From: a virus | Length of the DNA: 34,070 nt | Virus record (IMG/VR): IMGVR_UViG_3300028883_000026 | Coordinates: 1 to 34,070 of that record | Reading direction: 5' to 3' (one strand) | Part shown: positions 1 to 34,070 of the stretch, piece by piece | Position numbering within the stretch: position 1 is the first letter of the stretch | How the letters are laid out: each line of letters opens with the position of its first letter | Program-made: the position numbers and the translations under genes | The notes under the pieces: model-generated | The model's database searches: none | What the model saw: the letters and a program-made list of their open reading frames with translations, nothing else | Told to the model about the DNA's origin: nothing

Positions 1-127
1 GTTCTGTGTTAAACGAGTAATCATCCTCATCGCCGTTTGTCATTCGAATGTCGCCATCACTTTCACGGCTTCGGACGAGATCGTTGGCGGCGAACCACAA
101 GTATGTTCCGTCAGAACAAATACCTTC
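1..127. repeat. Direct terminal repeat, left copy (circular closure)
   Basis: These 127 bases are identical to 33944-34070. The minus-strand reading frame that crosses the ends stays open when the copies are merged, so the contig is a closed circle of 33,943 bp. The length of 127 matches a common maximum assembly k-mer, which makes an assembly overlap more likely than a biological terminal repeat. Confidence 0.95.
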
Positions 128-883
128 GGCGGTGGTAAATGAATTCAGCTCGTGGCTCACCGTATCTGTTGATGTATCTACGGTAGAAATCATTCCATTA
201 ATAGATGCCACCCAAGTCGTCAAGGAACTGTCGGTGTAAATCCGACGAGGGCCTCTGTTCGCTCCTGTTCCATCATCAAGTCTAATTGTGCTTGTATGTG
301 TATTCGCTCCAGCATCAAACTTAGCAACAGATAGGTTGTTGAAATTTGTTACAAGAACGTTTCCCGCTTTATCATCATGAACGAAGAATGCTACACTTAG
401 CTGTTTACGAACTGGAATGATAACAGAATCCCATTCCCCAGTTGATAGGTCATAAGAGAACAGGCTGTGTTCATCATCAATCAAAGTGCTACCTACCATC
501 CAAAGCTTCCCATCGTAATGATGGATGTTACTTTGCATTGTGTCTGGTGCAGAGATTGTTTCAATGTCGCCATTTGTTTTAACTTCGTAAATCGAAGCAA
601 ATGTGCTACCGGCAGATACGTATGCCGTTCCGTTAGCTATTTCAAGGTAATAACCCGCTCCTGGCAAGGAGAAGGTTTCGAATACTGTTAAGCCACGATT
701 TGGTTCTTCAATAACAAACGAATCAATTTCATCAAGGTACTGTTCCAAATCGTAGACGTCATACACACGAAGATTGCCTCCTGCTACCGCCCACACAAAT
801 CGGCCAGAGTAATCAATGTCAGTCACACCAGCAAAGGAGTCGGTGTACAGACGTTCAAATTTCCACCAGCCAGTAGCACTCAC
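1..883 (-). CDS. Beta-propeller tail-tip-associated protein, 5' part (continues at 33943-33726)
   Basis: After circular closure this is one gene of 366 codons: 883 down to 1, then 33943 down to 33726. It starts with GTG at 883, sharing four bases (GTGA) with the stop of the upstream tip gene. I translated the whole span and found no internal stop. The protein shows about seven repeats of a strand-rich unit, each with a Trp/Tyr-Val-Ala-Gly-like core and a following V/I-x-D/E, such as WAVAGGNLRVYDV and LWMVGSTLI. This fits a YVTN/Kelch-like beta-propeller. No signal peptide or membrane segment is seen. It lies between the two halves of a tail-tip protein, so a virion role at the tip, perhaps carbohydrate or receptor binding, is inferred. 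The exact family is not recognised. Confidence 0.8.
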   Translation of the reverse strand, partial: MSATGWWKFERLYTDSFAGVTDIDYSGRFVWAVAGGNLRVYDVYDLEQYLDEIDSFVIEEPNRGLTVFETFSLPGAGYYLEIANGTAYVSAGSTFASIYEVKTNGDIETISAPDTMQSNIHHYDGKLWMVGSTLIDDEHSLFSYDLSTGEWDSVIIPVRKQLSVAFFVHDDKAGNVLVTNFNNLSVAKFDAGANTHTSTIRLDDGTGANRGPRRIYTDSSLTTWVASINGMISTVDTSTDTVSHELNSFTTAEGICSDGTYLWFAANDLVRSRESDGDIRMTNGDEDDYSFNTE

Positions 884-1470
884 AGCGGTTCTCCGTATAC
901 AACTTCAAAACGATAATTTGGTACAACGCCACCCTGACCGAGATACTCATCCTCGATAACCATGTATGCTAAGCCACGGAATGCAGATACGTCAGCACCT
1001 AAATGAGATTGCAGCACAGGATCGCGTCCTTGCGTTGAGGACCCCAAGTACAGGGTTCCTGGAAGTGCGTTTCCACCCTCTGCTACAACTAACTTTTCAT
1101 TGTCCCAAACTTGACGAATACCAAGGATCGGACCTTCACAAATACTTATCTGTCTTGTGATTGTTGCGTATTGTGTTTGAACTTCTGTGCTTCCACCAGA
1201 GATACCTTTACCTCCTCCAGAGGTTTGTGTGTGCCAAGTCTTTTCAGTCGACCACACAGTATTGCCAGGAATAACATCAGTTCCGTAAATGCGAGCTATT
1301 GGCGTACCAAACTGTGATGTGGCAACGAACGTCTCGCCCATACGTCCTGTGTTGATCGTTTGATCCTCTGCCATCAAAGCCGAACCAATCATCCAACCAA
1401 TTTGTGCTCCGGTTGAACCCCAGAGTGCGTATCCACCCATCGCTGCCGCTGCGGGAATAACTAACTGCAT
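880..1470 (-). CDS. Tail-tip protein, N-terminal part (GTA Orfg15 / J-like)
   Basis: This 196-aa protein has the features of the N-terminal region of large tail-tip proteins. It has a Gly/Ala-rich hydrophobic start (about residues 5-35), then a segment with GTPIARIYG and GNTVWSTEKTW, a SGGGKG turn near residue 86, ICEGPILGIRQVW, a YLGSSTQGRDP stretch and FRGLAYMVIEDEYLG. In gene transfer agent Orfg15 and related phage tip proteins this region is fused to a long C-terminal part. Here it stops at 880, and the C-terminal part is the separate gene at 31370-33724. The start ATG overlaps the stop of the peptidase gene by one base (TAATG), with AGGAG upstream. It is likely a hub protein at the end of the tail tube. 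Confidence 0.75.
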   Translation of the reverse strand: MQLVIPAAAAMGGYALWGSTGAQIGWMIGSALMAEDQTINTGRMGETFVATSQFGTPIARIYGTDVIPGNTVWSTEKTWHTQTSGGGKGISGGSTEVQTQYATITRQISICEGPILGIRQVWDNEKLVVAEGGNALPGTLYLGSSTQGRDPVLQSHLGADVSAFRGLAYMVIEDEYLGQGGVVPNYRFEVVYGEPL

Positions 1471-1934
1471 TATTCGACTCCTGGTAGTCTGTATGCTCCA
1501 CGAAAGTTTCTTTCCAAACTTCCGCCAAGATTTCCAATGACAACTTTGTTAGTTGCCTTTCCCTTTACTGCATGAATAATTGTCCATGCGTCACTATCTT
1601 CGTCACGCCCTATAACAATTCCCATGTGGCTTTCTGTTTTTGCGTACTTAAACACAACAATGTCGCCAATGTCCATGTCGTGGTAATTTACTTTTACACA
1701 ACCAAACATTTCCATTGCTTTAATCAAAGCACTCTCGTTGTTGTGGTAATGCCACTCAGGTGAGTACTTCGCAATTTTAATGCGGTCTTTGCGATCAACT
1801 AAACCAAGTTCAGATGCAACACCAAACCCCAACATAGCACAATCAACACCAACGCCCTTAACACATTGCTGGTCGTGGAAAGGGGTGTCTTTCCAACTCA
1901 GTGCTTCATCGACAACATCTTGTCTTGTAATCAT
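1470..1934 (-). CDS. NlpC/P60-type cell wall peptidase of the tail tip
   Basis: This 154-aa protein has the layout of NlpC/P60 cysteine peptidases seen in GTA Orfg14 and lambda gpK C-terminal domains. Cys32 lies in GVDCAML, His103 in ESHMGIVI and His121 in TIIHAV, a plausible Cys-His-His catalytic set. A GDIVVFK strand precedes His103. The family cuts peptide bonds in peptidoglycan stem peptides, which for a tail protein means local wall opening during DNA entry. The start overlaps the upstream stop (ATGA). It is the only wall-degrading enzyme I recognise in the genome, so it may also have to serve in lysis, though that is inference. Confidence 0.85.
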   Translation of the reverse strand: MITRQDVVDEALSWKDTPFHDQQCVKGVGVDCAMLGFGVASELGLVDRKDRIKIAKYSPEWHYHNNESALIKAMEMFGCVKVNYHDMDIGDIVVFKYAKTESHMGIVIGRDEDSDAWTIIHAVKGKATNKVVIGNLGGSLERNFRGAYRLPGVE

Positions 1935-2791
1935 CGACGTGTTACTCCAGGGTTCAGATCCTTAAATCCAAGGAAGTTGATTGTGTTGCTAAACTTATCG
2001 CGGCATTGCTCAAATGTCTTATCACAACCCGCTACCACATTGAAGGTATCGCCGGCCTGTATCGGAAGCAATGTAGGTAGTGCTAAGTCAATTATTTCAG
2101 AACCGCCAACAGTATGCTTCTTGACTGGAGAAGACATTCCTGTGTTGTTTCCTGAAGTCCACGTCAGCGTTCCATTCGTGAAGTAGTCGTCTGCCTCGCC
2201 GGTCAGAACAATAGTGAACTGAATCCGTTGTGCATCTACTACGCTCACTTCTCCGCTTACAGTGAAACTTGCCTTGCTTAAAGTACATGCTCCTGGCTTA
2301 TGTGGATCGTCGCCATACTGATCACCAAACACATGAATACAAGATGCTGTGTGAAGCGATCCGACGTTTCTCGCTAAGTCACGTTCAAAGCCATGTGTCT
2401 CGTGCTTCATCGTGTGCTCGGTCCATTTAGAAACAGCAAGTGTTCCTTTGTCATGAACATAATGTCCAGCCGCAAGATCGTCCCAAGCGACTCGATAGAT
2501 TTCGTATTCTGCTCCATCAAACACGCCTAGACGGACTAACTCTTCGTCAACTAACCCATCATCTACGTAAGCCATCTGGAACGTACTAGAAGACACCTCA
2601 GCACTGTTAGAGTAGTACGTCTCGAGGTGACGCAATCCTGGTGCTGGGTAATAAGTGGTTCCGTCGTACGTCAATTCCTTGTCGTGATTCGTAAAACCGT
2701 AAATGACCCCATTTTTACCCGTGATTTTGAGCAAAAAAGCGCGTTTTCCGGTAGCTAATGCTGCTTTTAGGGTTGGATCAATTGTCTTCAT
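1931..2791 (-). CDS. Tail hub protein, DUF2163 with phage BR0599-type C-terminus (GTA Orfg13-like)
   Basis: This 286-aa protein opens with a DUF2163-like domain (roughly residues 8-160): a GKRAFLLKITGKNG strand, then FTNHDKELTYDGTTYYPAPG and a later DLARNVGSLHTASC. The C-terminus carries the signature of the phage BR0599 domain, GCDKTFEQCRDKF followed by N-x-I-N-F-L-G-F. The Cys pair in that motif is intact. In gene transfer agents the homologous protein forms the hub between the distal tail ring and the tip. The gene sits between the DUF2460 gene and the NlpC/P60 gene, the same order as in GTA clusters. Its start overlaps the upstream stop by one base (TAATG). Confidence 0.85.
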   Translation of the reverse strand: MKTIDPTLKAALATGKRAFLLKITGKNGVIYGFTNHDKELTYDGTTYYPAPGLRHLETYYSNSAEVSSSTFQMAYVDDGLVDEELVRLGVFDGAEYEIYRVAWDDLAAGHYVHDKGTLAVSKWTEHTMKHETHGFERDLARNVGSLHTASCIHVFGDQYGDDPHKPGACTLSKASFTVSGEVSVVDAQRIQFTIVLTGEADDYFTNGTLTWTSGNNTGMSSPVKKHTVGGSEIIDLALPTLLPIQAGDTFNVVAGCDKTFEQCRDKFSNTINFLGFKDLNPGVTRR

Positions 2792-3417
2792 TAGTATTCA
2801 AAAACCTCTTTCAGAACGATGTCCGCAGTTCGAGCTGCATGTGGACCAACGTCTGTGTAGCCTTGATCTGTTAAAGTGACAGAACTCCATGACCATTTAC
2901 TTGCCAGACGGACAGCGATCCAGTAAGGACCTGATACCCTGATAGTATCTGTGCTAATGGAACCGGAAATAGTGAGGATTGGCTCCCCGTCAATGACACT
3001 GAATGTGCCACTGGCGGGGCTACCGTTCCTTGTTATCGTGAGGTTCGACATGTCTGGGTGGAAAATGGGATGCACCCCTGCAACTTTGTTGCCTGATGTA
3101 TCATACTCAGGAAGGTACAACTTCCACCCTGTTCCTGAGTAGTGTGCCAATGGCACTTCGTCCAGTTCTGGTTCCAACGGATCCTTGAACTTAAACGAGT
3201 TAACTGTGTAATGTCTTTGGCGGATGAAAGATCCTGCGGCACGAATCACATCTGCAGATTGTCCTACTGAAGAAATCGTCCAAACGAATCCGCCCCAACC
3301 AACTGGTGTGCTTCTATTCTCAACTGTTCCGTTGCTTGTTACTTCAACAGGAATGTCCTCTTCACGAGTTACGCCCTTACAAGCAAGTTGTGGAAACACA
3401 ACATCTTCAAAAGCCAT
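2791..3417 (-). CDS. Distal tail protein, DUF2460-like (GTA Orfg12-like)
   Basis: This 208-aa protein begins MAFEDVVFPQLACKGVTRE and later contains a FIRQRHYTVNSFKFKDPLE segment; both resemble the DUF2460 family of distal tail proteins. Family members form a ring that caps the tail tube and binds the hub protein. The middle part (about residues 85-170) looks like an added beta-sandwich with a Gly/Ser-rich, strand-rich composition, perhaps an Ig-like insertion. The gene follows the tape measure directly and overlaps it by one base (TAATG), which is the expected position for a distal tail protein. Confidence 0.7.
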   Translation of the reverse strand: MAFEDVVFPQLACKGVTREEDIPVEVTSNGTVENRSTPVGWGGFVWTISSVGQSADVIRAAGSFIRQRHYTVNSFKFKDPLEPELDEVPLAHYSGTGWKLYLPEYDTSGNKVAGVHPIFHPDMSNLTITRNGSPASGTFSVIDGEPILTISGSISTDTIRVSGPYWIAVRLASKWSWSSVTLTDQGYTDVGPHAARTADIVLKEVFEY

Positions 3418-5936
3418 TAGAAGCCTCCCTTATTCAATTTTTTACCTACGCCTGCAAGTGTTTCGTAAATCATTCGTCCGTTGTCCTCGAAGAATTCTTC
3501 AACCCCTCTTGAGTCCATTGTGTTAATAACAGGAGCAAAGTGTATTGTTTGTCCTCCGCCCATTGCTTCAGCAAATGCTGGCTTTGATGGGTAGACGTAT
3601 TGTGGTACTTGTGGAACAATTACCTCACCTGCGTGAACTTGATACGCTTCGCCTGGAACCATTGGGCCGCCTGACGCACGTCCGATTAATCCAGAAATGA
3701 ATGAACCGGCTTGTCCTACAATACCACCGATGCTTCCTGTCTTGCCGTAGTTGCCAAACATCATTTGTGCGAATTGTGATGCCAACATGTCAGCAACCAT
3801 TCGGTCAATTGTTCTCTTAAATGAATCAGCTAAGTTGGAGAACTCGCCCTGCATGAAATCAAAGAAGAAGTCGGACATTGACTGTTGCATTGAACGGGCG
3901 GCTTGAAGGAAAAACTCGTTCATCGCATCAGCGGTTTCTTCCGTTTTTTCTTCCATCGCATCCATCGCATCAAAGTATGCGCGGGAGTACGTGTCGAAGT
4001 TGATAATACCATCTTCGAATAATTGGTCTAGTCGGTCAAGTTCGGCTGCCAGCTTCTCTTGGTCTGTTCTTGTGACAGCATACAGTCCACCACTAACTTC
4101 TTCCTTGAGAGCTTCTTGTGCTCGCTTAAACGTTTCAGCACCAATAGCGCCTTGCTGGAACATTTCATTTAACTTGAATAATTCTTCGGTGTATTTTTCA
4201 GTAGGCGTGAGTAAGCTAATACGTAAGTTCTCGCCTTCTTTGTTCAACTCCTCGAGTGCTTCTTTGAGTTTATCTGCCTCTTCAGTTGACTTACCGAAGG
4301 TTTCTGGTAACTGTGCTACTCCACCCTGTCCACGTTCACCAGGCTTGAACATGTTCTCGAGTTTTGTGTCCATGTCCTCAGCAGCTTTTTCCGCCTCAAG
4401 ACGGGCAGCGTTAGCTACCTTAGCTATGCGAACCTTTTCATCAAGTAGTGTTTTGTACTCTTCGCGAGCTTCACGCATCTGACGAGTTAATGATTGTTTT
4501 GCCCTTCTATTCCCTTGTCTATCAGCGTTTTCGACTCGTTGTTTCAAATCAAGATACTTGTTCGCAGCCCGGACAACTTTCTCGTCGAGTGAACGGTCAA
4601 TGATACCAAAGAACTTCGCAAGCTCAATTGTGCCCTTCGCAATTGCGAAGCCAAGCTTCAAAGCATCCTTTGCGAACGACGCCATCTCCCGAGCAAATGA
4701 TGTGATCTTTCCTCGGTTTTGGATCAGTGTCTGGATGAACGCGCGAACCTCAGGAAGCAAATCGAGCATCGCAGCCGTCAATTGAACTTTAATTATTTGT
4801 GCGAGGGTTGAGAATTCATCACCTGCTTGTTCTGCCTGTCGGATGACATCATCGGACAACACAATTCCCAGGTCACGAGCACGGAGGCGAAGTTCATCGA
4901 TTACTTCTAGCCCCTGACCGAGCGCAAGTGCCAACTTTGGACCTGCATCATCACCAAACAGTTGTGCTGCTAATGCTGAACGTTGTGCTTGGTCTTCAAT
5001 CTGACTCAGCAAATCAATGACAGCGTCGAGCGGTTTTTCCGTTCCTTGAAGGTCGCCATTCATCACACGGGCAGAAAGTCCGAGTTCTTGTAGAGCTGTT
5101 TTTGCAGGACCGCCGCCCGACTTTCTGAACTCACCCAGACGGCGCGTGAATCTACGAAGTCCTTCGTCCGTCATTTGTGCGGAAACACCGAACTTATCGA
5201 ACGCAAAGCGGAGTTCCTGGAGCGTTTCCGTACCTACTCCAGCAACATCCGCTGCTTTGCCTATTGCATCAGCAAAATCAATTGCCTGTTTTGTAGCACC
5301 AATAGCCGAAGCCGCTGCGCCTACGATCGCACCACCGATTAATGAAATCCCACCAATGATACCGCCGAGAAAACCGGCACCCTTCTTGAAAAGACCCACT
5401 ACCTTTGCAAACTTGGAAACTTTCTTCTCGGATTTTTCCGCCTTATCACCAACGTCTTCAATAGCATCACCGGCATCGCGATAGCCTTGTGATAACGAAC
5501 CTGTCATGAAGAACTGCATCTGATCTGTCAGAGCATCTATTGCTTGGGTCGTTTGATACGCATGATGTTCTACCTTTTCGAGCCCTTTGGTGATGTCAAT
5601 CAATGCGCCGAGAACATCTTTGCTCAACGCATCAGAAATAGACTTACCAACTTCCTCGAAAGAGCGCTTCAGAGTTCTTGTAGAACTACCAATAGCACCA
5701 GTGATGGAAGAAATTACCTTTGAAGCAGCGGCACCTGCTATAGCAGCAGTTCCAACGCCAATGCCGCCTGAGCCCCCACCACCGATGCCTCCACCCGAAG
5801 TAGAAACATTGAGTTGTGTCTTGGAAACAGCTTTGATTTCTTTCTTTGTCTTTGCTAACTCATCACGAAACTTCTTCAGCTCACGCGAAGCTTTGTCAAC
5901 GACTTTTAATTCAACTTTTAGATCAAGATCCGCCAT
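3417..5936 (-). CDS. Tape measure protein
   Basis: At 839 aa this is the longest protein. The N-terminus is a Lys/Glu-rich coiled coil (1-45) followed by a Gly-rich linker. A strongly hydrophobic Gly/Ala stretch lies near residues 190-225, and further charged coiled coils span about 450-680. The C-terminus has the GRASGGPMVPGEAYQVHAGE pattern typical of lambda-type tape measure proteins. The protein sets tail length and leaves with the DNA; at about 0.15 nm per residue a tail near 125 nm is expected. It starts at ATG 5936, inside the end of the frameshifted chaperone frame, and lies just upstream of the distal tail gene. Confidence 0.93.
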   Translation of the reverse strand: MADLDLKVELKVVDKASRELKKFRDELAKTKKEIKAVSKTQLNVSTSGGGIGGGGSGGIGVGTAAIAGAAASKVISSITGAIGSSTRTLKRSFEEVGKSISDALSKDVLGALIDITKGLEKVEHHAYQTTQAIDALTDQMQFFMTGSLSQGYRDAGDAIEDVGDKAEKSEKKVSKFAKVVGLFKKGAGFLGGIIGGISLIGGAIVGAAASAIGATKQAIDFADAIGKAADVAGVGTETLQELRFAFDKFGVSAQMTDEGLRRFTRRLGEFRKSGGGPAKTALQELGLSARVMNGDLQGTEKPLDAVIDLLSQIEDQAQRSALAAQLFGDDAGPKLALALGQGLEVIDELRLRARDLGIVLSDDVIRQAEQAGDEFSTLAQIIKVQLTAAMLDLLPEVRAFIQTLIQNRGKITSFAREMASFAKDALKLGFAIAKGTIELAKFFGIIDRSLDEKVVRAANKYLDLKQRVENADRQGNRRAKQSLTRQMREAREEYKTLLDEKVRIAKVANAARLEAEKAAEDMDTKLENMFKPGERGQGGVAQLPETFGKSTEEADKLKEALEELNKEGENLRISLLTPTEKYTEELFKLNEMFQQGAIGAETFKRAQEALKEEVSGGLYAVTRTDQEKLAAELDRLDQLFEDGIINFDTYSRAYFDAMDAMEEKTEETADAMNEFFLQAARSMQQSMSDFFFDFMQGEFSNLADSFKRTIDRMVADMLASQFAQMMFGNYGKTGSIGGIVGQAGSFISGLIGRASGGPMVPGEAYQVHAGEVIVPQVPQYVYPSKPAFAEAMGGGQTIHFAPVINTMDSRGVEEFFEDNGRMIYETLAGVGKKLNKGGF

Positions 5937-6602
5937 TTTCTTCCCTTACTGTTTCCTCGAGCCAATCATGCAAGCAGCGCTGACTTTTACGCAGTTTGAC
6001 TGCATCCTTGTGTTCTAAACCTTCATCCGAATGTTCATGTGCATGCGATTCGCTTATAGCTAACGCAAAGTAATGGATCTGCTCCATCGTCATGCCATTT
6101 GGATTATAATCTTCGCCGAGAATGTCTTGGAGTGAAAACCCATTGCGGATTAGGTAAACTATCAGTCTTCCGTAGGTGCTATCGTCGTCAGTCCTGGAAG
6201 AACTTCTTGTCCTTTTGCCAGAACGGCCTCCACTCTCTCGCCGAAAAAACTTCTGTTTACTCTTATGATCTCTAGTACGACTTCAATTACTGTGGCAAGG
6301 TCAAGTTGTTCAACATACTCAACATCAACCTTCATCATCATTGCGACGATTTCGAGAACTGCATCCCACGACTCTGTGAGAATGCCAATTAACGCTGGCG
6401 TAGGAATCGTGACCTGTCCTGTGGGGTCTACATGATTACCTAGAATTGGAACAAGGATACCAATCTTCTTGATCACAATTCCTGTTTGCTTCGCGTTAAA
6501 TGGGTAGATTTTGTACTCTGTTCCAAGTACATCAACGCTACCGGTTTCGCCGAACAGTATTTCAAGTTCTTTATCTGTTATTGTTTTCTTTTTTTGTGTC
6601 AT
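5923..6602 (-). CDS. Tail assembly chaperone GT fusion made by -1 frameshift
   Basis: The chaperone frame (6602 downward) meets a T TTT TTC heptamer at 6249-6243 in the correct codon phase. A -1 slip there opens a second frame that continues without a stop from 6243 to 5923, adding 106 residues to the first 120 (226 aa). The added part has a basic Ser/Arg/Gly linker, then YGRLIVYLIRNGFSLQDIL and MTMEQIHYFALAISE, which resembles the T domains of other siphophage chaperones. The frame overlaps the tape measure start by 14 bases. By analogy with lambda gpG/gpGT, the fusion binds the tape measure during tail tube assembly and is absent from the virion. Confidence 0.85.
6162..6602 (-). CDS. Tail assembly chaperone, short (G-type) product
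   Basis: This 146-aa product ends at the normal TGA (6162) when no slip occurs. It has a Lys-rich start, a YKIYPFNAKQTG strand and a helical middle section (EVVLEIIRVNRSFFG near 107-121), matching the size and position of G-type chaperones between tail tube and tape measure. AAAGGAC lies upstream of the ATG at 6602. It should be made in excess of the fusion. No enzyme motif is seen, and none is expected. Confidence 0.85.
   Translation of the reverse strand: MTQKKKTITDKELEILFGETGSVDVLGTEYKIYPFNAKQTGIVIKKIGILVPILGNHVDPTGQVTIPTPALIGILTESWDAVLEIVAMMMKVDVEYVEQLDLATVIEVVLEIIRVNRSFFGERVEAVLAKGQEVLPGLTTIAPTED
6243..6249 (-). promoter_or_regulatory. -1 ribosomal frameshift slippery heptamer T TTT TTC
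   Basis: The zero-frame codons TTT (6248-6246) and TTC (6245-6243) follow a T at 6249, the X XXY YYZ arrangement. Both tRNAs can re-pair one base back. The -1 frame is open from here to 5923. I see no strong stem-loop directly downstream, so efficiency cannot be judged. Confidence 0.8.
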
Positions 6603-6628
6603 TTGTCCTTTCTCTTATAGTATGGGTA

Positions 6629-6649
6629 TGAGGGGGCTTAGCCCCCTCA
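6629..6649 (-). terminator. Perfect hairpin after the tail tube gene
   Basis: A 9-bp perfect GC-rich stem (TGAGGGGGC / GCCCCCTCA) with a TAA loop lies 13 bases past the tail tube stop. No run of T follows on the transcribed strand. It may stabilise the abundant upstream mRNA or terminate only partly; transcription must continue into the chaperone and tape measure genes. Confidence 0.6.
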
Positions 6650-6661
6650 ACTTTGCGTTAT

Positions 6662-7411
6662 TTACGCAGCCTTCAGAATACGGAAGTACTTAGACTGACC
6701 CGTACCCTTTGTGCTATCAGCCAGTAGCTTACCAGTCAACTCAAGGTTGAAGGTTTCTTCTGTGATAGCCATCAGAGATGTGCTCTGGTTAACAGCAACG
6801 CGGTGAAGCTCGATAGTAACAGGCTCATCGCTGTTGTTGATGTTGTAGCCTTCGAACCAGATAGCGTACTCACGAACAGACTGAAGTGCGCCTTCGATCT
6901 TATCATAGTCAGCATACGTGTATGAAACTTGAAGGTCGGTTGCGCTTGTCAGCATGGTGACTGTGCCGTGGTCTGCGTCCAGCGTATAATCGGTATCTTC
7001 TACCAAAGCTGGAGAGCCGCCGCCATCTGTAACTGTTACAGAAGTCAGGCTAATCGGATGTGTCACCTGAACGATGTCACCCGCAGATACTGCGCCGTGG
7101 CTTTCCGCAGAAACAGTTGTGCCAGCTACTGAGGTGTTAGAACCGTAGTAAGCAAGTGCTAGCATGTCGGAGCTGAAATCGAAGGTTTCGAGAGCCATTT
7201 CGTAGTCAGTCTGGTTCAGCGAGTGAATGATGTTACCGGAAGTAACTTCACAGCGGCTGTACTGATCTTCGAAGTCTTGGTTGGTTGTAATTTCAAGGCG
7301 ACGAGCTTCAGCAATACGGAAGTGATTGCTCAAAGTTCCATCAGCAGCACGAAGCGCCATACGAACAGCGCCACGGCCCTTGAAAGATTCTAGTGATTTG
7401 CATGTAGACAT
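6662..7411 (-). CDS. Major tail (tube) protein
   Basis: This 249-aa protein has the size, composition and place of a siphophage tail tube protein. It follows the tail terminator gene and precedes the chaperone pair. It is strand-rich with an EITTNQDFEDQYSRCEVTSG segment near residue 40 and a C-terminal block (IELHRVAVNQSTSLMAITEE, then FNLELTGKLLADS) typical of tube subunits. A middle stretch (about 100-165) with VTVTDGGGSPALVEDTDYTL looks like an inserted Ig-like or Hyalin-type domain that would sit on the tube surface. GAGGAT lies upstream of the start, and a perfect hairpin follows the stop, as expected for a highly expressed gene. Confidence 0.8.
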   Translation of the reverse strand: MSTCKSLESFKGRGAVRMALRAADGTLSNHFRIAEARRLEITTNQDFEDQYSRCEVTSGNIIHSLNQTDYEMALETFDFSSDMLALAYYGSNTSVAGTTVSAESHGAVSAGDIVQVTHPISLTSVTVTDGGGSPALVEDTDYTLDADHGTVTMLTSATDLQVSYTYADYDKIEGALQSVREYAIWFEGYNINNSDEPVTIELHRVAVNQSTSLMAITEETFNLELTGKLLADSTKGTGQSKYFRILKAA

Positions 7412-7455
7412 TAGTTAATCCTCACAATTAATTGTTTTGTATCCCAATCGGGAAG

Positions 7456-7462
7456 TATTTAT
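7456..7462 (-). promoter_or_regulatory. ATAAATA gap motif
   Basis: ATAAATA on the transcribed strand, including the TAA stop of the gene ending at 7459. The 12 bases of the extended form (ATAAATACTTCC) are repeated exactly at 19479-19468. It is one of eight copies, all in gaps between genes. Function unknown. Confidence 0.4.
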
Positions 7463-7884
7463 GCCGTTCCTTTTACAGAATAACGTTGAACGTACACGAG
7501 TCTATCGTCCATTTCTTCAAGCGTTTCCGCCTCAAATTTGAAGTGCACGCATCCTTTTACAGCGGTTAGCGGCGATGATGTCATTGCATCCCTTATGTCA
7601 TCAAGAACCGGGTATTGTGCTGCTTTTAAATCTGATTCTGTGTTATACGCAAGGAGAACCTTGACTATTATTTCGTATGAAGCGTCAATTCCACCTGGAA
7701 TTCCGTTTGGATCGGGAGATGCATTTGACATCCCACCGTAAATTACCCAAGCACAGGGCAGGGGCGCCCTACGCATAGTTGGATCTGTGTGGTGCATTGC
7801 GGCAAGACCAGCACGAGAGTCGATTGTCGTAGCCGACTTTGTTTTTGTGATGGCATCATCCATCAAATCTGCTAATGCTGTCAT
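7459..7884 (-). CDS. Probable tail terminator protein
   Basis: This 141-aa protein lies between the gpG-like tail completion gene and the tail tube gene, the usual place of the tail terminator that caps the tube and meets the head. It shows a helix (MTALADLMDDAITKTKSA), then a strand-rich body with YEIIVKVLLAYN and a final VHFKFEAETLEEMDDRLVYV strand pair, consistent with the gpU/gp17-like alpha-beta fold. I recognise it by size, order and pattern, not by a strict motif. The start overlaps the upstream stop (ATGA). Confidence 0.6.
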   Translation of the reverse strand: MTALADLMDDAITKTKSATTIDSRAGLAAMHHTDPTMRRAPLPCAWVIYGGMSNASPDPNGIPGGIDASYEIIVKVLLAYNTESDLKAAQYPVLDDIRDAMTSSPLTAVKGCVHFKFEAETLEEMDDRLVYVQRYSVKGTA

Positions 7885-8330
7885 TTGAATGCCTTCTTCA
7901 GTTGTTTAACTAGGTGCTTTTTAACCACCTTTTTAACACGAGGGGTGTTCATGTTAACTATTTGGCGGGCTGGCATGCGCTGACGACCTTTTTGGAGGTA
8001 TTCTGCATACTCAACTGTGCTTCCAAGCTCAAGAACATTTCCTCGAACATTGTAATTGATGCTACGCCACAACTTCCCTGAGTCGTACAGCAGTCCTCGC
8101 CCTGCTGTACCACGTCTAATCCTTGACTCTAACGTAGCAAAACTCCATGGAGCCCAACGAACGCCTGCTGGATCTGTCTTACTGACAGCAATCCTGCGTC
8201 TAGCATCCGTCTGTAGTTCTTTACCTATGTCTTTCAATGAAAGGTTAATTGTGCGATCGATCTTCTGAGATAGTTTGTTTATCTCAGAGAATGCATTGCC
8301 ACTAACCTTTAATGAAACTTCTAGGCTCAC
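7881..8330 (-). CDS. Tail completion / virion morphogenesis protein, Mu gpG-like
   Basis: This 149-aa basic protein matches the phage virion morphogenesis family (Mu gpG, P2 gpS type). It has an early GKELQTDARRRIA helix, then RWAPWSFATLESR, LLYDSGKLWRSINYNV, a VEYAEYLQKGRQRMPARQIV block and a Lys-rich C-terminus. In HK97-like systems proteins at this position join tail and head. The start is GTG at 8330, which shares GTGA with the stop of the upstream gene, so the two are probably translationally coupled. Confidence 0.8.
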   Translation of the reverse strand: MSLEVSLKVSGNAFSEINKLSQKIDRTINLSLKDIGKELQTDARRRIAVSKTDPAGVRWAPWSFATLESRIRRGTAGRGLLYDSGKLWRSINYNVRGNVLELGSTVEYAEYLQKGRQRMPARQIVNMNTPRVKKVVKKHLVKQLKKAFK

Positions 8331-8983
8331 TGAACATTGACTCCCATAATTGTATACACACCATCGTCATAATGAACGTGCTGTGCTGAAATCTTTACAC
8401 TTCCATGTGTAATAACGCATCCATTCATAACTAATCCCTCTGGAAGCGCTAACATCACTTTGTAGGTGTTGTGTGACGCATCATAAGAGGTGCGAGCAGG
8501 AATGAAACCACCATCAATGGCAGTAGCACCCACCGCATGAACATAAGCAGGTAGATCGCGTGCTATGTCAATGTTATCAGGAGTTGCGTTGACTCCCCAT
8601 CCACTTCCTGTATCCTCGTAAGACGCAGAAGTTGTTTTTGAAATTGTTACGCGAGCATTACACTCAACTACTTCAAGCGGTAGGTTAAGATCCTTCTTAG
8701 ACACAAACAATGCTTGATCAGTTTCTCGGTTAATCATGTAATCACCGCACTGAATGTCGAATAGATCTTCGAGGCGGCCATCAACCCACAATTTACGCTT
8801 TGAATCATCACCATTCGAGTTGTATGAGTTGTCATTGGAAACTGAGACGTATTTTGTGTCAAGATAGTTCGCATCGGTAAGACGAAGAACAAAAGGGTCT
8901 GGGCGGAAGATTTCAAACTCCTCGCCTAGTTTCTTTGCCACTTTACCGTACGCTTTGTATAGCTTTTTCTGTACTCGATGCAT
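8327..8983 (-). CDS. Probable head closure or minor virion protein
   Basis: This 218-aa protein is not recognised by motif. It begins with a basic helix (VQKKLYKAYGKVAKKLGEEF), continues with strand-rich sequence containing LTDANYLDTKYVSVS, and has a GDYMINRETDQALFVSKKDL segment like the small beta-barrel of head-closure or stopper proteins, which often state that a value is set and carried by the subunit. Its place next to tail completion and terminator genes supports a head-tail joining role. The upstream region has AAAGG and a variant of the gap motif (GTAAATAC at about 8990-8997). Confidence 0.45.
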   Translation of the reverse strand: MHRVQKKLYKAYGKVAKKLGEEFEIFRPDPFVLRLTDANYLDTKYVSVSNDNSYNSNGDDSKRKLWVDGRLEDLFDIQCGDYMINRETDQALFVSKKDLNLPLEVVECNARVTISKTTSASYEDTGSGWGVNATPDNIDIARDLPAYVHAVGATAIDGGFIPARTSYDASHNTYKVMLALPEGLVMNGCVITHGSVKISAQHVHYDDGVYTIMGVNVQ

Positions 8984-9008
8984 TGTAGTATTTACCTTTA
9001 CTTTTCAT

Positions 9009-9500
9009 TCATTCCGTTTTGTAAACTTTTTGTGTTCTTCGCAGTTGTTCGGCACGTATGTCTTCAACTACCTTTTCCAGTGCCCTCAGTTTCTCAGATG
9101 TTCTTACATTATTTTGGTTGTGCTCAAGCATCCAATCGTCTTGCTTGATCGCATTGTCTTCAAGGTCTTCTACCCTTTGTATTACAGTGTGCGGGTGTCC
9201 ATCCTTTATGTGCTCTGCAAGATTTTCCTCAACAGCGGTCAACGGTTGGTAAACGACAAGTCCTGCTACAATAAGAATGACGCCTGACCATGCTGCGTAA
9301 TTCCCCCAATTTGTTCTTGAGTTCTGCGTAACTGTGTCAATCAATCTGTCGATGTTTGAAGACATGTTGGTTATTGAGCTTTCCAATCTTGCTTGGTTGG
9401 TGGCGATTCCTTCAACAACACCTTCAAGACGGTCAAGACGAGCCTCATGCCTGGCATGCTTTGAATCATCACTTCGTCTTTCAAGTCGTTCTTCACTCAT
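9009..9500 (-). CDS. Coiled-coil membrane protein, possible spanin or lysis accessory
   Basis: This 163-aa protein has an N-terminal charged coiled coil (about 1-60), one clear transmembrane segment (68-87, YAAWSGVILIVAGLVVYQPL) and a second coiled coil (91-155). Phage proteins with this layout near holin genes include XhlA-like haemolysin proteins and inner-membrane spanins. The gene overlaps the small two-helix membrane protein by eight bases. Together they look like a lysis cassette, but no endolysin lies beside them. Another possibility is a structural or exclusion protein. Confidence 0.45.
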   Translation of the reverse strand: MSEERLERRSDDSKHARHEARLDRLEGVVEGIATNQARLESSITNMSSNIDRLIDTVTQNSRTNWGNYAAWSGVILIVAGLVVYQPLTAVEENLAEHIKDGHPHTVIQRVEDLEDNAIKQDDWMLEHNQNNVRTSEKLRALEKVVEDIRAEQLRRTQKVYKTE

Positions 9501-9714
9501 CCTTAACCAATACCTTTTTCAATGTTCTGTTTCCAATTACTACTGCTCCAAATAAAGCCCACAGCATGTAATCGACTTCTGTCTTTCCTTGATAGATCAC
9601 CCACACGAACGACCAGCACATAATGGCGTACCCTGTCTGCGACCAGAATTTTGTGTGACTCAATGTCTGAGTCTTCTGGTCGATAAACAGGAAATTGTAC
9701 AGCCACTTAAACAT
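9493..9714 (-). CDS. Small membrane protein, holin candidate
   Basis: This 73-aa protein has two hydrophobic segments (about 27-41 and 50-63) separated by a short charged loop, and ends in a basic/acidic tail. An N-terminal amphipathic stretch (MFKWLYNFLFI) precedes them. Size and topology fit class II holins. It is coupled to its neighbours: TAATG overlap upstream and an eight-base overlap with the coiled-coil membrane protein downstream. No sequence motif proves the assignment. Confidence 0.45.
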   Translation of the reverse strand: MFKWLYNFLFIDQKTQTLSHTKFWSQTGYAIMCWSFVWVIYQGKTEVDYMLWALFGAVVIGNRTLKKVLVKDE

Positions 9715-9998
9715 TATGCGTCTATTGCGTTCTCAAATCCTGGTTGTGTTTTCAGCCAGGTGTAGAGGTCTGCTTTGGATAGTGATGATGATTCATCAAA
9801 TGGACCTTCAAGGTGCAACCTATCAATTGGTTCTTTTCCAGCGTCTCTGGTTTCTGCAGTAGCATACACCTCGAGGTCGACAGCTATACTGTTGTTTGAA
9901 TCGTTTGGTGGAGTAAAAACTTCCACATGAAAGATTCGAAGGTATGCAGTGTTGAAATCAACTCCATACGTTGAGCTGACTGTCATTTGTAGTGCCAT
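9714..9998 (-). CDS. Small virion-associated protein of unknown function
   Basis: This 94-aa acidic protein is not recognised. The first half is strand-rich (AYLRIFHVEVFTPP, VDLEVYATAETRDAG); the second half looks helical and ends WLKTQPGFENAID. It follows the fibre block with AGGAGA upstream of the start and precedes the putative holin. It may be a fibre accessory or chaperone, which is only a guess from position. Confidence 0.6.
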   Translation of the reverse strand: MALQMTVSSTYGVDFNTAYLRIFHVEVFTPPNDSNNSIAVDLEVYATAETRDAGKEPIDRLHLEGPFDESSSLSKADLYTWLKTQPGFENAIDA

Positions 9999-10011
9999 TA
10001 TTATTCTCCTA

Positions 10012-11880
10012 TTAAGAACTTGTTACGGTTTCCCAAGAACTGCCATTATAGAACTTGAGTTTATTGTTTGTGCTATCATAGATCAAGCCACCTGTGACAC
10101 CAGTAGGTTCACTACCCGATGCATACGATGGGATAACGTATTGGGCATCACTACCACCGATGTATAGTTGCCCTTCGAATCCCGAACGAATTGTTACGGG
10201 ACCACCAGCCTGGGTCTTGCGCGCTTGAAGAATAATACAAGTATTTGCGAAATCGTTTGAACTTGCACTTCTGCCAATTACTACGGATTCGTATGCATTT
10301 GAGAAAGCGTAGTAACCATTGACGACAGAGTAGTCGCCGGTACTTCCCAGGCCTGAAGCACGGCCCACTGCTATACCACCAGTAGCGCTGGAACCGATCA
10401 AGGCGTCAGCTCCAACAACTATGCTATAGTTACTTTGAACTGTCATGTTGCGCCCAATTCCTACACAACCTGTCGCTCCACAAGAGGAGTTCATTCCACC
10501 AATGATAACTGAGTTTGTACCTGAACATGAGTTACCGTTATTTGAAATGTTGATTGAGTTTGAACCTGAGGTCTGTGCATAAATTCCGATCGAGATTGAT
10601 TGCGTGTTTGACGCTTTCGCATACTTACCAATACCAATCGAGGACCCGCCGGTAGCCTCCGAATCTTCCCCTATAGCGAGAGAGTCGGAACCCGTAGCGA
10701 CTGGCAACGTTCCGTTGTAGTTTTCAGCAAAATAGTCTTCGCCTCCACCACCGCCTCCGGAAACTTCTTCCCAAGCAGCATTACCTGCACCGTCCGCAGT
10801 AAGGACGTAACCGTCAGTTGCAGATTGAGAATCAATGTCACCTGCCTGAACAGAAGTCAAATAAGAACCCAAGTCAGAAATGTCCGCTTCCGTCAGAGCA
10901 CGACTTTCCCAATCAACTCCATCTGCAACGAGAACGTTGCGGTTTGTAGGCGTGCTTGTGTTTACATCACTGAGGTCAGAAAGTTGTGATGCGCCTCCAC
11001 CGCTTGCAGCTTCCCAAGCAGCATTACCTGCACCGTCCGCAGTCAGAACATAACCATCGGTTACGCCAGTTGCATCAATTGTCGTTCCTTCATGAACGTG
11101 TGATGCGGCTGCATAAGAACCAAGATCACTTATCTGGCTTTCTGTAATTGACAGAGCTGCCTGATGTGCAGTAACATCACCTTCGGTTACTGTGTAGTCA
11201 GAAATCCAAGTACTATCAGTAATGTCTGCCATGACATGGGTATGACTTGATGCGGCCTTACCATCCAAAGCAGATTGTAGGTCTGTCTGATTACTCAGCG
11301 TTCCAGTAACATCACCCCAAGCGACACCAGTAATGTAAGAACCAAGATCACTGATCTGGCTTTCTGTAATGCTCAGAGCGCCCTGGTGTGCTGTTACATC
11401 GCCTTCTGTTACGGTGTAATCGGAGATCCAAGTTGAATCTGTGATGTCCGCCATCACATGAGTGTGAGAGGTAGGAGCATCACCTACTTTTGCAACCTCA
11501 GTTCCACCAATAAGAACCTTACCGGTTCCTTTCGGTTGGATGTCAATGTCTACGTTTGTGTCAGTTCCAGCAGCGGCGATGATCAAGTCATTACCAGTTG
11601 CACTGTTTGTGACATGAACGTAGTTGACAGCACTCGCTACACCCTCTGTAACCAAAACAAGTTCCCCGTTTCCGGTAATACCTACTTGTTCGTTGGTCGG
11701 CGAGTAAATTCCTGTGTTGTTGTCATCTGAAAAGCGAACAGATGGTTCGCTCTTCGTTCCATCAGGCAGCAGAACACCGTTATTAATCGTTACGATTTCG
11801 GTTGCGCCTGGATCAAGCTCAATGCCCGCCCCATCGCCTGCGCTGATGATGTTCGTTGTTGTATTAAAATCAAGAGCCAT
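10012..11880 (-). CDS. Fibre protein with repeats, beta-roll adhesin head and fibre tip domain
   Basis: I place the start at ATG 11880, which overlaps the upstream stop by one base (TAATG) and has GGAGAA before it, giving 622 aa. An N-terminal part resembles beta-helical fibre stems (VRFSDDNNTGIYSP near 50-65). Two copies of a 45-residue repeat follow, then two copies of DGYVLTADGAGNAAWE. Residues about 400-540 hold at least eight 14-residue units of the type S-x-x-I-G/V-x-x-A, as in the left-handed parallel beta-roll of YadA-like adhesin heads. The C-terminus has GLIYDSTNNKLKFYNGSSW, a common fibre tip module. It shares the 45-residue repeat with the gene at 12359-13732. A trimeric receptor-binding fibre is likely. 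It lies inside the head gene block, so it may decorate the capsid. Confidence 0.75.
   Translation of the reverse strand: MALDFNTTTNIISAGDGAGIELDPGATEIVTINNGVLLPDGTKSEPSVRFSDDNNTGIYSPTNEQVGITGNGELVLVTEGVASAVNYVHVTNSATGNDLIIAAAGTDTNVDIDIQPKGTGKVLIGGTEVAKVGDAPTSHTHVMADITDSTWISDYTVTEGDVTAHQGALSITESQISDLGSYITGVAWGDVTGTLSNQTDLQSALDGKAASSHTHVMADITDSTWISDYTVTEGDVTAHQAALSITESQISDLGSYAAASHVHEGTTIDATGVTDGYVLTADGAGNAAWEAASGGGASQLSDLSDVNTSTPTNRNVLVADGVDWESRALTEADISDLGSYLTSVQAGDIDSQSATDGYVLTADGAGNAAWEEVSGGGGGGEDYFAENYNGTLPVATGSDSLAIGEDSEATGGSSIGIGKYAKASNTQSISIGIYAQTSGSNSINISNNGNSCSGTNSVIIGGMNSSCGATGCVGIGRNMTVQSNYSIVVGADALIGSSATGGIAVGRASGLGSTGDYSVVNGYYAFSNAYESVVIGRSASSNDFANTCIILQARKTQAGGPVTIRSGFEGQLYIGGSDAQYVIPSYASGSEPTGVTGGLIYDSTNNKLKFYNGSSWETVTSS
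11113..11469 (-). repeat. Two 45-residue protein repeats in the 622-aa fibre
   Basis: Units at 11335-11469 and 11113-11247 encode nearly the same residues, from SHTHVMADITDSTW to ISDLGSY. They are separated by a linker encoding AWGDVTGTLSNQTDLQSALD. Two more units lie in the 457-aa fibre gene. The protein is almost unchanged while the DNA differs at many third codon positions. Confidence 0.9.
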
Positions 11881-12359
11881 TAAAATTTCTCCGTTATTGC
11901 GGTCCAATCAATTGTATGAGCCGCTTCGCCCGTTACTGTGACCGTCGCATTTCCTCCACTCACACCCGCAGAAATGTCCCAACCAGCTGCTCCCGTGTCG
12001 TGTCCGGTATCACTCGCAACCCCGCCAACCAGCGATGCGGTTCCACCTACGTTCTTAACACAGAATCTCATGTTGCGCCAGTACGTATCATCTGTAGCAT
12101 CTTCATGTCCACGAACTCGTACTTGTATGACGCGTTCTTCACCGCTCGGAATTGCAATAGTCGCAAGAACCGTTGGTGTAGCATCTGTTGTTTGATCCGA
12201 ATCATTCTGTTGGTTGGTATCACTTACCTTCACACCACCAGTTGTCGAACCATCACCAACCCAAATCTCTTTAAGGTCGGTTGTGTAAATTACTTCACCT
12301 TCATTGAAGATGACTGTTTGTCTTTCGGCGTCAGTGCCTCGGCGTATTTGTAAAGCCAT
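11880..12359 (-). CDS. Fibre-associated protein with Mtd-type N-terminal domain
   Basis: I use ATG 12359 (159 aa), which overlaps the previous stop by one base. An upstream TTG at 12377 is possible but less likely. Residues 1-45 match the N-terminal domain of major tropism determinant and T7-like fibre proteins: a short IRRGT turn, FNEGEVIYTTDLKEIWVGDG, then a Gly-Gly turn. This module usually anchors or trimerises receptor-binding proteins. The remaining part is a beta-sandwich-like region with Thr/Gly-rich loops. It lies between two repeat fibres that share a module, and all three are translationally coupled, which suggests one fibre complex. No reverse transcriptase or variable repeat is present. 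Confidence 0.7.
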   Translation of the reverse strand: MALQIRRGTDAERQTVIFNEGEVIYTTDLKEIWVGDGSTTGGVKVSDTNQQNDSDQTTDATPTVLATIAIPSGEERVIQVRVRGHEDATDDTYWRNMRFCVKNVGGTASLVGGVASDTGHDTGAAGWDISAGVSGGNATVTVTGEAAHTIDWTAITEKF

Positions 12360-13732
12360 TATACGAAACTCCCACAATCCATAGTTGCGTTATTTGGCGA
12401 AGCTATTGTGCCCAAATCAATGTCCACTCCTGGACCTGTTGGACCGCCTGCTCCTGTGTTAACGACCCAAGAACCATTTTTTGAAACGTATTCGTTTCCA
12501 TCAGATGGTGCGTGTGCAATGAATGCGGAGTCGTTTGTTAAAGTTGAAATGTTATCACTTGGCTGAACCGCACTGTCTGCCAAAGCACCTTGTGCTGTGG
12601 TTGCGTAATCGCCGTCATGATTATGTGTCGCATCAGATTTTGCATCCAATGCTCCTTGTAAATCTGTTTGATTTGAAAGAGTTCCTGTTACATCACCCCA
12701 AGCAATACCTGTGATGTAAGAGCCCAAGTCTGAAATCTGGCTTTCTGTGATCGTCAGAGCAGCCTGATGTGCGGTGACATCACCTTCCGTAACCGTATAA
12801 TCACTGATCCATGTAGAATCTGTGATGTCAGCCATAACATGAGTGTGACTCTGTGCTGCAACGTTTACGCCTATGTCAGCGTCTTTCAGAATAGTTGCGT
12901 CAGCAGGTTCGTATACGCCTGAGTGATCATGCCCTGTATCAGACTTACCATCCAACGCGGATTGAAGATCAGTTTGGTCAGACAGTGTTCCAGTAATGTT
13001 GCCCCATACAGCGCTGTTTGGTGCGTCAATAAACTCGATTGCATCTTCTGCAACGTTTACTGCAAGAACCTTTCCGCCTTGTGATGTGAAGTTCGCAGGA
13101 GTGTCAGTCAATTCAACAAATGTTGTAGCACCGCCACCACCGGTTGTAACAAGCGCCCATGCACCATCTTTACGCAGGTACTCATTGCCGTCAGAAGGGG
13201 CATCTGTCAAATAAGAACCAAGATCGCTAATTTGCGATTCGGTGATTGTTAATGCGCTTTGATGTGCTGTTACATCACCTTCAGTTACGGTGTAATCAGA
13301 AATCCATGTAGAATCTGTGATGTCTGCCATCACATGAGTGTGACTCAATGCAGCGTAATCACTGTCATGGTTGTGAGTTGTATCGCTCTTTCCATCTAAT
13401 GCGGACTGAAGATCAGTTTGATTTGAAAGAGTTCCAGTAATGTTACCCCACACCGCATCATCACCTGAGTCAGTTCCGTTTACCCAAGCAACTCCGTTCC
13501 ACTTCAACACTTCTCCACTTGATGGAGTTGTGATAGTGACATCATTAATGTCGTTAAGGCTGTTTACGGATGCGGAAGTATCACTCCACTCAGTATCAAA
13601 GTCAGAATCGGACGTCTTTTTTAGGAACTGTCCTGTCGTTCCACCTACTGGAACGCCTTGTCCTGATGGACCTGCAACGCCAGTTTCGATTATTACTGTG
13701 TTGTCTTCTGTGTTAATCGTTACATTACTCAT
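12359..13732 (-). CDS. Repeat-rich fibre protein
   Basis: This 457-aa protein has GPSGQGVPVGGTTGQFL near the start, a frequent N-terminal fibre module. It then alternates WGNITGTLSNQTDLQSALDG linkers with two copies of the 45-residue repeat seen in the next fibre gene. A duplicated APSDGNEYLRKDGAW / APSDGNEYVSKNGSW module is also present. The C-terminus ends in a collagen-like GGPTGPG and a short strand pair. It overlaps the upstream gene by ATGA and the downstream gene by TAATG. The composition (Asp/Thr/Ser/Gly rich, few Lys) is that of a fibrous trimer. Its receptor is unknown. Confidence 0.75.
   Translation of the reverse strand: MSNVTINTEDNTVIIETGVAGPSGQGVPVGGTTGQFLKKTSDSDFDTEWSDTSASVNSLNDINDVTITTPSSGEVLKWNGVAWVNGTDSGDDAVWGNITGTLSNQTDLQSALDGKSDTTHNHDSDYAALSHTHVMADITDSTWISDYTVTEGDVTAHQSALTITESQISDLGSYLTDAPSDGNEYLRKDGAWALVTTGGGGATTFVELTDTPANFTSQGGKVLAVNVAEDAIEFIDAPNSAVWGNITGTLSDQTDLQSALDGKSDTGHDHSGVYEPADATILKDADIGVNVAAQSHTHVMADITDSTWISDYTVTEGDVTAHQAALTITESQISDLGSYITGIAWGDVTGTLSNQTDLQGALDAKSDATHNHDGDYATTAQGALADSAVQPSDNISTLTNDSAFIAHAPSDGNEYVSKNGSWVVNTGAGGPTGPGVDIDLGTIASPNNATMDCGSFV
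12716..13345 (-). repeat. Two 45-residue protein repeats in the 457-aa fibre
   Basis: Units at 13211-13345 and 12716-12850 encode nearly the same residues, with only one Ser/Ala change and different third codon positions at several sites. They match the two units in the 622-aa fibre gene, so four copies exist across two genes. Confidence 0.9.
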
Positions 13733-14100
13733 GATGTCACCTGCGCTTGCATGTTAATCGATGTGTACCATACGGTTTTAACCGTACCGTCTGTATACGT
13801 CGCTTGAACATCCGTGAGAAAAGTTGTAATGCGTTTCCCTCTTCGTGGTGGAAGTTCCGCCGTTTGTTCTGGGGTAAGGGAAAGTGTGAAAGCACCATTT
13901 GCAGCATCAGTTTTTGTGACGGTCCAGTTTACAAGAACGTCCTGGGAGTATTCTTTCTTGATGCCTGCGGCTAAATCTATGTTTGTGATGTCTACTGGGT
14001 TTCCGTCTGATCCGTTCCATACACAGTCAAGAGACCATGTATCGCCATGAACGAATGTATCGGGAAACGCATCACCATTTTGAATGGTATGTGTTGCCAT
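13729..14100 (-). CDS. Beta-sandwich adaptor, BppU N-terminal-like
   Basis: This 123-aa protein looks like the small Ig/BppU-N type domain that phages use to join fibres to the particle: GDTWSLDCVWNGSDGNPVDI near residue 20, IKKEYSQDVLVNW, then GAFTLSLTPEQTAELPPRRG and a TDVQATYTDGTVKTVW strand. GGGAG lies upstream of the start. It opens a four-gene coupled fibre block placed directly after the head-tail connector gene. I infer that it is the adaptor between the fibres and the virion. Confidence 0.55.
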   Translation of the reverse strand: MATHTIQNGDAFPDTFVHGDTWSLDCVWNGSDGNPVDITNIDLAAGIKKEYSQDVLVNWTVTKTDAANGAFTLSLTPEQTAELPPRRGKRITTFLTDVQATYTDGTVKTVWYTSINMQAQVTS

Positions 14101-14131
14101 AAGTTAACTCCCAAATTGTGCTTGCTAAAAC

Positions 14132-14138
14132 TATTTAT
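14132..14138 (-). promoter_or_regulatory. ATAAATA gap motif
   Basis: GATAAATAG lies three to eleven bases past the TAA stop of the connector gene, before the fibre block. It is one of eight gap copies of this heptamer. Function unknown. Confidence 0.4.
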
Positions 14139-14141
14139 CGT

Positions 14142-14663
14142 TTAACGGATCATTATGCCCGCAGTGTTTCTTAACCAAACACCTAGCCCCATTGCTCTCA
14201 ACTCACGCTGAACAGCATTAGGCAAGCCATCTGCTTTTGCGCCTTTCTTGAACTTGTAGCTCAGAGGACCAACACCATACGATTCAATGTATTGTGCGTC
14301 ATGCAGTTCATACTCAGTAACAATCCCTTCTTCGTCACGTTCCAAGTAGAATAGAGCCATTTCACAAGTGGCGTTTATTAGTTCTTGCGGAATTACGTTC
14401 GAATCGTAAACGTATCCGTCTTTATCGTAGATGACTTCTCGAGGAAATTGTAATGCTTGTGATTGTGCTGTCTTTCTACCACCAAAACGTTCCGCATTAA
14501 TGCGTCGAGTGGCCATAGCAAGTGCACTTTCCTTATCAGAAGTGGATAACGCATCCCAAGCATCTGTGCTTAGGCGTGCATCCATGTAATCATCTGCTTG
14601 TTCGACAGTGCAGTAAGAGTTTGAATCTTCCCCACCTATCGTTGCGTCAAAGGTAAATGCCAT
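14142..14663 (-). CDS. Head-tail connector (adaptor), DnaT-like family
   Basis: This 173-aa protein resembles the family labelled putative DnaT-like, which is found directly after capsid genes and acts as a head-tail adaptor. It begins with a strand-turn (FDATIGGEDSNSYCTVEQAD), then YMDARLSTDAWDALSTSDK, a SALAMATRRINAERFGG helix and LQFPRE. The AAGGAGCACGAA leader gives a good ribosome site. It sits after a terminator-like hairpin that follows the capsid gene. Confidence 0.75.
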   Translation of the reverse strand: MAFTFDATIGGEDSNSYCTVEQADDYMDARLSTDAWDALSTSDKESALAMATRRINAERFGGRKTAQSQALQFPREVIYDKDGYVYDSNVIPQELINATCEMALFYLERDEEGIVTEYELHDAQYIESYGVGPLSYKFKKGAKADGLPNAVQRELRAMGLGVWLRNTAGIMIR

Positions 14664-14675
14664 TTCGTGCTCCTT

Positions 14676-14716
14676 AAAAAGAAAAAGGGGGCGGATGTTT
14701 CCACCCAGCCCCCTTT
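14676..14716 (-). terminator. Intrinsic terminator-like hairpin after the capsid gene
   Basis: On the transcribed strand a stem AAAGGGGGC / GCCCCCTTT (14716-14708 with 14692-14684) encloses a 15-base loop and is followed by TTCTTTTT. It has a complete stem and U-tract. Downstream genes have no separate promoter that I can see, so it probably acts as a partial terminator that raises capsid mRNA over later genes. Confidence 0.8.
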
Positions 14717-14745
14717 AGTTCACAGTTCGTTAATCAAGGGATTGA

Positions 14746-15666
14746 TTAAGAACCTGGGTTTGTAGCAACGCTAGAACCAGTTACCAGCAACTGAGTTGCT
14801 GATGGCTCAATCAAACCGTACTTGAACACGCCGTACCAACCGACGTTGACGAAGCGACCCAGCTTGTCAAACGGACCAGTGATGCGGATTTCTGGCATCT
14901 GGCTCTCAGCAAGACCGAAAGCGTTGAAGCCGATGAAAGACGAAATGTAATCATCTGGCTCAGCAGGCGAACCTGTGCCGTTTTCAGTTACTGAACAGTC
15001 GTTGTTGCGAACGATGCGGAAGCCTTTGTACATGCCAACTTCGTTCATCAGAACAGGAAGTTCGTTGTTGTACTTGTTAACATCTTCCCAAGAACCAGCT
15101 GAAGAACCTTCACGTAGATCGTGAATAACGTCGTCGTGCATGATTGCAACGTAAGTGCCAGTTGCGCTGTGCTTAGGCACGTTAGCACGAGCCAGTTTGT
15201 TGTAAACCTGGTTCAGAGCGGTTGGGGTGATGATAGCACCAGCTTTGTCGGTAGAGTTGCTTGAACCTTCAACAGCAGCGATAGCTAGCTTGTTGCGAGT
15301 TGTTGCCATGTTCTGACCGATCAGCTGCATAGCAGCCATAGCGTCACGACCACCGGACTGAAGAACAGCAAGGTTGGTCAGAGACACAACGTTACCATAC
15401 TCAACTGGGGTGAAGGAGATCGCAGAATCGCTCATCTGCTCAGAATCAACTTCTTCACGCTCATTCAGTGGGGTTTCGCCATTTGCGAGCTGTGGGTAGC
15501 GAGCGAAAGAAACGCTCTTTGCGTTCATGTCATAGTTCCACTCTGCAAGAGCGTCCATGACGTTTGCCTGACGGTATGCCAGGATAAATTGTGTTTTCAG
15601 TTCCTCAGTGATGCGAACATCATCCAGTTGTACGGAACCTGTTAGTCCTACGTAAAAATCAGCCAT
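14746..15666 (-). CDS. Major capsid protein, N4gp56/HK97-fold type
   Basis: This 306-aa protein follows the scaffold gene and has the features of the N4gp56-like branch of HK97-fold capsid proteins. These include an N-terminal segment with WNYDMNAKSVSFARYP, a helix with NMATTRNKLAIAAVEGSS, the YVAIMHDDVIHDLRE segment, MYKGFRIVRNN, FIGFNAFGLAESQMPEIR and a C-terminal GRFVNVGWYGVFKYGLIEP. The protein starts directly with the fold and carries no long N-terminal delta domain, which fits a separate scaffold. GGAGAA lies upstream of the start. A strong hairpin with a T-run follows the stop. Confidence 0.88.
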   Translation of the reverse strand: MADFYVGLTGSVQLDDVRITEELKTQFILAYRQANVMDALAEWNYDMNAKSVSFARYPQLANGETPLNEREEVDSEQMSDSAISFTPVEYGNVVSLTNLAVLQSGGRDAMAAMQLIGQNMATTRNKLAIAAVEGSSNSTDKAGAIITPTALNQVYNKLARANVPKHSATGTYVAIMHDDVIHDLREGSSAGSWEDVNKYNNELPVLMNEVGMYKGFRIVRNNDCSVTENGTGSPAEPDDYISSFIGFNAFGLAESQMPEIRITGPFDKLGRFVNVGWYGVFKYGLIEPSATQLLVTGSSVATNPGS

Positions 15667-15682
15667 TGTAGCCTTCTCCTAA

Positions 15683-16348
15683 TTACTTAATGTTGTATTT
15701 TGCTTTCAGAGCGGCGAAGTCGTTAAACGTTGCGCGCGGATTCTGTTGCAATTTCTTTAGTTCATCAAGGTACCCGCCACTACTTTTGCCCTCTCCAGGA
15801 CGTTTTGTGTCAGGTATCTGTGGCTTTTCGCCGAAAAGCACTTTGTGCTTCTCCTTCACTTCGGTGATGGCATCCACCACAGATTCAGGCTTCAGTGTTC
15901 CCTCATCATCAAAAACCAGCTTATCGCGGTTGATTAGAGGCAACGCTGTTTCAACAGCAACTGCTCCAGCCTTCGTTAGTTCGGAAGTTAAGGCAGCGTC
16001 CGCCGCTGTGTTCCGAATTTTCGTCTGAAGCGAATTGTTCTTTTCCAATTCAGCCTCGTACAGTTCTTTGTACTTTCCTTGTTCCTTCTTCTGGTCTTCG
16101 TCCGCCTTATTTGCAGCGTCTTCTAACTTCCGAAGCTTCCCTTTAACCTCATCGCGACTCGACTTGATGTCATTTACCACATCATGGAGTCGTTGAATTT
16201 CGGCAAGTGCATCCTCAACAGTACTGTACTTTGCTTCTCCTGAATCTTTTTCACCTGCAGGAACATCCGTTCCGCTAGTTGTGTCTTTATTATCAGTTGT
16301 TTCTTGTGTGCCGTTTTCGTCTGGCTTGACGTTTTCTGGATTAGGCAT
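15683..16348 (-). CDS. Capsid scaffolding protein
   Basis: This 221-aa highly charged protein has a disordered acidic start (1-40), a long coiled coil (about 42-115) and a helical C-terminus with GYLDELKKLQQNPRATFNDF and a basic end. This is the layout of scaffold proteins (GP20/DUF4355 type), whose basic C-terminal helices bind the capsid protein. It lies between portal and capsid genes, the standard place. AAGGAGGT lies before the start, the strongest ribosome site in the region, fitting a protein needed in large amounts. No protease domain is seen. Confidence 0.85.
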   Translation of the reverse strand: MPNPENVKPDENGTQETTDNKDTTSGTDVPAGEKDSGEAKYSTVEDALAEIQRLHDVVNDIKSSRDEVKGKLRKLEDAANKADEDQKKEQGKYKELYEAELEKNNSLQTKIRNTAADAALTSELTKAGAVAVETALPLINRDKLVFDDEGTLKPESVVDAITEVKEKHKVLFGEKPQIPDTKRPGEGKSSGGYLDELKKLQQNPRATFNDFAALKAKYNIK

Positions 16349-16387
16349 CCACCTACCTCCTTCAGGGCATCCACCCTTCTATAAGTT

Positions 16388-16394
16388 TATTTAT
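16388..16394 (-). promoter_or_regulatory. ATAAATA gap motif
   Basis: CGATAAATAAAC lies just past the stop of the portal gene, before the scaffold ribosome site. It is one of eight gap copies. Function unknown. Confidence 0.4.
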
Positions 16395-16397
16395 CGG

Positions 16398-17819
16398 TTA
16401 TTGGTCTTCAGTATCGTTTTGTGGTGTTTGAACAGTTCCACCTCTGTATTGATCAATCTCTTCTACCTTCGCTTCCGCTTCGTCTTGTGTCATTCCTTCC
16501 GTTTTCATGAAGTAATCAATGCGGGAAGCACGTCCCTCACTGATCTTCATTGACCACGTCTCTTCTTCTGCCTTGGAATCGATAGGAAGATTTGCGTCTG
16601 GAATAGAAACAAACGCTAATGCAGAATCAGAGAATGTTTGACCATGTCCAATGTTCCAAATGTGCATCGACATGTACATCATGTGCTTTAATGAGCGTTC
16701 CATCATTCGTGAACGCTGGCGGCGCAATTCAAGGTTGTCAATCTCTTCAACGACAAGTTGGAAGCCGCTACGCGCATTCGCACCGTCTGTCATCTTAACA
16801 CGAACAGACCAGTCCGCTGCGTAATCATGCATCCAACTGTTAAACATTTGTGTTGGTCCGGTGAAGTCGATAGTCGGGCCTTTGAACTCAAGATAGACTT
16901 GCTCAACACCACTAGTGTCAATTTGTACTACTTTACCCAATCCCATAACGGTTTGTGATGGAGCACTATTTGTCATTCGTGGAAGAGGTTGTTTGTATAC
17001 TTCTTCAACCTGAACGCCAGGAATCTCATCATCAGCAAAGTTAACGTTTGTGTAAAGTGTCTGGTTCACACTCCATGATGCGGCGAAGTCCATGTCCACC
17101 ATGTGCATGTTGTATGCTTCGTTGAAATGAATTAGATCCATTCCAGGACGACACCAGAAGCCAGTTCGTGGCATTGTGCTATCGTAGAAAGGAGTAACAG
17201 GGATTACGCCGTATGGATTGTCTTGCGTTTCATACATCTCCGCAGTCATCTCATAAGCGCCTTTCTTCTCACGCCAATCTTCAATTGTGTCAGCAGTCCA
17301 AATGCGGAAGTATTCCCACTCATCAGACTCATCACTATCCAGCTTGACTACAATCTTTGTAGGTTGACGGGAAACAGGATGGAACTCCACATACGCGTTT
17401 CCACGATGGAGTAGATCGAACACAAGAGTGTCCGTTTCGTCTGAGAACTGTTGTAGTACAAGAGAAGTTTTAAGTAGGCGAGTGACCAGATCAAGATTGA
17501 CGCAGAAACTCTGAACATCTGCTGCGGAGTAAATCTCAACAATTGCTGCTGTTTGATTCTCGTCTGGAGTATCACTGTCTTGCCACACTTCAAATGCTGG
17601 CGGCTCATCAGTGAAAAGTTGTGATGATTTTTCTACCACACGCTTTGTAAGGTTGCGGTAGCGGGCTCTCATTCCTTTTTCTTTCCAGAATGCTCGACCC
17701 TGTGATGGTTCGTTCAACATGTCGACAACATACTGTAGTTGTAGACCGTCAAGGTAATCCAACGCTTTTTGTGCTTCTTGCGATGGCTTAGTTTCAAATA
17801 GTTTGCAAAGTGAATCCAT
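16398..17819 (-). CDS. Portal protein
   Basis: This 473-aa protein lies directly after the large terminase gene and has the size and composition of siphophage portals. It begins with a helical region (ALDYLDGLQLQYVVDML) and RYRNLTKRVVEKSSQLFTDEP, a common early portal segment, followed by a clip/wing part with DLLHRGNAYVEFHP, a GVIPVTPFYDSTMP stretch and IDLIHFNEAYN-like helix (about 240). The crown-side C-terminus ends in EGMTQDEAEAKVEEID, a typical portal end. It forms the dodecameric DNA gate. AAAGGAT precedes the start. Confidence 0.88.
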   Translation of the reverse strand: MDSLCKLFETKPSQEAQKALDYLDGLQLQYVVDMLNEPSQGRAFWKEKGMRARYRNLTKRVVEKSSQLFTDEPPAFEVWQDSDTPDENQTAAIVEIYSAADVQSFCVNLDLVTRLLKTSLVLQQFSDETDTLVFDLLHRGNAYVEFHPVSRQPTKIVVKLDSDESDEWEYFRIWTADTIEDWREKKGAYEMTAEMYETQDNPYGVIPVTPFYDSTMPRTGFWCRPGMDLIHFNEAYNMHMVDMDFAASWSVNQTLYTNVNFADDEIPGVQVEEVYKQPLPRMTNSAPSQTVMGLGKVVQIDTSGVEQVYLEFKGPTIDFTGPTQMFNSWMHDYAADWSVRVKMTDGANARSGFQLVVEEIDNLELRRQRSRMMERSLKHMMYMSMHIWNIGHGQTFSDSALAFVSIPDANLPIDSKAEEETWSMKISEGRASRIDYFMKTEGMTQDEAEAKVEEIDQYRGGTVQTPQNDTEDQ

Positions 17820-17820
17820 G

Positions 17821-19071
17821 TTATCCTTTCCTGATTGTTACGCGCTTGCGGTCCATTTCCTGCAATGGATACTGGTAATGTATGAAATACCCCGCAGCAT
17901 CGACAGGGTGGTCTATGTCATTTCTTTTTTCTGGCTTGCCGTTTCTATCATACGACTGCATTTCCAAAGCCTCAGCGTATTTAGGACAATTTTCTGTATT
18001 TACACGGTATCGAATCTCGCCTTTCGCATTACAAAACATAGAGTTCATCGATGCTACACGATTGCGCACAGGTGGATTCTTTGTTGGGTGGCGTACTGTA
18101 AACCCAGCATTCTTAAATTGTATGATGTCCGCAATTCCAGCATTACTGCTTTCACTTTTACCGGAACTATCTGGATACATTATGATTTTGCGGTTTGGAT
18201 ACCGCCTTTTGATCTCTTTTATCGTTTCCTCTGTGTTCTTCATGTCACAAATTTCATCAAGTGCAAGCGGCTCTTGATTGTGAACAACATGAACGATAGA
18301 GGAGTTGTGGTTTACGTTAAAGTCCTGTCCAATGTGGAGCACATGTTCAGGAAAGTCGGATAGCGTAAGATCAGTGTGGTTCTTTTCACGATCAAACGCA
18401 TAGTACACAACACCACTCTGCATGTTGACAAAGTAACCGTCAATGTATGCTTGTGCCAATCGTGGTTCGTATAGGCTTTCCTGTTCATCAACGTATTCTT
18501 TATCGAGGTGTGGATTCTCTCTCATTGAAATACGGATGAGGCGGCGGTCTTCTTCGTGCTGATTCTTCTCGAAGAACTTGTATGTCCATCTGTATCCTTC
18601 CGGAGTAGTTGTGATGAACTTCTGGCGGAACTTGCCATCAGATACACGAGAGCTGATAGAAATCCAAGCATCATCAACCAAGTCTTCCTCAATTGTGTCA
18701 ATCTCGTCAACACCCGCCCAAGCTGCTGTGATACCACGAAGGCGTCTGTGGTTCTCAGCACTACGCAAAAGGATGCGACATGGGCCTTGCTCGAAATGAA
18801 CAGTTATTTCTGGAGATTGTCCTGTCTTCATTTCGAAAGGAATTTCGAAGTCCGCAAGCACCATGTCAAACACAGGCAACAACGCATCCTTTACCATACT
18901 GAATGTCGGTTCCATAATGATGCCAGTCTTGTATGGTGTTAAAGACGCCATGTGGAGCGCTTTGATGGCAAGAGAAACCGTTTTACCCGCACGGAAACCC
19001 CCTACGTAGGCAAGATAGGGGGTTGTGACGTCTTTAACGAATTGTTTCTGCTTAGGAAGGAGTTCGATCAT
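17821..19071 (-). CDS. terL: Large terminase subunit (ATPase and nuclease)
   Basis: This 416-aa protein has the full terminase set. Walker A is GGFRAGKT (24-31). Walker B is AGVDEID with the catalytic Glu123. A coupling motif TTTP lies at 154-157. The RNase H-like nuclease has Asp250 (GQDFNV), Asp301 (YPDSSGK) and Asp391 (HPVDAAGYF). All catalytic residues are present. It pumps DNA into the prohead through the portal and cuts the concatemer. It starts at ATG 19071 with an ATGA overlap with the small subunit. Whether it packages by cos or headful cannot be decided from the sequence. Confidence 0.96.
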   Translation of the reverse strand: MIELLPKQKQFVKDVTTPYLAYVGGFRAGKTVSLAIKALHMASLTPYKTGIIMEPTFSMVKDALLPVFDMVLADFEIPFEMKTGQSPEITVHFEQGPCRILLRSAENHRRLRGITAAWAGVDEIDTIEEDLVDDAWISISSRVSDGKFRQKFITTTPEGYRWTYKFFEKNQHEEDRRLIRISMRENPHLDKEYVDEQESLYEPRLAQAYIDGYFVNMQSGVVYYAFDREKNHTDLTLSDFPEHVLHIGQDFNVNHNSSIVHVVHNQEPLALDEICDMKNTEETIKEIKRRYPNRKIIMYPDSSGKSESSNAGIADIIQFKNAGFTVRHPTKNPPVRNRVASMNSMFCNAKGEIRYRVNTENCPKYAEALEMQSYDRNGKPEKRNDIDHPVDAAGYFIHYQYPLQEMDRKRVTIRKG

Positions 19072-19436
19072 TCGTCCAGTTCAACAGGAATAGCCTTTGG
19101 TAGTGCGGGAACTGTGGCCTCGTCAAGGCGGCTACCGTCATTCCATCTGTGCTTTATCTTTCCGTAAGCAAGTAGTGCGGTGAGATGTTGTTTGTGTCCG
19201 TCATTAAATGCGATTTCACGAAGGCGGTTCATACACAACTGTTCGTCATGGATGCGTCCACGTTCGATAGCGTCGTCAAGTTCTTTGTGCTTCTTACGCC
19301 AATTTCGGAACGTTGTGACACCAACTCCAAACGCCTTTGCGATTGAAGCAATTGTGTAACCTTCTGAAGACCATTTCTCCGCATTGCGAAGATTCTCTGG
19401 CGTCAGGTCGAATTCTTTTTGTGGTTTTCCAGCCAT
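19068..19436 (-). CDS. terS: Small terminase subunit
   Basis: This 122-aa protein has a helix-turn-helix near residues 22-50 (SSEGYTIASIAKAFGVGVTT then FRNWRKKHKELDDAIERGR), the pattern of phage small terminase DNA-binding domains. A helical middle (LREIAFNDGHKQHLTALLAY) would form the oligomer, and a proline-rich tail may contact the large subunit. It overlaps terL by four bases. No clear Shine-Dalgarno sequence precedes the ATG, which may keep its amount low. It recognises the packaging site, probably close by. Confidence 0.85.
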   Translation of the reverse strand: MAGKPQKEFDLTPENLRNAEKWSSEGYTIASIAKAFGVGVTTFRNWRKKHKELDDAIERGRIHDEQLCMNRLREIAFNDGHKQHLTALLAYGKIKHRWNDGSRLDEATVPALPKAIPVELDE

Positions 19437-19472
19437 AATGTATTTTTAAAGGGGTTGGTTGTGTTGTGGAAG

Positions 19473-19479
19473 TATTTAT
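19473..19479 (-). promoter_or_regulatory. ATAAATA gap motif
   Basis: The heptamer contains the stop codon of the 52-aa gene. The extended ATAAATACTTCC (19479-19468) is identical to the site at 7462-7451. It lies about 35 bases upstream of the small terminase start. Confidence 0.4.
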
Positions 19480-19634
19480 CCGTATTGAATCACGCTTTTC
19501 ATCGCTTTATCATAGTTATCGGATAATTTGCGGTTCATTTGTTCCAATTGTTCTTTTAGGTCATTGATTTCAATGTCCTTTCTTCCCAATTCCGCCTCAT
19601 AGTCGGCAACTGTTTCCCATAGTTCTTGTTCCAT
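19476..19634 (-). CDS. Short coiled-coil protein (52 aa)
   Basis: The best start is ATG 19634, which has AGGAGA eight bases before it; an upstream in-frame start at 19670 lacks this. The protein is one long amphipathic helix with heptad spacing (EAELGRKDIEINDLKEQLEQ), so a dimeric coiled coil is likely. It sits just upstream of the small terminase gene. It may help packaging, but no motif shows this. Confidence 0.65.
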   Translation of the reverse strand: MEQELWETVADYEAELGRKDIEINDLKEQLEQMNRKLSDNYDKAMKSVIQYG

Positions 19635-19730
19635 TATTATTCTCCTTTGTTCATGCCAGAGTTTCGGCATTCCCTACTCTGGCGGAGGGTTCCACAAGAT
19701 CACACCCGAAGATGTGGCCCTATGCCTTAT
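19635..19730. other. Gap with inverted repeats, candidate packaging site
   Basis: This 96-base gap holds a 7-bp stem (GCCAGAG / CTCTGGC) and a weaker CCACA / TGTGG pair. It lies upstream of the terminase genes, where cos or pac sites are common. I see no iterated small-terminase binding sites, so this is only a positional suggestion. Confidence 0.25.
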
Positions 19731-19895
19731 TCAGTTCTTCTTGTTTTGTTCTTCGAGATGAATCACTTCCCTATCCGAATAGATCTCTTCGATGAAATTG
19801 TCAAGTTCAGGGTTGATGAATTCGTATTCGACTGTTCCATCATCGTGTTCTGTTCTGATGCATCTGCGGAACAGATAACCTTTCGTTGTTGTCAT
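19731..19895 (-). CDS. Short acidic protein (54 aa), unrecognised
   Basis: This frame starts at ATG 19895 with an ATGA overlap with the upstream gene and ends at TGA 19731. The protein begins MTTTKGYLFRRCIRTEHDDG, then an acidic helical part (NPELDNFIEEIYSD) and a charged end. The exact four-base overlap and the coding-like composition support it as a real gene. No function can be given. Confidence 0.65.
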   Translation of the reverse strand: MTTTKGYLFRRCIRTEHDDGTVEYEFINPELDNFIEEIYSDREVIHLEEQNKKN

Positions 19896-20176
19896 AGAAC
19901 TCCCATCGCGTCTTTATACTTGATTTCTGCCAATGCTTTTGTATGCATTTCGAACTCACGGTTTGCGTAGTGAATCAGGTCGTTGTAAATCAACTGGTCT
20001 GGAGCATGATCGAGCTCACCCCATGAGTAATGCCTCCGAAAGAACCACATCTGCCCTGGTGATCTTGTGTTCCAAGCGAATGTGAATGTCATCCCTTCTG
20101 CAGATGTGCGGACGTCGAGTTCATCAGCAATTGTTTGTTTCCTGATGTGTTCAATGAATTCGTATAGTTTGTTCAT
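19892..20176 (-). CDS. Unknown small protein (94 aa)
   Basis: This protein is not recognised. It has a helical start (NKLYEFIEHIRKQTIADEL), a strand-rich aromatic middle (GMTFTFAWNTRSPGQMWFFR) and a helical end. ATGA overlaps at both ends place it in the coupled accessory block upstream of the terminase genes. Confidence 0.65.
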   Translation of the reverse strand: MNKLYEFIEHIRKQTIADELDVRTSAEGMTFTFAWNTRSPGQMWFFRRHYSWGELDHAPDQLIYNDLIHYANREFEMHTKALAEIKYKDAMGVL

Positions 20177-20508
20177 TTGTCTTCCTTATGTTTTCTGTTC
20201 TGATAGTTTCTTGTGTGTTGATCAACACGTTGTTTAAATTCTTCGTCTGTTTCCCTACGTTTCTTTCTGTACTTCCGCTGATACGCACGATAGTGATCTA
20301 TCCCGCCATTTTCTTTCCATTGGCGTTGGTGCAAGCGGTTGTGTTCTTTTCTTTCTTCATCAGTCATTTGTGAATAACGGATTCTACGAGAAACAGCAGA
20401 GTAGTGCTTTTGTTGTTCTCGTGTGAGATCGTTCCACTCAACACCCACACCAAACAAGATGTACATTAGTGAGTATCCGTTAAACAATTTTCGTGGCTTA
20501 GATTTCAT
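20173..20508 (-). CDS. Unknown basic protein (111 aa)
   Basis: This protein is very basic, with many Arg, Lys, His and Gln residues, and mostly helical. It contains YSAVSRRIRYSQMTDEERKE and KYRKKRRETDEEFKQRVDQH. A nucleic acid-binding role is plausible from charge alone. Similar short basic proteins occur near HNH or terminase genes, but no HNH motif is complete here. It has ATGA overlaps with both neighbours. Confidence 0.6.
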   Translation of the reverse strand: MKSKPRKLFNGYSLMYILFGVGVEWNDLTREQQKHYSAVSRRIRYSQMTDEERKEHNRLHQRQWKENGGIDHYRAYQRKYRKKRRETDEEFKQRVDQHTRNYQNRKHKEDK

Positions 20509-21230
20509 TTGAATAACTGAACCTTGCTCATTGCAGGAGTGTCAGAAGGGATAATCCGTCTTTTTTTAACACTTGTTGGTTCCATCGAGAAGTAACTAAC
20601 AGTTCCTCTAATGCTCTTAATTGCATGGAAGTGTGTTCTCTTCCAGAATGGAGTAAGATACGGGCCATAACCTTTCATTGAAGCAAAGATTGAAATTGGC
20701 ATAGAACGATCCCACTCTGAGAGGAGCTTCTTTGCTATTCGTGAATCAACCTTATCGATTTCGAGGTAAGACAATTCCCCCTTTAATGTGACTACTCTTT
20801 TTGTTGTTGTGGAAGACTTTCTTTTTGTTTTTCTTTCCGCAGGATGATGTTTCACTTTAGATGTTCTTTCAGGAAAGACATTATCAATGACCACAATCTT
20901 AAACTCATGGTCCGCAGAAATAGTTTTTGGTGACGTGAGCGGAGCGACTGCTGTGCTTGCCGCTTGCTTGCCAGTGACGATTTCTATCAATGCTATGTTT
21001 GGTAGTGTGTCATACTCTTCTGGAATTTCTGACTGTTCCCAATACGTCGCGTATGGGTAGTTGTGATTTTCGGTGTTATCGTCCATGTGTTGTGTTATCG
21101 GCTTTGGTGTTGAACGGATGTAACATTGTTTGCATCTCGAGTAGTATCCGTCCTTTGATTTGTTGCTTGCGTAAAACTCTGAAACATGTTTTTCTTGAAG
21201 GCAATGACAACATCTCTTAGTCTTGTTCAT
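20505..21230 (-). CDS. Zinc-finger protein with basic C-terminal region
   Basis: This 241-aa protein starts with a four-Cys zinc ribbon: Cys7 and Cys10 (CCHC), then Cys33 and Cys36 (CKQC), with the DGYYSRCKQC spacing typical of fingers that precede HNH nucleases in phages. No HNH motif follows. An acidic middle (about 45-80) and a Lys/Arg/Thr-rich linker (about 125-148) lead to a C-terminal block with PISIFASMKGYGPYLTPFWK that resembles no family I know. It probably binds nucleic acid; regulatory or late-activator roles are possible. Confidence 0.6.
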   Translation of the reverse strand: MNKTKRCCHCLQEKHVSEFYASNKSKDGYYSRCKQCYIRSTPKPITQHMDDNTENHNYPYATYWEQSEIPEEYDTLPNIALIEIVTGKQAASTAVAPLTSPKTISADHEFKIVVIDNVFPERTSKVKHHPAERKTKRKSSTTTKRVVTLKGELSYLEIDKVDSRIAKKLLSEWDRSMPISIFASMKGYGPYLTPFWKRTHFHAIKSIRGTVSYFSMEPTSVKKRRIIPSDTPAMSKVQLFK

Positions 21231-21567
21231 CCTGTCTTGATCCTGGGTACGCTATCCAATACATTTCCATGAAGCGATCAAGGTCCATTACAACGAGGTC
21301 TTGGTATTGTTTGCCAATCTTCTTCATTACGAGGAAATTGTTACCCTCTAACCAATTGTACACGGAAACTGGAACAGAAGCGCGGAACTTGCATTCGACT
21401 TTCTCTAAAGGACGATCCAGGGTGCCTATAACAACGTCTGCATCGAGTTCCTTTTTAGAGGCGCCCAATGATACTTGTGGGGATCGTTCAGCCTTAATAC
21501 CAGCGTTTCTTAGTGCGTCACGAACCTTGTTCTCGTAGTTGGTGCCCTTGACTTTTGACTTACTCAT
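21217..21567 (-). CDS. PD-(D/E)XK nuclease, Holliday-junction-resolvase-like
   Basis: I place the start at ATG 21567, which overlaps the upstream stop (ATGA), giving 116 aa. The motifs of a small Hjc-type nuclease are present: Glu12 in TNYENKVRDAL, Asp44 in ELDADVVIG, and Glu58-x-Lys60 in KVECKFR, followed by a helix and a final strand pair. These residues form the usual metal site. A resolvase would debranch recombination or replication intermediates before packaging. It is the clearest DNA-metabolism enzyme outside the terminase. Confidence 0.75.
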   Translation of the reverse strand: MSKSKVKGTNYENKVRDALRNAGIKAERSPQVSLGASKKELDADVVIGTLDRPLEKVECKFRASVPVSVYNWLEGNNFLVMKKIGKQYQDLVVMDLDRFMEMYWIAYPGSRQDEQD

Positions 21568-21815
21568 TTTCTTGCGAAGCCTTTTGCGTCGGACATGCGA
21601 CGACAAGAGGTTGTCAGAGCTTTGATCGCGTTGTTGAAGCTGACGGGTTCGACTTGGAGGCTTCCAAGGTCGTATTCGAGGACAATAGATTCGGGAACGT
21701 CTTCGAAGTTGAATGTGCCCTTATTACCACGAACGTCAATGTTTTGTAGTTTGTATCCTTTGACCTTGAGAACGGCAGCAAGGATTATGTCTGTAGTGCT
21801 GTATACATTATCCAT
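21564..21815 (-). CDS. DUF5659-like small protein
   Basis: This 83-aa protein opens MDNVYSTTDIILAAVLKVKG, then has a short KGTFNFED strand and a FNNAIKALTTSCRRM helix. This matches the general pattern of DUF5659: a YxTxDxxLAAxL start, an F-x-F-E-D strand and a late helix. The function of the family is unknown to me. It is the first gene of the long unit 2, with AAGGAAA upstream of the ATG and a promoter -10 about 28 bases before it. Confidence 0.6.
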   Translation of the reverse strand: MDNVYSTTDIILAAVLKVKGYKLQNIDVRGNKGTFNFEDVPESIVLEYDLGSLQVEPVSFNNAIKALTTSCRRMSDAKGFARK

Positions 21816-21842
21816 TTGTATTTCCTTATTGTTATGTGTTGG

Positions 21843-21865
21843 ATTATACTGTATTTAGCACAATA
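21843..21865 (-). promoter_or_regulatory. Promoter of unit 2 with operator-like inverted repeat
   Basis: TATAAT lies at 21848-21843 on the minus strand, about 28 bases from the first gene. No good -35 hexamer is seen, so an activator may be needed. An imperfect palindrome, TACTGT-N7-ACAATA (21847-21865), overlaps the -10 and could be a repressor or activator site. Confidence 0.55.
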
Positions 21866-21876
21866 AGAAAATGACT

Positions 21877-21883
21877 ATAAATA
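21877..21883 (+). promoter_or_regulatory. ATAAATA motif, only plus-strand copy
   Basis: TATAAATAC on the plus strand, 47 bases before a terminator that has its best T-tract on the same strand. This parallels the minus-strand TATAAATAC at 25532-25524. The -35 region is poor. Confidence 0.35.
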
Positions 21884-21974
21884 CGGACGCGCAAGTCCTT
21901 TTGTTGAGGGTGCGTAATCTAAGGGAATGAAGAAACCCCTGACCTGTGGAGAACGGATCAGGGGTTTCTTTTGC
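21884..21974 (+). ncRNA. Candidate small RNA on the plus strand
   Basis: A transcript from the TATAAATAC box would begin near 21888, may carry a small 5' hairpin (GGAC / GTCC, 21884-21897) and end at the 13-bp terminator stem followed by TTTCTTTTG. Its last bases, GGGTTTCTTTTGCC, almost match the 3' end of the minus-strand candidate RNA at 25421-25519. There is no open frame of note. The weak -35 lowers confidence. Confidence 0.35.
21930..21970. terminator. Strong, probably bidirectional terminator
   Basis: A perfect 13-bp stem (21930-21942 with 21958-21970, AAGAAACCCCTGA / TCAGGGGTTTCTT) with a 15-base loop. The plus strand has TTTCTTTT after the stem; the minus strand has TTTCTTCATT. On the minus strand it ends unit 1 after the lipoprotein gene. 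Confidence 0.88.
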
Positions 21975-22019
21975 CGGGCGCAGAGCCGGCTTGCCCTTGG
22001 AGAAAGGGTTGGTGGTGGT

Positions 22020-22238
22020 TCAGTAACAATTGGTATACGCTTGATTACCAATGTATGATGTTGTGCAGTTCAGGTTCCGCGGTTGAGGTTGGTTCATCAT
22101 CTGCATTCCTTGGAAGATCATCTGCTTGCGCATTTGGCACTCCTCAGGACTGCCCTCAGGACCGCATGCACGCGACAATGCTGTCTGACATCCAGACAAC
22201 ACTGCGGCGGCGATTGCGATTGCGATCACTTTTTTCAT
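22020..22238 (-). CDS. Small lipoprotein
   Basis: This 72-aa protein has a short signal peptide (MKKVIAIAIAAAVLSGC) with a lipobox LSGC, so Cys17 would be lipidated. Four further Cys residues (25, 34, 58, 71) could form two disulphides in the periplasm. The C-terminal half is Gln/Met/Asn-rich. Phage lipoproteins of this kind include o-spanins (Rz1-like) and superinfection-exclusion proteins. It is far from the holin-like genes and last in unit 1, which favours exclusion over lysis, though this is inference. Confidence 0.75.
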   Translation of the reverse strand: MKKVIAIAIAAAVLSGCQTALSRACGPEGSPEECQMRKQMIFQGMQMMNQPQPRNLNCTTSYIGNQAYTNCY

Positions 22239-22280
22239 TTCAGTATCTCCGAAAATAGCCGTCCGTGGCTGTTGGTGGTA

Positions 22281-22442
22281 TCAGTTCTCTTCCTGTGTGT
22301 TGTGGTCAATCGTGTTCAGCCACTCCATAAAATCTTCCATGACAGCGGGGTCGTCTTCGTCCGCTTCAAACGGCAATGCGTCGTTGAACTCCTGGAAAAA
22401 GTTATCCATCTCTGCTTGCGTGTAATCTCTGTACGTGATCAT
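22281..22442 (-). CDS. Very acidic small protein (53 aa)
   Basis: Start ATG 22442; an upstream in-frame extension is unlikely. The protein has 16 Asp/Glu and one Arg in 53 residues. It begins MITYRDYTQAEMDNFFQEFN and holds a DEDDP block shared with the 77-aa protein two genes upstream. Small acidic phage proteins often mimic DNA or block host enzymes, but no family is recognised. Confidence 0.65.
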   Translation of the reverse strand: MITYRDYTQAEMDNFFQEFNDALPFEADEDDPAVMEDFMEWLNTIDHNTQEEN

Positions 22443-22443
22443 T

Positions 22444-22623
22444 TCAATTATTCCCCTTCGGTTTGAACACCCACACCAAAGACAAAAGGAACCAGATTCC
22501 TCCACCGAACAGTGGTGACAAATCAACAAGGGAGTATCCCAACGCAGTCTTCGGAAGTTCGTTGTACAGTAGAATACCAAATACGAACACGATGAATGAT
22601 AGAACAAGGCTGATGTATTTCAT
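22444..22623 (-). CDS. Small two-helix membrane protein (59 aa)
   Basis: Start ATG 22623 is chosen because GGAGAACTGAA lies directly before it. Two transmembrane segments are clear (about 4-21 and 38-53), joined by a short polar loop, and the C-terminus is basic (KPKGNN). It is placed between two acidic proteins in unit 1. It could be a membrane-acting accessory or exclusion protein; a holin role is also possible. Confidence 0.65.
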   Translation of the reverse strand: MKYISLVLSFIVFVFGILLYNELPKTALGYSLVDLSPLFGGGIWFLLSLVWVFKPKGNN

Positions 22624-22624
22624 T

Positions 22625-22858
22625 TCAGTTCTCCAGATCAAAAACGGAACACGGAGCGTTGCTGTCGAACTTGGTGTCGAAGTCGGGGTCGTCCTCGTCA
22701 AGGAAGTCAATGTTATGAGCATCGCGCCACGCTTCGAAGTCAGCCTCAAGTGCGTCAACTTCATCTTCTACAGTATCGTCTGCGATGTCAAGGTCATGGT
22801 TCTCAAAGAACCATTCGGCGCGGAGGTTCGCCATCTGTTCACGGTCAAGGTAAATCAT
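22625..22858 (-). CDS. Highly acidic protein (77 aa), DNA-mimic-like
   Basis: I count 26 Asp/Glu against four Arg/Lys in 77 residues, spread along helices (EDEVDALEADFEAWRDAHNI) and ending with DEDDPDFD. Such charge density is typical of DNA mimics like T7 Ocr or other anti-restriction proteins, although no sequence similarity to these is seen. It has GAGAACTGAA before the start. It is the strongest candidate in unit 1 for a host-defence inhibitor. Confidence 0.7.
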   Translation of the reverse strand: MIYLDREQMANLRAEWFFENHDLDIADDTVEDEVDALEADFEAWRDAHNIDFLDEDDPDFDTKFDSNAPCSVFDLEN

Positions 22859-22967
22859 TTCAGTTCTCTTCTATTCAGTTCAATCCAGGTTCCGCCTGGT
22901 CGGTGTTGGTTTCCCCAACTGATGACCCTATCTTACATGACCTCATCCATGAGGTCAACTGATTTGG
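22859..22967. repeat. Hairpin cluster between unit 1 genes
   Basis: Three inverted repeats lie in 109 bases: a perfect 9-bp stem TGACCTCAT / ATGAGGTCA (22938-22957), GTTGG / CCAAC (22905-22919) and CCAGG / CCTGG (22885-22899). No T-run follows any of them. They could stabilise mRNA or be protein sites. Confidence 0.7.
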
Positions 22968-23213
22968 TCAACGAGAAACAGTGAATAGAATGGTGTACGC
23001 GAGATTGTCGTCGGTACCTTCGTCGTCGGTCAGGTCCATAACTGCGTCAACGACCGAACCCTCGAGGTCCTCATCATAATAGACAGCAATCACGCCCAGG
23101 TGATCGTGAACAATGACGGACATGAATACATCATCTCGCTCGGTGCGAAATTCGTCGAAGTATTCGTTGATGTCAGCGAAGTCAAACGACTCCGGAATGT
23201 TTGAAAGTTTCAT
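22968..23213 (-). CDS. Acidic small protein (81 aa)
   Basis: It has 21 Asp/Glu and four Arg/Lys in 81 residues. An N-terminal helix-like part (PESFDFADINEYFDEF) precedes a strand pair (VFMSVIVHDHLGVIAVYYDE) and an acidic VDAVMDLTDDEGTDDN stretch. It is not recognised. Together with the two other acidic proteins it forms a set that looks like early host-takeover or counter-defence factors. Confidence 0.7.
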   Translation of the reverse strand: MKLSNIPESFDFADINEYFDEFRTERDDVFMSVIVHDHLGVIAVYYDEDLEGSVVDAVMDLTDDEGTDDNLAYTILFTVSR

Positions 23214-23299
23214 GGTCTATTTCCTATGTCTTATAATGTCAGGCAACCCCTGACTGGTATGATTACCTTACCAGACCCCATCCTTGGGGTCAACGCTGG
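23214..23299. repeat. Hairpin cluster between unit 1 genes
   Basis: Three adjoining stems fill most of the gap: GACCCCA / TGGGGTC (23274-23291), CTGGTA / TACCAG (23254-23274) and GTCAGG / CCTGAC (23238-23254). They share end bases, so they may stack or compete. Confidence 0.7.
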
Positions 23300-23485
23300 T
23301 CAGAACGAGAAGACCTTGCCTTCAGCAATCATCTGTTCCACATTGGCGGCTGCCTCAGTTTCAGCCCCATAAGGAACAGCGTCGTCACCGAGCATGTCTT
23401 TTGCTTTGAGAAGGGCGGTCTGGTAATCGTTTGCACGAGCAGTGTAGAGATCGCCATCGGTGTTGGTGAAGCGGAACTTGGTCAT
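23300..23485 (-). CDS. Small protein (61 aa), unrecognised
   Basis: Start ATG 23485 is preferred, with CCGGAG nine bases upstream, over the longer frame from 23578. The protein has a strand-turn-strand start (TKFRFTNTDGDLYTARANDY), a QTALLKAKDML helix and an acidic helical end. The pattern resembles small phage proteins with a beta-beta-alpha core, but I cannot name a family. Confidence 0.65.
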   Translation of the reverse strand: MTKFRFTNTDGDLYTARANDYQTALLKAKDMLGDDAVPYGAETEAAANVEQMIAEGKVFSF

Positions 23486-23514
23486 TTGAATTACTCCGGT
23501 TGCTTTGTCAGTAT

Positions 23515-23558
23515 GGTCATTATCTGACCCTAAACTGCCCAGGACAACGCCCTGGGCA
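23515..23558. repeat. Two inverted repeats between unit 1 genes
   Basis: TGCCCAGG / CCTGGGCA (23536-23558) lies just after the stop of the membrane protein gene on the transcribed strand, and GGTCA / TGACC (23515-23529) follows it. No T-run follows. Confidence 0.7.
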
Positions 23559-23559
23559 A

Positions 23560-23940
23560 TCAGAAAAACAGCATCCACACGACAGCAATTACCAGAGCGC
23601 CTGCAATTACGTTGAATACAGCATCCGTTCGAGTCATTTCGTAATCACTGTTAAGTACCTTTTCACGAAACTGTTCATCGCCCATGCCGCGAACGAGGAA
23701 ACCTACGAAGAAACAGATCACTCCAGCGATTGGGATTGCAATTGCAGTGATCAGTAGCCCACCAACAATCATCCAAACCGGAAACCCAGTAAACGCCAAT
23801 ACCACACCAATAATAACCAGGAAACCGAAGAATGCGCCCCAACCACTATCTTCCTGCGTATTCTGCTGGTCTACGGTGGCGGTGATGTTCACGTTTTGCG
23901 AGTCACTCACCTGAATGAATACTTTGTTTTCCTGGCTCAT
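23560..23940 (-). CDS. Membrane protein (126 aa)
   Basis: I prefer ATG 23940 (MSQENKVFIQ) over the longer frame to 23973. An N-terminal soluble part with a VSDSQNVNITATVD strand pair precedes three hydrophobic blocks (about 35-53, 55-82 and 107-126). Between the second and third is a charged loop (GMGDEQFREKVLNSDYEMTR). Possible roles are exclusion or membrane modification; no motif fixes one. Confidence 0.65.
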   Translation of the reverse strand: MSQENKVFIQVSDSQNVNITATVDQQNTQEDSGWGAFFGFLVIIGVVLAFTGFPVWMIVGGLLITAIAIPIAGVICFFVGFLVRGMGDEQFREKVLNSDYEMTRTDAVFNVIAGALVIAVVWMLFF

Positions 23941-23997
23941 CGTTTTATCCCATGTTGGTTTCGACGAGAGCAAGATTACTGGTACTAACAGCCCACG

Positions 23998-24279
23998 TCA
24001 ACTCCAATCGATGTCTTCCATCTGAATCCAGTACTTGCGGAAAAGGAATGTCGTACGTAGAGCGCTTTCTTTGCCGTTATACCCCATCTGTTTTGCGATT
24101 TTGTTTAGTTTGCGGAATTTGTCGCGAGTGAGGTCACCACCGATACCATGTTCGTGATAGAACTGTTCCACCGCCTTTGCGGCAATGTGTACGTCTTTAG
24201 GTTTGGCAGCACGTAATTCATCAATGCGTGCCTGTAGGTTCTTCATTTCTTGCTCGAGTTGAGCGATTGTGGATTTCAT
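23998..24279 (-). CDS. Coiled-coil protein (93 aa), possible DNA binding
   Basis: The protein has an N-terminal coiled coil (MKSTIAQLEQEMKNLQARID, about 1-25), then HIAAKAVEQFYHEHGIGG and a basic helical end (DLTRDKFRKLNKIAKQMG, then RTTFLFRKYW). A coiled coil joined to a basic helical part suggests a dimeric regulator, but I recognise no family. GGAGAAACATA lies upstream of the start. Confidence 0.6.
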   Translation of the reverse strand: MKSTIAQLEQEMKNLQARIDELRAAKPKDVHIAAKAVEQFYHEHGIGGDLTRDKFRKLNKIAKQMGYNGKESALRTTFLFRKYWIQMEDIDWS

Positions 24280-24310
24280 TATGTTTCTCCTATGTCTTAT
24301 TTGTTATGCG

Positions 24311-24317
24311 TATTTAT
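24311..24317 (-). promoter_or_regulatory. ATAAATA gap motif
   Basis: CATAAATACG lies past the stop of the 211-aa gene, within unit 1. It is the only copy between unit 1 genes. Confidence 0.35.
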
Positions 24318-24323
24318 GTGCGG

Positions 24324-24959
24324 TTAATCCTCGTCATCAAGACCAAGCAACTCCGCTGTTATCGCTTCTTGTTCTCTTCGGTTTTCCTCCAACTGAATAG
24401 CGGCACCAGCATGTTTCATGTGATGTTCAAGAACGATTTTAAATTCGTATTCCTTAATCTTCATTCGGTCCTTATGTCCTCTTACGCATTCCAGCCACAC
24501 ATGCGCGTATGTCTTCCATTCGCCAGGTGCGTTTAGTATTCGTTGTTGGAGGAAATCAGGTACCCACGTGTATCGCTCGGTGTCATTTCCCATCAGAGAA
24601 CCAAACAACTCACGGAACCGGTTCATACCTACCGCTTGTGCTTTTGTTACCGCAGTAGCGCCATCAAGCCACACGAAGACGTGGAAGTTGTTCTTTGTGC
24701 TCCATGTGTGGTATGTGTCAATCAGGTAGTAGGTGTTTGGTTTGAAGTCCAGTATGGATGCTGGTGTCAACCCGAGGTCTTGTGCGGCACTTATTGCTTG
24801 TGGAATAAACCGGTAGTCTTTTGCCTCCGTATTCAAGTTCCGTGCCATCTTATGCCAGATGACGCCTTTATCCAGATCCGGATTCGTGATGTAGACCTCC
24901 ATCGGTCTGTATTTGATGTCGCCACCTGCGGTGCGCCAGTGTAATTCTTTACCACTCAT
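24324..24959 (-). CDS. Unknown 211-aa protein, first gene of unit 1
   Basis: This is the largest product of unit 1 and is not recognised. The middle has NTYYLIDTYHTWSTKNNFHV (76-94) followed by FVWLDGATAV and a helix with VGMNRFRELFGSLMGND. The strand-His-hydrophobic pattern followed by a polar helix vaguely recalls primase-polymerase or RepB-type primase cores, but no clear metal-binding pair can be assigned. The C-terminus is a charged helix ending in an acidic tail (LLGLDDED). Since no other replication gene is visible, it is the best candidate for an initiator, at low confidence. Confidence 0.55.
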   Translation of the reverse strand: MSGKELHWRTAGGDIKYRPMEVYITNPDLDKGVIWHKMARNLNTEAKDYRFIPQAISAAQDLGLTPASILDFKPNTYYLIDTYHTWSTKNNFHVFVWLDGATAVTKAQAVGMNRFRELFGSLMGNDTERYTWVPDFLQQRILNAPGEWKTYAHVWLECVRGHKDRMKIKEYEFKIVLEHHMKHAGAAIQLEENRREQEAITAELLGLDDED

Positions 24960-24984
24960 TTGTCTTATCTCCTATTTGTATCAC

Positions 24985-25014
24985 ATTATACTACTCATTC
25001 CATAAACGAAACAA
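24985..25014 (-). promoter_or_regulatory. Promoter of unit 1 (TTGTTT-N18-TATAAT)
   Basis: On the minus strand a -35-like TTGTTT (25014-25009) and a perfect TATAAT (24990-24985) are 18 bases apart, about 25 bases upstream of the 211-aa gene. TAGGAGATAAGACA gives the ribosome site. Confidence 0.75.
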
Positions 25015-25019
25015 GTTGT

Positions 25020-25420
25020 GTGGCACATAATGCCTTGCCGAAGGCGAGTGCATTTGTGTCGCCAACTGGGTGGATTTATGAGCGACCAACAGGAGCGAGT
25101 AAATCCACCGAATACAGCGCACCGCCAAAACTATTGAATAAAGAAAGCCCCTGGTCAGAGAAGGTCAACCATAGGCAAGCCCAAAAACAAAAAGTGTTTT
25201 GTTCTCACATCGGTAGCCCGACAACTGGCGTTGCGTAATCCGTAATCAGAGCCTTCTCATTACGGCACAACTCACAGGAGGAACTCACAGACTACATTGT
25301 CGTCATCTGTGCCAGGTATGCCCCGCCTGACCCACATAGGGATTTCTTGACCGACTTGCTACATTGCACAACAGAGTGCTTGCTAGGATACTGCGTGTCT
25401 TGGTATCCAGTTTAATAGGG
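25020..25420. other. Hairpin-rich non-coding region, RNA or origin candidate
   Basis: No convincing gene lies here. Stems include TGGCACATAATGC / GCATTTGTGTCGCCA (25021-25064, imperfect, with an inner GCC-GAA-GGC), a perfect 10-bp stem GGTGGATTTA / TAAATCCACC (25069-25109) and GCCCCTGGT / ACCATAGGC (25147-25176). They continue with CCGTAAT / ATTACGG (25240-25265), GGCACA / TGTGCC (25264-25313) and GGATAC / GTATCC (25386-25408). AACTCACAG is repeated directly (25269 and 25282). On the minus strand the third stem is followed by TTTCTTTATT, a possible terminator. It matches no RNA family that I know. Confidence 0.6.
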
Positions 25421-25519
25421 CAAAAGAAAACCCTATGTTGGAACGCCGACGATGGCACATAGGGTTTTAAAGAAATCGTATTGTGGTTATCGTCGTTTGT
25501 GTCTGGTTCCAGCAGACCT
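25421..25519 (-). ncRNA. Candidate small RNA or terminated leader
   Basis: A transcript starting near 25519 from a near-consensus promoter would run about 99 nt to an intrinsic terminator. It has a 5' hairpin (GTCTG / CAGAC). Seven bases, CGACGAT (minus strand, 25495-25489), can pair with ATCGTCG in the terminator loop (25453-25447), giving an alternative fold or a pseudoknot. No open frame of note is present. It may be a free small RNA or a leader that controls read-through into the region ahead of unit 1. Confidence 0.6.
25422..25468 (-). terminator. Intrinsic terminator of unit 2 and the small RNA
   Basis: A perfect 12-bp stem AAAACCCTATGT / ACATAGGGTTTT (25468-25457 with 25438-25427) with an 18-base loop, then TTTTCTTTTG on the minus strand. 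A competing ATAGGG / CCCTAT pair (25415-25436) overlaps one arm. Confidence 0.88.
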
Positions 25520-25524
25520 AAATG

Positions 25525-25531
25525 TATTTAT
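25525..25531 (-). promoter_or_regulatory. ATAAATA motif within a promoter -10
   Basis: The heptamer overlaps the -10 (TATAAA) of the strong promoter at 25527-25555. It is the only copy that clearly sits in a sigma-70-like promoter, which may hint at the role of the other copies. Confidence 0.45.
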
Positions 25532-25555
25532 ACACAATACTAGGTAGGATGTCAA
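25527..25555 (-). promoter_or_regulatory. Near-consensus sigma-70 promoter (TTGACA-N17-TATAAA)
   Basis: A perfect -35 (25555-25550), a 17-base spacer and TATAAA (25532-25527) lie on the minus strand directly after the stop of the 143-aa gene. It is the best promoter match I found in the window, and no gene follows for over 500 bases. Confidence 0.85.
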
Positions 25556-25560
25556 CAGGC

Positions 25561-25992
25561 TTACACGAATCTATCGAATGATCCGTCCTCCACCATTGCC
25601 TTGCGTAGATCGTCTGATACCACACCGACCTCGGATAATGAGGGCAGTGCTTCGTAGAACTCATACGGAACGTCGAGTATCGTTTGGTCATCGCATCGTG
25701 GCTGTCCTTCATCTAACCACCACCAGTATCCGATGATACGGATGTGTGGCATTGCTGGTTTACCAGCAATGTAGAAATGCGTCATGAACTCATCGACGAA
25801 GATAGCGTGGTCGTTATACTGCGTAATTTGGTCTTGCAGATCAGCGATTGCATCATCTTCTAACCATCCGTCAAGATCTTCTTCCCAAGGTGGCATTAAA
25901 ATTTGACGGTTGTATTCCATGTTCTTGCCGATTGTAACAGCAAGGCGAATAAGTGAGGGATTCAGTACGAGTACTGGGTCTTGATTTTGCAT
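25561..25992 (-). CDS. Unknown protein (143 aa), last gene of unit 2
   Basis: This protein is not recognised. It contains an NMEYNRQILMPPWEEDLDGW segment, an acidic helix (EDDAIADLQDQITQYND), a RIIGYWWWLDEGQPRCDD part rich in Trp, and a helical end. CAGGAG lies upstream of the start. It is last in the tail operon, after two tip proteins and a 150-base gap, so it may be a fibre chaperone or a late accessory protein. Confidence 0.6.
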   Translation of the reverse strand: MQNQDPVLVLNPSLIRLAVTIGKNMEYNRQILMPPWEEDLDGWLEDDAIADLQDQITQYNDHAIFVDEFMTHFYIAGKPAMPHIRIIGYWWWLDEGQPRCDDQTILDVPYEFYEALPSLSEVGVVSDDLRKAMVEDGSFDRFV

Positions 25993-26142
25993 TAGTATGC
26001 TCCTGTAATGTTAACCTCGATAAGTGCCGAGGGTGTGGAAATCCACAAGAATTATGCTACAGGGGTTATAGTGGGAGGACAACGATTTTCTGTAATACCC
26101 AAAAACTCGTGAGAGCAAAGGGGGTGAAAAGGGGGTCTTGTG
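25993..26142. other. Gap upstream of the 143-aa gene
   Basis: The gap holds a small palindrome (TGTGG-ATTT-CCACA near 26040) and a TATAAC without a good -35. I see no gene or clear terminator in it. Confidence 0.4.
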
Positions 26143-26673
26143 TTATTCGTATTCGTCGACCTCTAACTTAAAGTCTATAATGTCGGAGTTTCCCACATAC
26201 CCGCTTGTGTCGTCAACCCACAATTGTGACATTATAAAATCTGTGTAGTACGTTGTGTCCGAACTTAACGTAGACAATCTTGTATCTGCGTCAGTTGGAC
26301 CGACAGTAGACAGGTTTGGATAGATGTATAGCGGATCTCTTTCACCGTAGATAAGATTGCCTGCGAAGTCGGTTGTAGGAACAGCATACGTATGTGTTTG
26401 TGCCATGTAAAGACGAACACCATCCGTCATTGAAAGACCTGTGATCTTCCAACGAACGCGTTTTGCTTGAGAGTATGTTCCCTCAATCTTTGCGTAGAGA
26501 TACTTCGTAGCGGAATGTTTGACCCAATCATCATCCTCTGGACGGCGAATCGGATAGTAGTAATACTTGAACAGGCTGTCCTTCAGACCCTGATTCTTCC
26601 AGTTCGAATTAAACACCTCTTCGTCTACGAAGGGGCTTCCTGTTCTTTCAAAGATTGAGATTTGTAATGACAT
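26143..26673 (-). CDS. Unknown tail-tip or fibre-end protein (176 aa)
   Basis: This protein follows the seven-bladed propeller with a TAATG overlap and is not recognised. It starts with an ISIFERTGSPFVDEEVFNSN segment, then aromatic strand-rich sequence (LFKYYYYPIRRPEDDDWVKH, YLYAKIEGTYSQAKRVRWKI) and a Thr/Asp/Ser-rich middle, ending in IDFKLEVDEYE. The beta-rich, aromatic, acidic composition suggests a compact beta-sandwich such as a carbohydrate-binding or receptor-binding head. Confidence 0.6.
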   Translation of the reverse strand: MSLQISIFERTGSPFVDEEVFNSNWKNQGLKDSLFKYYYYPIRRPEDDDWVKHSATKYLYAKIEGTYSQAKRVRWKITGLSMTDGVRLYMAQTHTYAVPTTDFAGNLIYGERDPLYIYPNLSTVGPTDADTRLSTLSSDTTYYTDFIMSQLWVDDTSGYVGNSDIIDFKLEVDEYE

Positions 26674-27752
26674 TAGTACGTAGACTCGTATGAATAAGTT
26701 CTGCCTTTATACACGAAAAAGTTTCCATCACCGCTCATTCTTCCAATAGGCCTATCTGTGTATGATGAGGTTACATCCACCCTCTCTGTAAAACTCCACG
26801 ATGTGGATTCATCAAACACTTGAAAATTTCCGTTAGTGGACGCTCTATCGAACGCCGCTAATCGGGTACCGTCGTCAGAAAGAACGAGTCTTGTGAACTC
26901 ATCCGCTGGGGAATTACGGGCAAAGTTGTCATCCTCAGCCCAAGAACCCCCACTGTACTTCCACACATACAGCGAGCCGAAGCCAACCTCGCCATACTCA
27001 GGGTGTAATGACATGACTGTTCCATTGTAGTTTAATGCAGGTTCGATTATTCCTGTTTGGACGTACTGAAGCATTGTTGTTTCTTCTTGAAGCGACCAAG
27101 AACCAGAATACTCATAAACAAAAACTCTACTTGTTCCAGAAGCACCGTTCTTGCGTATTGCAATAACGTTTCCATCTCCACTAAGCCCCGCAGGACCGTA
27201 TCCTGTTGTAAACTTAGTTTCGTATTCAAACGAAGCAGGAGATCCACCAAAGCGGAACACAGCTATTGAGTTCAACGCTGCCCTGCCCATCATTAAAACA
27301 GTTCCATCGTCGTTCAAGTCGACGCTGTGAAAACCCCAATAATAGTTGGTTTGTCCCATCGTAGCATTTGGCCACACAGTTTCGTCGTATGTCCAAGTTG
27401 AACCCGAACGCCTAAAAATGTGAACACATCCCGTGTTTGGGATAATAGGCGAGCCTCTATCATCATCTTGATACGCATTAGCAACAGCGGCTACTGTTCC
27501 ATCACCGGAAATGGCAACACGTTTTGCATAATTGCCTTCCGAACCTGGATTACTCAGCGTTCCTTCCAATGTCCATCCGCCCAGCTCATTACGAACATAA
27601 ACGTACGCTGCTCCTCCTATCTCTTTACCGAGAATCACTCGTTGCCCATCGGAAGTAATGTCTTCGTCGTTGGGAACCCAACCGACGTTAAACTCCTGAA
27701 TGAGAGTAGGTAGCGTAATTGTGTTTTTATCAGTAAAGAACCCAGTAAACAT
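26673..27752 (-). CDS. Seven-bladed beta-propeller tail protein, FG-GAP-like
   Basis: I place the start at ATG 27752, which overlaps the upstream stop by one base (TAATG), giving 359 aa. Seven copies of a short [S/N]-x-[D/N]-G motif (TSDGQRVIL, SGDGTVAAV, NDDGTVLMM, SGDGNVIAI, NYNGTVMSL, SDDGTRLAA, SGDGNFFVY) are spaced through the protein. Each is followed or preceded by a strand such as VYVRNELGGW, VHIFRRSGSTW, VFVYEYSGSW or LYVWKYSGGSW. This pattern is typical of FG-GAP-type propellers. It follows two fibre paralogues, so a receptor-binding role is likely. It is a different type from the other propeller in this genome. Confidence 0.8.
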   Translation of the reverse strand: MFTGFFTDKNTITLPTLIQEFNVGWVPNDEDITSDGQRVILGKEIGGAAYVYVRNELGGWTLEGTLSNPGSEGNYAKRVAISGDGTVAAVANAYQDDDRGSPIIPNTGCVHIFRRSGSTWTYDETVWPNATMGQTNYYWGFHSVDLNDDGTVLMMGRAALNSIAVFRFGGSPASFEYETKFTTGYGPAGLSGDGNVIAIRKNGASGTSRVFVYEYSGSWSLQEETTMLQYVQTGIIEPALNYNGTVMSLHPEYGEVGFGSLYVWKYSGGSWAEDDNFARNSPADEFTRLVLSDDGTRLAAFDRASTNGNFQVFDESTSWSFTERVDVTSSYTDRPIGRMSGDGNFFVYKGRTYSYESTY

Positions 27753-29635
27753 TATGCGAAATCCTTGTTGTAAGAACAAAATACGTTCGTTCCGTCGGAA
27801 ATACAAGTCATTAGATCAACATCTCCAGATCCTGTTGAAATTGCAGGCGTCTGCCCCGCTCGGAACTTATAAGCACTACCAAACGCCAGTGTATAAGGCC
27901 CAGCTCCCTGTGTAAACACAAACATCATTGTTTGGCCTGCAGTCAAGTTAGTTGGATTAGCAAGGGTAGCGTTGTGAGCCAGTGTCAGCTTAAACACATT
28001 GCTTGTAGAAGCGTCCACGCTAACTGAAGCACCACTTGTCAATGTGGTAGGAGAAACAGCTTGTGCTTTTGTGAAAGTATTCGCTTCGTTTGTTACCACA
28101 ACTGTGGATGCAAGATCGATCTCTCCGGCCGTTATAGTGAGCCTTGAAGTATCGCCTGAGCGAACGACACCGTATGTGGTATTTGTTGCTTCCGGAACGG
28201 AAATCACACCACTTGTTACATCAATGTTATCTCCTACCTGAACGACACCTTTAACGCCTGTGGTAGCGTCTGTTCCTGAAAGAACTCCTGATGATAATGT
28301 AAGACCAGTATTTTCAGTTACCTGAAGAATACCTTTTGTAGTATAAGTGGCATCGGGAACTGCCGTAGCGGAAAGAACACCGCTACCGTCAATAGACAAA
28401 CCGCTACCAACCTTGACTCCACCAAGCTCCGTAGGAGTTGCGATGTGAAGAGATAATACTCCTGCCGCAACATCCAAACCATCACCAACTTGAACCAATC
28501 CCAAAGACCCAGATGTTGCAGAAGGAACAGAAATTACGCCACTCGCCACGTCAATGTTTGTTCCTACCTGAACAACACCTTTAGAACCTGTAGTGGCATC
28601 TGGTAGGCTTAGTTCGGAAACGTCTACAGATACAACGCCTGAAGATACATCAAGGCCGGTACCCACTTGCATTATACCTTTAACCGACTCTGATGCATCT
28701 GGAATACTCAACTCAGATACGTCTACAGATACAACGCCTGCTGTTACATCGAGGCCGCTACCTACTTGCATTACGCCTTTGACTGACTCTGAAGCATCTG
28801 GAACGCTGATGTTTCCGCTTCCATCTACATCGATGTTTCCAGCTGTTGGAACTATAACACCACCAAGTGATGTGGTTGTAGCTACTGGAAGCGATCCACA
28901 ATCAACTGAAATCACACCATCTGTTACGTCAATGCCTGAACCGATTTGAACGACACCTGCAACTAACGTAGTAGCGTCTTTTGCATACAACTCGCACGCT
29001 CCAACACCGTCTGTAGCTGATCCAAGATCATCGTAGCCAGTTAAACATGCGAACAGCGAATCTGATGTGATTTCAACACTAGAGAGTTTCCCTGACGTTG
29101 AACTTGTGATAACAATGTCCCCGCCACTAATGGAAGCCGTTGCTCCTGACAAATCATCATTGATCTCATCAATCAAGTCCGAAAACGTTTGAGCATCATT
29201 TCCAGAAACTGAAACAGTTTGTGTTGCCCCTCCATCTACCTCTACGGTAAATGTGTATGATGAACAAGCATCGTTTGCGAGTCCTGTGGAATCGCCTCCG
29301 GATACTGAACCTCCCATGTCCACAGTCCAAATTCCCGCCGTGGCAGTATCTTGGATGTATAGGTGTTCACCTATTTTTACAATACCTGGAGTAGAATCAG
29401 TTGCATCTGGAATCAATGCCGCAATGTCTGCAGACGATGTGTCTTCAATCGCTGTGATGCGTCCTTTCGTGTCCACAGTTATGTTCGCTACTGGGTATTG
29501 TCCAGGCGAACTTCCTGGGCTTCCGGTCAATAGATGTGTTAATTGAGGATTGGTTCCGACCTGTGCTCCTCCATCGCCGTTTAAGTCGCCGAGAAGTTTA
29601 ATTTCACCTAGTTGGGTATCTGTTGCTTCTGCCAT
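27752..29635 (-). CDS. Repeat tail fibre (627 aa), paralogue of the upstream fibre
   Basis: The N-terminus (ATDTQLGEIKLLGDLNGDGG) is a fibre attachment module. The stem has about a dozen units of roughly 25 residues of the type KGxVQVGxxIDVxSGVISVP. The C-terminal 110 residues hold a module common to phage fibres: SVDASTSNVFKLTLAHNATL, then ANPTNLTAGQTMMFVFTQG and a final FCSYNKDFA. The upstream fibre has the same units and the same C-terminal module. CGGAG lies upstream of the start. A trimeric fibre with a long stem is expected. Confidence 0.8.
   Translation of the reverse strand: MAEATDTQLGEIKLLGDLNGDGGAQVGTNPQLTHLLTGSPGSSPGQYPVANITVDTKGRITAIEDTSSADIAALIPDATDSTPGIVKIGEHLYIQDTATAGIWTVDMGGSVSGGDSTGLANDACSSYTFTVEVDGGATQTVSVSGNDAQTFSDLIDEINDDLSGATASISGGDIVITSSTSGKLSSVEITSDSLFACLTGYDDLGSATDGVGACELYAKDATTLVAGVVQIGSGIDVTDGVISVDCGSLPVATTTSLGGVIVPTAGNIDVDGSGNISVPDASESVKGVMQVGSGLDVTAGVVSVDVSELSIPDASESVKGIMQVGTGLDVSSGVVSVDVSELSLPDATTGSKGVVQVGTNIDVASGVISVPSATSGSLGLVQVGDGLDVAAGVLSLHIATPTELGGVKVGSGLSIDGSGVLSATAVPDATYTTKGILQVTENTGLTLSSGVLSGTDATTGVKGVVQVGDNIDVTSGVISVPEATNTTYGVVRSGDTSRLTITAGEIDLASTVVVTNEANTFTKAQAVSPTTLTSGASVSVDASTSNVFKLTLAHNATLANPTNLTAGQTMMFVFTQGAGPYTLAFGSAYKFRAGQTPAISTGSGDVDLMTCISDGTNVFCSYNKDFA
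28599..28636 (-). repeat. 38-base identity tract between fibre paralogues
   Basis: These 38 bases are identical to 30497-30534 in the upstream fibre gene and encode part of the stem repeat. The flanks are also very similar, so recombination or recent gene conversion between the two genes is likely. Confidence 0.85.
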
Positions 29636-29646
29636 TTGTTACTCCG

Positions 29647-31146
29647 TTATGAGAAATCTTTTAGTAATTGGCATACGAGAGTATCTGTATCTGTTACCAA
29701 AATGTTTACGATGTCCACACTATCCTCTCCAGTTGAGAGTGTCGGGGTATCATCAAATTTAAAAGCCGAGTTGAACGAGGCGGTTCTGCTTCCCGTACCG
29801 TCCTGAACCAAGATAAACGTTACCATCGATCCTGCAACAAGATTAGTAGGCTTGTTTATTGTAGTGTTTCCTGTTAGAACCATCTTAAAAGCATTAGATG
29901 CGCTAAAATCAGGGGTCCAAGACGAGGTAAATGTTTCCGTCACTAACGTAGGAACCTGTGCTCCTACGAATGCGTTTTGTTGATCGTCTTCCGTTACGTT
30001 AGGGCAAGTCAATTCCCCAGATGTGATGTTAATGTGGTTTGAGTCAGCGGTTTGAATAACACCAAATGTGGTATCCGACACAGCAGTTGGAACGCTGATC
30101 GTTCCTGAAGAAACATCAATGTTATCTCCCACTTGAACAACACCTTTAGAACCTGCGGTGGCGTCAATAGCTTCAAGATCCCCAGCAGTGATTTCCAATC
30201 CTGTTCCTGTTTGGATCTGAACAATCCCTTTGGATGAGTATGTGGCATCTCCCTGACCGCGAGCCAGAACTCCGTCATCAATGCCCAACCCAGATCCAAC
30301 TTTCACAAGCCCTAATGTTCCAGCTGATGCTATCGTTGAAGTTGAGATTATGCTGCTTCCATCAACCTCTACATCAACCTCATCTCCCTTCACAATACCA
30401 ATTTCAGTAGTAGAGCCGGTGGGAACAGAAATCACACCACTTGATACGTCAATGTTTGTTCCTACTTGAACAACACCTTTAGATAGTGCTGTAGCGTCTG
30501 GTAGGCTTAGTTCGGAAACGTCTACAGATACAACACCCGAAGATGCATCAAGTCCACTACCTACCTGCATCAATCCTTTGCTGGATTCGGTTGCGTCTGG
30601 AATGCTCAACTCAGATACATCAACAGAAACGACACCTGCTGTTACATCAAGGCCGCTACCCACTTGCACCAATCCTTTGCTGGATTCGGTTGCGTCTGGA
30701 ATGCTGATGTTTCCGCTTCCATCTACATCAATGTTTCCTAATTCTGGAACAATAACCAATCCTAATGTGGTGGTTGTGGCGATGTCATAATCGACACGAA
30801 GAACGCACCCATCGATTTCAAAACCACTACCTACCTTAACAACACCTTTGTTAGATGTGGTAGCAAGTGGAATGCTAATTTCTGTGTCAGCTCCATAAAC
30901 GGCGGTGATGTTTGTTCCTGGGATTACCAAGCCACACGAAAATACTGTTGCGCAAGGAATGTCAACTTCTGTTAAACTTTTTGCGTACAGCACACGGCCC
31001 TTAACATCAGCATACACACCGCACGCAACATAATCGCCTGGGGTTACACCGGTAGGAACCAATTCTGGAGATGTAGCATCGGAGAATAAAAGATCTCCAC
31101 CCTCTCCAATAACTGTACCAAGTGTTGTGTCTGTTGCCGCTGCCAT
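29647..31146 (-). CDS. Repeat tail fibre (499 aa)
   Basis: About ten stem units of the same type as in the next gene are present (KGLVQVGSGLDVTAGVVSVD and variants), after an N-terminal module with ATDTTLGTVIGEGGDLLF. The C-terminal module (FSASNAFKMVLTGNTTINKP, then TNLVAGSMVTFILVQD, ending CQLLKDFS) is homologous to that of the 627-aa paralogue but clearly diverged. It overlaps the 69-aa gene by TAATG. The two fibres could bind different receptors or form a two-part fibre. Confidence 0.8.
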   Translation of the reverse strand: MAAATDTTLGTVIGEGGDLLFSDATSPELVPTGVTPGDYVACGVYADVKGRVLYAKSLTEVDIPCATVFSCGLVIPGTNITAVYGADTEISIPLATTSNKGVVKVGSGFEIDGCVLRVDYDIATTTTLGLVIVPELGNIDVDGSGNISIPDATESSKGLVQVGSGLDVTAGVVSVDVSELSIPDATESSKGLMQVGSGLDASSGVVSVDVSELSLPDATALSKGVVQVGTNIDVSSGVISVPTGSTTEIGIVKGDEVDVEVDGSSIISTSTIASAGTLGLVKVGSGLGIDDGVLARGQGDATYSSKGIVQIQTGTGLEITAGDLEAIDATAGSKGVVQVGDNIDVSSGTISVPTAVSDTTFGVIQTADSNHINITSGELTCPNVTEDDQQNAFVGAQVPTLVTETFTSSWTPDFSASNAFKMVLTGNTTINKPTNLVAGSMVTFILVQDGTGSRTASFNSAFKFDDTPTLSTGEDSVDIVNILVTDTDTLVCQLLKDFS

Positions 31147-31355
31147 TATGCTACATTAACCCATGCTGAGGACGAATTCAGAAACTTCAGTTTCGAATCA
31201 GTCGTGTTATAGTATGTGCTCCCCTCAGGAACGTCAGTAGTAGCAGGATCGCTTGCTGCTTCGCCAAGATAACGAGGCACAACCGCAAAATTGTTGTTGA
31301 TGCGGTTTACTTTGTGTCGATCTTTTACTTCAAGTTGTTCAAATTCAGTAGCCAT
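31146..31355 (-). CDS. Small tail tip/fibre module protein (69 aa)
   Basis: This protein has a short helix (FEQLEVKDRHKVNRINNNFA), a turn-rich middle and a C-terminal STYYNTTDSKLKFLNSSSAW segment. That segment resembles the tip module that ends the 622-aa fibre. Here it is a free-standing protein between the tip protein and the fibres, perhaps a connector. The gene starts just after a GATAAATAG motif, and no strong ribosome site is seen apart from GGAT. Confidence 0.65.
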   Translation of the reverse strand: MATEFEQLEVKDRHKVNRINNNFAVVPRYLGEAASDPATTDVPEGSTYYNTTDSKLKFLNSSSAWVNVA

Positions 31356-31360
31356 AGAAC

Positions 31361-31367
31361 TATTTAT
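31361..31367 (-). promoter_or_regulatory. ATAAATA gap motif
   Basis: GGATAAATAG lies between the TAA stop of the tip protein gene and the ATG of the 69-aa gene, occupying half of the 14-base gap. Confidence 0.4.
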
Positions 31368-31369
31368 CC

Positions 31370-33724
31370 TTAATTAGTACACGCAAATTCGTAGCCATAA
31401 CCACCACCAACGATGCTAGACATCTGGTAAACTTTCACTTTGATACATGAACGAACAGTGCCAAAATCTTCGATTTGCATTGCTTCGGTGTACGTGAATT
31501 GTGGTTTGACCGCTTGTTCAGTGCGAACGATGTTGTCGCTATCATCCAGCACAGTAATTGTCCATCCAGCCCAATCGAAATCGTGTGGGCTTTCAGCGTA
31601 ATCTTGAATCTCATCAGCTGCAAAACGAGCACGTTCTTCCCACGTGACCAGCCAATCATCAGTAGCTCCAAGTTTCACGCCCTGACCGTGTGATGGTTTC
31701 CAAGGAACAAGATTTAATCCGTATGGAGTAACCTGTTGAACGACACCTTTACTTGTGTCGGAGCCGATTGTTACAATCTTGTATGTTCGAGGATGTCCTC
31801 TCTCATCGATTGGATAATCAATACGAACGAGCGCATCATCCAGAAGAATGAACAACTCATTATCCTCGTGGTCATCAACTGACCATTCAGTTCCTTGTAA
31901 TCCACGAAGAAGGTGTGTCAATTCATACACTGGGTTTCCGCTAGGACTTGTTCCTGTCAGAGTTGCTTCACCGAATGCGATCATTTCGCTTCCGATCATT
32001 GCATGATTCTTTACGCCTTCGTAAAGAACATCATCCGTCACGCTTGTTAATTCGCCCGTCTTCAGTTCAACCGTGATGGTAGTAGTATCATCCCAAACGT
32101 GATAATCGGTAGGTGCTGCCAAAGCAGGAGATACGCGGCCCACAGTTGCTTCTTTCCGAGCCACTGTGACAAGGTCATAAGAACCTCCACCATCTTTTGT
32201 TTCATAGATTCCAGCGCCAGACCAACCTGGCAAGCCATAGCCATGTACTGCTGCATACATTCTTCCTTCTTTATCGTCGCTGTTTAGTGGCGGCATGTCG
32301 ATGATAATCGCTGTGCTGTAACCAACAGTCGCAACAACATCTTGTGATGCGGTAGTTTCTCCAACACCGCTTCCTGACGGAATACTCATGTCGCCAACAA
32401 ACGAAGCGTCTACTGCGATAATTTCCATTCCACCATCGCTACGAACATTAATACCAACGATTCGGTGAATACCTAATGGTGTTGTGATGTTGTCACCTGG
32501 TTCCAGTTCCATGTGATCGTCAAACGCAACCGTGTATTTGTACTTTGTCGCTTCTAAGTGTGCCATCATAACAGCTCGTTCTGCAATGGCACGTGCCTCT
32601 GACTTTGTCATAACAAACGGAAGCTGAAGGTTTACTTCTTGTCCATCAACGTAAGCCTCAATCTCATAGTCAGCTGTGTTATCTTGATAACCGAGATCGC
32701 GATCAGGGAATGTGACTGTCACCTTACGTGGTAAGTCAATGCCTTGCTTGCGTTCGATGCGATAACGAGATGTGTCAGATGACGTGATGTCAAAACCCAT
32801 GTCATCGAATGTGAGTGTTTTAACTGGCGTTGAGTTGTAAGGCGTGAAGCGAAGCGTTCCACCACTTGGCGTAATACTAAATGCGTATGCAAGTGATAGT
32901 TGTGCCAACATGTTACGACGAGGAATCGGATTGATTCGCTTAAAACTCAGCTCATTATCATCGATTTCTGATACGTCAACTGTGAATGGCATACCCAGAC
33001 AAATGTGCTCAAGAACGTTTGGTAGAGTAGCGTTTACAGGGGCGCCTGTGTATGATGGATCGCCGTTGTACTTTGATCCAGCGTTGCCGTCGCCTTCTCC
33101 GTCAAAGTCCATCATGTCAGCTATTTCAGATACTGCCCATCCAGCGACTGCTAGGCCTGCAATTCCTTGCAACCAATCACCCCAACCCCAATTTGGAATG
33201 TCTGTGATCCAATCAAAGAACGAACCAGCGATGTCAAGAATCCCTCGATCCTCCTCCTCGACAACACCATTCGTAGAAAGTGGTAGCCAGTAGAACTCCC
33301 AGTTAAGGCCAACACCTGGCTCATCACCATCTGGATCACTACCGGACGTGTGTCCGTATACACAAACATACGAACCTGTGGCGTTGGTAGCAACCGACGC
33401 GTTACAGTGGTAATCATTGCTGAACTCAGCATTCTCGCCTTGCTCATAATAGTCTGTTCCTGTCGCCCACTCACCAGTGATCTCTGTTCCAAAGATACCC
33501 AAGTCTTCGCAAGTTGATGCGCCTGGTGGACCAGCTGGGCCTTGAGGACCGGCACAAAACTGAGTTTGTGTTATAGTAGACGATGCACCACTTGGTTGTG
33601 TTACGTTGTTTTCGTTTGCTACATTACAACTTTCATCAGACGGGTCGGGATTGGTAGCCGTTAATGTGGCTGGTGTTCCGTAGTTAAATTTTTCTGAACT
33701 GTCAGGTACTGGACATGTACTCAT
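31370..33724 (-). CDS. Tail-tip protein, C-terminal part (phage-tail_3 / J-like)
   Basis: I choose ATG 33724 (GGGAGATTGAC before it), giving 784 aa, over a longer frame to 33814 that would overlap the propeller gene by about 90 bases. The first 60 residues are a Cys/Thr/Asn-rich leader ending in a collagen-like GPQGPAGPPG (59-68). A hydrophobic helix lies near 195-220. The main part matches the C-terminal region of GTA Orfg15 and related tip proteins: LSLAYAFSITPSGGTLRFTP, IERKQGIDLPRKVTVTFPDR, an MTKSEARAIAERAVMMAHLE helix, LEPGDNITTPLG and later LTHLLRGLQGTEW. The normal N-terminal part is the separate gene at 880-1470. Confidence 0.82.
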   Translation of the reverse strand: MSTCPVPDSSEKFNYGTPATLTATNPDPSDESCNVANENNVTQPSGASSTITQTQFCAGPQGPAGPPGASTCEDLGIFGTEITGEWATGTDYYEQGENAEFSNDYHCNASVATNATGSYVCVYGHTSGSDPDGDEPGVGLNWEFYWLPLSTNGVVEEEDRGILDIAGSFFDWITDIPNWGWGDWLQGIAGLAVAGWAVSEIADMMDFDGEGDGNAGSKYNGDPSYTGAPVNATLPNVLEHICLGMPFTVDVSEIDDNELSFKRINPIPRRNMLAQLSLAYAFSITPSGGTLRFTPYNSTPVKTLTFDDMGFDITSSDTSRYRIERKQGIDLPRKVTVTFPDRDLGYQDNTADYEIEAYVDGQEVNLQLPFVMTKSEARAIAERAVMMAHLEATKYKYTVAFDDHMELEPGDNITTPLGIHRIVGINVRSDGGMEIIAVDASFVGDMSIPSGSGVGETTASQDVVATVGYSTAIIIDMPPLNSDDKEGRMYAAVHGYGLPGWSGAGIYETKDGGGSYDLVTVARKEATVGRVSPALAAPTDYHVWDDTTTITVELKTGELTSVTDDVLYEGVKNHAMIGSEMIAFGEATLTGTSPSGNPVYELTHLLRGLQGTEWSVDDHEDNELFILLDDALVRIDYPIDERGHPRTYKIVTIGSDTSKGVVQQVTPYGLNLVPWKPSHGQGVKLGATDDWLVTWEERARFAADEIQDYAESPHDFDWAGWTITVLDDSDNIVRTEQAVKPQFTYTEAMQIEDFGTVRSCIKVKVYQMSSIVGGGYGYEFACTN

Positions 33725-33725
33725 G

Positions 33726-34070
33726 TCAATCTCCCGTGTAATCGTGTTTGCCGCTGCTGACCATACCAACGCCCTGAATCTTCGTGTATGGCGTTCTGTA
33801 GTACAAATCGTCATTGCGGAATGCGATAACGTCTGTGGCTGTTGTCAAGAAAATGTACTCCCCTACCGTCTGTGTTCCTGAGTCGGTTGCATAACTATGT
33901 GCAATTGTTTTAGTCAGAGCGGTGAATGTGGTTGATGGAAAACGTTCTGTGTTAAACGAGTAATCATCCTCATCGCCGTTTGTCATTCGAATGTCGCCAT
34001 CACTTTCACGGCTTCGGACGAGATCGTTGGCGGCGAACCACAAGTATGTTCCGTCAGAACAAATACCTTC
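33726..34070 (-). CDS. Beta-propeller protein, 3' part (5' part at 883-1)
   Basis: This is the end of the 366-codon gene described at 1-883. Bases 33944-34070 repeat 1-127, so only 33943-33726 add new sequence (the last 73 codons with stop). The C-terminal blade contains GEYIFLTTATDVIAFRNDDL and ends KHDYTGD. The stop TGA lies one base before the ATG of the next tip gene, so the two are probably coupled. Confidence 0.8.
   Translation of the reverse strand, partial: EGICSDGTYLWFAANDLVRSRESDGDIRMTNGDEDDYSFNTERFPSTTFTALTKTIAHSYATDSGTQTVGEYIFLTTATDVIAFRNDDLYYRTPYTKIQGVGMVSSGKHDYTGD
33944..34070. repeat. Direct terminal repeat, right copy
   Basis: Identical to 1-127. It marks circular closure of the contig; see the left copy. 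Confidence 0.95.

Follow-up and report, generated by a model that had tools for sequence, protein, structure and literature searches.

What could be the function of the hairpin-rich DNA found near 25 kb in the genome of a phage with all its genes in one orientation? We investigated the whole IMG/VR record IMGVR_UViG_3300028883_000026 (34,070 nucleotides, hereafter the window). Bases 1-127 recur exactly at 33944-34070, so the record closes to a circle and the window is a complete phage genome with a circular map of 33,943 bp. The length of this 127-bp direct terminal repeat suggests an assembly (k-mer) overlap rather than physical ends. A gene call by codon usage over the whole genome gave 41 genes, all on the minus strand, as is every convincing gene. 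TerS (19068-19436), TerL (17821-19071) and portal, scaffold, capsid, and tail genes were recognised by PHROGs. The early block spans 19.5-25.0 kb, where orphans predominate, and encodes a PDDEXK/RusA-like endonuclease and an endonuclease-VII-like zinc-binding protein; the presumptive labels early and late come from gene content. The circular gene order starts with the gene of a 211-aa protein (24324-24959) and ends with that of a 143-aa protein (25561-25992), both on the minus strand. Between them, where the last late gene meets the first early gene tail to head, lies a strongly folding non-coding gap of 601 bp (24960-25560), hereafter the seam. A preliminary description of this DNA had placed the stretch at 25020-25420, between two transcription units. 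The actual gap is larger, and the two sides are not separately oriented, being the ends of one circular order on a single strand.

The flanking genes give few clues. For the 211-aa protein, no match was found in Pfam, PHROG, NCBIfam, PDB or by tblastn, and its AlphaFold model, made from the single sequence without alignment, is of poor quality (pLDDT 37). Its residues ~75-100 recall archaeo-eukaryotic primase motifs, but no profile backs this reading, and comparison with RepB_primase and Prim-Pol gave no match. The 143-aa protein is without relatives in the collections searched. Elsewhere in the genome, the repeat-rich fibre-like genes at 10012-13732 and 27752-31146 contain internal repeats of 79-300 nt common to neighbouring ORFs, which suggests that fibre segments were duplicated. 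A small lipoprotein-like early ORF (22020-22238) has a signal region resembling Cor-type superinfection exclusion proteins (weak PHROG match).

No coding frame was found in 24960-25560, the codon scores being negative in all frames tested (this phage's genes mostly score +0.1 to +0.4), in agreement with the earlier statement that no convincing gene is present. The plus-strand ORF 24960-25238 and the minus-strand ORF 25303-25458 were both rejected as genes on this basis. The stretch had also been called hairpin-dense, which holds in part: the seam contains 2-4 perfect stems of at least 7 bp (loops up to 40) per 400 nt, where the genome as a whole averages 0.9 (sd 1.0), although 4 is also attained in a few coding windows. 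The hairpins exceed chance, though their strength is not unique. On the plus strand, 25020-25420 folds at -131.5 kcal/mol (z -3.6) with none of 100 dinucleotide shuffles as good, and on the minus strand z is -1.9, with 3 of 100 shuffles as good. For the core at 25014-25438 the values are -144.3 kcal/mol (z -4.7) on plus and -143.9 kcal/mol (z about -3.3) on minus, no shuffle of 150 being as good on either strand. The whole gap reaches z -6.2 on plus and -2.9 on minus, and the plus-strand z of the seam is the strongest among the five gaps over 220 nt of this genome. The fold signal is clear against shuffles and modest against the genome, since, compared with GC-matched windows from this phage, the raw 400-nt energies do not stand out (residual z -1.6 on plus, -1.1 on minus); about 2% of the genome's 160-nt windows lie below z -4.

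The core begins with two large hairpins. The first (H1, 25014-25067, plus strand) has 24 bp, of which 3 are G-U, and three U are bulged out. It corresponds to the long inverted repeat formerly reported at 25021-25064, which is real and extends further on both sides. Its energy is -29.2 kcal/mol (z -6.1) on plus and -17.9 kcal/mol (z -3.0) on minus, and it ties as the most stable 52-nt piece in the whole genome. The second (H2, 25069-25109, plus strand) starts one nucleotide after H1, and its perfect 10-bp stem is exactly as had been described, with 11 bp when a G-U pair on plus is counted and with GAGCGA twice in the loop; it reaches -22.5 kcal/mol (z -5.7) on plus and -17.4 kcal/mol on minus, ranking 15 in the genome by stability. 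They are followed by a plus-strand domain (H3, 25117-25236) closed by GCGCA-CGCCA/TGGCG-TGCGT (25117-25127/25226-25236), with pair probabilities of 0.97-0.98 on the plus strand only. Two hairpins not assigned to a strand lie downstream, H4 at 25240-25265 (CCGTAAT/ATTACGG and 3 inner pairs; z -4.5 on plus, -5.3 on minus) and H5 at 25286-25311 (CACAGA/TCTGTG). A long-range pairing within 25331-25441, likewise without strand assignment, joins 25331-25348 with 25424-25441 (16 of 18 positions) and encloses H8 (25381-25405), which has 11 bp with 4 G-U on the plus strand. The direct repeat also mentioned in the preliminary description, AACTCACAG, is present at 25269 and 25282 (25269-25290, plus strand, 13-bp step), but a 9-bp repeat of this kind is near chance level, with about 0.3 expected by our estimate among all pairs in 400 nt.

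Which strand the fold belongs to is less uniform. H1, H2 and H8 are better on plus, and H4, H5 and the stem at 25147 are better on minus. Helices of the plus strand have pair probabilities almost all above 0.9, several of the minus strand having 0.6-0.7, and the strand difference of the window 24961-25120 is reached by only 0.7% of the 160-nt windows of the genome. On the other hand, the structural entropy of 25014-25438 is about equally low on both strands, which is what inverted repeats in DNA would give. We lean towards an RNA on the plus strand, at least for H1 and H2. The idea of a terminated RNA on the minus strand had been raised previously; a structured RNA does fit the fold statistics, but these fit better on plus than on minus.

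Transcription signals are found on both sides of the core. The promoter-like site P1 (25527-25555, minus strand) has TTGACA (25555-25550), 17 bp and TATAAA (25532-25527); it is located directly behind the last late gene, outside 25020-25420, and no other minus-strand site of the genome scores as high with the sigma-70 matrix. P2 (24985-25014, minus strand), with TTGTTT (25014-25009), 18 bp and TATAAT (24990-24985), ranks 7 by the same score and precedes the first early gene by about 25 bp. Both are consensus matches only, with -35 and -10 hexamers at the 16-18 bp spacing of sigma-70 promoters. We estimate a probability of ~0.7% that two of the top seven minus-strand scores would fall within this 1.8% of the genome if they were evenly spread. 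The best plus-strand promoter near the start of the core is poor (TTATCT-16-TATACT at 24987, rank 85) and stands back to back with P2.

The intrinsic terminator T1 (25418-25468, minus strand) consists of a perfect 12-bp stem (25468-25457/25438-25427) with an 18-nt loop followed by TTTTCTTTT, and folds at -18.2 kcal/mol (z -5.0) on the minus strand. It has the G+C-containing stem and the T-run directly after it on the transcribed strand that define such terminators. Like a Rho-independent terminator, it has a perfect stem, a coding-strand tail rich in T and a position at the end of the late operon; unlike the usual ones, it has a longer loop and a promoter-like site upstream. The T1 hairpin (25427-25468) lies beyond the interval 25020-25420, where a different stem (25147-25176) with a T-rich tract had been proposed as terminator. 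That stem (25136-25176 with its tail, minus strand) has -11.7 kcal/mol and folds no better than shuffles (z -0.6). Two other sites, one behind the gene of the major capsid protein and one at 21868-21908, carry terminators similar to T1. A second structured gap (21816-22022), in the early block, contains a near-perfect 15-bp stem, AAGAAACCCCTGATCC...GGTCAGGGGTTTCTT, with a further hairpin adjoining, and this stem looks like a bidirectional terminator. The putative terminator and promoters of the seam are well supported by sequence.

Our leading interpretation, held tentatively and at less than an even chance, is that the gap controls transcription where late and early genes meet and contains a structured RNA element, probably on the plus strand. 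T1 would stop the late transcripts, P2 and perhaps also P1 would start the early operon, and the core would act as a structured RNA element rather than as bare DNA sequence. We infer that the core is transcribed, and we infer its strand and role likewise: a plus-strand RNA of ~425 nt would be read away from the early operon, its first hairpin abutting the -35 of P2, and may control the early promoter region and the 3' ends of late mRNAs via promoter interference and antisense pairing. A clean 3' end is not predicted on plus, since the long-range pairing of 25331/25441 and T1 compete for 25427-25438, which both use. Against a plus-strand RNA count the lack of homologues, and with it of covariation, the poor promoter at its start, the greater strength of H4 and H5 on minus and the low structural entropy common to both strands.

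The search for relatives bears on this reading in both directions. With the DNA of the gap and both flanking genes, no relative was found in phages, plasmids, IMG/VR and GTDB genomes at the sensitivities used and in collections from which records very close to the window may be missing; sequence and covariance-model searches of 1.15 Mb of related loci gave no homologue of the gap either. Alignments of TerL, capsid and portal led to distant relatives (up to 42% for TerL and 48% for capsid). One of them, IMGVR_UViG_3300013126_000098 (G001), has the structural module of the window in the same order, and IMGVR_UViG_3300008450_000250 (G044) and IMGVR_UViG_3300034160_000014 (G042) share many head and tail genes with it and likewise have genes mainly on one strand. 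The gap, the 211-aa gene and the 143-aa gene are absent from all three. At the corresponding late/early seam, G044 (L169 7494-7862) and G042 (L175 10578-10949) carry an endonuclease I gene (Pfam PF05367) on the opposite strand, which gives plus-strand transcription a precedent at this place. In G001 the seam is unstructured, spans 241 bp and includes a strong promoter match. The seams of three distant relatives contain no comparable structure, a point against the plus-strand RNA. A covariance model of H1 and H2, built from one sequence and thus of low sensitivity, found only itself when run on the 1.15 Mb of related loci and on 12 related records. The stem pattern of H2 with a free loop gave three hits in viral contigs, which we attribute to chance, as they lie within protein-coding sequence, their loops differ and nothing else in them resembles the gap. 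No genome contig matched the 211-aa protein or the capsid alignment, and a 60-residue match of this protein in a relative falls inside an HNH-like ORF and was taken as chance. Either the structured element arose very recently or its lineage is one that has not been sampled.

Two side observations also involve relatives. The 83-aa early ORF at 21564-21815 is 39% identical (E 4e-13) to a frame of G001; this gene changed module, since its G001 counterpart sits between two tail genes. Another related viral contig (G035, L162 7941-8263 and 1152-1473) has very strong intergenic inverted repeats, in which a near-perfect stem of 26 bp encloses another hairpin (z about -9 and -7.9), and no Rfam match. 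Strongly folded gaps of the relatives had no match in Rfam either.

Phage replication origins with inverted repeats are a known kind, and an origin is the main rival reading, although we consider it unlikely. The inverted repeats would then be a DNA or single-strand initiation structure for the orphan 211-aa protein or for host factors. The seam resembles such origins in being non-coding, repeat-bearing and beside the first early gene, it is the largest strongly structured gap, and no replication protein is recognised elsewhere in the genome, so that an orphan initiator is possible. A single DnaA-box-like site and a turn of the detrended GC skew nearby also speak for it. However, neither iterons nor tandem repeats above chance were found in the gap, and with a GC content of 47% the core is without an AT-rich unwinding element. 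There is no cluster of DnaA boxes, only one DnaA-box-like site (TTATACACA, 25528-25536, plus strand), which overlaps P1 and is one of 3 in the genome (1.6 expected by chance). H1 is held on plus by its 3 G-U pairs, which help an RNA but are mismatches in DNA. A GC-skew change had been suggested as a check, and the detrended skew does turn near the site (22.5-27 kb). The cumulative curve peaks near 26.6 kb and is lowest near 12.5 kb, which exceeds what 500 block shuffles gave. An origin is usually located at the cumulative minimum on this strand, whereas the turning point near the seam is a maximum, of opposite sign to a conventional origin. Gene-class composition also confounds the skew, the early block having its own.

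A structured RNA on the minus strand seems improbable to us. Transcripts from P1 would end at T1, giving a small RNA of ~100 nt, or would read through the core and form a long structured early leader similar to those of antitermination. In favour, P1 is the top minus-strand promoter match of the genome, T1 follows ~50 nt after its start, and the minus-strand fold of the core beats all 150 shuffles. But the fold is weaker on this strand over 25020-25420, the second terminator is weak, and, with P2 downstream of the core, the early gene could be transcribed without it. The P1 leader of 55 nt has hardly any structure (-4.9 kcal/mol). An attenuator was considered, in which this leader pairs with the T1 loop (CGACGAT/ATCGTCG and TGGAAC/GTTCCA, 7 + 6 bp), and was rejected as 30% of shuffled leaders do equally well; blocking the terminator arm leaves a best fold of -17.4 kcal/mol, compared with -23.1 for the terminator. 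In phage HK022, the put RNA (PMC9378689) consists of two stem-loops in ~70 nt downstream of an early promoter, and RNAs of this type bind the zinc-binding domain of the RNA polymerase beta-prime subunit and suppress termination. The seam also has stem-loops in non-coding DNA near early promoters, but its two big hairpins lie upstream of P2, at a distance of ~450 nt from P1, and have their best fold on the opposite strand, and the nearly unstructured P1 leader does not provide two stem-loops within ~70 nt of an early-promoter transcript.

Quite improbable, in our view, is a reading without RNA function, in which the seam is an array of DNA operators or what remains of a decaying sequence such as a plus-strand endonuclease gene: conservation of any kind was not found for the gap, some coding windows of the genome fold equally well and relatives have a plus-strand gene in the same slot, but no trace of an endonuclease reading frame is left in the gap, H1 exceeds ordinary operator length and tolerates G-U on one strand only, and the plus-strand fold is better than every shuffle. 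A cos or pac site was rejected, since TerS and TerL are 6 kb away (17.8-19.4 kb) and the end repeat looks like an assembly overlap.

To return to the control seam with a structured RNA, such an RNA would not belong to a known family. As had been stated from the letters alone, no family applies: with the 4227 Rfam models, nothing in the window passed the curated gathering threshold, and relaxed E values gave chance-level matches only. Large structured RNAs of phages or bacteria, such as GOLLD and ROOL (PMC12286853), are represented in Rfam, and a structured non-coding RNA of several hundred nucleotides in a phage genome is of a known kind; unlike these, the seam has no Rfam family at threshold, no homologues and a single occurrence. 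The specific proposal that a ~425-nt phage RNA of an undescribed class, opposite to all genes, controls the switch between early and late transcription appears doubtful to us, and at present the seam is a good but uncorroborated candidate. Early transcription and replication must have starting points even in small uncultured phages whose genes run in one direction and in which replication genes are not recognisable, and in this genome the seam is the only strongly structured non-coding candidate for such starts. If the seam is an origin, the orphan 211-aa protein would be implicated as a new kind of initiator; if the core is RNA, it would be a structured RNA of phages that has not been described before.
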